The translations under genes were made by a program, and so were the position numbers. From Bacteroidota bacterium (GTDB lineage Bacteria > Bacteroidota > Ignavibacteria > UBA10030 > SZUA-254): a DNA stretch of 64,000 bases. The stretch is taken from contig JAGVIE010000015.1 of NCBI GenBank assembly GCA_020056225.1, forward strand, positions 1 through 64,000, in the 5' to 3' direction. The notes under the pieces are model-generated. The model did no database searches. It was not told the DNA's origin and saw only the letters and a list, made by a program, of their open reading frames with translations. Shown one piece after another: positions 1-64,000 of the stretch; position 1 is the stretch's first letter, and each line of letters opens with the position of its first letter.

Positions 1-470
1 AGTAAACTGTCAAAATGATGCCCAATGTCCGCACTGAATGTGAACTGCTTGTCGGTTCCATAGTCCACCGTCTGGGGGGTTGATGGAGTAATCGATCCAC
101 TACCTACCACGCTTGGCGTGATGATGTAAGTGTTGATCGTAAAGTTCGCTTGCACAGTTGCATCACCTGAGGTAAGTGTGGCAGTCGTGCTCAGTGCGTT
201 AGCATCGGCAATCGATGCCGCTCCTGCCGACACTATCCAGTTCACAAAATAATAACCCGTGTTCGCCGATGCTGTGATCGTTGTTGCAACATCCTGTTCT
301 ACCGCTATCGGTGATAATGACGGAACAGTGATAGTGCCTCCTGTTGTCGCCGTCACTGTCAGATTGTAGGTGGCTAGTGTAAAGTTTGACCGCACTGTCG
401 CATTGCTGCTTGTCAGTGTGCACACAAGTAAAAAACTTAGCATAAAGCAGAATATCGCTGAAAGTTTCAT
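1..470 (-). CDS. Secreted protein with InlB-type B-repeats (5' part only)
   Basis: Reading the minus strand from an ATG at 470, the frame stays open to the window edge (about 156 codons), so the C-terminus is missing. The first ~23 residues form a signal peptide (MKLSAIFCFMLSFLLVCTL). Then come consecutive ~65-75-residue units with phrases such as TYNLTVTATTGG, TGYYFVNWIVS, DATVQANF and TYIITPSVVGSGSITP. This is the pattern of the divergent InlB B-repeat family (Flg_new_2 type) common in surface and T9SS-exported proteins. Two units and the start of a third are visible. The role is probably cell-surface or adhesin-like; the substrate or partner cannot be told. A C-terminal sorting domain would be expected outside the window. 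Confidence 0.75.
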   Translation of the reverse strand, partial: MKLSAIFCFMLSFLLVCTLTSSNATVRSNFTLATYNLTVTATTGGTITVPSLSPIAVEQDVATTITASANTGYYFVNWIVSAGAASIADANALSTTATLTSGDATVQANFTINTYIITPSVVGSGSITPSTPQTVDYGTDKQFTFSADIGHHFDSL

Positions 471-480
471 CGCTAAACTC

Positions 481-927
481 TTTGTTTAATTTGATCTATT
501 GATTTTTAAAAAATATTTTCTAACCCCCCGTGTAAATATTATAAAGAATAATCTATATAGACGCAAGGGGAGTATAAAATTAATATTGCAATACAAAACA
601 GCACAAGATTCCCCTTTGAAAAACCTCATTTATTACCTGTTTCTATCTTCAGGAAAGGAAATAGTGCAGTATGAAAAAATGAGTAAATCGGACACTATCC
701 AAATTTTAACTCACATTTGACCAGAAGGGAGCTTATCTAAGTTAACATAACTTGTCTGAGTTTGAATATTTTGCCATTAGAGGATAATGCTCTGCAATCC
801 ATTCTATTTGCAACGGCTTCTTAAGCCGTTGATCGACAGATTCTTTTACTTCTGAGATTTATGACTTGGTAATAAATACCATTGGAGCGTTTGATGAGAG
901 TAACCGTGACTTGACCTCATAAACTAA
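481..927. other. Intergenic stretch without a supported gene
   Basis: No open frame here has a recognisable protein. The only frame of note (499-720, plus) is low-complexity and lysine/isoleucine-rich like random AT-rich DNA. One clear structure is a perfect palindrome at 811-831, listed separately. Confidence 0.6.
811..831. repeat. Small perfect palindrome, REP-like
   Basis: CAACGGCTT-ctt-AAGCCGTTG forms a 9-bp stem with a 3-nt loop. The GGCTT..AAGCC heart resembles the palindromes near the transposase at 33.4-34.2 kb. It has no T-tract on either strand, so a terminator is less likely. Confidence 0.45.
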
Positions 928-960
928 AAAGTGTCAGCAGATATTTTCTGCTGACACTTT
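928..960 (-). terminator. Rho-independent terminator of tRNA-Phe
   Basis: A 13-bp perfect stem (928-940 with 948-960) lies 4 nt after the tRNA 3' end on the minus strand and runs straight into a T-rich tail (TTTTTAGTTT in minus-strand reading). It should end the tRNA-Phe transcript. Confidence 0.8.
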
Positions 961-964
961 CCAG

Positions 965-1037
965 TGGACAGGGGCGGAATTGAACCGCCGACACACGGCT
1001 TTTCAGGCCGTTGCTCTACCAACTGAGCTACCTGTCC
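965..1037 (-). tRNA. tRNA-Phe (GAA)
   Basis: A complete cloverleaf is visible on the minus strand: acceptor GGACAGG/CCTGTCC, D-arm GCTC..GAGC, anticodon stem ACGGC/GCCGT with loop CTGAAAA (anticodon GAA), and T-arm GGCGG-TTCAATT-CCGCC. The discriminator is A, and CCA is not encoded. The first 22-24 nt are repeated upstream at 1146-1169 and, in shorter form, at 1281-1297. Confidence 0.95.
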
Positions 1038-1072
1038 ATATTATATTACTTTCTTTTATATTGTTGTTGCTT

Positions 1073-1167
1073 CCGCCTGCACCTCGTTTCGGCGGATTCT
1101 GAAAATTACTTCCACTCGCTTATTCGCTCGTTGGTAATTTTCGAACTACCAACTGAGCTACCTGTCC
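1073..1167 (-). repeat. tRNA-fragment / double-hairpin module A
   Basis: Read on the minus strand: 22 nt identical to the 5' end of the neighbouring tRNA-Phe (1146-1167: acceptor strand and most of the D-arm), then TTC, then hairpin I with arms 1134-1142/1101-1109 (GAAAATTAC with GTAATTTTC), the linker AGAAT, and hairpin II (1091-1095/1073-1077, CCGCC with GGCGG). Module B has the same order with different stem sequences, which argues for a maintained structure rather than chance. The function is unknown. Confidence 0.6.
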
Positions 1168-1188
1168 ATGCAACATTTATGTATCAAT

Positions 1189-1297
1189 CCAGCTAATCTT
1201 GTGTTCAAACTGGTGAAGCTGGATTCTGAATTTGACTTATAACTTAGCATCACTTCGTTCGATAAGTTATGTCAAATTCGAACTGAGCTACTTGTCC
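1189..1297 (-). repeat. tRNA-fragment / double-hairpin module B
   Basis: Same architecture as module A. A 17-nt piece of the tRNA-Phe 5' end with one mismatch (1281-1297) comes first. Hairpin I follows with arms 1263-1279/1228-1246, about 17 paired bases with a 2-nt bulge. Then come the linker AGAAT and hairpin II (1217-1222/1189-1194, CCAGCT with AGCTGG). Only the motifs GGATTCTGAA (plus strand) and TTCGAACT..GAGCTAC are shared with module A; the stems differ. Confidence 0.6.
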
Positions 1298-1343
1298 TAT
1301 AATTTGTCGAATGAAAACTTTATAATCGAGTGCCCGATATCGT

Positions 1344-2489
1344 CTAAGGTTTTTGAAAAGTCAACAGTTCTTTACAATCAGAACTTAAGGCTCGGATGCC
1401 TTTGACCTCAGCGATACCCTGCGCGATCCGCATAGACGATTCACTTGATCGTTTCGGAAGATAAACTTTTCCAACCTGTCTGAAACCTAATTCCTTAAAA
1501 AGCTGAGTTGCCTCCGCGGGAAAATCGATAAATTCTTTACCCGCAAATGCCGGTTCCATTACGATAGAAACTTTGCCGCCTGATTTCAACACTCTGGCGC
1601 ACTCTCTTATGATGCCTTTGAATTTAAGAAGGAAATCTGCCCGTGAGGCATCGAGGCTGACTTCGAAATCGCTTGAGCTGTCCTTCTGTGTAAATTCCGT
1701 GGGTGGATCCAGAAAAATATAATCGATGTTATTCGATTGTTCCGGGATGCCTGTCAGCAGAATATTATTCCTCGCGATTCTTTCGTCAATCGGATGCGCG
1801 TCATACAACTTGAATTTCCTGTCGTTGAAGTGCGCTAAAGACTCAATGATGTCGGCAGTTGTTCCGCTTCCCGCGAACGGATCAAGAACATAATCGCCGG
1901 GTTTCGTGTAATAGTACAAAGCGTTTGCAACAATCTGTCCGGGGATTCTGCCTTTGAAATTCGGCTTCCCGAAACGCGGATCGGGTGTATCGAACGCCCA
2001 AACATTTCTCTCGCGCAGATCGAAACCGTATTTCGTTCGCTCATCAATTCTGCGTGCTAAACCGTCATCGTGGATTTTCTTCCGTAAATCCGAGATTGTC
2101 CATTTGTAGTCTAACGCGAATTTTTCATACTGATCGCGGCGCTTCGATTCATCAACTTTTGTCGCAAGATCAAAATAGAATACTTCGGGCAACGACCGTT
2201 TCTTAACATCGGGATAATAAGAATAATACTGCTGGCATTGTTTTAATACCGAAAATGGAAATTTAATTCCCGGTTGTGAAGAAATCATTTTCATTACCTG
2301 ATCTTCAAACATCCCTTGTTTGCGGGCGACTGGCATCACTTTATCGACAAGGAACTTTCCCAGATCCCAATAATTATCGATATTAAAAGAATTAAGTTCA
2401 CGGGCAAGTTCTGCGATGGAAAAATCTTTCACATCGATTTTAGAAACGGCTCTTTTTACCGGAGTTATTTTCTTCGTCTTTTGTGCCAT
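1344..2489 (-). CDS. DNA methyltransferase, N4/N6 type, with YhcG-like N-terminal domain
   Basis: A 381-residue protein. Residues ~20-100 resemble the helical N-terminal domain of YhcG/DUF1016 proteins (WDLGKFLVDKV...FSVLKQCQQYY). The methylase part has the SAM-binding motif DPFAGSGTT (203-211), preceded by KPGDYVLD as in beta-class DNA methylases. A later DPPT (261-264) stands where DPPY is usual, so the fourth residue of the catalytic motif is T rather than Y/F/W. ARVLKSGGKVSIV matches the typical strand after motif IV. No restriction endonuclase lies alongside, so it is an orphan methylase or a modified relative. The target sequence is unknown, and activity is uncertain because of the DPPT. 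Confidence 0.7.
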   Translation of the reverse strand: MAQKTKKITPVKRAVSKIDVKDFSIAELARELNSFNIDNYWDLGKFLVDKVMPVARKQGMFEDQVMKMISSQPGIKFPFSVLKQCQQYYSYYPDVKKRSLPEVFYFDLATKVDESKRRDQYEKFALDYKWTISDLRKKIHDDGLARRIDERTKYGFDLRERNVWAFDTPDPRFGKPNFKGRIPGQIVANALYYYTKPGDYVLDPFAGSGTTADIIESLAHFNDRKFKLYDAHPIDERIARNNILLTGIPEQSNNIDYIFLDPPTEFTQKDSSSDFEVSLDASRADFLLKFKGIIRECARVLKSGGKVSIVMEPAFAGKEFIDFPAEATQLFKELGFRQVGKVYLPKRSSESSMRIAQGIAEVKGIRALSSDCKELLTFQKP

Positions 2490-2606
2490 AGTATATCCCC
2501 TAAGGAAATCCTAAAATGAAAAATGACTGGCGAGGTAAATAATTTTTGTGAATTAATCAGTATCGATGTTAAATATAAGAAACTTGTGTTAAAAAAACAA
2601 AGTTTT

Positions 2607-3749
2607 TCAGAAAACGCCGTTCCGTTTCAGCACTTCTTTGCCCATAATCATACGCTGTATCTCGCTTGTTCCTTCGAAGATACGATTAATACGTGAATCA
2701 CGGTAGTATCTTTCAATAGGTAATTCTGTTGAATATCCCATACCGCCATGAATTTGAACAGCCATATCGACTATTTTATCGAAGGATTCCGAGCAAAAAA
2801 GTTTTACTGCGGCAGAATATCTTGCAATCGGTTCACCACGATCATATGCAGCGGCAGTTCTGTAGACCATCGAATCCATCGCATAGATCATAGTTGCCAT
2901 ATCCGCCAACATGAATTGAATTGCCTGGAATTGCGCTATTGGAACGTCAAATTGTTTACGTTCTTTTGCAAATTTAGCCGACAATACTAACATTTCCTTA
3001 GAACCACCGAGACAGCAAGCGCCCAGACCGAGCCTGCCAGCATCAAGAGTTTTCATAGCGATCAAAAATCCTCTGCCATCTGTGCCAATCATATTTTCAT
3101 TCGGTACCCGGACGTTATCAAGTGTTAATGTCGAAGTCACACTGCCTCTTATCCCCATCTTCTTCTCGTGCATGCCTGCTTTAAAACCGGGGGACTTCGT
3201 CTCGACCACGAAGCCTGTTATTCCGTGATCTGTTCGCGCGAATAGGGATACTATATCAGCTATTGGACCGTTAGTGATCCAAATCTTTTCGCCATTTATA
3301 ATCCAATCGTTTCCATCGCGAACGGCGCGCGTTCTTAGATTAAAGGAATCTGATCCTGCGTTCGCTTCTGTTAATCCGAAAGCTCCAATAAATTTTCCTT
3401 CAGCTAAAGGAGTAACATATTTTTTCTTAAGCGCTTCGCTCCCGCCGATATATATCGCATTTGTCCCTATCGATTGATGCGCGCCGATAAATGTTGCGGT
3501 TGACAGGCACCCGCGTGAGATTTCTTCCTGCGCGATGCAATAACCAACCTCGCCAAATCCGCCGCCGCCATATTCTGCAGGGAATGCAGTGCCTAATAAA
3601 CCGGTATCCCTAAGCTTCTGTATCAGCTCTGGTGGGATTCTGCCTTCCTCATCGATTTTATTCGAAATGGGCTTCACTTCTGTATTAGTAAAATCGCGAA
3701 CCATGTCGCGCAACATTTTCTGTTCTTCAGAGAATTCGAATTCTATCAT
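2607..3749 (-). CDS. Acyl-CoA dehydrogenase
   Basis: A 380-residue flavoprotein of normal family length. It oxidises acyl-CoA to trans-2-enoyl-CoA in fatty-acid or branched-chain degradation, passing electrons to ETF. Visible signatures: the N-terminal helical domain, the middle-domain FGLTEANAGSD and WITNGPIADI segments, the C-terminal QIHGGMGYSTELPIERYYRD segment, and FEGTSEIQR, whose Glu is the catalytic base in short/medium-chain enzymes. Chain-length preference cannot be read. It sits 28 nt downstream of the SDR gene on the same strand, so co-transcription is plausible. Confidence 0.9.
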   Translation of the reverse strand: MIEFEFSEEQKMLRDMVRDFTNTEVKPISNKIDEEGRIPPELIQKLRDTGLLGTAFPAEYGGGGFGEVGYCIAQEEISRGCLSTATFIGAHQSIGTNAIYIGGSEALKKKYVTPLAEGKFIGAFGLTEANAGSDSFNLRTRAVRDGNDWIINGEKIWITNGPIADIVSLFARTDHGITGFVVETKSPGFKAGMHEKKMGIRGSVTSTLTLDNVRVPNENMIGTDGRGFLIAMKTLDAGRLGLGACCLGGSKEMLVLSAKFAKERKQFDVPIAQFQAIQFMLADMATMIYAMDSMVYRTAAAYDRGEPIARYSAAVKLFCSESFDKIVDMAVQIHGGMGYSTELPIERYYRDSRINRIFEGTSEIQRMIMGKEVLKRNGVF

Positions 3750-3777
3750 GATTTTTAGTTTGTGTATTAATTATGAT

Positions 3778-4623
3778 TTAATCGGTTGAGGAAGTATGTT
3801 TTGGACTTCCGTAGCTAACTTTATCTTCACCGGCATCAACGCCTATAACGTTTCCGGATATAAAATATGAATCATCTTGCGCTAACAGCGCGATAGCTTT
3901 CGCGACATCTTCCGGTGTAGTCGTTCTGTGTTGAGGATTTTTCGCTTTCGCTATCTGAAGCATGTTCATCGCTCCGGGAATTTTTCGAAGCGCCGGTGTA
4001 TCTGTAACTCCTGCAAGAATTGCATTCGAAGTTATCCCACAACTGCCAAGCTCCATGGCTAACTGGCGTACATGCGATTCCAATGCTGCCTTCGCCGCCG
4101 ATATTGCTCCATATGACGGGATGACTGTATGCCCGCCGGAACTTGTTAATGCGAATATCCGCCCGCCTGATTTCATCAGATTTCGTGTCATTAATCCTTG
4201 CACCCAGTACACCAAACTATGCGCCATCACGTCGAGCGTCATTTCCATTTGAGCCTGAGTTATTTCATCATTAGTTTTTTTTGCGATGAAAGGTTTTAGT
4301 GTCCCGAATGCAAGCGAATGAAGGACAACTTTAACGGTAGAACCGGATTCAATGGAAAATCTTTCCTGAATCTCATCTAGTGTTTCACTCCGTTTTATCG
4401 CGTCTGCGGCATTGATGTTGAAAAATACCGCTTTAGCCCCTGCATGTTTGATCTCTTTCAAAATATGCTGGACTGAGGGCATCGTCGCCTGCCGGTCAAG
4501 ATGAACACCGAAAATATTCATCCCTCTTTTAGCCAATTCGACAGCAGTTGCACCGCCGAATCCGCTTGATGCTCCAAGTATTAGCGCCCATTCCGATGGT
4601 TTGAACCTTGGATCTCTTGACAT
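3778..4623 (-). CDS. Enoyl-ACP-reductase-like SDR (FabI/FabL type)
   Basis: A 281-residue Rossmann-fold short-chain dehydrogenase. The N-terminal nucleotide motif is GASSGFG. HSLAFG corresponds to the enoyl-ACP reductase HS(I/L)AF segment. The active site is Y-x6-K (YGAISAAK), the spacing used by FabI/FabL reductases rather than the usual Y-x3-K. The C-terminus has the GxxIGVDAG strand. The likely reaction is the last reduction of the fatty-acid elongation cycle, but the family also contains other divergent reductases, so the exact substrate is inferred. An acyl-CoA dehydrogenase follows 28 nt downstream. Confidence 0.7.
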   Translation of the reverse strand: MSRDPRFKPSEWALILGASSGFGGATAVELAKRGMNIFGVHLDRQATMPSVQHILKEIKHAGAKAVFFNINAADAIKRSETLDEIQERFSIESGSTVKVVLHSLAFGTLKPFIAKKTNDEITQAQMEMTLDVMAHSLVYWVQGLMTRNLMKSGGRIFALTSSGGHTVIPSYGAISAAKAALESHVRQLAMELGSCGITSNAILAGVTDTPALRKIPGAMNMLQIAKAKNPQHRTTTPEDVAKAIALLAQDDSYFISGNVIGVDAGEDKVSYGSPKHTSSTD

Positions 4624-4698
4624 ATCTTAATTCCTTTCAATGAACTAATAACCTGATAGGTGAAAAGATAGGAAATTTTGGTGGAATTTCAAAAACAA

Positions 4699-6531
4699 TT
4701 ATTCTACCGTTACACTCTTTGCCAGATTACGAGGCTGGTCAACATTACAACCGCGTGCCACGGCGATATAGTAAGCTAACAACTGCAATGGAATAATATT
4801 AATAATAGGTCCGAAATAATTTAACGTCCTCGGCACCCGAATGACAAATTCTGCCAATCGATTAATATTCTCGTCATCTTCATTCGCGATAGCAATTATT
4901 CTCCCTTTTCTCGCCCGCACCTCTTGCATGTTGCTTATTATCTTGTCGTAAATAGCGTCTTTCGGAACAATGAATACAACCGGCATGTTTTCATCGATCA
5001 ATGCGATAGGTCCGTGTTTCATTTCCGCCGCTGGATAACCCTCGGCATGTATGTAAGAGATTTCTTTCAACTTTAGCGCACCTTCGAGAGCCGTGGGGAA
5101 ATTACTTCCTCTTCCGAGATAGATAAAGTTTTGTGAATTCTTAAATTCTTCTGCGATAGCTTTGATGTGATCGATTTGTTCAAATATTTTTTGAACTTTA
5201 TTCGGCAATGCGGCTAAATCTTCGGCAAGCAGTTTACATTGCGCGTGGGGAAGATTATTCCGCTGTCCGATAAAAAGCGCTATTAATCCTAAAACTGCAA
5301 TCTGAGATGTAAACGCCTTAGTCGAAGCAACTCCTATTTCAGGTCCTGCGTGAATGAATACACCCGCATCAGTTTCACGGGCAATGGAACTTCCAACTAC
5401 ATTAACAATACCAAGAACACCCGCGCCCTTTGACCTCGCTTCACGAAGCGCCGCTAACGTATCTGCCGTTTCACCGCTCTGACTTATTACAAACAGAATA
5501 TCGTCCGGGTCGACAATGGGATTGCGATAACGAAACTCTGACGCATAATCGACTTCAACCGGAATACGCGCCAGTTGTTCGATCATATATTTGCCAACCA
5601 AAGCCGAATGCCATGATGTACCACATGCTGTAATTATAAAACGACGGGCTTTGTATAATCTGTCCAGTACAGGCTCAAGACCACCCAGCTTAACTTTTCC
5701 TTCATCTACCCTCAACCTGCCTCGTATAGCATTACGCAACGATTCAGGCTGTTCTAAAATCTCTTTCAGCATGAAATGATCGAAACCGCCTTTTTCGATT
5801 TGCTCGAGATCGAATGTTATCTCCTCGATCTGTTTGGTTATTTGGAGATCATGAATGGTTTTTGTGGTAAATGAATTCGCGCTTATGCAGGAGATTTCAT
5901 CATCCTCAAGATAAATAACTTGTCTCGTATGATCGATTAAGGCAGCGGCATCAGATGCGACGAAATTTTCGTTTTCACCAACACCCAAAACCAAAGGACT
6001 GCCTCTTCGCGCGGCAATAATTTTATCAGGTTCGTTTTTAGCTATTACAAGAATTCCGTATGTTCCTTCAACCTCTAAGAGTGCAAGTCGAACTGAAGTA
6101 AATAGGTCGTGATTTTTCTTGTGATAATCTTCGATAAGATGAGCAAGTACTTCAGTGTCAGTTTCCGTCCGAATTACATGTCCGTCTCGTTCAAGCTTTT
6201 TCTTTAAAGTCATGTAATTTTCGATGATGCCGTTATGGATAACCGCGATCTCATTCTTGCAATCCCAATGAGGATGCGCATTTAAATCGGTAGGTTCACC
6301 GTGAGTCGCCCATCGTGTATGCCCAACCCCAAGATTTGGCGCCATTCCTATATTTTCAACAAGGCTGGCTAATTCAGCTACTTTTCCTGCTTGCTTATAA
6401 ACCATGAGATTATCCTCATGGAAAAATGCAATGCCGGCAGAATCATATCCTCGATACTCCAATCGTCGTAAACCTTCGAGCAAAATTGGTATTGAATTCT
6501 TTTGACCTATGTAGCCGACTATCCCGCACAT
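4699..6531 (-). CDS. glmS: Glutamine--fructose-6-phosphate aminotransferase (isomerizing)
   Basis: 610 residues, the usual GlmS length. It makes glucosamine-6-phosphate from fructose-6-phosphate and glutamine, the entry step to UDP-GlcNAc for peptidoglycan and lipopolysaccharide. It starts MCGIVGYIG, with Cys2 as the glutaminase nucleophile. The glutaminase half includes HTRWATHGEP and HNGIIENY. Two SIS domains follow (SQSGETADTLAAL; STKAFTSQ), and the end, PRNLAKSVTVE, carries the conserved sugar-site lysine. No glmS ribozyme-like leader is obvious in the ~100 nt before the start. Confidence 0.97.
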   Translation of the reverse strand: MCGIVGYIGQKNSIPILLEGLRRLEYRGYDSAGIAFFHEDNLMVYKQAGKVAELASLVENIGMAPNLGVGHTRWATHGEPTDLNAHPHWDCKNEIAVIHNGIIENYMTLKKKLERDGHVIRTETDTEVLAHLIEDYHKKNHDLFTSVRLALLEVEGTYGILVIAKNEPDKIIAARRGSPLVLGVGENENFVASDAAALIDHTRQVIYLEDDEISCISANSFTTKTIHDLQITKQIEEITFDLEQIEKGGFDHFMLKEILEQPESLRNAIRGRLRVDEGKVKLGGLEPVLDRLYKARRFIITACGTSWHSALVGKYMIEQLARIPVEVDYASEFRYRNPIVDPDDILFVISQSGETADTLAALREARSKGAGVLGIVNVVGSSIARETDAGVFIHAGPEIGVASTKAFTSQIAVLGLIALFIGQRNNLPHAQCKLLAEDLAALPNKVQKIFEQIDHIKAIAEEFKNSQNFIYLGRGSNFPTALEGALKLKEISYIHAEGYPAAEMKHGPIALIDENMPVVFIVPKDAIYDKIISNMQEVRARKGRIIAIANEDDENINRLAEFVIRVPRTLNYFGPIINIIPLQLLAYYIAVARGCNVDQPRNLAKSVTVE

Positions 6532-6633
6532 ATATTTTTATAATAATTTATGATCATTGCAGTTAGAATTTACCTAATAGTTGCCTGAAAAACAATGTTT
6601 GATCTCACTATACAAATCAGTCCTAAACGAAGC

Positions 6634-7392
6634 TTAGTCTGATATCCCGATAACACCCATCATTCTTCCCGAGTTATTTCCTTCCCTTCGGTAAGAATGA
6701 AATAAGTCGGGATTGCATATTGTACAATAATCCGATATTTCTATTCTGCACTCATCTATGCCATTGATTAACATAAGGTCTTTATTGAATAGTTTCAAAT
6801 CCAAATATAGTGTATTGTTATTTCGATGAACAATATATTTCTCTTCAAATCTCGATGCGACATTATCCCCCACTTCATAACAGCAAACACCTGCAGATGG
6901 ACCAATGAATGCAAATATGTTTTTTGGATCTGTTCTGTACTTTATACTCATAGCATCGATAGCTTTTTCAAGAATTCGCTCTTTGCTTCCCCTCCAACCG
7001 GCGTGTACCGCCGCGAATGCACCGGATGATGGATCATATAGAAAGATCGGTAAACAATCGGCAACGGTTATAGCAAGGAATAATCCGGTTTGGTTCGATA
7101 TCAAAGCATCACACGATTCATATACGCCCGGATGTTGTACCGGGGCAACACTAACGCTGTGAATTTGACGGGCAAAGGCAACCCGATCGATTGGAATTCT
7201 CATACTTTCAAATAATCGTTCTCTGTTTGTTGTAACTCTCTGCGGATCATCACCAACATTAAAGCTAAGATTTAATCCGAATGGTTCCGGGCTTACTCCC
7301 CCCGTGCGCGTACCGACTCCACATCTAACTTTGGGAAAGTCGGATAAAAGCCGTGATTGAATTATCGTCACTTTCTGTGGTATGAAACTCAT
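6634..7392 (-). CDS. pgeF: Peptidoglycan editing factor / DUF152 laccase-domain protein
   Basis: 252 residues, the normal length for the PgeF/YfiH family of cytoplasmic, metal-binding, laccase-fold proteins. Family members remove misincorporated residues from peptidoglycan precursors or deaminate/phosphorylise purine nucleosides. The metal-site pattern is visible: FARQIHSV (His), VADCLPI (Cys) and AAVHAGWRG (His). The ATG overlaps the stop of the preceding sensor-kinase gene by 4 nt (ATGA), which suggests translational coupling. The functional link with the kinase is unknown. Confidence 0.9.
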   Translation of the reverse strand: MSFIPQKVTIIQSRLLSDFPKVRCGVGTRTGGVSPEPFGLNLSFNVGDDPQRVTTNRERLFESMRIPIDRVAFARQIHSVSVAPVQHPGVYESCDALISNQTGLFLAITVADCLPIFLYDPSSGAFAAVHAGWRGSKERILEKAIDAMSIKYRTDPKNIFAFIGPSAGVCCYEVGDNVASRFEEKYIVHRNNNTLYLDLKLFNKDLMLINGIDECRIEISDYCTICNPDLFHSYRREGNNSGRMMGVIGISD

Positions 7393-10300
7393 TTCAACGG
7401 TAAGAATATTGTTGCAGTCGTTCCTTTTCCAATAGCGCTGGAAAATGTTATTGTTCCACCTAATTCATCGATGGTTTTTTTAACAATAGTCAAACCTAAT
7501 CCCATACCACTGGTCTTTGTTGAGAAATTAGGCTCAAACAATCGCTTCACGCTCTCATCAGTCATACCGGGACCGCGATCCTCTATTGAGATCCCGAGTC
7601 TCTTACCATCCGATTGAGTTGAAATCGATATGACACCCTTTTCATTCATCGCGTCAATTGAGTTACGGATAATATTAATTAATGCTCTACGAAGTTCTTC
7701 TTTGTCTGCGTGAATGATTGAATATGTCGCGTTCATTTTCAAATCGAATTCGAGTTCACCATACTTGTTAAAAAGACTTACCGCTTCACGCAAAACAGTA
7801 TGGACATCGACCTCTTCCAATTTCCGCTGAGGCATACGTGCAAAATGAGAAAACTCAGATGCTATATGGCTAAGTACATCGATCTGTTCGAGAATAGTTG
7901 TTGTCACTTGATGAAATACATTTTCAAAATCTTTTATCCTGTCTTTATACGCCTGCTGAAGATGTTGTATCGATAGTTTCATCGGGGTCAGAGGATTTTT
8001 GATTTCGTGAGCCACTTGCTTAGCCATCTCTTTCCAGGCTATTTCTCTCTGAGCCTGGAGCATTTGATCTTGAGCGTGTTTCAAGTCGTGTGTCATCCTT
8101 CCAAATGAGTTCTCAAGTTCTCCTAATTCATCTTCTCCGGTTTCCCGAAACTTAATATCGAGATCACCTTTTGCTATACGTTTTGTTGCCTCGCGTAACC
8201 GCCTGATAGGAGAAGATATTCTACTTGCTAATATTAAACCGATGAGAACCGAAAGCCCCAATGATAACGCATATGCCATGTACAAATATATGTTGCTTCT
8301 GGCAATTTCCTGATCGATATCTTTTTGTTTGTAAATTGCAGGAACGGAAACAACTCCCATAATAATTCCATTTTCCGCAATCAAAGGCCTGTACCCTACC
8401 ACATACGAGTAATTCCCAATCATCTGTGTTTCGTAAAAATATTCTTTTCCTCTCCAAATAATATTCAAAGAGGCGGCAGCGCTTAGAAAGGGATCTAGAA
8501 GTTCGGCATCAAACATTTCAGGTTTGCTGGTTGCACGAATACTTGATAACGAATAGACGTTGAAGTCTGTATTCAAATCGGACGCGATCATCATACATTG
8601 ATCGTCGCTTAAACCTTCCAAAGCGACCGGAGCGTTAACCTGATATCTTTTTTGTACCTCTGATGTTATTATTGCAGATTGTTCGCTAAGATATTTCACT
8701 GTGGCTTCCATCGCTCTTTCTTGCACGAAATGACGATTATAGAAAGCAATAAAGACCAACGGTATTAGTGAGATAGCGATGAATGCAACCAGCAATTTAC
8801 CCCTGAAACTCATTCGGTAATGCAGACCTGAAAATGAGCGTATCGACCATATTAACAATACAATAACAAGCGAGATGAAAGAATACAACAAGAGATATCT
8901 CAGATACGAATAGATGTACTCCTTTGTATTTGACGATTCGATACCAAGAGCAAACCACGAACCATCTAACGGCGATTTTTGCTCTTTAAAGAAATAAGTG
9001 TCGTACAATTTTCCCTCGATTGTATCAGTACACCACATACCATTTCCGGTAAGATATTTTTCATTTATCCAGTGCGGCAGCAATTTGTCTTTAGGAACAT
9101 CTTCTCTGTTCGTATTATTCAATCTTCCGTCAATATATTCAGAATAAATAAGCGCTCGATAGTGCAATTCATTCTTTCCGCTAATAGATGTCCGAAGTAT
9201 CTCCGGTGTATCCGATCGTAAAATTGTTTTCCTGCCTCCTGTTACCACAACCAGTACACTACCGATTACACTACCGCTGCCATCCAATAATGGCGTATAA
9301 CCGGTATACCATTTAATCATTACGCCATTTGAAGGTTTCTCCTCAGTGAAGACACTTCTTTGAGTCGGTAGATTTCCGGCATTATTGCCTCTTAATTTTT
9401 CTGCCGGCACACCGATATTGAACTCGCTTAGTGTTTTTCCATTCTTATCGAAATAGATTACAGAACAATTGTTTCCTTCCTTACTCAATAAACTATTAGC
9501 CCAACCGGAAAATGCGAGTTTTGAAATTTCATACTCATCAGCTGATAGTAAAACCTGCCGAATTTTTTGATCAGAAAGTTCATCAAGTGCTGTGTTGGTC
9601 AGGAATGTGAGCCAGCTATCGACCGGAATTGATATTTCATTCGCTATCAATTCTATTTGATTGTGTTCGAGATTCCGGGTCGTCTTATCAAGAAGAGGAA
9701 CCAATAAGATTACAGAAACAACAACCAGTATCAACAATCTGTTACCTCGGACATTATGTAATATCTTTTCACGATCACACCATACTGCCAGGGATGTCCC
9801 GGTAAATAATAAAATCAAGAATGCCCGCTGACCTTGCGCGAGCAATGGATTCTTTTGAGAGATACCAAAAAGTATACTTCCAATAATCAATATAGCAATG
9901 ACTGTAATCCATGCCGTTAAAGAGTTGCGCTTCGAAAGAAGTTGAGAGGAAATGATATCATAAATCAGGAGAATAAAACAGGTAACGGCAATAACAAGAG
10001 AGCCGGTTAGAAAAATCAGACTGAGAAGCATCATCCATATTTTCAGAGGTGGTAATACAATCGTTGGTTCATTGTATGATATTGCTGAATCGAACACAGC
10101 GCTATGGATAGCAGCTGCGTAACCTCGTATCAATAGCAGTAGAAGAATTGTAAAAAGAACTACACCGAGTATCAATATAAATCGATTTTTTATTTTGTGA
10201 GATGAAAAGTAAGATGCCCAGTCTCGTTTTAAGTAAGTATGACTTGCAATAAAATAAATATTGACGATCAGAAATACAGAAGAAAGAAACAGATCTGCGA

Positions 10301-11306
10301 GCGAACGGGCGATACCATACCCAAACCGGGAAGCAAAATCATTTGCATCGAATAGACTTATATGCATAATGCTTTGGGGAATATCAAGCCATATAAGCGA
10401 ATATCTCAGAAACCATAAAGCAAATGTATAATATATGAGTTTCAAAAATATTTTGGCTGTTCTTCCCGACAGATTAATAAACTTATAAGCAACCATACAA
10501 ATAATACATAACAAGATAAATCTATTTACCGCGGTACATCTATCATGCAAAACATCAATTTTTTCCGTTAGCGTTGGTTTCGTAAAGAAAACAAAGCCTA
10601 ACCGACCTCCTGTAAAATTAAGGAGGGGAATGCTCACGAGATCGTTATTAGATTGATGGCTGGAATCTGAAGAATAATTTAGTACACGCATTTCATCCAA
10701 TCCGGCAGTGAAGGTCGATGAGAATACGCTATTGTTAATAAACCTGTTGTTGATCGGGTAATTTACATCGAAGAACCGTTTGCCGACAAGATAACCAACG
10801 ATGGTATCGTTTTGTTGCACCGGAACTGAAATTAAGTAGTAAGAATAAATCGCCCCGTCTATTATTACGGAATTAACTTTTGTAGTGAGAAACGAAGTAT
10901 CGGTTATAATCCCGCGATTTCCGGCCCAACTAAGGATTTGTTTGTTCCGGTCGTACAACTCTTCGGTAATTTCCGGGATTGAATTTGAAAGTAAGTATTC
11001 GAAGAATACCGATCTGGAAGTATTATTATCTCCAGACAATAATTCTCGCATCTCCGGCGATTGAGCTATTTGCGCAATTGCATCTGAAGTCGCTGATTGA
11101 TATTTACTGAATTGAGATTGGATTTTATATGCGAAATCATTTTCGTAAGAGGATTCAAGAACCTTCCAGTTATTTTCAAGATAATTTTTATAGATACTTT
11201 CAAAAGCTAATGAAACAGCAAGTATCAATAAACAAAATGATAAAATTAGATATGTACTTTTCGAGTTTCTGAGGGCGTTCTTGATGGAAGTGATATTAAT
11301 GTACAT
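7389..11306 (-). CDS. Very large membrane sensor histidine kinase (NtrY-like organisation)
   Basis: 1305 residues, far longer than a typical kinase. An N-terminal membrane helix is followed by an extracytoplasmic region (~35-250), a multi-helix membrane block (~260-510), a second extracytoplasmic Cache-like region, another helix, a third sensor region, a final helix, HAMP (~1027-1078), HisKA with AHEIKNP (His ~1100), and an ATPase domain with the N-box RRALINIIRNSIDAM (~1207), EDRGPGM (~1242) and LFEPNFSTK..GMGLGL (~1256). It should autophosphorylate in response to envelope signals. No response regulator gene is adjacent, so the partner is encoded elsewhere. It lies in a row with a DUF4783 gene 6 nt upstream and pgeF overlapping downstream. 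Confidence 0.88.
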   Translation of the reverse strand: MYINITSIKNALRNSKSTYLILSFCLLILAVSLAFESIYKNYLENNWKVLESSYENDFAYKIQSQFSKYQSATSDAIAQIAQSPEMRELLSGDNNTSRSVFFEYLLSNSIPEITEELYDRNKQILSWAGNRGIITDTSFLTTKVNSVIIDGAIYSYYLISVPVQQNDTIVGYLVGKRFFDVNYPINNRFINNSVFSSTFTAGLDEMRVLNYSSDSSHQSNNDLVSIPLLNFTGGRLGFVFFTKPTLTEKIDVLHDRCTAVNRFILLCIICMVAYKFINLSGRTAKIFLKLIYYTFALWFLRYSLIWLDIPQSIMHISLFDANDFASRFGYGIARSLADLFLSSVFLIVNIYFIASHTYLKRDWASYFSSHKIKNRFILILGVVLFTILLLLLIRGYAAAIHSAVFDSAISYNEPTIVLPPLKIWMMLLSLIFLTGSLVIAVTCFILLIYDIISSQLLSKRNSLTAWITVIAILIIGSILFGISQKNPLLAQGQRAFLILLFTGTSLAVWCDREKILHNVRGNRLLILVVVSVILLVPLLDKTTRNLEHNQIELIANEISIPVDSWLTFLTNTALDELSDQKIRQVLLSADEYEISKLAFSGWANSLLSKEGNNCSVIYFDKNGKTLSEFNIGVPAEKLRGNNAGNLPTQRSVFTEEKPSNGVMIKWYTGYTPLLDGSGSVIGSVLVVVTGGRKTILRSDTPEILRTSISGKNELHYRALIYSEYIDGRLNNTNREDVPKDKLLPHWINEKYLTGNGMWCTDTIEGKLYDTYFFKEQKSPLDGSWFALGIESSNTKEYIYSYLRYLLLYSFISLVIVLLIWSIRSFSGLHYRMSFRGKLLVAFIAISLIPLVFIAFYNRHFVQERAMEATVKYLSEQSAIITSEVQKRYQVNAPVALEGLSDDQCMMIASDLNTDFNVYSLSSIRATSKPEMFDAELLDPFLSAAASLNIIWRGKEYFYETQMIGNYSYVVGYRPLIAENGIIMGVVSVPAIYKQKDIDQEIARSNIYLYMAYALSLGLSVLIGLILASRISSPIRRLREATKRIAKGDLDIKFRETGEDELGELENSFGRMTHDLKHAQDQMLQAQREIAWKEMAKQVAHEIKNPLTPMKLSIQHLQQAYKDRIKDFENVFHQVTTTILEQIDVLSHIASEFSHFARMPQRKLEEVDVHTVLREAVSLFNKYGELEFDLKMNATYSIIHADKEELRRALINIIRNSIDAMNEKGVISISTQSDGKRLGISIEDRGPGMTDESVKRLFEPNFSTKTSGMGLGLTIVKKTIDELGGTITFSSAIGKGTTATIFLPLK

Positions 11307-11312
11307 TCAACA

Positions 11313-11789
11313 TTAATAAATTATGAATTGTGCCAGTACCCACCGCTTATCGCGTTCGGTAACGGTAATATAGACCTGAAACTTTTCTTGCTTTCCTTTC
11401 ATATTCCAGTAACCGCCTCCCGTCGCGAATGGAGGCTCAGCAGATATTCTTGAGAGTGTAAATTTAAAGTTAATAACTTTGTGGGTAGTGAAATAGTTTT
11501 TGATAATATAGATCGCCTGATTCTCGCTGAAGTAGCCATTCTCTGCGTCACGCAATGTTAGCTTCACTTGCTTGAAGATATGTTGAGTCAATAAATCAAC
11601 ATCATTCGATGACAAAGCATTTTCAACGTCGTGAAATATTGAATTTATTTTTTCAGTTTCAGGTTCTTGACTGTTTTCAGAATATTTCTGTGGGGTAAAT
11701 TGTTTGGTTTGTGTGGCAGATATGTATTGTATGTCAGTAAAAGACATCAATAATACTGCAAGGAATATCAGTTTTCTCGCTATCGACAT
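11313..11789 (-). CDS. DUF4783-like exported protein
   Basis: 158 residues beginning with a signal peptide (ARKLIFLAVLLMSFTDIQYISA). The mature part has the layout of the Bacteroidota family DUF4783, an NTF2-like fold. It has an alternating helix (FHDVENALSSNDVDLL), a strand with VKLTLRDAENGYFSENQA, IIKNYFTTH, and C-terminal strands ending VYITVTERDKRWVLAQF. The molecular role of the family is unknown; the protein probably sits in the periplasm. It ends only 6 nt before the sensor kinase start, so it may be part of the same signalling transcript. Confidence 0.65.
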   Translation of the reverse strand: MSIARKLIFLAVLLMSFTDIQYISATQTKQFTPQKYSENSQEPETEKINSIFHDVENALSSNDVDLLTQHIFKQVKLTLRDAENGYFSENQAIYIIKNYFTTHKVINFKFTLSRISAEPPFATGGGYWNMKGKQEKFQVYITVTERDKRWVLAQFIIY

Positions 11790-11839
11790 GTATCATAATA
11801 CTTTTTAGAAATACAAAAGTCAACTCACCGTTTATCGGA

Positions 11840-11876
11840 GGTGCCGATACTAATCCACCTGCATTATATCGGCACC
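11840..11876 (-). terminator. Hairpin downstream of the Fn3 lipoprotein gene
   Basis: Arms GGTGCCGATA (11840-11849) and TATCGGCACC (11867-11876) pair perfectly, with some extension inward. It lies 17 nt after the stop of the minus-strand lipoprotein gene. There is no T-run behind it, so it may be a factor-assisted terminator, an mRNA-stabilising hairpin or a palindromic repeat. Confidence 0.5.
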
Positions 11877-11892
11877 CCGGATTAAACGACTA

Positions 11893-12708
11893 TCAATTAC
11901 CTAAGCGGTTTGTTAAACCCGAACCGGTATGTAAAGATTTCCTTTCACCTGAATTCCCTATTTTTAATTGTGTATTATTCGACTGCAACTGATATGCCCA
12001 ATCAAAAATAACACGTGTCGATGAGAGGGAGATTATCCTAATCTTAGCATAGTGATAATCCCACGTGCGAACGATGTAAGTATGCCCGACTATCAAACGA
12101 ACATCTTTAGTCGGCGACCAACCGGATGTCGGAGCTTTGCTGATTTCAGAAAGAGATTTTGTATAACCAAAATCCTGAATCTCTGTATCATCCCAAACAT
12201 CCATGTAGTAAATACCGTTATAATATTCAAAGAATATATCGGTATACTGATCATCATACTGACCGGCTGAGTAAGTTGAAAAATCGTATCCTGCCTCTGC
12301 GGGAAATGCCCGATAATCTCTGAGAATCATATCGTAACCCTCCGGTCGTGGTGTCGAAGAAGTGTATTCACGACTGAGCGAACTCTCATTCCTGTCGTAG
12401 TCGTACGAAGTGGTCCTGTAATAATACGTCGTTCCATTACGTATCCCATCATCGGTGAAACTGGAGCTTTTTGTAGATCCAAGGAATTCATATCTGCCAT
12501 TAACAGATAATCCGACAAAAACCTTATATCCTGCAATATCGCTCTCTGTATTCGGATTCCAGAACAGCTCAACATATTTATCACCTGCCAAAGAGTAAAG
12601 ACCACCCGGCATCGATGGCGGCGTTATATCAGACGTGAAGAAGTTTTCTTCACATCCAACGAATGAAACAACAAGAATTACAGCGACTAAAAATATTATT
12701 ATCTTCAT
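11893..12708 (-). CDS. Lipoprotein with fibronectin type III domain
   Basis: 271 residues. A lipoprotein signal ends in SFVGC-E, so Cys19 would be lipidated. Residues ~30-120 are a fibronectin type III domain, shown by ITPPSMPGGL, VELFWNPNTESDIAGYKVF and GTTYYYRTTSYDYDRNES. The C-terminal ~150 residues are aromatic-rich (YDDQYTDIFFEYYNGIYYMD) and match no family I recognise. Its place is the outer or inner membrane, facing the periplasm or surface. The gene stands alone between the kinase group and the pyr operon, with a hairpin behind it. Confidence 0.75.
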   Translation of the reverse strand: MKIIIFLVAVILVVSFVGCEENFFTSDITPPSMPGGLYSLAGDKYVELFWNPNTESDIAGYKVFVGLSVNGRYEFLGSTKSSSFTDDGIRNGTTYYYRTTSYDYDRNESSLSREYTSSTPRPEGYDMILRDYRAFPAEAGYDFSTYSAGQYDDQYTDIFFEYYNGIYYMDVWDDTEIQDFGYTKSLSEISKAPTSGWSPTKDVRLIVGHTYIVRTWDYHYAKIRIISLSSTRVIFDWAYQLQSNNTQLKIGNSGERKSLHTGSGLTNRLGN

Positions 12709-12863
12709 GGTAGCTCCTTCATTGATCTTGTTAGAAAGAATTACAAAGGATGTGCCATCTAACCCGAGCTATAGATATGATTTTTTGAGAGGGTTAAACG
12801 GGAGTCAAATTGTTTTGACTAAAATAACGTAACAGAACGTTTATTATTTAGGACAAACGTATG

Positions 12864-14147
12864 TTATGGGAATAATTTCATTTTCCCTTTGTTTATTATC
12901 CCGATAGCTTTTCCCTTTAATTTCCAGCCATGAAAAGGAGAGTTTTTTGACTTCGATTGAAAGTTATTAATATCTACAATCCATTCCTGCATAAAATCGA
13001 GAAATGTTAAATTTGCAGGTTCACCTTCCTGAATATTGATGCGAGGAAGATGAAGAATATTTCTGGGATTTACTGAGAACTTTTCAATAAGTTGTTTTGG
13101 AGTAAGAATTTTTGTGTGAATTAATTCAGTAATCGCAAGTCCGACTGCTGTTTCTAACCCAACTATACCGAATGGAGCGTAAAGGAACTCGACTTGTTTT
13201 TCATCAAAGGAGTGTGGCGCATGATCGGTCGCAATGACGTCGATAGTGCCATCACGCAATCCTTCTTTCACAGCTTCTACATCTTCGTGCGAACGAAGTG
13301 GCGGGTTCATCTTGGTGTTTGTATCGAAAGAGCGTACCGCATTATCAGTCAGTGAAAAGTGGTGAGGCGTTACTTCGCATGATACCCTCAGGTTTTTCTT
13401 TTTCGCGGAGCGTAGCAACTCGACTGAACCAGCAGTGCTGATGTGAGCGGCATGATATTGTGCTTTTGTGTACTGAGAGATATGTAAATCGCGGGAAATC
13501 ATGATTTCCTCCGCGATAGAAGGAATCGGTTGCATACCGAGCAGTGTAGATACGTACCCTTCATTCATAACTCCGCCCTTCGCCATACTTAATTCTTCTG
13601 CATGCTGAATGATAGGCTTATCGATCATTGAGGCATATTCAAGCGCCCGGCGCATAACTTCCGCATTCTCAACGGGAGATCCGTCATCCGAAAACGCAAG
13701 AGCGCCTGCTTCTGCCAATTCCATCATCGGGGCAAGTTCCTTCCCTTCTCGTCCTTTTGTTATAGCAGCTATAGGATATACATCAACAATACCATCATCG
13801 ACTTTCAAAGAACATTGTTGAATCCATTTTATCACCGATGGATCGTCTATTACAGGATTTGTATTTGGCATACAACATACAGAAGTAAAACCCCCTGATG
13901 CGGCAGCCCTTGATCCGCTCTCAATTGTTTCTTTATGCTCAAAGCCCGGTTCCCGAAGATGCACATGCATATCAATAAATCCGGGGGATATAATTTTACC
14001 AGTAAGATCAATCGATTTATCCTCTTTTGTAACACTAAGATTCTGACTAATTTTCTGAATGATCCCATCTATGATTAGTACGTCTGTAACAGTATCTATT
14101 TCTCCGATGGGATCTATCAAGCGACCGTTCTTTAATAATATTTTCAT
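12864..14147 (-). CDS. pyrC: Dihydroorotase
   Basis: 427 residues, the length of class I dihydroorotases. It cyclises N-carbamoyl-aspartate to dihydroorotate in pyrimidine synthesis. The zinc-site motif DMHVHLREPG and the late VIATDHAPH (metal/substrate His and Asp) are visible, as are CCMPNTNP and MNPPLRS, which form the substrate pocket. It is the last gene of pyrR-pyrB-pyrC, 7 nt after pyrB. It is therefore expected to be under the PyrR-dependent attenuator at the head of the operon. Confidence 0.95.
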   Translation of the reverse strand: MKILLKNGRLIDPIGEIDTVTDVLIIDGIIQKISQNLSVTKEDKSIDLTGKIISPGFIDMHVHLREPGFEHKETIESGSRAAASGGFTSVCCMPNTNPVIDDPSVIKWIQQCSLKVDDGIVDVYPIAAITKGREGKELAPMMELAEAGALAFSDDGSPVENAEVMRRALEYASMIDKPIIQHAEELSMAKGGVMNEGYVSTLLGMQPIPSIAEEIMISRDLHISQYTKAQYHAAHISTAGSVELLRSAKKKNLRVSCEVTPHHFSLTDNAVRSFDTNTKMNPPLRSHEDVEAVKEGLRDGTIDVIATDHAPHSFDEKQVEFLYAPFGIVGLETAVGLAITELIHTKILTPKQLIEKFSVNPRNILHLPRINIQEGEPANLTFLDFMQEWIVDINNFQSKSKNSPFHGWKLKGKAIGIINKGKMKLFP

Positions 14148-14154
14148 AATTTAT

Positions 14155-15075
14155 TTAGCTCCTTGTTCCTAAAAGGTAAAGCACAGCCATTCGCACAGCA
14201 ACACCATTTAATACCTGCTGAAGGATGACAGAGTGTTCACTATCGGCAACATCAGCAGAAAGTTCAACATCCCTATTGATTGGTCCGGGATGCATGATAG
14301 TTAATGTTTTTTTCGATTTGTCGAGCCGCTCTCTCGTAACAGCAAAATGCTGGCGATATTCCCTCAGTGATGGAAAGAAAGCCCGATCTTGTCGCTCAAG
14401 CTGGATGCGTAATACATTTAAAATATCAGCCCATCTGATTGCTTCATCAATATTATAAAAAACCTTAACCCCAAGTTGTTCAACTTCACAAGGTATCAGT
14501 GTCTTAGGCGCACATATCGCGACATTCGCACCCATCGTCTTCAATCCAAAAATATTTGATAATGCGACTCTGCTATGTGAGATATCGCCAACTATACAAA
14601 TGTTTAAACCTTCTATTCGTCCATGTTTTTCTCTAATGGTATACATATCCAGTAGTGCTTGTGTTGGATGTTCATGCGAACCATCTCCGGCATTTATAAT
14701 AATAGCGCCTGTGACGTTACTTAGAAACACCGCAGCCCCGGGAGCGGTATGGCGCATCACTATCATGTCGATCTTCATTACTTCTATGTTGCGCGCAGTA
14801 TCCTTCAAGGTTTCTCCTTTTTTAACACTACTCGCATCTGCTGAAAAGTTCACTACATCAGCCGATAAGCGTCTTTCAGCTAACTCGAATGAAATCCTCG
14901 TTCGGGTTGAACTTTCGAAGAAAAGATTGACAATCGTTTTCCCTTGAAGAGTAGGGACTTTTTTAATCGGACGATCTAGTACTTCCCTGAATGTAGTTGC
15001 TGTATCCAGAATTAACTGGATATCATCCTTTGGCATTCCCTCTAAACCTAATAAGTGTCGATTACAAAGCGGCAT
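14155..15075 (-). CDS. pyrB: Aspartate carbamoyltransferase catalytic subunit
   Basis: 306 residues, the standard length. It condenses carbamoyl phosphate with aspartate, the committed step of pyrimidine synthesis. The carbamoyl-phosphate loop SSTRTRISFE, the HPTQALLD segment and HPGPINRDVE are all intact. No pyrI regulatory subunit lies beside it; the PyrR-type regulation inferred upstream fits an enzyme without one. It lies between pyrR (11 nt upstream) and pyrC (7 nt downstream). Confidence 0.95.
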   Translation of the reverse strand: MPLCNRHLLGLEGMPKDDIQLILDTATTFREVLDRPIKKVPTLQGKTIVNLFFESSTRTRISFELAERRLSADVVNFSADASSVKKGETLKDTARNIEVMKIDMIVMRHTAPGAAVFLSNVTGAIIINAGDGSHEHPTQALLDMYTIREKHGRIEGLNICIVGDISHSRVALSNIFGLKTMGANVAICAPKTLIPCEVEQLGVKVFYNIDEAIRWADILNVLRIQLERQDRAFFPSLREYRQHFAVTRERLDKSKKTLTIMHPGPINRDVELSADVADSEHSVILQQVLNGVAVRMAVLYLLGTRS

Positions 15076-15086
15076 GAGATATTCTC

Positions 15087-15626
15087 CTATTCTTCTTTGA
15101 TGACAATTACGCTATCCTGTCCATCAATTTCTTTCATCATTACCTTTACATTTTGATCGAGTGAGGTTGGTAGATTCTTCCCGACAAAATCTGCTTTTAT
15201 CGGAAGTTCTCTATGTCCCCTATCGATAAGTACTGCAAGCTGAATTGATGATGGTCGCCCTAAATCAACCAGTTCGTCAAGCGCGGCGCGCACAGTTCTT
15301 CCGGTAAATAAAACATCATCAATCAGAATGATATCTTTTCCGGTTACATCGAATGCGATTTCTGTGCCTTTTAGAACCGGTTGATTGAAATTATCACGGA
15401 GATCATCGCGATATAGAGTAATATCCAGATATCCGATTCTCATTTCAGTGTGCTCAATTTCCTGAATGATTAGGGCAAGTCGTTTGGATAAAAATTCACC
15501 TCGTGTTTTTATTCCTACAAGCGCGAGATTACCTGCTCCTTTGTTTCGTTCAAGAATTTCGTGCGCCAGACGATAGAGCGTTCGTTCAAATCCTTTTTCG
15601 CCTATTATTTTCGATGATTGAGTCAT
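15087..15626 (-). CDS. pyrR: Bifunctional pyr operon regulator / uracil phosphoribosyltransferase
   Basis: 179 residues, the normal PyrR length. The phosphoribosyltransferase PRPP-binding motif is clear (ILIDDVLFTGRTVRAALD), as are the N-terminal NLALVGIKTRGEFL segment and the C-terminal DRGHRELPIKADFVGKN region typical of PyrR. In other bacteria PyrR binds UMP and then a hairpin in the leader RNA, promoting termination. The leader in front of this gene carries both a matching binding loop and a terminator, so the regulator probably controls its own operon. Confidence 0.95.
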   Translation of the reverse strand: MTQSSKIIGEKGFERTLYRLAHEILERNKGAGNLALVGIKTRGEFLSKRLALIIQEIEHTEMRIGYLDITLYRDDLRDNFNQPVLKGTEIAFDVTGKDIILIDDVLFTGRTVRAALDELVDLGRPSSIQLAVLIDRGHRELPIKADFVGKNLPTSLDQNVKVMMKEIDGQDSVIVIKEE

Positions 15627-15640
15627 AGCATACCTATAAT

Positions 15641-15679
15641 AAAAAAACCTTCATCCCCTATTGGGGGGAAGAAGGTTTT
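15641..15679 (-). terminator. Attenuator terminator in the pyrRBC leader
   Basis: On the minus strand AAAACCTTC (15679-15671) pairs with GAAGGTTTT (15652-15644), with an inner CCCC/GGGG stem and a T7 run. It ends only ~15 nt before the pyrR ATG at 15626, inside the leader. It must be read through for the operon to be expressed, the hallmark of transcription attenuation. Confidence 0.85.
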
Positions 15680-15725
15680 GTTTAGAAATAGCTTCGTTTT
15701 AACCAGCATTTTGTATTGCCTTTCA

Positions 15726-15739
15726 GATCTCGCAGGATC
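15726..15739 (-). promoter_or_regulatory. PyrR-binding loop in the leader RNA
   Basis: The minus-strand sequence GATCCTGCGAGATC closely fits the PyrR recognition consensus ARUCCNGNGAGGYU; the central UCCNGNGAG is exact. GATC arms on both sides can pair to present the loop. It lies ~47 nt upstream of the attenuator terminator and 32 nt after the tRNA-Val 3' end. UMP-bound PyrR binding here would favour the terminator. Confidence 0.7.
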
Positions 15740-15770
15740 ATGATTAAAGGATGAATTTATATCTAACCAG

Positions 15771-15844
15771 TGGGCGATATAGGACTTGAACCTATGACCT
15801 CACGGATGTGAACCGTGCGCTCCAACCAACTGAGCTAATCGCCC
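15771..15844 (-). tRNA. tRNA-Val (CAC)
   Basis: Minus-strand cloverleaf: acceptor GGGCGAT/ATCGCCC, D-arm GCTC..GAGC, anticodon stem CACGG/CCGTG with loop TTCACAT (anticodon CAC), T-arm ATAGG-TTCAAGT-CCTAT, discriminator A, CCA not encoded. No terminator separates it from the pyr leader that begins directly behind it, so both may share a transcript. Confidence 0.93.
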
Positions 15845-15953
15845 TGAACGATACAAATTTATGTAATTTACGAGTTAAAAACAAGCGGTAATTGAGTACG
15901 GGAATACAACAGGTAGTGAATACTATGACATGGCAGGTACATAAAAAAACAAA

Positions 15954-16018
15954 GTGTGTGTCCGGCGGTGAAATCATGTGGGAGGGCCATGACTTCGAAG
16001 CGGGAACCAGACACACAC
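15954..16018 (+). ncRNA. Candidate structured RNA, copy 1 (GTGGGAGGGCCA loop)
   Basis: A perfect 9-bp closing stem (GTGTGTGTC 15954-15962, GACACACAC 16010-16018) encloses an inner hairpin, TCATG..CATGA, presenting GTGGGAGGGCC. The same 12-nt GTGGGAGGGCCA recurs at 34384-34395 inside a similar enclosure with entirely different stems. Both copies carry GNGGGANCC..AGACA on the 3' side. No coding frame of substance is here. The strand is chosen because the second copy ends in a T8 run on plus. I do not recognise a known RNA family. Confidence 0.45.
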
Positions 16019-16112
16019 TAAATACAATTATAAAATAATACTTGAAAAAAGCAAATGTTATCGGTAAAATAATTATATTTACGTAGGTACATTTGCCACG
16101 TAATTGTAAGAT

Positions 16113-18013
16113 TTATTCGGACATATTAAAGTATTCCTGAACCTTATTGGCTACCTTTAGACCTACAATTTCCGAAAGTTGTTCTATTGTCGCAAACTTT
16201 ATTGCCTGAACCGATCCGAAAGTTTCCAATAACTCCTTTGTATATTTTTTTCCTATACCCTCTATGAGGTCAAGTTCCGAATTCAATGTTCGCTTTGTCC
16301 GCAAAATACGATGATAGGTAACTGCAGTTCTATGTGCCTCGTCTCTTATTCGTCGAAGAAGTTTCAAACCTGACGAGGTTTTCGGTAATGATTGCGGTTC
16401 GTTAGAACCGGGTATATAAATCTCTTCTAATCTTTTGGCTAATGCGATTATGTGAAGATTCCATAGACTTTTAGTTATATAGCTGATGTCATTGCTTTCC
16501 AGCGAAGTTGGAGATTGCATGTTTTCATCCGTCCTTAAAATGCCTATTTGTTGTAATGCGGCTAATGCGCTCGTAAGTTGTCCTTTTCCCCCATCGACCA
16601 CTATGAGATCAGGAAAACTTCCTTGCTCATCGAGTAATCTTCTATACCTTCTGCTGATTATTTCTCGCATACTGGCAAAATCATCCTGTCCTTTTTGAGT
16701 CTCCAGCTTATATTTTCGATATTCAGATTTATTCGGCTTACCATCGGTGAAAACAACCATCGATGCTACGGTATCGGTTCCCTGCAAATTTGATATATCG
16801 AAACATTCTATCCTCCGTGGCGCATTCGGAAGCTTTAAATCCCTTTGGAGAGCAAGAACCGAATTAGGTGTAAAATCCCTCCATTTTAGTTTTTGTAATT
16901 TTAATTCATCAAGTAATAGTTGCGCATTGTTCTTACACATGTTCATTAACTTTGCCTTATCGCCGATCTTCGGTGTAACAATTTCTACTTTCTGCCCTTT
17001 TTTTTGTGTAAGCCATTTTTGAAGTGCAGATTTGTCTGCAATTTCCAGAGTAAGGAATATTTCCGCCGGATAATCTTCCTCATCTAAATAATATCGCTCG
17101 ACGAACTGTTCAAGAGTCTCCTCGTCGGTTTGGCTTTCAACACCGGAGATATAAAAATGCTTTCTGTTTATTATCTTTCCCTCACGTACATTGAACACCA
17201 CACAGCAGGAATCATTTGCTTCGCTTGCCAGCGCAAAAAGATCACGATCGGTTAAATCTGCATCGACAACTTTTTGTCGTTCACCATACACACTCAATCG
17301 ATTTATTTTATCACGTATTCCACGCGCATCTTCATATCTAAGATCATCAGATGCTTTTTGCATTTCTGTCTGCAATCCGAGTATCAGTTTTGATGTCTTC
17401 CCTTTTAGCACTAGAGCCACTTCTTCAATCATAGACGCATAATTCTGCCGGGATATTATTCCTTCACACGGTCCATCGCATTTTTTAATATGATAATCGA
17501 GGCAGACTTTGATTTTATTCTTTCTGATCACTTCTTCATCAATAAAATAATTACAGCTTCGAACTCTGAATATTTCCCGAACCATTTTTAACGAAGACCG
17601 CATGTTTTTAACATCCGTAAACGGACCGAAATACCGTGAGCCATCCCGAATAATACGCCTCGTAACAAATATGCGTGGATACGGTTCATTTGTTATTACG
17701 ATATATGGATAACTTTTATCATCTTTCAAATCAATATTATAATGAGGGCGTAATTTCTTGATAAGTGTAGCCTCGAGAATCAGCGCTTCAACCTCTGAAT
17801 CAGTTATGATTACTTCGATATCACTTATTTTTGATACCATAACATCGATTCTTGATTGTTGACTGCCTGATCTCGAGAAATACGAACGGACACGATTATG
17901 GAGGTTTATCGCTTTCCCTACGTAGAGAATTTCACCTGAACTGTTTTTGAATTGGTATATTCCCGGTTTGGAAGGAACATTTACAACTTTTCGTTTTAAT
18001 ATTTCGTCGTCAT
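16113..18013 (-). CDS. uvrC: Excinuclease ABC subunit C, 5' end apparently frameshifted
   Basis: The nuclease of UvrABC repair, cutting both sides of a lesion. All domains are encoded: GIY-YIG (KPGIYQFKNSSGEILYVGKA), a Cys-containing middle segment (CLDYHIKKCDGPCEG), the UVR motif that binds UvrB (DLRYEDARGIRDKI), the RNase H-like C-nuclease and terminal helix-hairpin-helix repeats (IEGIGKKYTKELLETFG). The first in-frame ATG, at 17840, would delete the GIY-YIG domain. The GIY-YIG frame is open back to 18044 but has no ATG, GTG or TTG before 17840. An ATG at 18013 lies one base out of frame; one extra A in the A-run at 18002-18004 would give MTTKILKRKVVNVPSKPGIY. So either a one-base deletion or sequence error, or an ATA/ATC start. 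Confidence 0.88.
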
Positions 18014-18073
18014 GGATGATGATTATTATCCAATCATTTAGATGTTATATAAATAAAATAATCTAATCGGATA

Positions 18074-18979
18074 TCACTTACTTCGGCGTATAAATAATGT
18101 GAGCAAATCCTTGCCATTGGCAATAATTATTCCCATCAGTACCAATGTAGCTCCAAGGAAGATATTCTGAGAAAGTGATTCATTTAGCCATACAGCTCCC
18201 AATATTAAGGCGAGTATTGGTGTAACAAATGAAACTAGAGACAGATAAACTACTTCGACCCTTTTTAACAGCCAATAGTAAACGACAAATGTAACCACAG
18301 TTCCAAAAGTCCCGAGATATAGAATCGAGCCGATCCCTGCTGTATCAAACCGCAATGATGAAAAGTCTTCGAATATGAATGCTAACGGATAAAGAAGAAT
18401 AATACCGAGAATCATTCCACCTAAGCTTAATGAAGTCGGGCTGATATGGTGGTTAGCTTTCTTTACCATCACAAGTGACGATCCCTGCATCACAGTACTC
18501 GTAAGAACAGCCAACATGCCTAAAGTATTATCAGCGCTAACCTTGAGATCGCTCCAGAAAATAATCACCACGCCGGTAAAACCTAAAAGTATACCTGCGC
18601 TTTTTCCCATGTTCAATTTTTCATTAGATAAGAAGAAGTGAGAACCGATCGCGACCACGAATGGATACGCCGCAAACAAAACCGAAGCAAGTCCCGAAGC
18701 GATGTATTGTTCACCCCAATACACTAACGCGAATGGAAAACTGAAAGAGAGGATCGCTAAATTCACGTATAGCGTGATCGATTTCCTGTCAAGCGCGACT
18801 TTCTCTCCCCGGATGCACATAATAAGATATAGTATAGCTGAAGCAATCGTAAAACGGATGGCAATACCGTATAAGGGTGTCATACTCTGCAATCCAATTT
18901 TGATGACAAGCCATGTTGATCCCCAGATAATTGATATCAATATGAATCCGATTACTATCAACCCTTTTTCAGATTTCAT
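18074..18979 (-). CDS. EamA/DMT-family transporter
   Basis: 301 residues with about ten hydrophobic helices arranged as two EamA repeats, the usual drug/metabolite transporter layout. The first helix contains SIIWGSTWLVIKIG, typical of YdcZ/RhaT-like EamA exporters. The C-terminal repeat shows GTFGTVVTFVVYYWLLKR and the tail is basic. It is an inner-membrane protein, and the substrate cannot be deduced. It lies between uvrC and era on the same strand. Confidence 0.85.
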   Translation of the reverse strand: MKSEKGLIVIGFILISIIWGSTWLVIKIGLQSMTPLYGIAIRFTIASAILYLIMCIRGEKVALDRKSITLYVNLAILSFSFPFALVYWGEQYIASGLASVLFAAYPFVVAIGSHFFLSNEKLNMGKSAGILLGFTGVVIIFWSDLKVSADNTLGMLAVLTSTVMQGSSLVMVKKANHHISPTSLSLGGMILGIILLYPLAFIFEDFSSLRFDTAGIGSILYLGTFGTVVTFVVYYWLLKRVEVVYLSLVSFVTPILALILGAVWLNESLSQNIFLGATLVLMGIIIANGKDLLTLFIRRSK

Positions 18980-18996
18980 TTATCAACTATTGATAT

Positions 18997-19932
18997 TCAA
19001 GATGTATATCCCAATCTTTTCAACCACTCCCCGTTTTCCCGCCACTTCGCTTTGACCCTGACATATAGTTCGAGAAAGACAGGCCGGCTTAAGAATATCT
19101 CTATATCCTTACGCGCTAATTCACCGATTTCTTTCAATGCTTTCCCCTGTTTACCGATAAGTATGCCTTTCTGAGAATCTCTTTCTACATAAATCTCAGC
19201 GCGGATTAAATCTTTTCTTCCTTTTTCCTCTTTAAATTCGATAATGTCGACTGTAGTCGAATAAGGAATTTCTTCCTTAAATATTTCGAATATCTTTTCT
19301 CTTATAATTTCGCTTACAAAGAACTTTTCCGATCGTTCGCTGACGGCATCGAGAGGATAGTATGGCGGATGTATCGGAAGTCCTTGCGCGAGTGATGATA
19401 TTAATTCAGTAGTACCTGTAGAATCTAATGCAGAGATAGGAAATATTTCGTCGAATGAAAATCTCTTTGAATATGAAGCAATAATGGGTAACAAGGTAAC
19501 TTTTTGTACCAGATCAATCTTGTTGATCACGAGGAATAGCCGTTTATTAGTCTTTTTGATTTCATCTGACCACATCCTTTGCTCTGTCGGGTTCCCAAAG
19601 GTTGGATGAGTCGCATCAATCATCAGAATGATTAAGTCGGAATCTTTGATTGCCGATCGGGCATGTTTCATCATCTCTTCATGAAGAAGATATCTCGGCG
19701 TGACTAAACCCGGAGTATCAAGAAATACAATTTGATACAGATTAGTTGAGAGGATTCCCAATATTTTATGGCGAGTTGTTTGCGGCTTTCTTGTTACAGC
19801 AGATATTTTCTGACCAAGCACAGTGTTAATCAGAGTTGATTTGCCAACATTCGGCTCACCAACTATCGCAACAAATCCAGCACGATAATTATCCTGGACT
19901 TCCTCGTTCTTTTTGACTACCATAACTTTCAA
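18997..19932 (-). CDS. era: GTPase Era
   Basis: 311 residues. The N-terminal GTPase domain has G1 GEPNVGKST, switch region KPQTTRHKILGI, G3 DTPGL and G4 NKID. The C-terminal KH domain (KGILIGKQGKALKEIGELARKDIE) binds 16S rRNA near its 3' end. Era acts in 30S subunit maturation. The length is normal for the family, with a slight basic N-terminal extension (MKVMVVKKNEEVQDNYR). Confidence 0.95.
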   Translation of the reverse strand: MKVMVVKKNEEVQDNYRAGFVAIVGEPNVGKSTLINTVLGQKISAVTRKPQTTRHKILGILSTNLYQIVFLDTPGLVTPRYLLHEEMMKHARSAIKDSDLIILMIDATHPTFGNPTEQRMWSDEIKKTNKRLFLVINKIDLVQKVTLLPIIASYSKRFSFDEIFPISALDSTGTTELISSLAQGLPIHPPYYPLDAVSERSEKFFVSEIIREKIFEIFKEEIPYSTTVDIIEFKEEKGRKDLIRAEIYVERDSQKGILIGKQGKALKEIGELARKDIEIFLSRPVFLELYVRVKAKWRENGEWLKRLGYTS

Positions 19933-19971
19933 CTTGTAAAATTAGACCTGATTATTTCTTAATGGTTAAAG

Positions 19972-20658
19972 TTAAAAATATGCCGACAGTCCCAATTTAA
20001 TGTAACTCGGACTAAGACTAAAATAATTCCCACTACTCCATTTAATTTCAGGTACTTTAGTGATATTGAAATTAGTGAATTCTCTCTTATTATCGGTCCA
20101 CGTATATCTTGCTATTGTAGAATATTCAGCGTGTAAACTTAATGATGAAGTTGCAAACCACTCAACACCAATCACACCGCTCATACCGAATCCCGAAGAA
20201 ATATCTCTACTCGCATACCTTGCCGTATCTCCTTCATATTCAGATTTGTCCCACGAGTAATAAATCTCCGGACCACTACCCACATATAGATGTACATCTG
20301 TGCTACCCAATAGATAATATAGATATTGACTATTGATAGATAACCTATATAAATGATTGTCATAAGAATTATAATTGACATAATTAGAAAATGTGATCAA
20401 CTCACGATGAGCATTATCGTCTGATATATTTAATGTAGTACTCACCCCAAAACGTATTGCTGATTGGTCGGTTAAATGCTTTTTTACTGAGATTATTGTT
20501 CCTTGAAAAGAAGATAATGTGAAATAACTAGACATTTGAAATTGCATTGCCCAAGCACCTTCTACTAATGAATTCTTGTTAGAAATACTATCATTTTGAG
20601 CAAACAGAGTTAATAACAAAGAAAGAGTGAGAAGAACTATAACAATTAAACGGGGCAT
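19972..20658 (-). CDS. Predicted outer-membrane beta-barrel protein
   Basis: 228 residues with a signal peptide (LIVIVLLTLSLLLTLFAQ). It then has alternating amphipathic strands with aromatic girdles (YLYYLLGSTDVHLYVGSGPEIYYSW; GVEWFATSSLSLHAEYS) and a terminal aromatic (KLGLSAYF), as in small barrels. No family is recognised. It probably sits in the outer membrane. It stands between era and secA with a 60-nt gap to secA. Confidence 0.65.
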   Translation of the reverse strand: MPRLIVIVLLTLSLLLTLFAQNDSISNKNSLVEGAWAMQFQMSSYFTLSSFQGTIISVKKHLTDQSAIRFGVSTTLNISDDNAHRELITFSNYVNYNSYDNHLYRLSINSQYLYYLLGSTDVHLYVGSGPEIYYSWDKSEYEGDTARYASRDISSGFGMSGVIGVEWFATSSLSLHAEYSTIARYTWTDNKREFTNFNITKVPEIKWSSGNYFSLSPSYIKLGLSAYF

Positions 20659-20717
20659 AAATCCTCCGATGGTTAGTAAAAAATATCGAGTTAATTAATT
20701 TAATAAAAATTATAATT

Positions 20718-23700
20718 TTATTTTCCATGGCATTGTTTATATTTTTTGCCGCTCCCGCACGAACACGGATCGTTTCTGCCAGGTTTGTCGCCCACGTGAA
20801 TCGGTTGAGGTTTACCGGCTTTCGCTTCAGGTGCTCCTCGTTGTGGGGATGCTTCTTGCTCACTGGTCGGCTCTCTGTTTCCTTGAAAACCCATACCGAG
20901 CGATTCCTGATGCATCATCGTCATCTGTTGAGGACGTGGTGTGCGCGGCTGCCGATGGATCGGCATTTCCTGAGTCGGCTGTGGATATAGTTTGAAGACA
21001 AGATTTATGGTCTCCGATCTGATTGCATCAAGCAGTTCGATGAACATTTTAAAAGCTTCTGTTTTATATTCAATCAACGGATCTTTCTGTCCATAAGCCC
21101 TCAGGTGTATTCCTTCTTTCAGATCGTCCATCTCCCTGAGATGATCTTTCCATTTTTCATCGATAACCTGAAGCGCAACCATTTTCTCCAATGTTGCCAT
21201 ATTTTCAGAACCTATTCGTTCCTCTTTACGCTTATAAAATTCTATCGCCGCTTTAAATGCTTCATCTTTTAATCCATCTTTACCTAAAGTCTGCCATTTA
21301 TCCGGTTCGATGATAAAATCGACAAGAATATTTGTACGCAGAGCTTCCTTAAATGCAGCAATCTCACCATGCTCATAATATTTATCGACAATCTCATCGA
21401 TAAACTCGTCCAGCATTTCATAAATATCTTCACGTAACCGCTCACCGATAAGTGCATGTCTTCTGCGTGAATAAATAACTTCACGCTGTTGATTCATGAC
21501 ATTATCATATTCCAACAATCGTTTACGGATCGAATAATTGTTTTCTTCTACTTTTTTCTGTGCTCTCTGAACAGATCGTGTAATCATAGGATGCTGAATA
21601 ACATCGCCCTCCTTTAATCCGAGTCGCTCCATAATTCCGGCGATTCTGTCGCTCCCGAAAAGACGCATCAGATCATCTTCAAGACACAAATAAAATTTCG
21701 ATGAACCGGGATCACCCTGACGTCCTGAACGTCCGCGCAACTGTCGGTCAATCCGGCGTGCTTCGTGCCGCTCAGTGCCAACGATATGTAAACCACCCGC
21801 CTTAGCGACGCCCGGTCCGAGCTTGATGTCAGTTCCTCGTCCTGCCATATTAGTTGCTATTGTAATAGCACCCGGCAATCCGGCATGAGCAACGATTTCA
21901 GCCTCACGCTGATGGTGCTTGGCGTTTAAGACATTATGTGGAATTCCTGCCCGCTTTAACATGCGGCTCAAGGTTTCCGAAACTTCTACACTCGTCGTTC
22001 CCACTAGTACAGGTCGATTTGCTTTCCGCAATGTATCAATCTCTGTTATAACAGCATTATACTTTTCTCTTTTGGTTTTATATACAACATCGTCTTCATC
22101 GTCTCTAACCATCTGTTTATTTGTCGGAATAACAATAACATCTAATTTATAGATATCGAAGAATTCAGAAGCTTCAGTTTCTGCTGTACCTGTCATCCCC
22201 GAAAGTTTCTTGTAGAGACGGAAATAATTTTGGAGCGTAATCGTTGCAAGCGTTTGCATATCGCGTTCAACCTTAACTCCCTCTTTTGCTTCGATGGCTT
22301 GATGTAAACCATCGGAATAACGTCTGCCGGGTAGCATTCTTCCAGTAAATTCATCGACGATCATTATTTTGCCGTCGTCGCTGACTACATATTCATCATC
22401 TTTCTCATACATCGAATATGCACGCAAGAGTTGAGTAACTGTATGAATGCGATCGCTTTTTTCAGCATATAAGAGGTTAAGTTCATCCTTCTTCAGTTGC
22501 TTTTGTTCCGGTGTCAATGATTGATCATTTTCAATAATCGCTACTTCAGTACCAACGTCGGGAAGAATGAAGAAATCTTTATCGTTGCCGCTTGAAGCGA
22601 GTAATTCTCGGCCTTTTTCAGATAAATTAATTGTATGATCTTTTTCATCAATGGCGTAGTATAACTCGTCAGTAATTTCGTGCATGCGGCGCGATTGATC
22701 GCGCAGATATTCCATTTCAGTTTGCTGCATTAGTTTTTTATTTGCAGGTTCCGATAATACTTTCATCAGCCTGCTATGTTTCGGCAATCCACGAAATGCC
22801 CTGAGAATCTGCACACCTGCTTCAGCCTCTTTTCCATCGGTTAAATGCTTTTCTGCTTCTGCTACAATTTTCGTTATGAAATTCCTCTGTGCATTCACCA
22901 ATCGTTCCACCCTCGGCTTCATCTCGGAAAATTTATGGTCTTCAGAGGAAACCGGACCGCTTATAATCAATGGTGTCCTGGCTTCATCAACCAATACGGA
23001 GTCGACTTCGTCTACGATTGCATAGTAAAACTCTCGATGCACCAGATCGTCTGAGGAGATGACCATATTATCACGAAGGTAATCGAATCCAAATTCATTA
23101 TTTGTACCGTAGGTGATATCGCATGAATACTGTTTCTTCCTTTGAGCGGAATCCATTTGCTGTTGTATACAACCGACTGTTAACCCAAGAAATTCAAATA
23201 CCTTTCCCATCCATTCACTATCACGAAGCGCGAGGTAATCGTTGACCGTTACGAGATGCACTCCGCGTCCCGGAAGCGCATTCAAGTACATCGGCATGGT
23301 TGCCACAAGAGTTTTACCTTCGCCTGTCGCCATCTCCGCTATTTTACCTTCATGCAAAACAACACCGCCGATGAGCTGAACATCGAACGGAACCATGTCC
23401 CAGATAATTTTATGTCCAGTGATATCCCATGATTGCCCTACGAGCCTGTGGCAAGCCTCTTTGACAACTGCAAATGCTTCCGGCAATATTTCTGTGAGAA
23501 TATTTTGTATTGTTTCATTAATATCATTCTGTAACTCTTCAACTTCTGTGTAAATACCCTCGCGTTCACTCAATGTTAGATTTTCATCTGCCTTCAACTG
23601 CTCTTTAAGTTTGACTATCTCATCTTCATTTTCATGAACCGCTTCCTTAATCTTTTGCCGAAATTCAACAGTCTTCCCTTTTAACTCTTCGTCGGTAAAT

Positions 23701-23807
23701 TTCTGATATTCATCAAAATATCGGTTGATCTCACTTACAATTGGAAGGATCCTTTTAATATCTTTTTCTGATTTACTCGGGAATATCTTCGATAATATGT
23801 TCAGCAT
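20718..23807 (-). CDS. secA: Preprotein translocase ATPase SecA
   Basis: The motor that drives unfolded proteins through SecYEG. Starting at MLNILSKIFPSK gives ~1029 residues; the frame extends 16 codons further upstream (to 23855), but that extension is not SecA-like. Walker A is GEGKTLVA and the DEAD-type box is IVDEVDSVLVDEARTPL. The helicase C-domain has TNMAGRGTDIKLG and RQLRGRSGRQGDPG. Extra insertions relative to E. coli SecA (after VSSEDHKF...) are common in Bacteroidota-type SecA. The C-terminus is a proline/glutamine linker and a zinc-binding SEC-C tail, CSCGSGKKYKQCHGK. Confidence 0.96.
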   Translation of the reverse strand: MLNILSKIFPSKSEKDIKRILPIVSEINRYFDEYQKFTDEELKGKTVEFRQKIKEAVHENEDEIVKLKEQLKADENLTLSEREGIYTEVEELQNDINETIQNILTEILPEAFAVVKEACHRLVGQSWDITGHKIIWDMVPFDVQLIGGVVLHEGKIAEMATGEGKTLVATMPMYLNALPGRGVHLVTVNDYLALRDSEWMGKVFEFLGLTVGCIQQQMDSAQRKKQYSCDITYGTNNEFGFDYLRDNMVISSDDLVHREFYYAIVDEVDSVLVDEARTPLIISGPVSSEDHKFSEMKPRVERLVNAQRNFITKIVAEAEKHLTDGKEAEAGVQILRAFRGLPKHSRLMKVLSEPANKKLMQQTEMEYLRDQSRRMHEITDELYYAIDEKDHTINLSEKGRELLASSGNDKDFFILPDVGTEVAIIENDQSLTPEQKQLKKDELNLLYAEKSDRIHTVTQLLRAYSMYEKDDEYVVSDDGKIMIVDEFTGRMLPGRRYSDGLHQAIEAKEGVKVERDMQTLATITLQNYFRLYKKLSGMTGTAETEASEFFDIYKLDVIVIPTNKQMVRDDEDDVVYKTKREKYNAVITEIDTLRKANRPVLVGTTSVEVSETLSRMLKRAGIPHNVLNAKHHQREAEIVAHAGLPGAITIATNMAGRGTDIKLGPGVAKAGGLHIVGTERHEARRIDRQLRGRSGRQGDPGSSKFYLCLEDDLMRLFGSDRIAGIMERLGLKEGDVIQHPMITRSVQRAQKKVEENNYSIRKRLLEYDNVMNQQREVIYSRRRHALIGERLREDIYEMLDEFIDEIVDKYYEHGEIAAFKEALRTNILVDFIIEPDKWQTLGKDGLKDEAFKAAIEFYKRKEERIGSENMATLEKMVALQVIDEKWKDHLREMDDLKEGIHLRAYGQKDPLIEYKTEAFKMFIELLDAIRSETINLVFKLYPQPTQEMPIHRQPRTPRPQQMTMMHQESLGMGFQGNREPTSEQEASPQRGAPEAKAGKPQPIHVGDKPGRNDPCSCGSGKKYKQCHGK

Positions 23808-23939
23808 TGAGTTATTTTGTCCTATTATAGGTAAAGTTGGATAAAATCTAACCATTTTCTGACTTTAAATCAAACAGTGACTTTGTGCAGTTCATTGAGA
23901 TTTTTTGCTTTTAACATTTTTTTCTTTAAACTTTATGCC

Positions 23940-25412
23940 ATGAAACCTATTAACATAACTTTTTATCTAGTGTTGATGATTTGTTTGATGATCTCGTTCA
24001 GCATGGCGCAAGTCGATCAACGTCATCACCCAGATACCGTGATCCACATTAAGGATACACTTTGTTCGCAAATAGATCAGATTCTAAGCGACTCTTCATT
24101 GAGTTCATCTTTCATAGGCATTAAAATAGTCCGCATGGACAATGGCAGTATATTATATGAACGGAACAGTAATAAGCTATTTCATCCAGCGTCGAACTTG
24201 AAATTAGTCACTACTGCCGCCGCATTAAACATACTTGATAAGAATTTTGAATTTACGACTAAATACTACACCGATGGTAAGGCCGATAACGGAAATCTGA
24301 ATGGAAATTTATATATAAAAGGATGCGGTGATCCTTTACTCGAGACATCCGCTCTCGATTCTATTTCATCACATCTTAGAATGAACGGAATCACTGCTAT
24401 CAAGGGTGATATCATTGGCGATGTAAGTTATTTCGATTCAGTGTATTGGGGAGAGGGCTGGATGTGGGATGACGAGCCAAGTACCGATGAACCTTTCATT
24501 TCACCTTTATGCGTCAACAAGAATTCTGTAAAAATTATCATTCGACCGGCACTGAGGCTAAATGATCCACCGATAGTAACAATCGAGCCGCTATTATCTT
24601 CCGTTAAAGTTATAAATTACGGCTTAACTACTATCGATACATCCATGGAGGCAATTTCAGTATTCCGGCTCAGAGGCGAAAACAAAATTATTATTCATGG
24701 AAGAATTTCTCCCGGCTCCGAGCCGAAAGAATTTTCAGTCAGCTTGCGTAAGCCGGAGTTAATATTTTTAGAATTATTACGCGACCGTATTAATCTTCAG
24801 GGCATCAGAACCGAAGGAAGAATTCGATTGGGGACGATTCGAGGGAGAAAATTGATTTATCAATCATCGCATTCTCTTGACTCTGTCATTCATATCGCTA
24901 ATAAACTAAGTGATAATCTTGCGGCTGAAAATCTGCTGAAGACTTTCTCGGCAGAATTAACAGGTAAACCCGGTATATCAGCCGATGGAATTCAATTAAC
25001 AAAACATTTTCTCGCTTCTTTAGGAATAGACACAAGTAAGGTTATGATGGCTGACGGATCTGGTGTCTCGTGGTACAACGAGATGACGCCAGACGGAATT
25101 GTAACGTTATTAATAAAATTATTTAATAATAAAACTATCTTCCAACGATTTTATGAGAGCCTTCCTATCGCCGGTATTGACGGCACGATGAAAAACCGAA
25201 TGAAGAATACGCGCGCTACCGGAAATCTGCGAGCAAAAACAGGCTCGTTGCGAGGTGTGAGCGGATTGTCAGGGTATGGAACATCAATAGACAATCATAT
25301 GTTCGCATTCAGCATATTGTGCAACCATTTTCCGGGCAATAATGGAACTCTTAGGGAAATACAAGACAAAATTCTTGAGCTGCTCGTAAACACACACATC
25401 GGGGACCAATAA
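23940..25412 (+). CDS. dacB: PBP4-type D-alanyl-D-alanine carboxypeptidase/endopeptidase
   Basis: About 490 residues from the ATG at 23940, which begins a good signal peptide (MKPINITFYLVLMICLMISFSMAQ); the frame opens 21 codons earlier at 23877. The low-molecular-mass class C penicillin-binding protein motifs are present: SxxK in HPASNLKLVTTAAAL, SxN in KLSDNLAAENLL, and KTG in AKTGSLRGVSG. It would trim or cleave peptidoglycan cross-links in the periplasm. It is divergent from secA, leaving ~130 nt for both promoters. Confidence 0.92.
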   Translation: MKPINITFYLVLMICLMISFSMAQVDQRHHPDTVIHIKDTLCSQIDQILSDSSLSSSFIGIKIVRMDNGSILYERNSNKLFHPASNLKLVTTAAALNILDKNFEFTTKYYTDGKADNGNLNGNLYIKGCGDPLLETSALDSISSHLRMNGITAIKGDIIGDVSYFDSVYWGEGWMWDDEPSTDEPFISPLCVNKNSVKIIIRPALRLNDPPIVTIEPLLSSVKVINYGLTTIDTSMEAISVFRLRGENKIIIHGRISPGSEPKEFSVSLRKPELIFLELLRDRINLQGIRTEGRIRLGTIRGRKLIYQSSHSLDSVIHIANKLSDNLAAENLLKTFSAELTGKPGISADGIQLTKHFLASLGIDTSKVMMADGSGVSWYNEMTPDGIVTLLIKLFNNKTIFQRFYESLPIAGIDGTMKNRMKNTRATGNLRAKTGSLRGVSGLSGYGTSIDNHMFAFSILCNHFPGNNGTLREIQDKILELLVNTHIGDQ

Positions 25413-25415
25413 AAA

Positions 25416-25445
25416 AGGCTGGCTCACAAGTTAAAGAGACAGCCT
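25416..25445 (-). terminator. Terminator between convergent genes
   Basis: AGGCTG-GCTC pairs with GAGA-CAGCCT. On the minus strand the stem is followed by TTTTTT, so it serves the DUF4097 gene. It also starts 3 nt after the dacB stop and may act on both transcripts. Confidence 0.75.
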
Positions 25446-25477
25446 CTTCATAAAAGAATCGTTTTCCCTAAATCAAA

Positions 25478-26440
25478 TTAATCATTAGGGTCGATTACAA
25501 TATCGCCGCCAGATGTTTCCAGTTTTATCAGATTGCCTCCACCGTTAATCTTGCCTTTCATACTACCGTCTTTTATTTTCCCTGTATACTCGAGATCGCA
25601 GTTTACATCCCCGCCTGACGCCTCAGCTTGTATATCTGCGGTGATAGATTTGGGAATTCTTACCACAATATTCCCACCCGATGTCGAAAGATCGATCCCT
25701 TTGTTATCTTTCATATAAGCGTGGATATTTCCTCCAGAAGTCGATGCACGTACTTTGCCGTCACCATTTTTAATTTCAATATTACCGCCCGATGTTTCCA
25801 TCTGCAGGGGTCCAGTGATCGACTCACTGTACATATTTCCGCCGGATGTTTCTAAATTAAAATCACCTGATGATTTTTCAATATTGACATTCCCACCCGA
25901 TGTAGATAATCTTACATTCCCTTCAAGTTCCGAAAGTTCGAGATTCCCTCCCGATGTCTCACCTTCGATTTTTCCTCTGACACTGATGATTTCGATGTTT
26001 CCCCCCGAAGTATGGAGGTTTAAATTATACGATTTTGGAACCTGTATCTCGTATTGAATCTCAAGCCAATGATTATCGAAGAAGCGAAAATGGCTCCTCT
26101 TCATTTTCCCTGTAACCTCGATATAATTTCCATTCTGATCGAATGATACATCAAACTTTCTCAACTCATCTTCTGAGCCGCGAGCCAATACTCGGATACT
26201 TACTTCATTGCTCTCAGTACCTTTAACAGAAACATTCCCTACATCGGTCTGAATGTTTAACTGACCATCCGGTTGAACTGTAAAAGTTTTCTCAATATTC
26301 TTATCATTACCCAGCAGAATACTTTCAGCGTTGTCCGTAGTTCTTGTTTTGATTGACAAGCCAATCATTGTTGCCGCAAATATTACGGCAAATACCATGA
26401 GTATTATTAATCGTGAGGTTACGCTTAGAGGTTGTGACAT
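25478..26440 (-). CDS. Membrane-anchored DUF4097 beta-helix protein
   Basis: 320 residues. An N-terminal membrane helix (LIILMVFAVIFAATMIGLSI) serves as an uncleaved anchor or signal. From ~residue 55 the protein is a beta-strand repeat of the DUF4097 (putative adhesin) family. About ten turns carry the phrase TSGGN(I/V) every ~20 residues (HTSGGNIEI, ETSGGNLEL, STSGGNVNI and so on). Such a right-handed helix probably faces the periplasm or surface. In many genomes these proteins sit near sigma/anti-sigma systems, but not here. Function unknown. Confidence 0.8.
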   Translation of the reverse strand: MSQPLSVTSRLIILMVFAVIFAATMIGLSIKTRTTDNAESILLGNDKNIEKTFTVQPDGQLNIQTDVGNVSVKGTESNEVSIRVLARGSEDELRKFDVSFDQNGNYIEVTGKMKRSHFRFFDNHWLEIQYEIQVPKSYNLNLHTSGGNIEIISVRGKIEGETSGGNLELSELEGNVRLSTSGGNVNIEKSSGDFNLETSGGNMYSESITGPLQMETSGGNIEIKNGDGKVRASTSGGNIHAYMKDNKGIDLSTSGGNIVVRIPKSITADIQAEASGGDVNCDLEYTGKIKDGSMKGKINGGGNLIKLETSGGDIVIDPND

Positions 26441-26574
26441 ATAAAGATCCTTTCAAATTGTCTCGTGTTATTCTGTTAGACGTCATTCCGCAAGAAAGGT
26501 TACAATATTACGGCGTTGCGAATCAAAAAAGTTTTTATTAGATTCATTTCATCTCTATCACATAAGATCATATC

Positions 26575-27546
26575 ATGCAAAAAATTGTTATTACTCTGTT
26601 TATCATTATTCTCACATCAGGATGTAGTCAAGAACAACCTAAACTCAAGGTTCAGATACCTGTGGTAAGCGATACGGCAAAATCTTCTGAAATATTCGAT
26701 GGAAAAAGCGCTTTTGCTTATCTCAAAAAGCAAACGGATTTCGGTCCAAGAACACCCGGTTCTGATGCACACAAGAAATGCTTAGCATTTCTTCAATCCG
26801 AAATGCAAAAATATGCAGGCACAGTTATCCTCTTACCCTTCTCGCATAAAGGTTATGATGGAAATATTATTACTATGACGAACGTGCTATCATCTCTTAA
26901 CCTTAAAGCAACAACAAGGATACTGCTTTTGGCTCATTGGGATTCAAGACCAAGAGCTGATCAGGATCCTGACGTAAAGAAACAAAAGGAAATGGTTCTC
27001 GGCGCTAATGATGGCGCGAGCGGCGTAGCGGTATTGATGGAGTTAGCCCGCCAGTTAAAAATAAAACCTCCTTCAGTCGGTATTGATATACTATTCACTG
27101 ATGGAGAGGATTACGGCAAAGAAGGAGATACCGAAGGATATTTTTTGGGCGCAAGGTCGTTTTCAAAGAATCTTCCTCCGGGTTTCAAGCCGGAATTTGG
27201 AATTCTGCTCGACATGGTCGGTGACGCACAACTCGAAATCCGAAAGGAAAGATATTCTCTTGAATACGCTCCGGCAATTGTAGATTTAGTTTGGTCGGCG
27301 GCAAGATCATTAGGTGTTGAACAATTTAGCGATAATTTGCAGGGATGGGTCTTAGATGATCATATTCCCCTGAATGAAGCTGGTATTAAAACAATCGATC
27401 TGATCGATTTCAACTATCCCGATGAATCCAACAGTTATTGGCACACTACACAGGATACTCCGGATAAATGCAGTTCGGAAAGTCTTGAGGCTGTCGGAAA
27501 AGTACTTATGCATGTTATTTATAATTATCCCTCTGGACCAAGATGA
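26575..27546 (+). CDS. M28-family zinc peptidase / glutaminyl-cyclase-like lipoprotein
   Basis: 323 residues. The lipoprotein signal ends ILTSGC-S (Cys17). The M28 zinc site is recognisable: LLLAHWDSRP (His, Asp region), LGANDGASG (bridging Asp), TDGEDYG (Glu), LDMVGD (Asp) and YWHTTQDTPD (His). The arrangement FGPRTPGS...HWDSRP...GANDGASG is that of bacterial glutaminyl-peptide cyclotransferase-like enzymes, so it may cyclise N-terminal Gln rather than cleave peptides. It overlaps prmA by 4 nt. Confidence 0.85.
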   Translation: MQKIVITLFIIILTSGCSQEQPKLKVQIPVVSDTAKSSEIFDGKSAFAYLKKQTDFGPRTPGSDAHKKCLAFLQSEMQKYAGTVILLPFSHKGYDGNIITMTNVLSSLNLKATTRILLLAHWDSRPRADQDPDVKKQKEMVLGANDGASGVAVLMELARQLKIKPPSVGIDILFTDGEDYGKEGDTEGYFLGARSFSKNLPPGFKPEFGILLDMVGDAQLEIRKERYSLEYAPAIVDLVWSAARSLGVEQFSDNLQGWVLDDHIPLNEAGIKTIDLIDFNYPDESNSYWHTTQDTPDKCSSESLEAVGKVLMHVIYNYPSGPR

Positions 27547-28397
27547 AAATATATCTCGAAATCACCATTCCTGCGAATCAGGATCAACGCGATCTTCTAA
27601 TTCCAACAATGGTTGAACTCGGATGCCAGGGTTTTCAGGAAACCGATAATTCATTGCTCTGCTACATCGATAAGAGCCGGTGGAGCGATGAGAAAGATAA
27701 GCTCCTCAAAGAACGTCTTGGAAATCTATTGCAAACAATCTCCTCAAACACAGTTACTTCATTCAGAGAATTCGCAGATATAAATTGGAATGAAGAATGG
27801 GAGAAAACTATACAGCCTATCGAGGTAGGCGACAAACTCGTTATCAAACCATCGTGGTGTGAATACACTGGCTCTTGTGATCGGATAATTATTCAAATTG
27901 ATCCTAAGATGTCATTCGGGACCGGCTACCATGAAACAACAAGATTGACGCTTAGATTAATCGAAAAATATCTTACTCCAGCGTGCTCAGTGTTAGATGT
28001 CGGCACCGGTACGGGTATTCTCGCTATAGCAGCCATTAAACTTGGTGCGCGATCGGCAATTGGGATAGATAATGATGAATGGTCGATAGATAATGCGCAA
28101 GAGAATGTTCATGCTAACCGGGTGGATGGCGCGATAAGAATATCGTCTCAAAATATTAATGCACTTGACGAATCAGAATATGACTTAGTCACAGCCAACC
28201 TGACACTCAATACGAATATTGAATTTATGAGCGAATTCAAACGGTTACTAAAAAAAGACGGAACCCTTCTATTATCGGGTTTGTTATCCTTAGACGAAAA
28301 CATTATGAAACTTGAACTTGCAAAAAACAATTTCAGTGTTCTTGAGATAGTTCGTGAGAATGAGTGGATTGCCATCGCGTCAAAAATGTCTGGATGA
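27543..28397 (+). CDS. prmA: Ribosomal protein L11 methyltransferase
   Basis: 284 residues, the family length. It adds methyl groups to ribosomal protein L11. The N-terminal L11-recognition domain ends near WNEEWEKTIQPIEVGDKLVIKPSW. The methylase domain has FGTGYHETTRL and the SAM motif DVGTGTGILAIAA. The usual NxxANPL catalytic-loop motif appears as ANLTLNTNI, a mild divergence. It overlaps the M28 gene by 4 nt upstream and ppx/gppA by 4 nt downstream, so it is part of a tightly coupled three-gene operon. Confidence 0.9.
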   Translation: MKIYLEITIPANQDQRDLLIPTMVELGCQGFQETDNSLLCYIDKSRWSDEKDKLLKERLGNLLQTISSNTVTSFREFADINWNEEWEKTIQPIEVGDKLVIKPSWCEYTGSCDRIIIQIDPKMSFGTGYHETTRLTLRLIEKYLTPACSVLDVGTGTGILAIAAIKLGARSAIGIDNDEWSIDNAQENVHANRVDGAIRISSQNINALDESEYDLVTANLTLNTNIEFMSEFKRLLKKDGTLLLSGLLSLDENIMKLELAKNNFSVLEIVRENEWIAIASKMSG

Positions 28398-29320
28398 AAA
28401 TTGCTTCGATCGATATTGGCACAAACACTGTATTGCTTCTCGTTGCAGAAATCGACCATCTTGGAATAATTCACACGCTAGAACATAAGCAGAGCTTCCC
28501 ACGACTCGGAAACTATGTTGATAAGAATTCTTCGATTTCACTTACTGCATTCGATAGCGTGGCAGGTATTCTTCAAGATTACAAGAATACCGCGTACAAA
28601 TTTAACGTTGATAAAATTATTACCTGCGCCACAAGCGCAGTTCGGGATGCCGCTAATAAAATCGAATTCATAACTCACTTGAAAAAAGTGACTGACCTTG
28701 AGGTTGAAATTATCAGCGGCGGTGATGAGGCGCTATTAACTTATGAAGGAGCAATCAGCGGCTTTTCTTCTGAGGAAGACAAACTTGTTCTTGATATTGG
28801 GGGTGGAAGTACAGAAATAGCATATAAAACAAATCAAAAGTTTATCGCACAGAGTCTTCAAATAGGCGCAGTCAGATTGACAGAGCGTTGCTTCAAGAAA
28901 CTCCCTCCCGGTGAGGCTGATATCGAACTTGCAAAAAAGATTATCGCACAAGAATACCTTAAATTGGAAAAATTCTCTTCCGATAATTACATTCTAACCG
29001 GTGTTGCCGGAACGGTGACTACCCTTGCCTGTCTCGAGCAGGGATTGAGGAACTTCGATACGGGAAAGGTAAGCGGTTACTATATGAGCATAGATCAGAT
29101 TCACAATTGGCTGGAGAAATTGTACAAAATGAATCCATCCGAAATTCGATCGTTATCACACACTACCAATGGACGTGAAGATATTTTGACGGCCGGTACT
29201 CTTATCCTTTATGAATTCATGAAACAATTCAACTTTAAACATGTAGTTGTGAGTGAGCGCGGATTGAGGTATGGTTTGGTATTGAGGGAATATAGGAAAC
29301 AACGCAATAAATACCGCTAA
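28394..29320 (+). CDS. Ppx/GppA family exopolyphosphatase / pppGpp phosphatase
   Basis: About 308 residues from the ATG at 28394, which overlaps the prmA stop as ATGA. The frame runs 10 codons further upstream, but MKIASIDIGTNT is the typical family start. The actin-like ATPase signatures are DIGTNTVLLLVAEI and LDIGGGSTEIAYK. The later GVAGTVTTLACLEQGL matches the second phosphate-binding loop. It hydrolyses polyphosphate or the guanosine pentaphosphate alarmone; which of the two cannot be told from sequence. The single-domain length (no HD domain) is common in this phylum. Confidence 0.9.
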   Translation: MKIASIDIGTNTVLLLVAEIDHLGIIHTLEHKQSFPRLGNYVDKNSSISLTAFDSVAGILQDYKNTAYKFNVDKIITCATSAVRDAANKIEFITHLKKVTDLEVEIISGGDEALLTYEGAISGFSSEEDKLVLDIGGGSTEIAYKTNQKFIAQSLQIGAVRLTERCFKKLPPGEADIELAKKIIAQEYLKLEKFSSDNYILTGVAGTVTTLACLEQGLRNFDTGKVSGYYMSIDQIHNWLEKLYKMNPSEIRSLSHTTNGREDILTAGTLILYEFMKQFNFKHVVVSERGLRYGLVLREYRKQRNKYR

Positions 29321-29325
29321 ATAGA

Positions 29326-30489
29326 TTAACCTTTGATCACGCCGATGCGCTTTACAATATTTTGAAGTACATCCATAGTATATTCTATATCATCCATCGT
29401 TGTTGACCTGCCAAGCGAGAACCGGATTGACGCTTTTGCCGTATCAATATCGCGACCCATAGCAATGAGAACATGAGACGGCTTGATACTTCCGGAAGTA
29501 CAGGCAGAGCCGCTTGAAACAGCTATACCGGCAAGATCGAGATTCATCAGTAAGGCTTCCCCATCGATATTTATCTTACGGCTATCGAATGAAATATTAA
29601 CTACATTTGGCAGAGATTCCGCCGGATTGCCGTTGAAAAGGATAAATGGAAATTGCTCTTTAAGAATCTTAATCATCTGATTTTTTAAATCAGATATTCT
29701 TTTATTTTCTGAAGCTCTTTCACCGCATATCAATTCTGCCGCTTTTGCCAATCCCACAGCATAGGCAATGTTTTCGGTGCCTGCTCTTTTACCGCGTTCC
29801 TGCCCACCTCCGTGAAGGAGACGCTCTATCTCGATACCACTACTAATGTATAATACTCCGATTCCTTTTGGACCGTAAAATTTATGCGCCGAAATCGATA
29901 ACATATCGACACCAAGTTCATCGACATCTACCGGAATTTTCCCAAAAGATTGTACGGCATCAGTGTGAAAGATTACACCTGAATCGCGTGCTATACCTGA
30001 GACCGCCTTTATCCTATTAATTGTTCCGGTTTCATTGTTAGCATGCATGATGGAGATAAGTCCGGTTCTCGAATTAATACTTCTTCGAACATCATCGGGA
30101 TCAATCATCCCGAATTCGTCAACATTCAGATAACTGATTTGAAATCCATTATTCTCCAAATGCTCACAGGTTTCCAGAATAGAATGATGTTCAGTCTTAC
30201 TTGTAATGATATGATCTTTTCCCCGCTCCCTCATCTTGCTTGAATAACCTTTCAGCGCGAAATTATTTGCTTCAGTCCCGCAGCTAACAAAATAAATTTC
30301 GCCCGGCTTCGTACCCATCAATCCGGCAATTTGCTCCCTGCTCTCATCAATGGCAGAGCGAGTCTCACGTCCGAATGAATGTATCGATGAAGGATTACCG
30401 AATTTTTCCGTCAAAAATGGTTTCATCGCATCGAACGCTTCCGGTGCAAGAGGCGTGGTTGCGGTATTATCTAAATATATTCTTCGCAT
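29326..30489 (-). CDS. Cysteine desulfurase (NifS/IscS type)
   Basis: About 387 residues starting at MRRIYLDNTATTPL (ATG at 30489; five extra codons are possible upstream). A PLP enzyme releasing sulfur from cysteine for Fe-S clusters and tRNA thiolation. The PLP lysine lies in SISAHKFYGPKG, and the mobile catalytic Cys in SSGSACTSGSIKPSH. LHGGGQERGKRAGTEN is a conserved substrate loop. No iscU or isc regulator lies beside it. It is convergent with ppx/gppA, 5 nt apart. Assignment to nifS or iscS is not possible from sequence alone. Confidence 0.93.
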   Translation of the reverse strand: MRRIYLDNTATTPLAPEAFDAMKPFLTEKFGNPSSIHSFGRETRSAIDESREQIAGLMGTKPGEIYFVSCGTEANNFALKGYSSKMRERGKDHIITSKTEHHSILETCEHLENNGFQISYLNVDEFGMIDPDDVRRSINSRTGLISIMHANNETGTINRIKAVSGIARDSGVIFHTDAVQSFGKIPVDVDELGVDMLSISAHKFYGPKGIGVLYISSGIEIERLLHGGGQERGKRAGTENIAYAVGLAKAAELICGERASENKRISDLKNQMIKILKEQFPFILFNGNPAESLPNVVNISFDSRKINIDGEALLMNLDLAGIAVSSGSACTSGSIKPSHVLIAMGRDIDTAKASIRFSLGRSTTMDDIEYTMDVLQNIVKRIGVIKG

Positions 30490-30534
30490 ATGAAAATATA
30501 ACACGATTATAGTAGTTATCCAAAAAAATCAAAA

Positions 30535-30560
30535 ACCCCTGTTGAAAGATCAGCAGGGGT
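30535..30560 (-). terminator. Terminator of the sigma/anti-sigma/Spy operon
   Basis: ACCCCT/AGGGGT arms enclose a ~14-nt loop. On the minus strand the stem is followed by TTTTTGATTTTTTTGG. It lies ~30 nt after the Spy-like gene stop. Confidence 0.75.
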
Positions 30561-30590
30561 CGCAATGGTTTTTATATTAATGTTATTTCA

Positions 30591-31082
30591 TTATCCGGGT
30601 GATTTACCACCGCCGCGGTTCATTTCCTCGAACGCATCGCGAACATTTCGCCCGAACTCTCTTTCGAAAACGAGGAACTTACCGAATTGCACCGGCGTGA
30701 GAAGTTGCTTTAGCTCATCATGGAAGCGCAGTCTCTCACCGAACATTTCTTTGTCTGCCTCTTTGATCTTCAAATATATTTTATCCAGTTCAGACGGCTC
30801 TCCATTTTCCTTTATGCTTCTGTCGAGTTGATCTAAGACATTGTTCCTCTTGTCCATTATTTCACGAACTTTATCCTCATGGACAGTTTGCTTCGTAATA
30901 AATCTTACGGCATCTTCTTCGTTCAATTTAAGAACTTCGATAAGGCGCATCTTACGGAACTTGTCTAACCGCTCTGAGCGCGGTTTATCGGGCCTGTCAT
31001 ATCCCCAATGACGCTGTGCCCAACCGCTCTGTGAAAATAATAAAAACGATATCGTTAGAATAGCTATATAGATATTTTTCAT
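30591..31082 (-). CDS. Spy/CpxP-like periplasmic protein
   Basis: 163 residues with a signal peptide ending GWA-Q. The mature protein is helical and strongly charged. It carries an LTPVQFGKFLVFE segment like the LTxxQ repeat of Spy/CpxP and the related periplasmic metal-sensor family. A glycine-rich tail (RGGGKSPG) ends it. Spy proteins chaperone unfolded envelope proteins; CpxP-type proteins also damp envelope-stress signalling. It is third in a row after an ECF sigma and its anti-sigma, which fits an envelope-stress module. A terminator follows. Confidence 0.75.
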   Translation of the reverse strand: MKNIYIAILTISFLLFSQSGWAQRHWGYDRPDKPRSERLDKFRKMRLIEVLKLNEEDAVRFITKQTVHEDKVREIMDKRNNVLDQLDRSIKENGEPSELDKIYLKIKEADKEMFGERLRFHDELKQLLTPVQFGKFLVFEREFGRNVRDAFEEMNRGGGKSPG

Positions 31083-31116
31083 AATATACCTCGCTTTAAC
31101 AATCAGTTACGTTAAT

Positions 31117-31737
31117 CTATAAATGAACACTTTTATTTTCAAGTATTGAGACAACTTCTTCTGCTGTCTGATCATTGATTGCATCATATAGTATTTCCTG
31201 ATCAGCATTAAGATAAGCAGTAAGTGAATTGCCTTCCTGCAATAATTCCTTCACAACAATCTTATCCGCATCGGATGATACGATATTATCGGCATAATCG
31301 TACGATTCTTCAGCACCTACGATTGATTGCTGCTGTAAATAATCATGAAGCTCTTCATTCGGTAACTGCTTGATATCTGCCTGTATATCCTGTGAATTAT
31401 TCCCGTTTACAGCAGGCAGTAATTGTAATGATAAAACAACCAACACAATTGCCGCTGCGGCTGGTAAAGCGATTTGCATTATCCTTGTGTAGGGGTTCCA
31501 TTTTGACGTTGACTGTATTCTATTATTTATTCTGGGTAATAAAGTATTCCAGTACAGATCGGACGGCTGCCACGCCTTCTCTTTTTCTATTTGAATGAAA
31601 AATATTTTGAGTGTCTCTAATTCGTTACTACATTGTTTGCAAGTCATAAGATGATTCGATATGGATTTGCTCTCACCTTCGGTTATTTCACTACGGATAA
31701 AATCCGGCAGTCTGCATAGCACATCTTTGCAGTTCAT
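31117..31737 (-). CDS. Membrane anti-sigma factor with zinc finger
   Basis: 206 residues. The N-terminal zf-HC2-type zinc-binding domain has MNCKDVLCRLPDFI and the HxxxCxxC set SNHLMTCKQC. A single membrane helix (LPAAAAIVLVVLSLQLLPAV, ~92-115) and an acidic extracytoplasmic C-terminal region follow. It should bind and hold the ECF sigma encoded immediately upstream. The ATG overlaps the sigma stop by 4 nt. Release may follow signal-induced cleavage, but the protease is not nearby. Confidence 0.88.
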   Translation of the reverse strand: MNCKDVLCRLPDFIRSEITEGESKSISNHLMTCKQCSNELETLKIFFIQIEKEKAWQPSDLYWNTLLPRINNRIQSTSKWNPYTRIMQIALPAAAAIVLVVLSLQLLPAVNGNNSQDIQADIKQLPNEELHDYLQQQSIVGAEESYDYADNIVSSDADKIVVKELLQEGNSLTAYLNADQEILYDAINDQTAEEVVSILENKSVHL

Positions 31738-32288
31738 GAATTCATTTCCCTTCTGACATACTCCGATATCTTTTTCAGTGCATGAAAATAATTTGCCTTT
31801 GTTCCGCCTACAGATTTTCTTAGTATTTTTGCCATTTCTTCGTAAGTCAACTCGTCATTAAAGCGCATATTAAAAACCAATTTCTGTTTAGCCGGTAATC
31901 TGGCGATTGCCTTTTCTAAGATTGTCTGGTATTCCTGTTTCTGTATCGGATCGTCAGCCTGGGAACTGCCGGGCAGCAATCCTTCCAGAAATTCATCGTA
32001 CGGAATAAATTCCTTGATCCGTTTCTTGCGTATAGCATTCAGGGAAACATTGACGGTGATTCGATACAACCATGTATAAACATTAGCGTCACCCCTGAAA
32101 TTTATTAAGCCGTTATAAACACGAATAAAAACATCCTGAACAACATCATCGGCGTCTTCATGCGACCCGACAGTTCTTCGCGCAATCCAATATACTTTTT
32201 CCTGATAACGTCTTACAAGCTCGTTGAAGCCCGAGACATCGCCGTTCTTAAAAGCTTCAATAAGCTCGAAATCCGTTTTTTGCGCCAT
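31734..32288 (-). CDS. ECF-type RNA polymerase sigma factor
   Basis: 184 residues, the typical ECF length. Sigma region 2 includes VRRYQEKVYWIARR and the DADDVVQDVFIRVY box. Region 4 includes ARLPAKQKLVFNMRFNDELTYEEMAKIL and GGTKANYFHALKKI. It directs RNA polymerase to a stress or envelope regulon, probably including its own operon (sigma, anti-sigma, Spy-like protein). Its target promoter cannot be read from one site. Confidence 0.93.
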   Translation of the reverse strand: MAQKTDFELIEAFKNGDVSGFNELVRRYQEKVYWIARRTVGSHEDADDVVQDVFIRVYNGLINFRGDANVYTWLYRITVNVSLNAIRKKRIKEFIPYDEFLEGLLPGSSQADDPIQKQEYQTILEKAIARLPAKQKLVFNMRFNDELTYEEMAKILRKSVGGTKANYFHALKKISEYVRREMNS

Positions 32289-32594
32289 ATATTTGATGTT
32301 ATTCTGTAATTTAGATGGCTCTTTCCATTGAAAGTTTAACCATAATCTGCCGGAAATGCAAAGTATTATTGGAGTGATGTAGCTAGCTATTTCCGTGCTG
32401 TGCCATTACGCCTCCTCCCCTCTTAGGGAAGGACTGAGAGCTTGTCCTTAACGAAGCCGAATGATGGGGTCTCACTTTAAAGAGCGAGCGGTCAACTCGC
32501 TCCGATGTTATGTGTCGGGGAGCCACTGGCTAAGCGGTATTTACCAAAACCTTAGGCAAACTCGAAAACACGTGCTTCATCCCAGTAGTTAACC
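32289..32594. other. Intergenic stretch with one hairpin
   Basis: No supported gene. The minus-strand sigma-factor promoter must lie near 32290-32400. A perfect 7-bp palindrome, GAGCGAG-cggtcaa-CTCGCTC, is at 32482-32502 without a T-run, and is possibly another small mobile palindrome. Confidence 0.5.
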
Positions 32595-33158
32595 TTACAG
32601 CAAGACGCTGAAGCCAAACTGTACGGTGTGAATTCTGGTGTCAATTTTTTGAGTGTACGAATAATAACCATAGCCGATTGTCCTGCCTTGACCCGTGAAC
32701 CTCTGGTATCTGTACTCAAAGCGGAGGGCAACATCTTCACTCAAAAAACCCTTCATACCACCGCCAATATTTAAAACACCTATTCCAAAATCAGTTTTCA
32801 TAAAGGGTATGTTTAAGAATGGGACCGTGTTTGCAAATCCGTATCCTACCAACAGGAAGGGTACACCTTTACCGGCAGAAATAAAATTGTAGCTGACGTT
32901 TCCATTAAGCACGTATACCGGATCTGCTCCTGAGGAAATCATTAACAGTACTTCCGGTTCAAGTTCGAGTCCTCCCTTAACAAAGAAGCCCAATCGGACG
33001 CTGGTGTGAAGTGCGGCTGAACTATTGGAACTACTCCCGCTGGAAAAGTTTTGGAAACTTCCCGAAATACTTAACTCTTTCTTCTTCCCTTCACGGGGTT
33101 GAGCGAGTAATGACGTTGTTGTTAACACGATGATCATTATGAATTGAAGCGTTTTCAT
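32595..33158 (-). CDS. Predicted outer-membrane beta-barrel protein
   Basis: 187 residues from the ATG at 33158, which has GGAG 6 nt before it. The frame continues 17 codons upstream, but that part is not signal-like. The signal peptide is MKTLQFIMIIVLTTTSLLAQ. The mature part alternates short amphipathic strands (AALHTSVRLGFFVKGGLELEPEVLLM; VALRFEYRYQRF) and ends in HTVQFGFSVLL, like OmpW/OmpX-sized porin-like barrels ("outer membrane protein beta-barrel domain"). Ligand and role are unknown. It borders the transposase region on one side. Confidence 0.7.
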   Translation of the reverse strand: MKTLQFIMIIVLTTTSLLAQPREGKKKELSISGSFQNFSSGSSSNSSAALHTSVRLGFFVKGGLELEPEVLLMISSGADPVYVLNGNVSYNFISAGKGVPFLLVGYGFANTVPFLNIPFMKTDFGIGVLNIGGGMKGFLSEDVALRFEYRYQRFTGQGRTIGYGYYSYTQKIDTRIHTVQFGFSVLL

Positions 33159-33224
33159 TGTTGTCTCCTGTTGTTTGTACTGAATTATATTGCGATCCTT
33201 GGTACACAACCATGAAGGTTGCGA

Positions 33225-33390
33225 CTACCGCCCTTCCACGATGGCTATCTCTTCCTCTTTACCCGCCATGCTTTATCTTTGGGCGGGCGTCAACCTATAC
33301 AGCTCGTACACCGCTTCATCTATTGCCGGTCTGAGATCAGGGTGTCTGGGTGGTTCTTTGCAATGTTCTTGCTATCAGCGACATTGCTGA
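33225..33390 (-). pseudogene. C-terminal fossil of a restriction-modification enzyme, interrupted
   Basis: Minus-strand reading gives ...LRPAIDEAVYELYRLT, then a 27-nt insertion containing a palindrome and a stop. It then resumes in frame as KEEEIAIVEGR* (stop at 33225). The phrase xxVYELYxLTEEEIxIVEG is the usual C-terminus of Eco57I-type and related fused restriction-methylase proteins. Nothing upstream keeps an open frame, so only this tail remains. Confidence 0.5.
33262..33286. repeat. Palindromic insertion inside the fossil
   Basis: CCCGCC-atgctttatctt-TGGGCGGG sits exactly where the LT|EEE reading is broken. Removing it restores YRLT-KEEEIAIVEG. It looks like a small mobile palindrome (REP or MITE-like) that landed in the gene tail. 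Confidence 0.5.
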
Positions 33391-33396
33391 AGATCG

Positions 33397-33840
33397 TTAG
33401 TTATTTTCTTTTATCAATGTCCACCCATATTTCTCCATAAACTCATTTACTTCTTGCACAAAAGTCTTCTTAGAATGATGTTCTTCCTGTTGATAAATGT
33501 ACTCCCTCACTTCTGGCAGATGACTTTCACTGACACTGACTGCCCAATAATCGTCCTGCCAAATAAATTTACTCTCAATGATTTTGTTCTGATTTATCCA
33601 AAATGATGATTCTCCCTTTATGAGTTGTGCTGCTTTACTGATGGTTTGATCTTTATTGAGTGAGATTAAACAGTGTGCATGATCTTGATAGCCATTTATA
33701 CAATCCAGCCAAATACCCTTTTCTTCTGCATTTAGTTTGATGTGTTGAAATACTTTTTTACGAATTTCTTTTGAATCAAGAAATGGCTCTCTATTCTTTG
33801 TAGAAAATACTAAATGAACCCAAACCCTTACCCAGCTCAT
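33397..33840 (-). mobile_element. RAYT / IS200-like Y1 transposase gene
   Basis: 147 residues. The Y1_Tnp fold is clear: N-terminal VRVWVHLVFSTKNREP, the HUH metal motif in QDHAHCLISL, SKAAQLIKGESSFWIN, IWQDDYWAVSVSES, and the catalytic tyrosine in EYIYQQEEHHSKKTF. This spacing is that of REP-associated tyrosine transposases rather than full IS605 elements; no tnpB is present. A cluster of palindromes begins ~35 nt upstream of its start and a further palindrome lies ~110 nt past its stop. It probably excises and moves single-stranded REP/BIME units. The gene is intact. Confidence 0.88.
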
Positions 33841-33876
33841 AGAGTTTCCCTTTTTTTATTTTTATTGTTTTTTAAT

Positions 33877-34153
33877 CAGTTCACTGAAGTGAACTGCAAT
33901 AAATTCTTGCAATGAATATTTTAGCCTTCTTTACTTATCCATTGCAGTTGACTTTAGTCAACTGATTAAGAATTAAAAAAGATATATGCTTCAGCATCAT
34001 TCTATATGTGGCTAAAGCCAAATGCTTTTTATTCTCTTCTTTCAGTTCAATGAATTGAACTGCAATAGATTCATACTAATGATTCTAAAATATATTTATT
34101 GCAGTTGGCTTCAGCCAACTGACAAAGATTAAAAATGATATATGCTTCAGCAT
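33877..34153. repeat. REP/BIME array, two ~115-125-nt units
   Basis: Unit 1 has palindromes at 33877-33896 and 33945-33964, both bounded by CAGTT..AACTG, the second being an inverted copy of the first (each next to CAAT/ATTG). ATGCTTCAGCAT follows at 33986-33997 and TGGCTAAAGCCA at 34009-34020. Unit 2 repeats the order at 34043-34062, 34102-34121 and 34142-34153. Stem bases change together (GACTTTAGTC versus GGCTTCAGCC; CACTGAAGTG versus CAATGAATTG), so the pairing is kept while the sequence drifts. Position next to the Y1 transposase supports RAYT-mobilised REP pairs. Confidence 0.75.
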
Positions 34154-34282
34154 CATTTCCCCTCCACAATCTTAATCTCTTCTTCCGTCAACCCATACAA
34201 CGTATGACGGCTCAAGATACGCTGTCTCGTGTTCACTAAAATCGTTTACAAGCTGACGGATAAGTTCTAAAGATTTCTCCAT
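34153..34282 (-). pseudogene. Internally deleted restriction-modification gene (N- and C-termini joined)
   Basis: From the ATG at 34282: MEKSLELIRQLVNDFSEHETAYL, the familiar start of large fused restriction/N6-adenine methylase proteins (their next residues are usually SPxYxExxVRxDFIDKFF). Here the reading instead jumps into the gene tail. In another frame LYGLTEEEIKIVEGK* (stop at 34153) is the usual C-terminus of the same class. About a thousand codons between are missing. The end merges with the REP palindrome at 34142-34153. Confidence 0.55.
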
Positions 34283-34353
34283 ACTCTCAATTGAATATTA
34301 ATGTCGTTCAATTTACAAATCTATATCGAAGCAATCAAGTAAAAATAATCAAC

Positions 34354-34430
34354 AAAAAACCCATCCCCGGGTTGTGATTGCCGTGGGAGGGCCAGCAAAT
34401 CACGTGGGATCCCGGAGACAGGTTTTTTTT
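34354..34430 (+). ncRNA. Candidate structured RNA, copy 2, with terminator-like end
   Basis: Outer stem AAAAAACC (34354-34361) with GGTTTTTTTT (34421-34430), then CCGGG/CCCGG, then GTGATT/AATCAC, enclosing GTGGGAGGGCCA (34384-34395). GTGGGATCCCGGAGACA on the 3' side aligns with GCGGGAACCAGACA of copy 1 (15954-16018). The T8 end would terminate a plus-strand RNA. No known family is recognised. Confidence 0.45.
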
Positions 34431-34509
34431 ATTGCTGCCTAATCTATCAAAAAATACATCAAATAAAAAGTTATTCCATCAAAACCATTTTCGTATGAAA
34501 ATGTGAAAG

Positions 34510-34857
34510 CTACCATGCATAACCAATATCAAAGCGAAGAGCTGGAGCATTTCCATCGTATTTTCCAAAATCACCATCATCTTTTGAAGCAAAGTAATGA
34601 TCAATCCCTATACCAAGTCCCATGGCGAAATCATCTCCAGGGAACCATTGCCAGCCAATCAATCCACCAATGGAAGATATAGAAATAGCAGCGTCACTAT
34701 TTTCTCCCGATAATCGATTATATGAAATATTTGGCGCGGCATAGAATCCTCGCAGAGTTTTGCCGGACGGATAGAAACGCACTTCGTGTGCAACAAAAAT
34801 GCTGTTGCGTAGCGAACTTTTATAGATCAATTTATTGTGAGCGAAGCAATGGTTCAT
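34510..34857 (-). pseudogene. C-terminal half of a DUF3575-like outer-membrane protein
   Basis: 115 residues. From EVRFYPSGKTLRGFY onward it matches the later strands of DUF3575-type barrels (SIGGLIGWQWFPGDDFAMGLGIGIDHYF, ending FDIGYAW). The first ~25 residues (MNHCFAHNKLIYKSSLRNS) are not a signal peptide. A matching N-terminal half, with signal peptide, ends at ...GIGFNAEMR at 36277 on the same strand. An 8-nt GAARTGCG lies at both break points (34778-34785 and 36277-36284). I read this as the displaced 3' half of one broken gene. Confidence 0.55.
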
Positions 34858-35414
34858 TTTACATTTTTGTTGCTGTTATGTGAAGAAATCGTGCTGTCAT
34901 TTGAGCATTCTGGATTTTCCCTAAATTTGTTGTTGTAAATATTGACTGCATCAATTGCTTCCGGTGTTGCGATATTTTCCATATAGTTTCCTAATAATAG
35001 ACATGTAACGCTTGCTACCATCTCGAACATGATTATTCCGAGAGCCTCCTCAGCAGGTGCATCATTACTAATATAAAATGGAGCAGCTAATAAAGCACCT
35101 CCAGCTAGTAATCCACCCCACCACAAGGCTGCACCTAATCTATAATGTCGGCTTGCAGATACAGCCAATATTTTTGCTTCAGGCACGCAAGCGACCGCAT
35201 CAGCTAATCCATCCCATCCATCAGCTTCAGAAACCACTGTATTATCTTTTGTGGCTTTTAATCCTCTATCGTACCTCCAAACAATCTCGCCATTGGCGGC
35301 ATTCTGTCTCTGGTATTGCGTTGATGTAGCTGCACAACCTTCAAGCAGTATCAGAGCAATAACGATAGTAGATAAGAAAACCTCCATTGTAAAACTCCTG
35401 AGATTTTTATTCAT
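34854..35414 (-). CDS. Lipoprotein of unknown function
   Basis: 186 residues. The signal ends ALILLEGC-AATS (lipidated Cys ~27), and two short hydrophobic stretches follow (LWWGGLLAGGALLAAPFYI; IIMFEMVASVTCLLLGNYM). The C-terminal phrase ATPEAIDAVNIYNNKF resembles GLIDAMNIHND in the next gene, so the two may be distant paralogues. Their common partner is unknown. It lies between the two halves of the DUF3575-like gene and overlaps the start of the 3' half by 4 nt. Confidence 0.6.
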   Translation of the reverse strand: MNKNLRSFTMEVFLSTIVIALILLEGCAATSTQYQRQNAANGEIVWRYDRGLKATKDNTVVSEADGWDGLADAVACVPEAKILAVSASRHYRLGAALWWGGLLAGGALLAAPFYISNDAPAEEALGIIMFEMVASVTCLLLGNYMENIATPEAIDAVNIYNNKFRENPECSNDSTISSHNSNKNVK

Positions 35415-35459
35415 TTTTCTTTTTAATCTTTAATATATTTGATAATACAAATTGACGTT

Positions 35460-36230
35460 CTAATATTCCTGGAATGTGAGAGTTACCCCACTATCGGTTT
35501 TTCGTACAACTTCGACATGGAGGAGTAGCGACTTTGTCCGAATGTAGAATTTATCGCCCTTTTCCACTTCAACTGATGTCCATTTAAAGGATCCATCTGG
35601 GTACTTATCGACGCCGATGACGCCTTCAAAAGAAAGGGTGATTGTGGAAAAAAGCGGAGACGCTCCTTTTTTTCCACATCTGATACGTACTTGGTTATTC
35701 AAAATAGTTGCGGTGCTGTTGTACAATATTTCAACTGAAGCTGGAATGATCAACTCTTCATGTTCTGGATTCATCTCAAATTTCTTTTTCTCATTTTGAT
35801 CACTAGGGAGAAAACAATCGGATTGGTCATTATGAATATTCATAGCATCAATTAATCCAGCCATTCCTGTATGTGTTTTAGCACTACCAGATAGTAAAAA
35901 AGGTATACCCCCCAAAGGTGTTAAAAATAATTCCAATATAGTGCCAATCAATATTGATCCTTTTCCACTATTAAAATTTCTTGTCGCTTCCCTAGCTACA
36001 CCAGATGCTGTGCTATCGCATTTTAATATACGACTCGGATTATCTGAAATTTTAATCGTAATACTGTCTTTGATTAACGCAAATTCATCATCTACCATAC
36101 CCAGATGGACCTGATGGTCAGACCGTGGTATGAAATTTGTCGAAGAAGAGCAGCCGAGTAGGGTTGGTAATAGGAAAAGGATGTATAAAAATATTGTATT
36201 TCCAAGTATTGTTTTTGATTTTGGAAACAT
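35460..36230 (-). CDS. Lipoprotein of unknown function
   Basis: 256 residues. The lipoprotein signal ends LLPTLLGC-SSST (Cys ~27). An N-terminal strand region is followed by a hydrophobic glycine-rich segment (SILIGTILELFLTPLGGIPFLLSG) and GMAGLIDAMNIHNDQ. The C-terminal ~90 residues are all-beta, ending VVRKTDSGVTLTFQEY. I recognise no family. It is adjacent to, and distantly like, the 186-residue lipoprotein, and both sit inside the gap of the split barrel gene. Confidence 0.6.
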   Translation of the reverse strand: MFPKSKTILGNTIFLYILFLLPTLLGCSSSTNFIPRSDHQVHLGMVDDEFALIKDSITIKISDNPSRILKCDSTASGVAREATRNFNSGKGSILIGTILELFLTPLGGIPFLLSGSAKTHTGMAGLIDAMNIHNDQSDCFLPSDQNEKKKFEMNPEHEELIIPASVEILYNSTATILNNQVRIRCGKKGASPLFSTITLSFEGVIGVDKYPDGSFKWTSVEVEKGDKFYIRTKSLLLHVEVVRKTDSGVTLTFQEY

Positions 36231-36254
36231 CGAAGTCTCCTTATTAGTGTTTGA

Positions 36255-36596
36255 TTATAGACCGCACGATTTTTTTCGCATTTCAGCATTAAATCCAATC
36301 CCACTTACCCCTGCAAGTGTTGGCGATTGTACTCCGGCTCCTATCCCAATATTTGCGGATACCATTTGATAATAAGATATATTATAAAAGAGTAAAAACT
36401 TAAGCGGATTAACAACAATCATATGATGACGCGGAGTAATGTCTTCACTTTCAGAAACAATAACTGAATGAGTAACTGTTGTATCACCTTTCTGTTCTTT
36501 TACTGTTTTCTTTGTTTCCTCAGTACGAACCTGAGAGAATGTATTTTGGCACAAAAATACACTTACCAGCAAAGCAAAAAAGATTTTGACCTTCAT
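36255..36596 (-). pseudogene. N-terminal half of the same DUF3575-like protein
   Basis: 113 residues. Signal peptide MKVKIFFALLVSVFLCQNTFSQ, then a Thr/Glu-rich linker, then NPLKFLLFYNISYYQMVSANIGIGAGVQ...GIGFNAEMR, the first strands of a DUF3575-type barrel. After R the frame continues only as KKSCGL*. Family members continue RFYPSGxxLxGFY, which is exactly what begins the half at 34510-34785. It may be expressed as a truncated product but cannot form a full barrel. Confidence 0.55.
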
Positions 36597-36730
36597 AAAT
36601 ACTCCATTTGGTTAATGATTAAACACACAAATTAAATTATTTGTTTGTAAGACCATTTTATCAGGTGGTAAATTAACTAATAGACATATTAATGTCAACA
36701 CTATTCCATATCGGCACATATCAAAATAAT

Positions 36731-36768
36731 GTGCGACTCATCCCGCTTCGCGGGAAAGTGAGCCGCAC
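36731..36768 (-). terminator. Hairpin behind the FecR/TIG T9SS protein gene
   Basis: GTGCG-a-CTCA pairs with TGAG-c-CGCAC, and a second perfect stem TCCCGC/GCGGGA is nested inside. It lies 9 nt after the gene stop. The tail is only mildly T-rich (ATTATTTTG). Confidence 0.65.
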
Positions 36769-36776
36769 TTCAAATA

Positions 36777-38960
36777 TTACTTAAGTATCATCATCTTCTT
36801 CACATCGGTAGTGGTTCCTGCGGTTAATCTATAAGTATAAATACCGCTCGGCATATTATCAGCGTTGAACTCCACCGACTTGTACCCTGCCATCTGCATT
36901 CCATCTATAAGTGTCGCCACCTCCTGACCGAGCATATTATATATCCTCAGTGTTACATAATTGTCGAATGGCAATTGATACTTGATAATTGTCGATGGAT
37001 TGAAAGGATTAGGATAGTTTTGCTCGAGTACATAGGTTGTTGGAACTGTTGGGAGTAAGTTAGATACTTCACAGCCCGGCGAAGATGGCGGTAATTCACC
37101 AGAACGAACAATCTTTATTCTATTCGAATTTGTAAATGATCCGGCTGAGCTTAAAATGAGAGATCCATCCTGACTCACTTTTACCCAATAGCCATTGCCA
37201 GGGATGAGAGTATCTTCAGCAAAATAATTACCGTTATAACCCCAGAACGATGATGTAATAATGCCGCCGGAAATAGATGTAATAGAATCTGCAACAACAG
37301 AATCGCTTATGGTTCCGATCATGTTCCAGCCAAGTATGACATCGATAGTGTCTTCAGCAACCTCAAAACCGGTCATACTGATATTCTCTGCGGAATCGTA
37401 TTTTACCCAGTATCCGATTCCATTATCAAGCGTATCTTTCGAAACATAATTTGTTGTGTAGGTGAATGCATCTGAGACAGCGTCGGTATAAAGTGTTATT
37501 TTACGATAATCATTGACTACGAGCGGTACTGAAACCATATTCCACCCATCTGCCATCGTATAATTATGTGTCGCAATTTTAGGAAGAATAGTGAATGCAT
37601 TAAAAAGTGTATCACTCCTACCATCATAATTAATCACAATTACATCTCGTGGTCCAGTAGGTGCATCCCCTGCTATAGTAAGTTTTGCATTAAGATGGTT
37701 ATGGTAAAATAGATTTAAACTATCTGTGTCAATGCCAGTTGGTGGATCAAAAGTAATTGTTGAATAATCCGAAAATTGTTCTCCAATTATTGAAAAATCA
37801 AGTGTATCACCTTGTTCACCAGATACCGGTTCAATTCTTGCCACATAAGGTGGTAGCGGTGGATCAGGTTTTAACAATACACAACCACGAAGTGTGTCGC
37901 TTTGAAAGTCGGGATTAATGACAATTACATCTCTTAAACCTGCTGTCGCAATTCTTTCTATTGTCAATACAGCTCGCAATTCGGAAGAACTAATAAATAA
38001 TGTTGTGTCAACTTCTATCCCCTTTTGTGGCTCAATAAATATATGTGTTCCAAATACAAAATTCTCTCCATTAACTATTAACTCAACATTAGCTGGTGAT
38101 GGTAATGGGACAGGTGGAAAAGGGGTTCCAAAATCCCACATTGTTGTGTCGATTCCCTGATAACTATTTATTATTATCGATGTATCACTTACAAAAATTA
38201 TTTTAGCATCATCTATGCCTGAGCTCATTACCTCGGCAGTATCTCCAGTTATAAAACTTTCTATTGAGATTGTGCCATTTAATAGTTCTATTGTGTCTTG
38301 TGTAGAACCTGGATAATGAGCTACAGAAAATTTTGTTCCTTTCACACCAGCGATCAAACGTGGTGTGCTTACCCTAAAATCTGCCCTAACTTCTACTTTT
38401 TTTATAAAATATAATTTCCCCTTTTCAAGATCAGGTCTATTTTTTTGATAACTTAGTGTATCCTCTCCTAAGTGTACTTCTGATATGCTTGAGATTTTAC
38501 AATAATCTTCAGATATCAATTCTTTCCTATCACAATAATATGCACCTCTTTTTAATATAGCTTCAGAATTAAATCCTGTTGCTAACTTAGTACAAAAAGG
38601 TAATCTCATGCCAACAACTACAGGTGTCCAAGGACCATTATTAACATTAATTTCAACAGTACCAAAAAAATCACTTATCTCCCAATAATATTCAGGTAAT
38701 TTAATTTCGATTTTTGTAGGGAGAATAGAAATTATTACTGGAGATTCATTAATACTTTCACTCAATCCCCCTGAAAGGTGTTGGTTTGGATAAATATCCT
38801 TTTTAGGTGGAAATTCTATCCCATTGTGATAAAGATGATCTATAGATAATTGTTTCCCAATTAGATCATGTTTGAATGCAGGTGGTTGTGCGTAAGAAAC
38901 ACTCGCTGTCAGCATAGTGAGCATAATTGCTCCAATATAACTATAACTTCGAGTGTTCAT
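36777..38960 (-). CDS. T9SS-exported protein with FecR-like and TIG-like domains
   Basis: 727 residues with a signal peptide ending SVSYA-Q. A FecR-like domain (~95-260) contains FGTVEINVNNG..WTPVVVGMRLP and STPRLIAGVKGTKFSVA. Two TIG/IPT-like units (~290-460) each end in DVIVIN..SDTL. A two-lobed GWNMVSVPL/GYWVK module follows (~463-600). The end is a type A sorting domain, QNYPNPFNPST...GIYTYRL..VKKMMILK (~645-727). FecR domains normally sit in sigma-regulator proteins; a secreted FecR-like fold here may bind a ligand or carbohydrate. Its module and tail are close at the DNA level to those of the protease at 42821. Confidence 0.8.
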   Translation of the reverse strand: MNTRSYSYIGAIMLTMLTASVSYAQPPAFKHDLIGKQLSIDHLYHNGIEFPPKKDIYPNQHLSGGLSESINESPVIISILPTKIEIKLPEYYWEISDFFGTVEINVNNGPWTPVVVGMRLPFCTKLATGFNSEAILKRGAYYCDRKELISEDYCKISSISEVHLGEDTLSYQKNRPDLEKGKLYFIKKVEVRADFRVSTPRLIAGVKGTKFSVAHYPGSTQDTIELLNGTISIESFITGDTAEVMSSGIDDAKIIFVSDTSIIINSYQGIDTTMWDFGTPFPPVPLPSPANVELIVNGENFVFGTHIFIEPQKGIEVDTTLFISSSELRAVLTIERIATAGLRDVIVINPDFQSDTLRGCVLLKPDPPLPPYVARIEPVSGEQGDTLDFSIIGEQFSDYSTITFDPPTGIDTDSLNLFYHNHLNAKLTIAGDAPTGPRDVIVINYDGRSDTLFNAFTILPKIATHNYTMADGWNMVSVPLVVNDYRKITLYTDAVSDAFTYTTNYVSKDTLDNGIGYWVKYDSAENISMTGFEVAEDTIDVILGWNMIGTISDSVVADSITSISGGIITSSFWGYNGNYFAEDTLIPGNGYWVKVSQDGSLILSSAGSFTNSNRIKIVRSGELPPSSPGCEVSNLLPTVPTTYVLEQNYPNPFNPSTIIKYQLPFDNYVTLRIYNMLGQEVATLIDGMQMAGYKSVEFNADNMPSGIYTYRLTAGTTTDVKKMMILK

Positions 38961-39041
38961 GTTTTACTCCTTTCTTGTCAATTGAATTTAATTACAAAAA
39001 AGTAGTCGTTACCGCTAAGAAGCGTCTGCTTTGTTATTCAT

Positions 39042-39095
39042 GTGCGACTCACCTTCAAGAAACAAGAAAGACATAACTCTGAAGGTGAATCGCAC
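39042..39095 (-). terminator. Hairpin behind the 1214-residue T9SS protein gene
   Basis: A 16-nt arm, GTGCGACTCACCTTCA (39042-39057), pairs with 39080-39095 with one mismatch. The GTGCGACTCA part is identical to the arm of the hairpin at 36731. It lies 8 nt after the gene stop; no strong T-run. Confidence 0.65.
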
Positions 39096-39102
39096 GTAAT
39101 AA

Positions 39103-42100
39103 TTACTTGAGTATCATCATCTTCTTCACATCGGTGAAGGTACCTGCGGTTAATCTATAAGTATAAATACCGCTCGGCATATTATCGGCGTTGAACTCCA
39201 CCGACTTGTACCCTGCCATCTGCATTCCATCTACAAGTGTCATCACCTCCTGACCGAGCATATTATATATCCTTAGTGTTACATAAATGTCAGTTGGCAA
39301 TTGATACTTGATAATTGTCGATGGATTGAAAGGATTAGGATAATTCTGATCAAGAGCGAAATGGCTTGGGATTTCGTTTCGTGGATTGCGGATTGCGAGT
39401 TCAGGTGGTGCTGGTGGATATTCACCCTCTGAGATATTCTTTATCCGATTTGTTAGAGGACTGCAATCGTACCCGTCCATAGGATATACCAAATCACCAT
39501 CGCTCGACATTTTTATCCAGTATCCGTGTATCGGTTTAAGTGTATCTACAGTGAGATATGAGTTATCGTAACTAAAAAAATCGGAGGCGAAAATACCAGC
39601 CGGAATTGAGATGATCTTACAGACTGGGATAGGTGAACTTATCGAGCCGACCATGTTCCAACCTTGAATAACATGGGCAGTGTCTTCCAACCGTTCATAA
39701 CCGGTAATGCTGATGGTTTGCGCTCTATCAAACTTCATCCAATAGCCAACCATATTCGCAAGGATGTCCTTGATTACATAAGATCCCTCATATGCGAAGG
39801 CATCGGAAATCGCAGTTGGGAATAATGTGGTTTTCGTGTAGTCATCAACGGTTAGAGGTACCGAAATCATACTCCAACCTACAGGTACATCACGGCTGCG
39901 TGTAATCATACTTATTGGTCTATAAGTCATTAACTGCATCTGGATGCCTGTCGGTAGATTGTTTTCATCTAATAATTGAACCACGATAGATCCTTCCCAC
40001 GTTTCGCCCGGTGCGGCTGGTTTGTATGTGATCGTTTCATTTATATTTTTACCAACTCCATTATGGAATTTCATTTGAGCAGAATTAATCTCGATGAATA
40101 CATCAAAGAAACTGTTAGCAGTTCCAGAAGGTGTAAATGGAGGTAAGTCCAATTTGCCGGGAGTGCTGTTGACCATCTCTTCTATCATACCAGTTGTTTT
40201 TTGGAACGGACTCTGTATATGCTCACGCAGACTTACGTTTATTGCACCAAAGACAGAGCTATTCCCTGTCAAATCCATTTGTAACATTTCGGTTTTAACA
40301 TCATCCAAACCATCACCATCACTATCTGTGGCGCTTCCGTCTTCCGGAATCATAACCTGAACAGTCGATGTGCCGTTCAATTGAATGATCTCAGTTGATG
40401 GTCCTGGATAGATCAATTCAATTTGTGATGTGGTATTGCGGAAGTAATCTATTTCACCCGGATTCGGAATATGAATCGCCTTGCGGATAGAGATGCCCGT
40501 TGGATTTTCATCTTCGTCAAACAGTCCTACTGACTCATAATTTTCATATCCCTCTCCTAATGCGGGTGGTTTGTGTGTGATGATTCTTTCCATCCTTTTT
40601 GCAGCATCGTTGTGTAATACCATTCCGCCTGTTTCGATCTCAAAGAAAACATCGAAGAAACTCTCCGCGGTACCGCTAAATGTGAATGGAGGAAGATCCA
40701 AAGTGCCAGGAGTCATATTGGCTGTTTCCTCTATCTCACCAATGGTTCGCTGATAAGGATGGCTCATGGAATTACGCACCCGTAAATTTACCGAGCCGAG
40801 GGTAGGACTTGTTCCTGTTAGATTCATCTGCACCATCTCGGTTGGCACTTGGTCTCGACCGTCACCGTCGTAATCCCACGCCTGACCGCTGGGTGGTATT
40901 ACCACTTCAACAGTTGTGAGTCCGGTAAGACGCAGAAGCTCAGTTGTTCCTCCAGGAAATTGAACTTCGACAAGTGCGAATGAGTGGGGAAAATGATCAA
41001 TCTCGACAACTGGATTCGGCGTATGTGATGCTTCAAGTAACGTGATACCTGTCGGATTTCCTTGAATATCCACTAATGGAATCGGTGGGAATGGCGACAT
41101 GACGTATGTTTCACCCTGTAACGGCGGCTTGTGTTTAAGTGTAACTTGCATGTGCGCCGGCATGGCTCCATATAATTGCATCTGACCAACCGTCACTTCG
41201 AAAAATACATCAAAGAAGCTTGATGCCGATCCCGAAACTGCGAATGGTGGCAAGTCTAATTTACCGGGAGTGTTGTTCGCATTCTCTTCTATCTCTCCTA
41301 TTGTTCGATGGCGTGAATCTAATGTCATCCCCACTGGTCCTATCGAGCCAAAACCAGTTAAGTTCATCGATAGAATCTCTGTTGGTACCTGATCAAGACC
41401 ATCTTGATCTGTGTCCTCAGCAGTACCATCATTGGGAATATCGACAAAGACAGTTGTTGGTCCTGTCAAGTTGATTGTTTCAACCGACATATCCGGATAT
41501 TGCAGTGTCATCTGGGCTAAAGTATGTGGAAACGTATCAATCTCAACTTCATGTTTCATCTCAACTGTCAATGGTGGACCGGTTGCAGGTGTCCAGCTCA
41601 TACCACCATCAAAGCTAACTTCCGTAAAGATATCGAAGAAACTGCTGATCATATATCCACCACCAGCGGTTCGCGCATTTATCTTCCCCGTTGATGCGAG
41701 AGTCGGACTCTCACGTATCAGCATACCCATAGGGAGTGAGCCACCGGTAATATCAAGTTGAAGCATTTCTGTATCGAAAAAGCTCGCTGAGACATCATCC
41801 GTATCATGATAAGCTGAAACAGTTGCATTGCATGGTGCATTGCCATCCGTCCATGACATTCCCCCGTCGATTGACATTTTAAAATCCACAGTCCAGCCGT
41901 ATGAATGAGTATGGGTTGCTCCAAGTGGAGGAGGTAGTATAGTAGATGATGGATCATGAAATGAGATGCTCTTCATCATCAATTCCATACCGCTTCCCCA
42001 ATACAAATCTCTATCACTTGAGCTTTGATATTCTCCGGCTAACGGAATATAAAACACGTCAAAAAATGATTCTGCTGGATAGTCATTGTGGATTCTAATT

Positions 42101-42747
42101 GCTTTATTTGCTTGTGGCCACGATAATCCACCATCGAGACTAACTTCTGTAAAAATGTCGAAGAAACTATCAATCCAGAATACACCTGGTTCTTTTTCAA
42201 TGATAGTATGGTTTCCAAGAGATGCCAATGTCGGACTTTCGCGTATCATCATTCCCAGCGGTAATGTCCCATCCGAGATATCCATTTGAAGTATCTCTAC
42301 GTCATAGTACTTTTTCTCTTCGATTGAAGCGATGTGAGCCAATTTTGTGTTGGCGTATGAGGCTAAATGAACAACCCTCCATGTTGCCGAAACATTGCCT
42401 TGTTTATATTGAAATGTTGCCCCACCATCCATCGATAAATCGAAACCCATCGTAGCGTTAAAATTATATAACGCGATACCTTCACCGACAGGCAGTGAAG
42501 CTACTATTGGGATATCACGAAGTACAAGGTTCCTCATCTGCACTCCGTTTGCAAAAGCGATAGTATTACCTGAGTCGCTGATATATTTCCCGGGTGGTGG
42601 AAACATATCGGTTGGTACTGTAACCTCTTGTGGACTCGCAAATACGTAATCTGAGTTTATGCTGAACAATATCAGCATACACCACAAGAGTAAGCTCAAA
42701 CGAAAGCTCATGAGCTTTAAAAGTTTATTAACTTGTAAGGATGTCAT
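39103..42747 (-). CDS. T9SS-exported protein with three ~180-residue tandem repeats
   Basis: 1214 residues; signal peptide to ~38 (YVFA-S). Residues ~150-400 have two or three copies of a unit built on RESPTLAS...SFFDIFTEVS(L/F)DGG(L/M)SW. Residues ~402-580, ~581-765 and ~766-940 are three tandem repeats. Each has EID.F...QL/VxYPGxxxExxxLxG.TTVxVxIP, an Asp-rich loop (DTDQDGLDQV, DYDGDGRDQV, DSDGDGLDDV) that looks calcium-binding, GxIEE..N.TPGKLDLPPF, and SFFDVFxEI. A two-lobed GWSMISVPL/GYWxK module (~951-1095) and a T9SS tail (~1140-1214) follow. The repeat family is not one I know. Probably a surface or extracellular structural protein. Confidence 0.75.
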   Translation of the reverse strand: MTSLQVNKLLKLMSFRLSLLLWCMLILFSINSDYVFASPQEVTVPTDMFPPPGKYISDSGNTIAFANGVQMRNLVLRDIPIVASLPVGEGIALYNFNATMGFDLSMDGGATFQYKQGNVSATWRVVHLASYANTKLAHIASIEEKKYYDVEILQMDISDGTLPLGMMIRESPTLASLGNHTIIEKEPGVFWIDSFFDIFTEVSLDGGLSWPQANKAIRIHNDYPAESFFDVFYIPLAGEYQSSSDRDLYWGSGMELMMKSISFHDPSSTILPPPLGATHTHSYGWTVDFKMSIDGGMSWTDGNAPCNATVSAYHDTDDVSASFFDTEMLQLDITGGSLPMGMLIRESPTLASTGKINARTAGGGYMISSFFDIFTEVSFDGGMSWTPATGPPLTVEMKHEVEIDTFPHTLAQMTLQYPDMSVETINLTGPTTVFVDIPNDGTAEDTDQDGLDQVPTEILSMNLTGFGSIGPVGMTLDSRHRTIGEIEENANNTPGKLDLPPFAVSGSASSFFDVFFEVTVGQMQLYGAMPAHMQVTLKHKPPLQGETYVMSPFPPIPLVDIQGNPTGITLLEASHTPNPVVEIDHFPHSFALVEVQFPGGTTELLRLTGLTTVEVVIPPSGQAWDYDGDGRDQVPTEMVQMNLTGTSPTLGSVNLRVRNSMSHPYQRTIGEIEETANMTPGTLDLPPFTFSGTAESFFDVFFEIETGGMVLHNDAAKRMERIITHKPPALGEGYENYESVGLFDEDENPTGISIRKAIHIPNPGEIDYFRNTTSQIELIYPGPSTEIIQLNGTSTVQVMIPEDGSATDSDGDGLDDVKTEMLQMDLTGNSSVFGAINVSLREHIQSPFQKTTGMIEEMVNSTPGKLDLPPFTPSGTANSFFDVFIEINSAQMKFHNGVGKNINETITYKPAAPGETWEGSIVVQLLDENNLPTGIQMQLMTYRPISMITRSRDVPVGWSMISVPLTVDDYTKTTLFPTAISDAFAYEGSYVIKDILANMVGYWMKFDRAQTISITGYERLEDTAHVIQGWNMVGSISSPIPVCKIISIPAGIFASDFFSYDNSYLTVDTLKPIHGYWIKMSSDGDLVYPMDGYDCSPLTNRIKNISEGEYPPAPPELAIRNPRNEIPSHFALDQNYPNPFNPSTIIKYQLPTDIYVTLRIYNMLGQEVMTLVDGMQMAGYKSVEFNADNMPSGIYTYRLTAGTFTDVKKMMILK

Positions 42748-42820
42748 AAGACCTCCAGAATAATTGTTACTTTATTTGTTAATTATGTTTAATCATCGGA
42801 TTAATTTTTTAAATTATTTT

Positions 42821-45800
42821 TTATTTCAGAAGAAGCATCTTCCTCACCTCGGTAGTGATACCTGCGGTGAATCTATAAGTGTAAATCCCGCTTGGCAAAT
42901 TACCGGCGTTGAACTCAACCGACTTGTACCCTGCCATCTGCATTCCATCTACAAGTGTAGTCACTGCCTGACCGAGCAGATTATATATCCTCAGTGTTAC
43001 ATAATTGTCAGTTGGCAATTGATACTTAATAATTGTCGATGGGTTGAAAGGATTGGGGTAGTTTTGCTCGAGCACATAGGTTGTTGGAACTGCTGGAGGC
43101 AAATTAGCTATTTCACCACCCGGCGGAGATGGCGGTAATTCACCAGAAGGTACAATCTTTATTCTATTTGACATTGTAAGTGATCCTGCTGAACTCAAAA
43201 TAAGTGATCCATCCTGAGTGACTTTTACCCAATAGCCATTGCCCGGGACGAGAGTATCTTCATCGAAATAATTTCCATCGTAACCCCAGAACGATGATGT
43301 AATGATGCCACCGGAAATAGATGTAATAGAATCTGCCACAATAGGATTGCTTATGGTTCCGATCATGTTCCAGCCAAGTTTGACATCGATTGTATCTTCA
43401 GAAACTTCAAAGCCGGTCATACTGATATCCATAGCTGAATCATACTTTACCCAGTATCCGATTCCATTATCAAGCGTATCCTTCGAGACATAATTTGTTG
43501 TGTAGGTGAATGCATCAGAGACAGCGTCGGCATAAAGCGTAATTTTACGATAATCATTGACTAAGAGCGGTACCGACACCATATTCCATCCTACACTCAA
43601 GCTATAGCTCCGTGTAACCTCTCCAGTACCTGCGCCTGTATAGAACAGCCAGGGGGATCCTGCCGCTGAAGTACTACCGCTCGAGTTTTTCGCAATCGCT
43701 TTCCAATAGTACGTCCTATTCGTATCCAGACCGCTATATGTGTAGTTTGTATCTGTTTGATCCGAGCTTACTTTATTCACAGGTGGTGTTAAAGTATCTA
43801 AATACACATCGTATTTACCGGCGGGCGGTGATGAGTGCCATGACAACAAACCATTGCGCGGCTGATTGATGCTACCATTGCTCGGTGTAATAAGTGAAAA
43901 TGAACTCGGGATGTTGATTGTGTATTCATCCGCACCAATATCGGGTGCAGGTCCTCGCGGATTACCATCAAAATCATCAACAACACTCAGAATCGGGACA
44001 CCTCCATTATCGGCTGGTGAATAGAGTGCCGGATTGATATGAAGGTCTCCAACCGCGGGATTTTGATATTGTGGATTCGCATTGAAACTGTTAAAATCAC
44101 AGGAAAGCATTAATTGCCAGGTGGGTAGATTCTGATACCCCATAAGAAATTGAGTAAGTGAAGAACTGTTAACATTATTTAAAATGTTATAGTCTGATGC
44201 ACCGACTATTGGAATATACACATTCCCCAACGCAACATGGAATCCCGTCCCAGCAAACCGTGCATTATAAAAAATATTATTTTTAATGTCAATCTTGGAT
44301 TGACCCACGCGTAAATAACCATATGTGTTATTTGCACCATTAGCAGTTCCACCAATAAATACAGAATTATGATGTATGTCCAAAAACGTCATCATACTAT
44401 ACCATGTAGTATCGTATATTCCAATATAACGGCAGTTATTTGTAATTCCATCAGCAAGTGTAACCATGTTATTGACGACATATCCTGTATCGTTAGTGCC
44501 AGCCAGATATATTCCATAAACAGGATTCTTAGCATTCACGTCGATGGGTCCGACATTATGAATTTTATTCTTTTCTACGCAAAATTTTCGAATTCCAAAG
44601 ATACTTATGCCACGGAATTCGACAATGCTCGAAGATGGCTGTATAATATTGGCAATAATATTATTTTCAATATTCACAATACCCGGAGTAGGGAATTGAG
44701 AATGAGCAATAACTCCTCCGATCATAGCAGGACCACCGATATTAATACTATTAGCGAGCGATGAATCACCTATGATATTTCGTGTTACCGTTCCAATATT
44801 AACGCTACCCGTCGTAATAAAGATGCCTGTGAAATTTCCGCCAACGGGATGCAGGATGTTTGATATCTTATTACCCTGAATGCTTGAGGGCACTGTTGAA
44901 TCAACTGAAAGCTGAATCCCAATGAATGGTGACATGCCCAAATTCGTTAATGGACCTCCTCCGGCATTGGGCGCGCTTCCGCCAATATAATTTCCCGAAA
45001 TAATATGTCCACCCCCGGCATTAATCCGAATTCCTGTTAATGGAGTCAATTGTGGTACCACTTGATAAAATGAATTTCCTTGAATTATCCACCGATTACT
45101 ATTCAGTAATATTCCATAACCTGTCCAGTTATAAATATTATTGTTTATGATTACATTCGAATCATTGTGCGCTCCGATAGTCCAATCAGAATAAATTGCT
45201 ATCAGTGGCGCCCCAGCAAAATCTGATCTATCTCTAATATCACAATTCGAAACAGTGTTAAAGCTATTACCTTTTATGCCCGCATAACCACCAAAGTAAA
45301 CGGTACCTGTAAGTCCAGATGTATTTTGACCTTCGATTTGGAGATATTGCAGTGTGTTATATGTTGCATCGTTATCAAGTTGAATTGCTGCGCCGATACT
45401 GTCTTTCCGCATATTTCGGATAATCCAACCAATTGAAGTACCCGTACCTCCAGGTCTTCCATCAAGGGTCATACGGTCGATACCGTCTAACTTTATCAGC
45501 GGGTATGTTGTATACGGATGTGGAAATGGTTGACCAGCAGTAATAGTAGTAACACCGCTTGCCGGTCGAATTGTTACTGTCCAATTTCCACCTTGTGTCG
45601 TGTATTCATTAAAAACTATTGGAAATGTTTCTGTACCGCAACTATAACTATAGATTAATTCAAATATAGTATTTCCGGTAACAACTTTTTGACGTAACTC
45701 ATTAGCTACTGTTGTGAGATCGAGATACGTGCCTGTGATACCGACAGTGTACGTTCCTGATAGAGTCATAGTTGGAGAAACAAAGGAATCGATTGCCGCA

Positions 45801-47371
45801 CGAACATTCGGTAATGGTCCGATATTTTGTGTTGAAGGAAATCGTCCTGTCTTTTGAGCAGATCCAGTGTTCCTAAGTATTGTACGCATCGTTATAGGTG
45901 ATATCTCTTTCCCATAGACTGATTCGAAACGGCTCTCCACCAATGCTACGGCAACTGCCACAACGGGTGACGCGCTGGACGTACCACAAAAACAGCTGTC
46001 ATAATAATAGTCCCTTCCCTCCGCTGTGTACAACGCTGAGCAAAAAGGCAAAGTACCTGTGGTGGTAACCTTCTCTCCCCACCCTTGAAGACTGAGACGC
46101 GATCCATAATTCGAGAACGAAAGCCTTGATCGCACAGTGTCACTTCCAGATCGCGATGCTGGTGCTGCTCCTGCACCCACAATGATTGCGCCGGAATTAT
46201 TCTGAGGGAGAAATGGTGCGTGACCTGTATTATAAATTGAACTATCCAAGTTCCGGTAACCGTTTGCACCTGCTTCAACAACATGGAAACCATTTCCAAT
46301 GGCTGTAATGATAATATTATATAATGTGGAATTCCACTCAACAGGAACTAATCCTGTATCAACACCATTATTGAACGGTCCCCATTCTTGTTGCTCTAGC
46401 AAAAAAACATCACCGCGTGACAATTGAGTCATCGCATAAGTTAATGATACATCTAAAAACCAACCCGTATAAAAAGTGGGATCCGTCAACCATGTTGGTG
46501 CTACTTTAATTGTTGCACCATATGCGGCACCTTTTGTTCCCCAACCATTATTCTTACTCGCTAAAACACCAAGTACTGCTGTGCCGTGGTTTGTGTCTGC
46601 AGCAGTCAGTGCAACTTCATTATATCCGAATGGCATCAATTTGCCAACACTGGATGGTAAATCCTGGTGGTTCAGATTCCACGCATATTCAAAATCACAG
46701 ATCGTTACGTTCTGACCGCTATCATTTAAAGACCACGCATAGTTAGCATCAATTCCATTAGTCGCAGGATTGAGATATCCTTGATAACTTTGGTAATTTC
46801 CTGGTAGTGGTAAGGGCGGTGGTAAATGGCGCGGTGATGCAAGTTCAACTTCTTCCAACGTATTGAGTTGATCGATCCATTCTTCAGGATTAACTCCTTC
46901 GGGGACAGTCAGGATATAATAGTTGTTCAAATTTGCGATTGCACGGTTTAAATTGATTTCAGCATTTCTCCGTAGTCCGTCCATATCATATTCCATCCCG
47001 CCCGCCATCCGACTCCATTTTCCACCTGTTTGTGATATTGTTTCGAAAATACTGGTAGCTACTAACGTCTGCAAGCCTTTCCCGTTCCGTTCAGTTGGTA
47101 TACCAGCCGTATTGATATCAATCAGAAGATCATCAATAAATTTTACTTCAATATGCCGTGGATCGTCAACCGATTGAAGTATCGTATGATCCGGTTTTTG
47201 AGGAAGTACGCGCTGTTGAAATGTGTTCGGTTTAGATTGTTGCTCAAATTCAGAAATTGAGCCAGCAGTTTTCAACTCTTCATTTTGTTGCGCTATGGAG
47301 TTTCCAGTTAAACATATGATTGCACAAAACAAATAGATTGAAATTGCAAGGATGAATTTTTGATATTTCAT
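42821..47371 (-). CDS. T9SS-exported subtilase (S8) with parallel beta-helix
   Basis: 1516 residues. Signal peptide (to ~27), a pro-region, then a subtilisin-like domain with catalytic Asp226 (TICDFEY), His262 (TNHGTAVLGV) and Ser465 (GTSSASP), and oxyanion Asn370 (EAGAN). After ~610 comes a long right-handed beta-helix (many NNxIxNIxxP, SNCDIRDRS, IIINNNIYNW turns) to the phrase DIGADEY. A fibronectin-like domain follows (~1185-1290: NYTYSGLDTNRTYYWKAIAKNSSG), then a two-lobed GWNMVSVPL/GYWVK module and a T9SS type A tail. It should be an extracellular or surface-attached protease; the beta-helix may bind polysaccharide. Confidence 0.88.
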   Translation of the reverse strand: MKYQKFILAISIYLFCAIICLTGNSIAQQNEELKTAGSISEFEQQSKPNTFQQRVLPQKPDHTILQSVDDPRHIEVKFIDDLLIDINTAGIPTERNGKGLQTLVATSIFETISQTGGKWSRMAGGMEYDMDGLRRNAEINLNRAIANLNNYYILTVPEGVNPEEWIDQLNTLEEVELASPRHLPPPLPLPGNYQSYQGYLNPATNGIDANYAWSLNDSGQNVTICDFEYAWNLNHQDLPSSVGKLMPFGYNEVALTAADTNHGTAVLGVLASKNNGWGTKGAAYGATIKVAPTWLTDPTFYTGWFLDVSLTYAMTQLSRGDVFLLEQQEWGPFNNGVDTGLVPVEWNSTLYNIIITAIGNGFHVVEAGANGYRNLDSSIYNTGHAPFLPQNNSGAIIVGAGAAPASRSGSDTVRSRLSFSNYGSRLSLQGWGEKVTTTGTLPFCSALYTAEGRDYYYDSCFCGTSSASPVVAVAVALVESRFESVYGKEISPITMRTILRNTGSAQKTGRFPSTQNIGPLPNVRAAIDSFVSPTMTLSGTYTVGITGTYLDLTTVANELRQKVVTGNTIFELIYSYSCGTETFPIVFNEYTTQGGNWTVTIRPASGVTTITAGQPFPHPYTTYPLIKLDGIDRMTLDGRPGGTGTSIGWIIRNMRKDSIGAAIQLDNDATYNTLQYLQIEGQNTSGLTGTVYFGGYAGIKGNSFNTVSNCDIRDRSDFAGAPLIAIYSDWTIGAHNDSNVIINNNIYNWTGYGILLNSNRWIIQGNSFYQVVPQLTPLTGIRINAGGGHIISGNYIGGSAPNAGGGPLTNLGMSPFIGIQLSVDSTVPSSIQGNKISNILHPVGGNFTGIFITTGSVNIGTVTRNIIGDSSLANSINIGGPAMIGGVIAHSQFPTPGIVNIENNIIANIIQPSSSIVEFRGISIFGIRKFCVEKNKIHNVGPIDVNAKNPVYGIYLAGTNDTGYVVNNMVTLADGITNNCRYIGIYDTTWYSMMTFLDIHHNSVFIGGTANGANNTYGYLRVGQSKIDIKNNIFYNARFAGTGFHVALGNVYIPIVGASDYNILNNVNSSSLTQFLMGYQNLPTWQLMLSCDFNSFNANPQYQNPAVGDLHINPALYSPADNGGVPILSVVDDFDGNPRGPAPDIGADEYTINIPSSFSLITPSNGSINQPRNGLLSWHSSPPAGKYDVYLDTLTPPVNKVSSDQTDTNYTYSGLDTNRTYYWKAIAKNSSGSTSAAGSPWLFYTGAGTGEVTRSYSLSVGWNMVSVPLLVNDYRKITLYADAVSDAFTYTTNYVSKDTLDNGIGYWVKYDSAMDISMTGFEVSEDTIDVKLGWNMIGTISNPIVADSITSISGGIITSSFWGYDGNYFDEDTLVPGNGYWVKVTQDGSLILSSAGSLTMSNRIKIVPSGELPPSPPGGEIANLPPAVPTTYVLEQNYPNPFNPSTIIKYQLPTDNYVTLRIYNLLGQAVTTLVDGMQMAGYKSVEFNAGNLPSGIYTYRFTAGITTEVRKMLLLK

Positions 47372-47431
47372 ACGATCCTCGATATTATTAGTAATTTTAT
47401 GATACTTATTTTATTTTTTATCTATATAAAA

Positions 47432-47458
47432 AAGGACAACACTCATTAGACTGTCCTT
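47432..47458 (-). terminator. Terminator of the 246-residue T9SS protein gene
   Basis: AAGGACA pairs with TGTCCTT over a 13-nt loop. On the minus strand the stem is followed by TTTTTT. It starts ~11 nt after the gene stop. Confidence 0.8.
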
Positions 47459-47468
47459 CCAACATAAC

Positions 47469-48209
47469 CTACTTTACGAGCAGCATTTTCCGAACCTGTG
47501 AAAACTCACCCGCCATCAGTTTGTAGATGTAAACACCACTTGAGAGATTCACAATTTGTTTTCTTGTAGCATTGATACCATCAATTGAGAACTCAATAGA
47601 CTTAAAACCTGCATCCTGCATCTCATCAACTAAGGTTGCGATTTCTTGACCAAGAATGTTGTATATCTTCAACGTAACCCAACAATTAACCGGCAATGAA
47701 TAACGGATAATAGTAACAGGGTTGAATGGATTCGGATAGTTTTGACTGAGTGTTGTGCGAATCGGGAGACGTTCAGGTTCTTTTACAGCATCAATAGGAG
47801 GATAATAACATGCGCTTTGGTAAGCAGTCGATTTTATCACAGCCGTAATTTCCCCATTGTATGTAAATGATGTAGTACCGATGAAGTAGAGTGATTCCGG
47901 TGTAAAAAATGTGAATTGTCTGTACACAAAAACATGATAAGTCCCCGGCTGCAGACCTGTGAGGGAGACGGAGAAATCGAACGTGCACGTACAGAGGCAG
48001 TACACTGTTGCCGTATCGTGTTCAAGCACGATGATGGAATCATTCGAAATATTCGTGCTTGTTACCACTCTGATACAGCAGTTCTCCTCAACCCCAACGT
48101 TCCATACTTTTACGGTGTCGTTGATTATCTGCACATAGACTGAGTCCTTTCCTGCATATGCAAATATGCTGCAGTGTATAATTATAAAAAGACAAAATAG
48201 TTTCTTCAT
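47469..48209 (-). CDS. Small T9SS-exported protein
   Basis: 246 residues from the ATG at 48209, which has GGAG 6 nt upstream; an ATG 4 codons earlier is possible. Signal peptide MKKLFCLFIIIHCSIFAYA. A single all-beta domain of ~130 residues (immunoglobulin-like: VRVVTSTNISNDSIIVLEHD, TGLQPGTYHVFVYRQF) is cysteine-rich, with an adjacent CCxxCxC-like set (VEENCCIRV, YCLCTCTF). The end is a T9SS tail, QNYPNPFNPVTIIRYSLP...VRKMLLVK. No enzyme motif is seen; probably surface-exposed. The terminators around it suggest single-gene transcription. Confidence 0.75.
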   Translation of the reverse strand: MKKLFCLFIIIHCSIFAYAGKDSVYVQIINDTVKVWNVGVEENCCIRVVTSTNISNDSIIVLEHDTATVYCLCTCTFDFSVSLTGLQPGTYHVFVYRQFTFFTPESLYFIGTTSFTYNGEITAVIKSTAYQSACYYPPIDAVKEPERLPIRTTLSQNYPNPFNPVTIIRYSLPVNCWVTLKIYNILGQEIATLVDEMQDAGFKSIEFSIDGINATRKQIVNLSSGVYIYKLMAGEFSQVRKMLLVK

Positions 48210-48248
48210 GTTAATCTCCATTGAAAAAACAATTGACTATTTTCAGAT

Positions 48249-48277
48249 AGGCAGCCGTCATACAGAGACGGCTGCCT
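48249..48277 (-). terminator. Hairpin behind the second subtilase-like gene
   Basis: A perfect 11-bp stem, AGGCAGCCGTC (48249-48259) with GACGGCTGCCT (48267-48277), loop ATACAGA. It lies 10 nt after the gene stop; the tail is weakly T-rich. Confidence 0.75.
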
Positions 48278-48287
48278 GTATTTTACA

Positions 48288-51200
48288 TTATTTTAAAACT
48301 ATCATCTTTTTTATGCTCGTAAATGTACCGGCATTAAGACGATACACATAGATACCGTTCGACATTGTACTCGCATCCCACTCCACCGACTTGTATCCTG
48401 CCTCCTGCATTCCATCAACAAGTGATGCTACTTCTTGCCCAAGAATGTTGAATATTTTTAAAGTAACCCAACCATTAACAGGTAACTGATAACGGATAAC
48501 TGTTGACGGATTGAACGGGTTGGGATAATTCTGCTCCATAGAAAATTGCTCTGGTAATTCAACGGATGAAATAGGCAATAACCGAAGTATGATTTCGAAT
48601 TTCGGATTTCGGATTTCGAATCTACTCACATCACTAAGTTTTATTTCCTTTCCATCGATTATCAATGAGGGAACACATCCTGCTCTCTTCTCTGATTTCC
48701 ATTCGATTGTTATTGGAAGGGATGAAGTTGAAATCAGAATCGGAATCTCACGAATGCTGCTTCCGTAATATTCCACATAACGCCCTGAAGCAAAACGAGC
48801 ATCGAATCCATCAGAAGGCGGCACTGGTGGTAACTCTGAATGTTTGATTAAAGAGTTAACCTTACCGAGCATTCCGAAGTAAAGAATCCTCTCCCGACCA
48901 TTCGCATCTGTTATTTTCAGATGGTCGATCTGATCAAGAAGTTCACTTGTTTTGTTTGCCGATACGGTACGAGATAATAAGGTTGACTTCTTTAAAATTA
49001 ACTGACCGGCTTTATTAGTTTTGATCCAATAGCCTGAACCGGGTAATAATGTGTCTGCTTCCTTATATGTCCCATCATAACCGAAATAGCTTGAAAGCAC
49101 CATATCGCTCGGATTTTTTCCGATCTCGCCGATATCGATTGGTACCGACAGTGAACCGATCATATTCCAGCCCAATGCAATATCGATGGTATCATCGAGG
49201 AATTGCGAACCGCGGAATTCTACATCCTGGGAGCCGTTAAACTTTACCCAATATCCGACACAGTTATTGAGCGTATCTCGGGTTTCATACGATGTCGTAT
49301 ATGTAAAAGCTTCTGATACTGCAGTGGGAAATAGTGCTGTCTTCCAGAGGGAATCTGTTACCACCGGCACCGATACCATATTCCAACCATCTAACATTGA
49401 GATATTCATTCTACTAAAGACAACTCTCACTGTGGCAAATGATGTATCCTTAAATGTCTGATCTGAAACCGATTTAGCAATCAACCAAATAGTATCTATC
49501 GTTCCGACCGTCATATCTAATGGAATAGAAACCCGGATATCAACATTCTTTTCCTCATTAGCCGTAAGTGAAAACGCTGAATCAGCTGGCGATAATATCC
49601 AACCACGACTATCGGAAACATGGAAGGAAAGCGTATCCCAACCGTTGCTTGTATTTTTAATCGTGAATGTAACCGGTACGGTTGTATTTACACCTCCGCT
49701 ATCGTTTGCAACTGTTGCAACGTCTACACCTTTTGTAAGGTAACCGAGGAAGAAAGGAGATAGATATGCATTGGGATAAATAGCAGATATTATCCAGGTA
49801 TTACCGATACGTTTTGCTGTACTGTTTTGAGATAATGTGTGGTAATATGATCCATTCCAATGAATAACTCTTATCTCACTTGTATCCAATTCCGAAGCAA
49901 CTCGCTCCGATTCATCGAACATTGCATTAATGTACGCCGTGTATTGTCCTTGTGTACATCCGGTCTGAGCGAAACTGTACCATCGCTTGACTGATGGACA
50001 TCCCAATTCGACAAGTCCTGCACTGCTATATGGACTTCCGGCAGGCACTGTTACCTGGCAATGGCCAAATGGAAATGGGTTCAATGGATCATTGATACCT
50101 AATATGCTAATTGCATATCCATCCGAAGTTGTGAAGAACATTGGTGGAGTGACCAGACCTTGTCTCAGGGTGTATGGACCATGGACAGAGATAGCAGTAT
50201 CCACCTCGTAAAATGCTTGCCCAACATCAGCACGACCATATCCGTATGTGTTATCAAATCCAGATGTACCAAGATCGATAGCAGTACGCTCGAATTTCGA
50301 ATGAACATCGGTAGGCGTCATCAATTTATTCCATGATAATAACAGTGCTGCCATGCCTGCAACATGCGGCGCAGAGGCTGATGTTCCAAAGAACGGTGAT
50401 CCAAATCCGCCGACTCCGGTTACTTGTACACCGTCAACTGCAACTACGTCGGGTTTCGGCCTGCTAACAAAGGCGGGCCAATAAACATCGTAATTACCGA
50501 GTGAGCTGAATGATTCGATTGCTATTATATTATTTTGAGGTACGGCGCCAACGGCAATTACTTCTGGAACGCCCGGTTGCCCCCAAATACTATTTTGTGG
50601 TGTCCAGTATTCCACGATACTGCATCCGCTGATATACAACCCTAAAAGCTTCGGTGGTGGTTTTGGTATTGTATCACGATGATTAATTACCACATTAAAC
50701 ACCGTTGGAGTGCCTTCATAATTAGTTAGAGAAACTTTTTCCCACGGATTTTGTAATCCTGTCTGTGAACCGGCACCGTTCATTCCGGTTAAATTAAATG
50801 TAAGTGTTGCATCATAAAGATATAGATCGTAATCATCTTTTGAGCCACCCCACGGATCTGGTGAGATAAGTGAAGGATCTGCCCATTCTAAAACTACAGT
50901 AATTGTTTTACCAGGAGGAACAACAACCGCCAGCCCCGCATCGAATTGACCTGGTATCGGATCAAAATTATGGAGATCATCCCAGTTTGGTGGAGGATAT
51001 CCCGCGGGTATGGGTCCGTTTGGTAATGGTTTATTTTCTTTAACATTCGACGGCAGATTAATATCATTGTATATAGCTTGATAGTGCGAGCGGCTTATTG
51101 GATTCAGTGGAGTACCCGGACCACCTGCCCAATTCCCTGCTGAACTAATATAAACAACACCCATACTATCTGCCCATTTTGCGGCTCGAGCAACTGTTCC

Positions 51201-52058
51201 CAATGTTGCCGGTGTTCCATCCTCAAACATCGGCTGATTGTACCACGTTAAATCATCAACGATAATTTTACATCCTTTTTCTAGTACTAACCGTTGAATA
51301 GCATCTACATGTGCTGCACTACCGGCAGCATCATTTAATGCACCATAGAAATACAAATTAGCATTCGGTGCAAGATCATAGATTATCTCCATCATGGCGG
51401 TACCCTCGTCTCCCAGTCCCATTTTGTTCCCAGCCGGTGGAAGAAAAGTGAAGTTAGCAACTCCAAATGCTGGAGGTAAATCACCTGAAGCTACTGACTG
51501 TCCAAAGCTTACACAGCCATCCGAGATAACACCAACGTTCACACTGTCACCCATTATCAAAAGGTCTGTGCGGATATTTATCGCATGATGAATGCTGTCG
51601 CCTTCGGTCGTTACTGAACCGATATTAAGCATACCCCCCGTGATTTCATTCACCAATCTCACTTCATATAACTTTGCAGCATCTTCTACCTTATCGATCG
51701 GCATATACACCGAGATAAGCCTCGCATCATTAAGTGAAATAAGAATATTTCCACCTAACCCATCTAGCTGATTTGTGAGAGCCGGGGAAACATTGTACAC
51801 ATCGAGTAGTAAACCGATTCTACCTTGCTCATCAAAACGAATAAGAGGGCTGTTGAATCGCTGAGGCAAGTTCATTAGATGTGCATTTTTTGAATTGACC
51901 CCTTCATTCTGTAATACATTTATTGTCGCAGTAATTACAGGTGATATTTTATCCAGATATGAAGAAGTGTGTTGCTGAATTTGCCCCTGTAAAGCTAAAG
52001 TGCTAATCAATAATATGAGGGTGACCCAGCAACCAAGAAATAATTTATTATTACGCAT
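48288..52058 (-). CDS. T9SS-exported S8/S53-clan peptidase-like protein with atypical catalytic set
   Basis: 1256 residues. Signal peptide to ~26. The peptidase domain has Asp180 (VISDGC) and Ser560 (FGTSASAPHVAG), with SSAGN (Asn309) as oxyanion residue. Where subtilases have the catalytic HGT, this one has DEGT (217-220), followed by MEIIYDLAP with a Glu224-x3-Asp228 pair like the E-x3-D of sedolisins. A C-terminal-domain-like insert lies at ~360-480. Then come beta domains (including SFTIxN...DTLSFHVSD, ~835-905), a two-lobed GWNMVSVPV/GYWxK module and a T9SS tail. Likely secreted and surface-bound. Activity is plausible but the mechanism is uncertain. Confidence 0.8.
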   Translation of the reverse strand: MRNNKLFLGCWVTLILLISTLALQGQIQQHTSSYLDKISPVITATINVLQNEGVNSKNAHLMNLPQRFNSPLIRFDEQGRIGLLLDVYNVSPALTNQLDGLGGNILISLNDARLISVYMPIDKVEDAAKLYEVRLVNEITGGMLNIGSVTTEGDSIHHAINIRTDLLIMGDSVNVGVISDGCVSFGQSVASGDLPPAFGVANFTFLPPAGNKMGLGDEGTAMMEIIYDLAPNANLYFYGALNDAAGSAAHVDAIQRLVLEKGCKIIVDDLTWYNQPMFEDGTPATLGTVARAAKWADSMGVVYISSAGNWAGGPGTPLNPISRSHYQAIYNDINLPSNVKENKPLPNGPIPAGYPPPNWDDLHNFDPIPGQFDAGLAVVVPPGKTITVVLEWADPSLISPDPWGGSKDDYDLYLYDATLTFNLTGMNGAGSQTGLQNPWEKVSLTNYEGTPTVFNVVINHRDTIPKPPPKLLGLYISGCSIVEYWTPQNSIWGQPGVPEVIAVGAVPQNNIIAIESFSSLGNYDVYWPAFVSRPKPDVVAVDGVQVTGVGGFGSPFFGTSASAPHVAGMAALLLSWNKLMTPTDVHSKFERTAIDLGTSGFDNTYGYGRADVGQAFYEVDTAISVHGPYTLRQGLVTPPMFFTTSDGYAISILGINDPLNPFPFGHCQVTVPAGSPYSSAGLVELGCPSVKRWYSFAQTGCTQGQYTAYINAMFDESERVASELDTSEIRVIHWNGSYYHTLSQNSTAKRIGNTWIISAIYPNAYLSPFFLGYLTKGVDVATVANDSGGVNTTVPVTFTIKNTSNGWDTLSFHVSDSRGWILSPADSAFSLTANEEKNVDIRVSIPLDMTVGTIDTIWLIAKSVSDQTFKDTSFATVRVVFSRMNISMLDGWNMVSVPVVTDSLWKTALFPTAVSEAFTYTTSYETRDTLNNCVGYWVKFNGSQDVEFRGSQFLDDTIDIALGWNMIGSLSVPIDIGEIGKNPSDMVLSSYFGYDGTYKEADTLLPGSGYWIKTNKAGQLILKKSTLLSRTVSANKTSELLDQIDHLKITDANGRERILYFGMLGKVNSLIKHSELPPVPPSDGFDARFASGRYVEYYGSSIREIPILISTSSLPITIEWKSEKRAGCVPSLIIDGKEIKLSDVSRFEIRNPKFEIILRLLPISSVELPEQFSMEQNYPNPFNPSTVIRYQLPVNGWVTLKIFNILGQEVASLVDGMQEAGYKSVEWDASTMSNGIYVYRLNAGTFTSIKKMIVLK

Positions 52059-52556
52059 TGATACACGCTCCTTTCCAGGAATGTTGTTACAACAGATAAC
52101 ATTATATTATATTTTGATTACAACCCATACGTCTTTTGAGTAGTTTACGTTATTAAGATACTCACGTATGAATCAAGAACTATTGGAATGACGCTTTATC
52201 GTGGTCGACTGCTGTGGGATAAGTAAATCGGCAACTTGCTTAATCGTATGATCATGGAAAATCGGGCTGGAGTTGTTAGAAGAAATTTTGGACTGGTCCG
52301 ACCATTTCCATTATTGATTCCCGTGAATCATGAACCTCATAAGGCAAACCACCTTATTCACAATTCCAACTCTGCATAGCGTAACTATGCTAATAATAAC
52401 CCATTATTCTTGAAAAGTCAAGAAAAATAGTAAATAAGAAATGATACCAAATAGTATACTTAAGAAAGCTGGGACTAATACCTGTAACTCTTTACGAGAT
52501 AACAGTATAGGAATGATGCATAGATATAGATCGGAGTATTGTTGAGATCTGTTATA
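52059..52556. other. Intergenic stretch without a gene
   Basis: No open frame worth reporting on either strand. Two small palindromes are visible: GCATA-gcgtaac-TATGC near 52374-52390 and TCTTGA-aaag-TCAAGA near 52411-52426. The promoter of the protease gene at 52058 should lie at the left end. Otherwise nothing seen. Confidence 0.6.
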
Positions 52557-53042
52557 TCAAGCCTCTTTCAATTTTTTCCAGGTTATTTTCATATCTTCGG
52601 AAATAACCTTCGTATCGGATAGGACTGGAATAAAATTAGTATCACCGCTCCATCGCGGCACGATATGAAAATGAATATGCTGATCGATTCCAGCCCCAGC
52701 TGCCCTACCGATGTTCGAGCCTATATTAAATCCTTCAGGATGTGAAACCGATTGAAGTTTGTTGATCATTGTTCTGATTAATCCCATTATTTCAATCATT
52801 TCATCATCGCTCAGATCCATAAATGATGGAACATGCCGGTAAGGAACAACCATCAGATGTCCGCTGTTGTATGGATAAAGATTCATCAGGACAAAACATA
52901 ATTTACCACGGGCAACAATCAGTCGTTCTTCATCATTCCGGTCCTGGTATGCCGTACAGAGAATGCATTCTTCTATTCCGTCTTTCGATTTGGAAAACGA
53001 CTCAATGTACTTCGACCTCCAGGGTGAAAATAATCTCTCCAT
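52557..53042 (-). CDS. HIT-family nucleotide hydrolase
   Basis: 161 residues. The histidine-triad motif HIHFHIVPR is intact. The start MERLFSPWRSKYIESF and an early CILCTAYQDR are those of the HIT subgroup related to Ap4A phosphorylase/hydrolase, whose cysteines often bind zinc. It cleaves dinucleoside polyphosphates or nucleotide-phosphoramidates; the substrate is not determined. It is separated from the EF-G-like gene upstream by a terminator. Confidence 0.9.
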   Translation of the reverse strand: MERLFSPWRSKYIESFSKSKDGIEECILCTAYQDRNDEERLIVARGKLCFVLMNLYPYNSGHLMVVPYRHVPSFMDLSDDEMIEIMGLIRTMINKLQSVSHPEGFNIGSNIGRAAGAGIDQHIHFHIVPRWSGDTNFIPVLSDTKVISEDMKITWKKLKEA

Positions 53043-53092
53043 GGTTCCACCGATATTAGTTATTAAATTTTCTGTTGATTAAAATAAAACGA

Positions 53093-53117
53093 AGCGATCG
53101 GCTGTTACCTGATCGCT
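53093..53117 (-). terminator. Terminator of the EF-G-like gene
   Basis: AGCGATC (53093-53099) pairs with GATCGCT (53111-53117). On the minus strand TCGTTTTATTTTAATC follows. It lies ~30 nt after the EF-G-like stop and before the HIT gene. Confidence 0.7.
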
Positions 53118-53146
53118 CCGCATTTTATCATATTCAGATAATTATA

Positions 53147-55252
53147 TTACGCTTCTTCTTCAACCTTGTGTTTATCGTGTTCGGAGATAATCTTATCGGC
53201 AACTTCTCTCGGCATTTCTTCGTAATGATCGAATTTCTGGCGATGAAGCCCGCGCCCCTGCGTCATAGACCGTAGCGTAGTAGAATACCGATGCAACTCT
53301 TTTAACGGAACAAGCGCTTTGATAATTTGATGCGAACCGTCTGTATCCATCCCGAGGATTTTGCCGCGCCTACTGGAGATATCGCCCATTACATCGCCCA
53401 TGTAATCCTCAGGGACTGTCACTTCAATTTCGTAAATTGGTTCTAGCAAAATTGGTTTTGCGTCCTTGAACCCCTTTTTGAAACACATCCTGCCCGCAAT
53501 CTTGAATGAATGTTCATCAGAATCAACATCATGGTACGAGCCGTCGAATAAAGTTACTTTCACATCCACTACTTTACATCCTGATATAACGCCGCCTACC
53601 ATCGCTTCGGCAATCCCTTTTTCAACAGCAGGAACAAAACGGCCAGGTACAACACCGCCAACGATGGCATCCTCAAAAACAAAACCTCCTCCGCGCTGTA
53701 AGGGTTCGATTTTTAACCAGACATGACCATACTGTCCCCGTCCACCGGATTGTTTTTTGTGTTTGAACTCAACTTCATTCGCTCTTCCGCGTATTGTCTC
53801 GCGGTACGGGATCTTCGGCTCAACCAATTCAACTTCAACTCCATATTTTGCTTTGAGACGATTAATCATTGTATTGAGATGGAGTTCACCCTGTCCGCTT
53901 ATAACTGTTTGATGCAATTCCGGATCGACCGCCATAACGAATGTCAAGTCTTGTTCGTGCAATCCATGTAGTCCGTTGGCAATCTTATCTTCATCGCCTT
54001 TTGCCTTAGTAGCAATAGCCATGCTTATGACAGGATCGGGTAAAGGAATAGCAGGCAAAACAACAGACATAGCTTTACTGCTTAGTGTGTTGTTTGTATG
54101 TGTGTCTTTTAGTTTAACAACAGCGCCAATATCACCGGCAAAAATCTTACCGACTTCTTTTCTTTCTTTTCCATTCATGATGAAGAGCTGCGCCAATCGT
54201 TCAGGTTTATTATTGGTATTATTGATCAAATCCATTCCCGGCGATACGGCTCCTGAATAGACCCTGAAGTATGAAAGATCACCGACATGAGGTTCAGAGA
54301 CAGTTTTAAACGTGAATAAAACAGGTTGCGCGTTCATATCGCACTTTAATTCAACTTTATTTCCATTTGCTGTATTCCCCGCCATGCTTCCGATAGCCGG
54401 AGCAACTTCCATAGGATTCGGGAAATAATCAACGATGAAATCCAATATCGACGCGACTCCGACATTATGCGACCCCGCTGAACAAAGAAGTGGATGAATT
54501 TTTCTCTTTCGTATCCCGAGGCGTAAGCCATCTTTAATTTCCTGGTCGGTAAGTGTTCCGTTTGTGAAAAACACATCTAATAATTTTTCGTCAACTTCGG
54601 CAATCTTCTCTATAAGCTGTTCCCTCATACCGTCGGCTTTCGCCTTCATATCGGCAGGAATATCACTTTCGGTGTACTTCCCTTTGCTGTCACGGGTATA
54701 TGATAATACTTTCATACGTAAAAGATCAACTATGGCTTCAAATCCTAAACCTTGTTTTACCGGAAATTGAATCGGAATCAAATCATGAGTGAACTGATCT
54801 TTCGAAGCCGCGACTACTTTATCAAAATCCGCATTCTCATTATCGAGTTTATTTACTACGAATATTGCACCATTGTTGAATTCCTTAGTATACCTCCAAA
54901 CGATTTCCGTCCCGACTTCCCCTCCTTCAACGGCTTTAAGAAAAATAACGGCGGCATCTGCTACGCGAAGAGCGCTCTTAACTTCACCGGTGAAATCGGT
55001 ATATCCGGGTGTGTCTAAAATATTTACTTTGACGCCTTTCCAATCGCAAAAGAGGATGGAGGAATTAATCGATATCTGCCGTTCTATTTCATCGGGACGA
55101 TAATCGGAAATCGTATTCCCCTCTTCAACCTTTCCGAGACGATTTATCGTTCCGCTAGTGAAGAGACACGCTTCAGCGAGTGACGTCTTTCCTGATCCGC
55201 CGTGCCCGATTAATGCAATGTTACGAACAATATCTGCAGTATACTCTTTCAT
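53147..55252 (-). CDS. EF-G-like translational GTPase (FusA2 type)
   Basis: 701 residues with all EF-G domains. G1 is GHGGSGKTS (16-24). The switch II motif reads DTPGYTDF, with Tyr84 in place of the His of canonical EF-G (DTPGHVDF). G4 is NKLD. The later domains are regular: GRGQYGHVWLKIEP (domain IV) and SRRGKILGMDTDGSHQIIKALVP (domain V). This pattern is that of the second EF-G-like paralogue (EF-G-II), proposed to act in ribosome recycling or stress translation rather than as the main translocase. A canonical fusA should be elsewhere. Confidence 0.88.
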   Translation of the reverse strand: MKEYTADIVRNIALIGHGGSGKTSLAEACLFTSGTINRLGKVEEGNTISDYRPDEIERQISINSSILFCDWKGVKVNILDTPGYTDFTGEVKSALRVADAAVIFLKAVEGGEVGTEIVWRYTKEFNNGAIFVVNKLDNENADFDKVVAASKDQFTHDLIPIQFPVKQGLGFEAIVDLLRMKVLSYTRDSKGKYTESDIPADMKAKADGMREQLIEKIAEVDEKLLDVFFTNGTLTDQEIKDGLRLGIRKRKIHPLLCSAGSHNVGVASILDFIVDYFPNPMEVAPAIGSMAGNTANGNKVELKCDMNAQPVLFTFKTVSEPHVGDLSYFRVYSGAVSPGMDLINNTNNKPERLAQLFIMNGKERKEVGKIFAGDIGAVVKLKDTHTNNTLSSKAMSVVLPAIPLPDPVISMAIATKAKGDEDKIANGLHGLHEQDLTFVMAVDPELHQTVISGQGELHLNTMINRLKAKYGVEVELVEPKIPYRETIRGRANEVEFKHKKQSGGRGQYGHVWLKIEPLQRGGGFVFEDAIVGGVVPGRFVPAVEKGIAEAMVGGVISGCKVVDVKVTLFDGSYHDVDSDEHSFKIAGRMCFKKGFKDAKPILLEPIYEIEVTVPEDYMGDVMGDISSRRGKILGMDTDGSHQIIKALVPLKELHRYSTTLRSMTQGRGLHRQKFDHYEEMPREVADKIISEHDKHKVEEEA

Positions 55253-55416
55253 AAAAAATATTTCTCCTTAACGAAATATAAAGATAAAATCTTGCAACCC
55301 ATATAATGATTCAAAACGGAATCGTAATTTAAACCATCGCTGACAGTATGCGGGATGCAGCATCCTGCGATGTTACTAAAATTAGTAGTTGGTATCTTAT
55401 TCAGGGAGTAAGATGA

Positions 55417-55803
55417 TCACGCTCGAAGCCGAGCAATGAACGTCCGAACGCCTTTAAAAACCGCTGCCAGAGTGCCGACTGTTTCCAGAACAGGTTCCTC
55501 AATTTGCGCTTGTACTTTCTGTTCGAAGTTCATTAGGTTATCAATAATTTCTTTGATGGAATTTATTGAACTCTTTACCAGATCAACCTGCTCATCAATA
55601 TTTTCTGTAACAGTTTTGATCTTTTCGGTTATGACTTCGAGATTACTGAATACAGGAAGTGCTTTCGCGGTCAATTCTTTTATGTCATGTTCAACTATTG
55701 TCAGGATGTTTCGGACACGGATGAGAACTGTGATCAGATAGACACAGAGGACAGTTAACGCCGTAAGCGCCACAATCTGCATTACAAGAAGAAGACCTTC
55801 CAT
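55417..55803 (-). CDS. DUF948-like membrane protein
   Basis: 128 residues. One N-terminal membrane helix (MQIVALTALTVLCVYLITVLI) is followed by a long helical, coiled-coil-like region (NILTIVEHDIKELTAKALPVFSNLEVITEKIKTVTENIDEQV) and a basic C-terminus. This matches DUF948 small membrane proteins, whose genes often lie with YtxH genes, as here (34 nt apart). The role is unknown; a stress or envelope association has been suggested for such pairs. Confidence 0.7.
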   Translation of the reverse strand: MEGLLLVMQIVALTALTVLCVYLITVLIRVRNILTIVEHDIKELTAKALPVFSNLEVITEKIKTVTENIDEQVDLVKSSINSIKEIIDNLMNFEQKVQAQIEEPVLETVGTLAAVFKGVRTFIARLRA

Positions 55804-55836
55804 TATAATAATCCTTGTTTTTGGTTGATATTATTA

Positions 55837-56229
55837 TTACGCATCGCGTCCCTTCTCGCCTTTATATGCCTCAACGCCGGCACGGAATGCCGCTTTGATT
55901 TTACCGCTTTCATTTCCTGCGCGTTCGCGTATTTCTGAAAGAACTTTATCGGCATCACCCATAATGTGTTCGGCTTTTTCTTTTGCGTCTGATATTAGTT
56001 GATCGGAACGTGTTTTCCCCTGGTTCACAAAATCTTGCGCTTTCGATTTTGTTGTTTTCAAATAACCGCTCGCACCTTCGGCAATGTCAGTTGCCTTCTT
56101 TTTTATATCCGAGCGAAGTTCTTTTCCACTCTTCGGTGCATAAAGTAATGCCGCTATCGCTCCGACAACACCGCCGACGAGAAATCCGACAAGTAAACCT
56201 TTTGCCATTCCACTTTTTTCGTCTGCCAT
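55837..56229 (-). CDS. YtxH domain-containing protein
   Basis: 130 residues. The glycine-rich membrane segment LLVGFLVGGVVGAIAALLYAPKSGKELR is the hallmark of the YtxH (gas-vesicle/stress-like) family. The rest is a charged, amphipathic helix with repeated KKATDIAEGAS/KAQDFVNQ/KEKAEH patterns like LEA-type proteins. It is paired with a DUF948-like gene. Family members are often general-stress induced; nothing in the local sequence shows the regulation. Confidence 0.85.
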   Translation of the reverse strand: MADEKSGMAKGLLVGFLVGGVVGAIAALLYAPKSGKELRSDIKKKATDIAEGASGYLKTTKSKAQDFVNQGKTRSDQLISDAKEKAEHIMGDADKVLSEIRERAGNESGKIKAAFRAGVEAYKGEKGRDA

Positions 56230-56454
56230 AGATATCCTTACAATTGTTATTTAGAAAACATGATGTATATTTTATAAATGACAAATTACCAATAATACCT
56301 ATAAAAATCAAGTATTTATAAGAAAATATGATAACTGAAACCCTGTTATTTAGCTGTTATTCATCTACAAAAACGGATTCTTCTTGCATTTCTTCATTAG
56401 ATGTGATATAATCAAGTCACTCTTTTTTTTGTAAATATCGTTTTATCGAAATCT

Positions 56455-57561
56455 ATGTGGAAAACAACTGAAGGAAGTACGGGGAGATTAATCCAATTAT
56501 GCATTGGATATTTTATTTTTTACGTGATCACAGGTATCAGTGCTAAATTATTTACCGCAAAAGATATTGCCATATCATTGTGTCAGAATCAGATTGAATA
56601 CATGGTTTACAATACTATTGGCGGTATACTGACAGCGCTATCTGTTGTATTCATCATGCGCTGGTATCGACTTAAATCGAATAAGTTGTTATTAGTAGGG
56701 AAATTCAGATTTCCGCAGGAAGTATTTTATATTATCCCTTCTGGGTTAATGACTGCGATAATCATTCCTACAACAACTTTGCTGTACACGTTTCAGATGT
56801 CTGTTATGGTTGCAATGGTAATCATGAGAGCGAGTGTTATAGTTATCGGTCGAATTGTCGATGCTGTACAAATTGCACAGGGTATATTGCACAAAAAAGT
56901 ATATGTTGAGGAAAATATTGCTGTAGTATTTGCACTGTGCGCCGCGAGTGTTAATATATTCTGGATTGAACAAGGCGGATTCGATTTCTTGCAATCAACA
57001 GCCGCAGTTGCCATACTTTCAAGTTATATCGTAGCATATACGATTCGGATTTATATTATGAATTACTTTAAAAACACACGCGCCAAAGGCGTACCACTGG
57101 ATAATCATGGTTTTTTCGGAATTGAACAAATTACTGCTTCGATTTTTGCTATCTTGATTGGAATATTTTTTTATAAAGCTCCATCCTGGTTCGGATGGGA
57201 TTTCACACAATTAGCAGAGTTTCAGGATGCTATTAAAACACCTGATTCAATATGGGGGTGGACATTATTAAGTGGAACCGCATTCGGCGTTGTGGCATTC
57301 TTTTCAGTGTTCTTATTTATGTTCAAAGGCAGGACTGCTACTTTTGCAGGTTTAGTCAATCGTCTGACTTCATTAGCGGCAGGAACCGTTGCCACAGTTC
57401 TTTCAGCAATTATGCTCGGTGCGAAATTTCCAAAAATTCAGGACTGGATTTCATTAGTTTTTATCCTCATCGCTGTTGCCTTCTTGTCAGTAGCAGAACG
57501 CAAACGTACGAAAGAACTTACCGCGGCTAACGAAATTAATAACGGTCGAATGACGAAATAA
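56455..57561 (+). CDS. Multi-pass membrane protein, DMT-like
   Basis: 368 residues with about ten hydrophobic helices and a polar tail (AERKRTKELTAANEINN). Helices are arranged in two blocks around a central loop (KNTRAKGVPLDNHGFFGIEQ). The overall look is that of the drug/metabolite transporter clan, but without the usual EamA motifs, so the family is uncertain and the substrate unknown. It is one of few plus-strand genes here and is convergent with the P-loop gene, 1 nt apart. Confidence 0.6.
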   Translation: MWKTTEGSTGRLIQLCIGYFIFYVITGISAKLFTAKDIAISLCQNQIEYMVYNTIGGILTALSVVFIMRWYRLKSNKLLLVGKFRFPQEVFYIIPSGLMTAIIIPTTTLLYTFQMSVMVAMVIMRASVIVIGRIVDAVQIAQGILHKKVYVEENIAVVFALCAASVNIFWIEQGGFDFLQSTAAVAILSSYIVAYTIRIYIMNYFKNTRAKGVPLDNHGFFGIEQITASIFAILIGIFFYKAPSWFGWDFTQLAEFQDAIKTPDSIWGWTLLSGTAFGVVAFFSVFLFMFKGRTATFAGLVNRLTSLAAGTVATVLSAIMLGAKFPKIQDWISLVFILIAVAFLSVAERKRTKELTAANEINNGRMTK

Positions 57562-57562
57562 A

Positions 57563-58276
57563 TTATTTCTTCTTAAGGCTCCACAACTTTGCAGTAGCTC
57601 TCTCTAATTCTGCTCCGAGCTTTACCGGATCATCAGTTTTTTCCGGCATATTTTCAAATACTGCATAAGGGACTTTTAATCCTTTTATTTCTATGAAATT
57701 TGGATCGTTAGCAGTAAGTTTCTCCCAATCATTTGTTTTATAGTAAAACTCCATCTTCTCATCGGGTAATGAATGATATAGGATGGAATCTTCCATTCCG
57801 GGTCGCGCTCGCCGACGGTTCTTCCGAACTGATTCTTCATAAGGCACTTTGATATAAATGATTTCCGCCCTCTTCAATATCTCTTCATGAAGATACGAGA
57901 ATGCCTCGCCGAAACCATTCTCTCCACCTCGGGCAAACTCCACTATCGTTGTCGTCTTCTCGTGGTAATGAAGATCAGCCGCAAGTTTCTTCCTATAGGT
58001 TAAACTGATTCGCTCGATATATAAATTCCAGATGAAGTGATCTTTGAACCAATATTTTTCATCGGACCATACACGCGATTTACCGTTGCGTGACAAGATA
58101 TCATCTATCTCGAAAGTTTCCCATACATATACAAAGTCATCGATCTCCTCGAATTCACCTATATGAAAACGATGTGATCTTTCGTTAGATTGTGTCTTCT
58201 TTAGGTAATCTATCACCTCCGATTTGCCGGCGGCGGGTCGTCCGATTAAAATTATTACATCAAAATTATTATTCAT
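57563..58276 (-). CDS. P-loop NTPase, kinase-like, of unknown function
   Basis: 237 residues starting with a clear Walker A, ILIGRPAAGKSEVIDYL. A later IYIKVPYEESVRKNRRRARPG resembles the lid/arginine segment of nucleoside or small-molecule kinases, and IVEFARGGENGFG may carry the Walker B-like acidic residue. I do not recognise a named family. It may be a kinase or an ATP-dependent regulatory protein. It is followed 25 nt upstream by the 5'-nucleotidase gene on the same strand, possibly one transcript. Confidence 0.65.
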   Translation of the reverse strand: MNNNFDVIILIGRPAAGKSEVIDYLKKTQSNERSHRFHIGEFEEIDDFVYVWETFEIDDILSRNGKSRVWSDEKYWFKDHFIWNLYIERISLTYRKKLAADLHYHEKTTTIVEFARGGENGFGEAFSYLHEEILKRAEIIYIKVPYEESVRKNRRRARPGMEDSILYHSLPDEKMEFYYKTNDWEKLTANDPNFIEIKGLKVPYAVFENMPEKTDDPVKLGAELERATAKLWSLKKK

Positions 58277-58301
58277 ATTAACCTCTCATAACTCCGTTTA
58301 G

Positions 58302-59819
58302 TTATTGAATTTCCTGAAACCTATTTTCGGATACACCCTTGACAATCTTATCTTTTTTCACTTTATCGACGAGCGCCTGGAATAAAAGCGTTTCAGAATT
58401 TACCACTTTCGCTGGTACCATCTCAAGATAACGGGCAGCCTGGTTGACGACATAATCGATCGTGGCACAGGTATATTTTTTATCATCCTGAATTTCATTA
58501 TCACCTACATACAATGAAACAATTTCCCCCTTTCCATCTACACGATTCCATGTACATTTAATACCGGAAAGGTCGAGCGATGTTCTGCCGGTAACGAGAG
58601 AATTTATATACCGTTGGGCCAAGTCGCGTACTTCTTTACCGGTTAGCTGAAACGTGCAAAGATAATTTCGGAATGGCGACACCTCGAACAGATCGACCTT
58701 TCTGATTTCTCCCGCTGAAATATCTTTACGAATACCGCTGCTGTTGGTTAGCGCGAAATCTGCACCGGCACTTTCTCTGATTGCGTCTGCTATAAACTGA
58801 CCGATGATACTCTCGCCGCTTCTTGAACGCCTTAGGTCTACTTCTGTTTTGCCGATTACTTCTTTGTAATCTTTGTCTATTTTAATCTTGTATTCTTCAA
58901 CTAATTTGGATAAATCGCTTTCGGGATAATTATCTTTAGTCCAAAGAGAGTGAAGTTTTTCTGTTGACGCGATGACTTTGTCATTTTCAACAGTCAATTC
59001 AAGCTCGCCAAGGTTCTCACAATAGGAGCCTGTCTGGCAGACGAGCACACCGTTGATATTCTTTGGAATCTTCAATCTTGTGTGACTATGTGCCCCGATA
59101 ATAACATCCAGATTGTGAACCTGCGCTGCCAATAAAGAATCATCATCAACTCCCTCATGAGTTAGAGCAATGATAAGATCCGTCTCGCCATCTATTTTGT
59201 CAATTATCTTTTGTAATGTCGATGCAGGATTAATGACTTTCAACCCTTTTAGATTGTTAGTGTTTGTCAATTCAAACAACCCGCTAGACATAATTCCAAT
59301 AATCCCAACACGCAAGCCATCTTTATTAATGATTATAAAATCTTTGTTGCCAATCGGAAAGTTGTTAAGCGTATCCACGAGATTTGCACTAAGTGTCGGG
59401 AATTTTGCTATCTGAACTAATATTTTGAGATTATCTTGTGAAATATCCAGATCATGATTTCCGATTGTCCACGCTTCATATCCTATCATATTCATCATCT
59501 CGAATAAAGCACCGCCATATGCGCCTTGATATACCATTTCGGCAATCGGATTGCCCGTCATTACGTCTCCGCCATCGAGTAACAGAGTTAATGTTTTCGC
59601 TTTTCGTAAACTGTCTACCAGCCGACTAAGCTCTAAGAAACCACCAACCATCGGTTTAGGGTCGGTACGAACCCAGCCGGCTTCGTGTGGTAGGAACGAT
59701 GCATGCATATCATTCGTATGGAGGATCGTTATCGTCTTCGGCTGGCAATAAAGTGAGGATAGACTGATGAAGCCAAAAATTAATATTAAACAAAAACCAA
59801 AATATTTATTTTTAAACAT
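58302..59819 (-). CDS. 5'-nucleotidase / UDP-sugar hydrolase family protein
   Basis: About 505 residues from the ATG at 59819, which begins the signal peptide MFKNKYFGFCLILIFGFISLSSLYC. An upstream ATG at 59888 would place the start inside the terminator hairpin of the preceding gene, so it is rejected. Calcineurin-like metallophosphoesterase motifs: LHTNDMHASF, LLDGGDVMTG, IGNHDLD, TLTHE-like ALTHEGVDD and GAHSHTRL. The C-terminal 5'-nucleotidase domain has FALTNSSGIRKDISAG and VSPFRNYLCTFQLTG. It would dephosphorylate nucleotides in the periplasm for uptake. Confidence 0.9.
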   Translation of the reverse strand: MFKNKYFGFCLILIFGFISLSSLYCQPKTITILHTNDMHASFLPHEAGWVRTDPKPMVGGFLELSRLVDSLRKAKTLTLLLDGGDVMTGNPIAEMVYQGAYGGALFEMMNMIGYEAWTIGNHDLDISQDNLKILVQIAKFPTLSANLVDTLNNFPIGNKDFIIINKDGLRVGIIGIMSSGLFELTNTNNLKGLKVINPASTLQKIIDKIDGETDLIIALTHEGVDDDSLLAAQVHNLDVIIGAHSHTRLKIPKNINGVLVCQTGSYCENLGELELTVENDKVIASTEKLHSLWTKDNYPESDLSKLVEEYKIKIDKDYKEVIGKTEVDLRRSRSGESIIGQFIADAIRESAGADFALTNSSGIRKDISAGEIRKVDLFEVSPFRNYLCTFQLTGKEVRDLAQRYINSLVTGRTSLDLSGIKCTWNRVDGKGEIVSLYVGDNEIQDDKKYTCATIDYVVNQAARYLEMVPAKVVNSETLLFQALVDKVKKDKIVKGVSENRFQEIQ

Positions 59820-59877
59820 CTTGAAATATTCTTTCCGATTTGTTGTTTTAGAAAAAATATGAGGGAAGAAGAGATCC

Positions 59878-59902
59878 GCCCCGCACAAAAAAAGTGCGGG
59901 GC
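59878..59902 (-). terminator. Hairpin between the 31-aa gene and the 5'-nucleotidase gene
   Basis: A perfect 9-bp stem, GCCCCGCAC with GTGCGGGGC, loop of seven (T7 in minus-strand reading). It lies 10 nt after the 31-aa gene stop. It lacks a T-run after the stem but is very stable. Confidence 0.7.
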
Positions 59903-59912
59903 AATGTGACGC

Positions 59913-60008
59913 CTAACGATTCTTCTTCTTGTGTCTCATTTTTCTTAAACGTTTTTTCCGCTTATGTGTCGCCATCTTTCTCCGAAGGCGCTTTTTACCA
60001 CTTGGCAT
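59913..60008 (-). CDS. 31-residue Lys/Arg-rich protein, AURKAIP1/COX24-like (ribosomal type)
   Basis: The minus-strand ATG at 60008 gives 31 codons to TAG at 59913. The start is MPSGKKRLRRKMATHKRKK, the end RHKKKNR; over half the residues are Lys, Arg or His. This is the pattern of a tiny protein conserved through Bacteroidota and related phyla, usually annotated as AURKAIP1/COX24-domain (mS38/bS22-like), and probably part of the ribosome. I am unsure which small ribosomal protein name applies. A stable hairpin follows the stop. Its size makes it easy to miss. Confidence 0.75.
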   Translation of the reverse strand: MPSGKKRLRRKMATHKRKKRLRKMRHKKKNR

Positions 60009-60073
60009 AGTTACCTCTTATTATAATGTGTTGTTGTATGTTGAAGATAATAATTATTTAGATCTATGATAAC

Positions 60074-60382
60074 TTACATAGTTGACCCTGGTTGTATTTT
60101 TTTTAGATTTTCGTTAACGAGACCCTTCAGTTCTTTTGACACTTTAAAAAATGGAACGAAGTGCTCATCGACCTGAACCTGGGCGCCTGTTCTTGGATTT
60201 CGTGCAATTCTTCCTTTTCGTTTCTTGGTTTTAAAACTCCCAAAACCGCGTATTTCAATATTCTTCCCTTCTTTTAGCGCTTCAATGACTGTCTGAATGA
60301 ACCCATCAACCACAGCCTCGGTTTCCACCTTTGTTAGCCCTGTTCCTGAAGCTATATGGTCTACAATATCTGCCTTGGTCAA
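60074..60382 (-). CDS. HU/IHF-family DNA-binding protein
   Basis: 102 residues. The start MTKADIVDHIASGTGLTKVE, the DNA-arm segment GFGSFKTKKRKGRIARNPRTGAQ and VPFFKVSKELKG are the bacterial HU/IHF signature. It bends and compacts DNA in the nucleoid. GRIARNPRTG with the intercalating proline is normal. The C-terminus is ~10 residues longer than classic HU. It lies between the 31-aa protein and sppA on the same strand. Confidence 0.93.
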   Translation of the reverse strand: MTKADIVDHIASGTGLTKVETEAVVDGFIQTVIEALKEGKNIEIRGFGSFKTKKRKGRIARNPRTGAQVQVDEHFVPFFKVSKELKGLVNENLKKIQPGSTM

Positions 60383-60435
60383 TGCAAGTCTCCTTTTTGT
60401 TGTTTTAGAATATCCGTCTAACTGACGGGTTAATA

Positions 60436-61350
60436 TTAAAACCCATGTACCATCTTGTATTGCAAAATAGGTTGATTGAGAAGTTCTTCATTTAAGTTTA
60501 ATAAATCAGCTAATTTTGTTTTTCCAAAAATCATGTCGAAAAATGTTAGTGTTCTTTTCTTTTCCTTGACAATCGACGGTGTTCCTTTTATTCCGGCAAG
60601 CCGAGCAGTAATCAAAACTGCATCTTCGTAAGTGCCAATCGTATCGACTAAACCCATTTTCAAAGCTTGCTCACCGGTAAATACGCGACCGTCTGCGAAG
60701 GCAGTAACAGAATCATGATTTAATTTGCGCTCTGTTTCAACAGCAGTAATAAACTGTCTGTGAACATCATCCATTAATTTTTGAAAATATTCTTGATCAT
60801 CCGATGTCATAGCACGGAACGGGTTCCCTGCATCTTTAAACTTTCCGCTCTTTATCGTATTTACTTCGACTCCGATCTTACCCAAAAGCGAATCATATCT
60901 CATAAATTGAGAAATGACACCGATACTACCCGTTAGTGTTCCCGGATTGGCAACAATTTTATTCGCAGGACACGCAACATAATATCCGCCGCTCGCCGCA
61001 AGCGAACCCATGGAGACTACTATGGATTTTTTTTCAGCGCGTATCTTTTTCACCTCTTCATAAATTTCCTGGCTCGCTACTACACCGCCTCCGGGTGAAT
61101 CGATGCGGAAAAGAATTCCTTTTATTGAACGATCTTCATTGTATTTCTTCAATTGCCTTACAATATCTTCGGAACTCAAGATCACACCCTTTAATTCGAC
61201 TATTGCAATTCTATCACCGGAACCGATTACAACATCAGCATCATAATCTGAGATGTTTTTGATCATCATATAAAAAAATAGTATTGCCCCGATTCCGATG
61301 ACGATCAGCGAACCTGCAATGATTAAAAACCACCTTGTCGAATTACTCAT
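60436..61350 (-). CDS. sppA: Signal peptide peptidase SppA, short form
   Basis: 304 residues, the length of the single-domain (Bacillus-type) SppA. An N-terminal membrane anchor (WFLIIAGSLIVIGIGAILFFYMMI) is followed by the S49 domain. RIDSPGGGV, MGSLAASGGYY (catalytic Ser in AASGG), NPGTLTGSIGVI and IKSGKFKDAG (catalytic Lys) are present. It cleaves left-over signal peptides in the membrane, active site outward. It lies 53 nt upstream of the HU gene. Confidence 0.93.
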   Translation of the reverse strand: MSNSTRWFLIIAGSLIVIGIGAILFFYMMIKNISDYDADVVIGSGDRIAIVELKGVILSSEDIVRQLKKYNEDRSIKGILFRIDSPGGGVVASQEIYEEVKKIRAEKKSIVVSMGSLAASGGYYVACPANKIVANPGTLTGSIGVISQFMRYDSLLGKIGVEVNTIKSGKFKDAGNPFRAMTSDDQEYFQKLMDDVHRQFITAVETERKLNHDSVTAFADGRVFTGEQALKMGLVDTIGTYEDAVLITARLAGIKGTPSIVKEKKRTLTFFDMIFGKTKLADLLNLNEELLNQPILQYKMVHGF

Positions 61351-61422
61351 AATCCCTATAACTTATTGATTTTCCAGCATATTATACGAAACGATTTAGC
61401 CAAAGTCAAACTTAAATAAAAA

Positions 61423-61454
61423 GGGTGATAGGATCATTTAACTACCTATCACCC
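61423..61454 (-). terminator. Terminator of the Hsp20 gene
   Basis: GGGTGATAGG pairs perfectly with CCTATCACCC, followed on the minus strand by TTTTTATTT. A second perfect hairpin (AACTTTGATGA with TCATCAAAGTT, 61465-61491) lies between it and the gene stop. Confidence 0.85.
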
Positions 61455-61504
61455 GTGCAACAAGAACTTTGATGATTTTATCATCAAAGTTCATCCATAT
61501 GTTT

Positions 61505-61972
61505 TTATTTTAATTTTACTTCGGTTTCTTTGGGTTTAGGTTCTTCAAGCTTCGGCACGCTTAAGGTCAGGACACCATTATCATATGAAGCATCGATATT
61601 TTCGCTATTAACTGATGACGGTAGCGTGAATGACCGCTGGAATATTCCGTAAGACCGTTCAACTCGGTGATAGTCCTCTCCTTCTTTCTCGTTCTCCTGT
61701 TTCTTCTCGCCTTTGATTGTAAGGATATTGTTTTGAACAGTGATCTTCACATCTTTCTTCTCAACGCCGGGAAGTTCAAGTTTAATATTGAAATCATTTT
61801 CCCGTTCAACAATATCAACTGCAGGCATCAATGTCTTTGATGCTTCTTCATCATGTGCGTCACTGTGAAAGCAATTGAACATCCGATCAATTTCTCGATG
61901 CATAACTTCAAAATCTTTATCAGTGTGCCAAGGTGTAACATCACGTAACGCATTCCATCTAATTAATGTCAT
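61505..61972 (-). CDS. Small heat-shock protein, Hsp20 family
   Basis: 155 residues from the ATG at 61972 (MTLIRWNALRD), which has AAAGGA about 9-10 nt upstream. The frame extends to 62116, but that part is not Hsp20-like and lies in the promoter region. The alpha-crystallin domain has VDIVERENDFNIKLELPGV, ITVQNNILTIKGEKK and YDNGVLTLSVPK. The C-terminal tail carries no clear IxI. It holds unfolding proteins in the cytoplasm under stress. It is transcribed alone; a two-hairpin end is behind it and a long inverted repeat is in front. Confidence 0.92.
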   Translation of the reverse strand: MTLIRWNALRDVTPWHTDKDFEVMHREIDRMFNCFHSDAHDEEASKTLMPAVDIVERENDFNIKLELPGVEKKDVKITVQNNILTIKGEKKQENEKEGEDYHRVERSYGIFQRSFTLPSSVNSENIDASYDNGVLTLSVPKLEEPKPKETEVKLK

Positions 61973-62122
61973 AATTATCATTCCTTTCGGTTTATAATAT
62001 CTGATTATGAATTGTTTATTTGCATTTATGAAATCTGAAATATAACAATTCAATCCACGTGCCAGAAAGAATGATTCATTATTAGAATAATTATGGAGCT
62101 TATAATATTTCTCCAAATAAAA

Positions 62123-62181
62123 ATTGCCAATTTGTCAGACTGATAAATGTTGTTTCAGGAAAGATCAGACAAAGTGGCAAT
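62123..62181. promoter_or_regulatory. Long inverted repeat upstream of hsp20
   Basis: ATTGCCA-a-TTTGTC (62123-62136) is mirrored by GACAAA-g-TGGCAAT (62168-62181), about 150 nt before the hsp20 start. It is not the HrcA/CIRCE sequence. It may be an operator or a trxB-side terminator; no T-run is evident. Confidence 0.35.
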
Positions 62182-62254
62182 GATTGGCAGAAATTATTTT
62201 TATGATTGAGAGATCAATTCATTTTCCGCAATATATGATAAGGTAAAAAATCAT

Positions 62255-63199
62255 TTAAACATGCTGAGACTCAAGGAATCTTTCAGCATCAATCGCCGCG
62301 GCACAACCGGAACCTGCTGCTGTTATCGCCTGGCGGTACACAGGATCGGCAACATCTCCAGCCGCAAATACCCCAGCTACATTTGTATAAGTATTTTCCG
62401 GCTTGGTGATAATGTATCCATTCGGGTTCATCTCTATTTGTCCTTCGAATATCTTCGTGTTCGGCTGATGCCCGATACCCACAAAATAACCGCCAGTTGT
62501 GAAAGTCGATATTTCACCTGACTTTGTGTTTTTAACTCTAACAGCAGAAACTGTTTTCCTCCCACCTTCGTTTTTGCCTATAATTTCAATTACCTCAGAA
62601 TTCCAGAGGAAAGATATTTTTGAATTATTCTTTGCTCTCTCCTGCATAATTTTGGATGCTCGTAATTGATCTCGACGATGGATAATCGTAACCTTAGTTG
62701 CGAATTTTGTTAAAAATATCGCTTCCTCGATTGCAGTATCTCCGCCGCCAACTACGACAACTTCGAGTCCTTTGAAGAAAAAACCATCGCAAGTCGCACA
62801 ACCTGAAACACCATGCCCCATAAATTCTTTTTCAGAAGGCAAACCCAACCATCTTGCTGAGGCGCCGGTAGCAATAATTAAAGAGTCCGCAAAATATTCT
62901 TTCTCGTTTGAATAAACTTTAAATGGTCGCCCCGATAAATCAACCTTAGAAACATCTTGAAATAGTGTAGTGGCGTTAAATCGCTGCGCTTGTTTCCGAA
63001 ATAATTCCATCAGCTCAGGTCCCATCACACCTTCAGGGAACCCAGGGAAGTTTTCAACCTCTGTAGTGATTGTTAATTGTCCTCCGGGTTGAATCCCTTC
63101 GAACACTAATGGATTAAGATTAGCACGCCCCGAATAAATCGCGGCAGTTAGACCGGCAGGTCCGGAGCCGATGATAATAACCTTATGATGATTTTCCAT
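62255..63199 (-). CDS. trxB: Thioredoxin-disulfide reductase
   Basis: 314 residues, the normal length. FAD motif GSGPAGLTAAIYSGRAN, redox centre SGCATCDGFF (CxxC), NADP motif VVGGGDTAIEEA, and C-terminal FAAGDVADP. It passes electrons from NADPH to thioredoxin. It starts 11 nt before the queG stop on the same strand, so the two are probably co-transcribed. Confidence 0.95.
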   Translation of the reverse strand: MENHHKVIIIGSGPAGLTAAIYSGRANLNPLVFEGIQPGGQLTITTEVENFPGFPEGVMGPELMELFRKQAQRFNATTLFQDVSKVDLSGRPFKVYSNEKEYFADSLIIATGASARWLGLPSEKEFMGHGVSGCATCDGFFFKGLEVVVVGGGDTAIEEAIFLTKFATKVTIIHRRDQLRASKIMQERAKNNSKISFLWNSEVIEIIGKNEGGRKTVSAVRVKNTKSGEISTFTTGGYFVGIGHQPNTKIFEGQIEMNPNGYIITKPENTYTNVAGVFAAGDVADPVYRQAITAAGSGCAAAIDAERFLESQHV

Positions 63200-63209
63200 A
63201 TTATATTCC

Positions 63210-64000
63210 TCAATTCATTTTGTTGGTGATAGAAACATTTCGAACATTCGCTTTCATCCCCTCCAACTTACGTCTTATAATCGGGCTATTTTCGAATACC
63301 CGATTAAATTCATCTTCATTCATCGCTAATATTTTTTCAAACCCGATACCATTGGAATATTCTCTTGGCTTAAATTCAGGGGCTACAGCATTTTTCGCTT
63401 TCTTCTGATTCCAAGGACAAACATTCTGACAAATATCGCAACCAAATATCCATTCACCAAAATTACGTGCTATGTTGTTATCGATTTTTTCCTGATGCTC
63501 AATTGTAAAATACGAAATGCACTTACTTGCATCAAGCAGATAGGGAGCTGCAATCGCGCGCGTTGGGCAGGCATCGAGACATAACTTGCAATTTCCGCAT
63601 AAATCTGCCGCCGGTGAATCATACTCAAGCTCTATATCAGTGACAATAGTGCCAAGAAATATCCATGAACCAAATTCCTGATTGAGAATAAGCGAATGCT
63701 TTCCTTGCCATCCAATACCTGCACGCTTTGCCCACGCCTTTTCCATGATGGGACCGGAATCTACTTCGATAAAACTCTTCGCGTCTGGTTTTCGCAGTAT
63801 TATTAATTTCCATAATTCATTCAATTTGTCTTTGATTACTTTATGGTAATCATCACCCCAAGCGTAACGCGATATTCGCCCAATCGGTGTATTTATTTGA
63901 ATGTCTGGATGAAAATAATTAATAGCGCATACAATCACAGATTTCGCGCCGGGTAAAAGCGCGAAAGGATCAGATCGTTTCCGTGCGCTTCTCTCCATCC
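63210..64000 (-). CDS. queG: Epoxyqueuosine reductase (5' end outside window)
   Basis: About 263 codons are visible; the frame runs into the window edge, so the first ~50-60 residues of the usual ~310 are missing. It reduces epoxyqueuosine to queuosine in tRNA, using cobalamin and two [4Fe-4S] clusters. The DP..LLPGAKSVIVCAINYF segment, GWQGKHSLILNQEFGSWIFLG, and two ferredoxin-like cysteine sets (CGNCKLCLDACP; CDICQNVCPWN) are all visible. The ATG at 63998 (MERSARKRSDP) is an internal methionine typical of the family, not the start. Confidence 0.93.
   Translation of the reverse strand, partial: MERSARKRSDPFALLPGAKSVIVCAINYFHPDIQINTPIGRISRYAWGDDYHKVIKDKLNELWKLIILRKPDAKSFIEVDSGPIMEKAWAKRAGIGWQGKHSLILNQEFGSWIFLGTIVTDIELEYDSPAADLCGNCKLCLDACPTRAIAAPYLLDASKCISYFTIEHQEKIDNNIARNFGEWIFGCDICQNVCPWNQKKAKNAVAPEFKPREYSNGIGFEKILAMNEDEFNRVFENSPIIRRKLEGMKANVRNVSITNKMN

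Follow-up and report, generated by a model that had tools for sequence, protein, structure and literature searches.

The window, which is the whole 64,000 nt stretch of DNA analysed here, contains an intact tRNA-Phe gene preceded by two interrupted copies of its own 5′ end. On the minus strand, a methylase gene is followed by tRNA-Phe positions 1-15 (one mismatch), a hairpin element, 20 nt, tRNA-Phe positions 1-22, a second hairpin element, 34 nt and then the intact tRNA-Phe gene (Table 1). The elements at this locus are 74-95 nt in length. A preliminary description had noted two tandem modules upstream of tRNA-Phe, and they are found on the minus strand at the place that it gave. The copies of the tRNA 5′ end, put there at 17-22 nt, are likewise present, and are in fact 22 and 15 nt long. 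When the window was scanned against Rfam, only its two tRNAs matched above the gathering score, and the hairpin modules matched no family.

Table 1. Features of the tRNA-Phe locus. Coordinates are positions in the 64,000 nt window; the modules lie on the minus strand.
Feature	Positions	Strand	Remarks
Intact tRNA-Phe (GAA)	964..1037	-	Sole tRNA-Phe among the 44 tRNA genes found in the genome
Unit 1, right side	1038..1071	-	AGCAAC (tRNA-Phe 23-28 resumed) plus 28 nt spacer, reaching the intact tRNA
Unit 1, hairpin II	1072..1096	-	TCCGCC..GGCGGA
Unit 1, hairpin I	1097..1145	-	TTCGAAAATTAC..GTAATTTTC-A-GAA
Unit 1, dead 5′ piece	1146..1167	-	tRNA-Phe positions 1-22, identical to the intact gene
Unit 2, right side	1168..1187	-	TTGATAC (eroded; tRNA = TTGGTAG) plus spacer
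Unit 2, hairpin II	1188..1223	-	TCCAGCT..AGCTGGA
Unit 2, hairpin I	1224..1282	-	TTCGAATTTGACATAACTTA..TAAGTTATaaGTCAAATTC-A-GAA
Unit 2, dead 5′ piece	1283..1297	-	tRNA-Phe positions 1-15, one mismatch

Because the tRNA sequence resumes past the hairpins, the elements are inserts in tRNA copies and not the sequel to a fragment. Both are precise inserts within dead tRNA-Phe copies upstream of the single intact gene, and the target bases seem to have been neither lost nor doubled.

The element consists of two hairpins that abut directly, with no gap between them. Hairpin I starts with YYC and ends with GRA, and these bases pair with each other (TTC with GAA, TCC with GGA). A bulged A or C precedes GRA, and most copies carry a two-base bulge higher up on the same strand. 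Hairpin II, which in most copies is TCCCGC..GCGGGA, follows immediately. The sequence AGAAT had been read as a linker, and is better parsed as the bulged A, the GAA that pairs with the initial TTC of hairpin I, and the T that opens hairpin II. The window modules fold with an MFE z-score of -4.2, and none of 200 shuffles was as stable.

The stems of the two units were already thought to pair despite their differing sequences, and the family as a whole bears this out: 97% of 362 pair cells are paired (76% in shuffles), with 70 two-sided changes and two one-sided changes. In RNA helices under selection, G-U intermediates are usually frequent. Because G-U pairs are nearly absent here (two in the family alignment), the data suggest that the structure kept by selection is that of DNA hairpins, and selection on RNA structure was rejected as the sole cause. 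Thus, where the preliminary description had proposed a selected RNA or DNA structure, the DNA half of the proposal is favoured over the RNA half.

A DNA search revealed one further copy in the same genome, at tRNA-Glu, and several in relatives. With a covariance model built from 20 copies, the genome yielded 13 matches at E<=0.1, of which 10 are full-length at E<=1e-5 and one more is partial; the full-length copies abut a tRNA gene or tRNA fragment or lie within about 130 nt of one. Among 40 relatives, 26 have copies by the same model at E<=0.01, and a class-wide search at a stricter limit identified copies in 21 of 119 genomes. Matches in named genomes come from uncultured Bacteroidota. As the preliminary description had envisaged for such a search, copies in relatives lie beside many other tRNA genes and carry the fragment of that particular tRNA. 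It is nearly certain that the element family and its link to tRNA genes are real.

At one locus (L130; G033:C4:92700-94500), a 136-bp unit of tRNA-Val 1-15, element and spacer occurs three times in perfect tandem before an intact tRNA-Val. In three genomes (G142, G097 and G137; L223-L231 and L235), palindromic repeats bounded by CTAG occur in near-identical copies with a core that resembles hairpins I and II, and these were probably mobile recently. The core is related, but the terminal inverted repeats mark the CTAG-bounded repeats (G142, G097) as a different element.

In 70 of 86 distinct copies, the left flank matches tRNA sequence that ends precisely at the element, and a few further copies show a tRNA match by a weaker joint criterion only. 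Of the 70 copies, 39 are internal to a tRNA sequence and the other 31 lie at a tRNA end, where 28 adjoin the 3′ end of a gene or 3′ piece and three are antisense at the 5′ end; the tRNAs involved are of many amino-acid types. Internal sense sites fall at positions 10/11, 15, 22/23 and 36, the first three of which recur in different tRNAs, while internal antisense sites are mostly in the anticodon and T arms. The tRNA resumes for at least 3 nt in 29 of the 39 internal copies (chance about 1/64 each, although any binomial p is optimistic because that match helped to choose the position), and only one copy resumes for more than 9 nt. Insertion follows AG or AC in 58 of the 86 copies.

When loci are viewed in the orientation of the element, a consistent polarity is evident: a long tRNA piece, sense or antisense, is followed by the element, by about 3-9 nt of resumed tRNA and usually by an intact copy of the same tRNA. 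The intact tRNA and the piece are oriented alike, even where the piece is antisense (L052, L107, L116). This polarity belongs to the element and not to the tRNA. The earlier suggestion of a tRNA-linked mobile repeat, or a remnant of an element with tRNA genes as its insertion sites, is thus supported, except for its proposal that the element simply carries the tRNA 5′ end. Instead, the element is inserted inside a tRNA copy, in sense or antisense and at several positions, or often abuts an intact tRNA at its 3′ end.

A few copies lie elsewhere, including the starts of Ser/Thr-kinase genes (L058, L151, L173, L182). At these loci the kinase gene restarts about 15-20 nt past the element, and upstream of it are one or several broken 5′ starts that each end in a palindrome. 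In two of them (L151 and L173), unrelated palindromes also end broken kinase starts; the phenomenon is therefore wider than this element.

Comparison of orthologous tRNA-Phe loci provides a view of the site with and without the module. In three relatives (G013, G007 and G008) the module is absent, and tRNA-Phe lies roughly 25-55 nt beyond the same methylase gene. In another (G001), a tRNA-Phe 5′ piece lies at about the same distance from the methylase gene as the tRNA does elsewhere, and thus the dead piece occupies the former tRNA-Phe position. The sites are therefore empty in three genomes and filled in G000 and G001, the pattern by which mobility of double-hairpin elements would be recognized. 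An insertion that destroyed the sole tRNA-Phe gene would probably be lethal, and with one such gene among 44 tRNAs, duplication must precede or accompany insertion. In the loci inspected, no match to the spacer that precedes the intact tRNA is present ahead of the dead piece, apart from whole-unit repeats. Simple tandem duplication of the tRNA and its leader therefore fails to explain the arrangement at these loci and was rejected as its sole source.

There is no GIY-YIG nuclease gene in the window, and such genes share other loci with the element. At a tRNA-Ala locus (L076), a small GIY-YIG reading frame lies between two elements. A search of 40 relatives with PF01541 found up to 18 genes per genome, many beside tRNA genes and elements. 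Element and PF01541 counts over the 40 genomes correlate with a Spearman coefficient of 0.67 (uncorrected for phylogeny or genome size), and a nuclease gene is present within 600 nt for only 14 of 93 distinct elements in the sequence examined.

The nuclease genes themselves are lodged in tRNA genes in arrangements much like that of the window. In one locus (L259), a 53-nt leader and tRNA-Ser 1-35 are followed by a nuclease gene, an identical leader with intact tRNA-Ser and, later, tRNA-Ser 37-91. Two loci (L247 and L284) have the order Arg 1-22, palindrome, anticodon-arm region, nuclease gene and intact Arg; another (L246) has intact Val, nuclease gene, Val 13-26, palindrome and Val 45-74. A tRNA-Pro locus (L282) consists of Pro 1-24 with element and spacer, a longer Pro copy, a nuclease gene, a second set of Pro 1-24 with element and spacer, an intact Pro and a 3′ piece that carries a double hairpin in its T-loop. 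This locus is a module of the window type beside a nuclease gene. At eight loci (L258, L264, L278, L281, L283, L284, L286 and L288), the nuclease frame enters the intact downstream tRNA for 10-24 nt and has its stop codon there. Elsewhere, eight GIY-YIG genes form a tandem array with a period of about 365 nt (G183:C34:6982-9778). The genome of the window encodes GIY-YIG proteins of the tRNA-lodged type too, at C45:54777-55022 and C60:105439-105681. In the genome of the window itself (L271; C45:53800-56400), an intact tRNA-Val with acceptor stem GGGTGCT/AGCACCC lies downstream of a dead copy with acceptor stem GGACGCT/AGCGTCC and a hairpin in place of its anticodon arm, as if the working tRNA-Val had been replaced.

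The tRNA-lodged proteins, of about 80-110 aa, form their own sequence group (HNxGK..STK). An intact tRNA lies within 400 nt for 37 of 45 members of this group and for one of 27 other GIY-YIG proteins, a comparison in which some loci had been fetched because of their tRNAs or elements. We therefore also consider the 30 best-scoring GIY-YIG loci phylum-wide (L290-L319), which are the best matches to a query from the tRNA-lodged group and were fetched blind to tRNAs. An intact tRNA lies within 500 nt in 23 of the 30, on the same strand in all 23, and 21 of these 23 loci contain partial copies of the neighbouring tRNA.

Across 20 proteins, residues Y5, Y16, G18, R26, H30 and E62 do not vary, and a structure model (pLDDT 94.5) is closest to UPF0213, then to SLX1 and I-TevI. 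By these conserved catalytic residues and the predicted fold, the tRNA-lodged genes encode GIY-YIG proteins, and their location in or beside a presumed target gene is that of free-standing homing endonucleases. NCBIfam and PHROG gave weak matches only, to intron or homing endonucleases. Phage relatives (18 records) are all below 60% identity and were rejected as close kin. No published description of tRNA-lodged GIY-YIG genes in bacteria was found in the literature searched.

The nearest solved structures by both sequence and fold are UPF0213/URI and SLX1 proteins (PDB 1zg2, 7cq2, 6sei), of which SLX1 cuts branched DNA; the tRNA-lodged family is separate from them in its sequence signature and its location. 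Small URI-type GIY-YIG nucleases of Neisseria, termed Ssn, are reportedly specific for single strands, with a cognate site that is repeated in the genome. The element's TCCCG..CGGGA hairpins look similar to that repeated site, which we take as a lead only. Double-hairpin elements (DHE) are also said to occur in the mitochondria of Allomyces. Like these and other mitochondrial elements, fungal or otherwise, the present element has two side-by-side hairpins, is repeated at many sites in the genome and is probably mobile, and can be classed as a double-hairpin element. In contrast to them, it is bacterial, strongly prefers tRNA genes and is linked to a nuclease family, and its hairpin I has a conserved YYC..GRA base and bulges on one side only.

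A further parallel is SegB of phages T4 and T6, a free-standing GIY-YIG homing endonuclease of the tRNA cluster that has a T-loop-like motif, RAWTSGAAC (PMC13096335, PMC2988022). The T6 enzyme cleaves inside tRNA genes, and tandem amplification of tRNA segments requires it (PMC13096335); it is a working precedent for the proposed nuclease-driven tRNA rearrangement. The Bacteroidota genes share with SegB the GIY-YIG catalytic domain and a position beside tRNA genes. They differ in being chromosomal, in encoding the short proteins described above, in lying in or against tRNA genes that are split and accompanied by an intact copy, and in the palindromes of their dead tRNA copies, and their cleavage activity is putative.

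Several features of the element also recall REP sequences and their RAYT transposases, which are associated with GTAG/CGTC repeats (PMC3733652). A REP- or IS200/IS605-like origin would mean that a Y1 (HUH) transposase recognizes bulged single-stranded hairpins and inserts them into single-stranded DNA without target duplication, with tRNA genes favoured for their hairpins or for the right trinucleotide, and with the right part of the tRNA lost later. Such an origin would fit a short bulged palindrome that inserts precisely and without target duplication, usually after AG or AC, with bulges conserved on one strand and with the Watson-Crick-only covariation typical of DNA hairpins. Moreover, the genome has 11 Y1 transposases, many with their own kind of hairpin in the flanks; one of these genes (IS200/RAYT-like) is at 33487-33828 of the window, on the minus strand. 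However, the element bounds none of the 11 Y1 loci, where the hairpins are of other kinds, and these resident Y1/RAYT transposases were rejected as its movers. There is also no GTAG or CGTC tag at the hairpin foot common to all copies. GTAG occurs only before position-10 insertions and unit 1, where it is supplied by the tRNA itself, and other insertions follow CTCAG, GTAGC, CTAC or CCAC. A transposase of this type would leave unexplained why 70 of 86 copies are at tRNA sequence in both orientations, and why an intact copy follows. We consider this origin unlikely.

It is somewhat harder to credit that the hairpins are a selected tRNA-expression element acting as terminators, insulators or processing signals, despite the 31 copies that abut a tRNA end and one copy (L002) that is followed by a terminator-like T-run. 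Conservation also speaks for such a role: the 110 nt tRNA-Phe units of G000 and G001 share 93% identity, against 77% for the 351 nt upstream, which are mostly coding, and a tRNA-Ala unit of constant anatomy is present in four genera, its stem changes leaving pairing intact. Yet the orthologous tRNA-Phe loci of G007, G013 and G008 lack the module, internal copies kill their host tRNA copy, and G-U pairs are almost absent, unlike in RNA under structural selection. Scars of islands or phages that attach at tRNA genes by an integrase are very improbable. At attachment sites, an intact tRNA is typically accompanied by tRNA pieces in direct repeat, but a spacing of about 110-140 nt leaves no room for an island, the insertion points fall at many tRNA positions in both orientations, and such scars would not be expected to let the tRNA resume precisely past the insert. 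In the window, the tRNA repeats enclose no island with an integrase: the gap from an element to the following tRNA copy is only 34 nt in one unit and 20 nt in the other. Finally, although tandem tRNA duplications are common, chance partial duplications with unrelated hairpins are scarcely credible given the family-wide homology, the covariation and the anatomy that recurs in many tRNA types, and are refuted by the covariance-model copies in relatives.

A nuclease-driven origin is more likely than any single one of these alternatives. On the sequence comparisons presented here, the chances are about even that the modules are passengers or scars of nuclease-driven rearrangement of tRNA genes. 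GIY-YIG nucleases would cut tRNA genes, and repair would be templated by an interrupted copy and primed by conserved tRNA sequence (e.g. GTAGCTCAG). Such repair would copy the insert, either the nuclease gene or a hairpin element, into the broken gene and leave a truncated copy beside an intact one, which would be retained as the tRNA is essential. The hairpin elements may be non-autonomous passengers, break fillers, or inserts that spoil nuclease sites in dead copies, and the window would represent such a locus that has no nuclease gene today. Repair through conserved tRNA sequence would explain both the use of the same positions in different tRNAs and the hits on repeated gene families, because homology-directed copying predicts recurrent positions such as sense 10/11, 15 and 22/23. 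This model covers the recurrent positions, and not the origin of the spacer or the steady resumed length of 3-9 nt.

More broadly, and more tentatively, Bacteroidota may host widespread self-restoring homing elements, in which minimal GIY-YIG nucleases target tRNA genes, split them around the anticodon loop and in other arms, are accompanied by an intact copy of the tRNA as they travel, and by their activity seed double-hairpin palindromes into dead copies; the window modules would be relics of such elements. Genes for tRNAs are essential and are classic landing sites of mobile DNA. If this proposal is true, these loci would show how selfish nucleases can live in essential genes, with the dead copies and their hairpins as a readable record. 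They would also offer a handle on the movement of short palindromic repeats that have no obvious transposase, and on the role of small stand-alone GIY-YIG proteins in bacteria.
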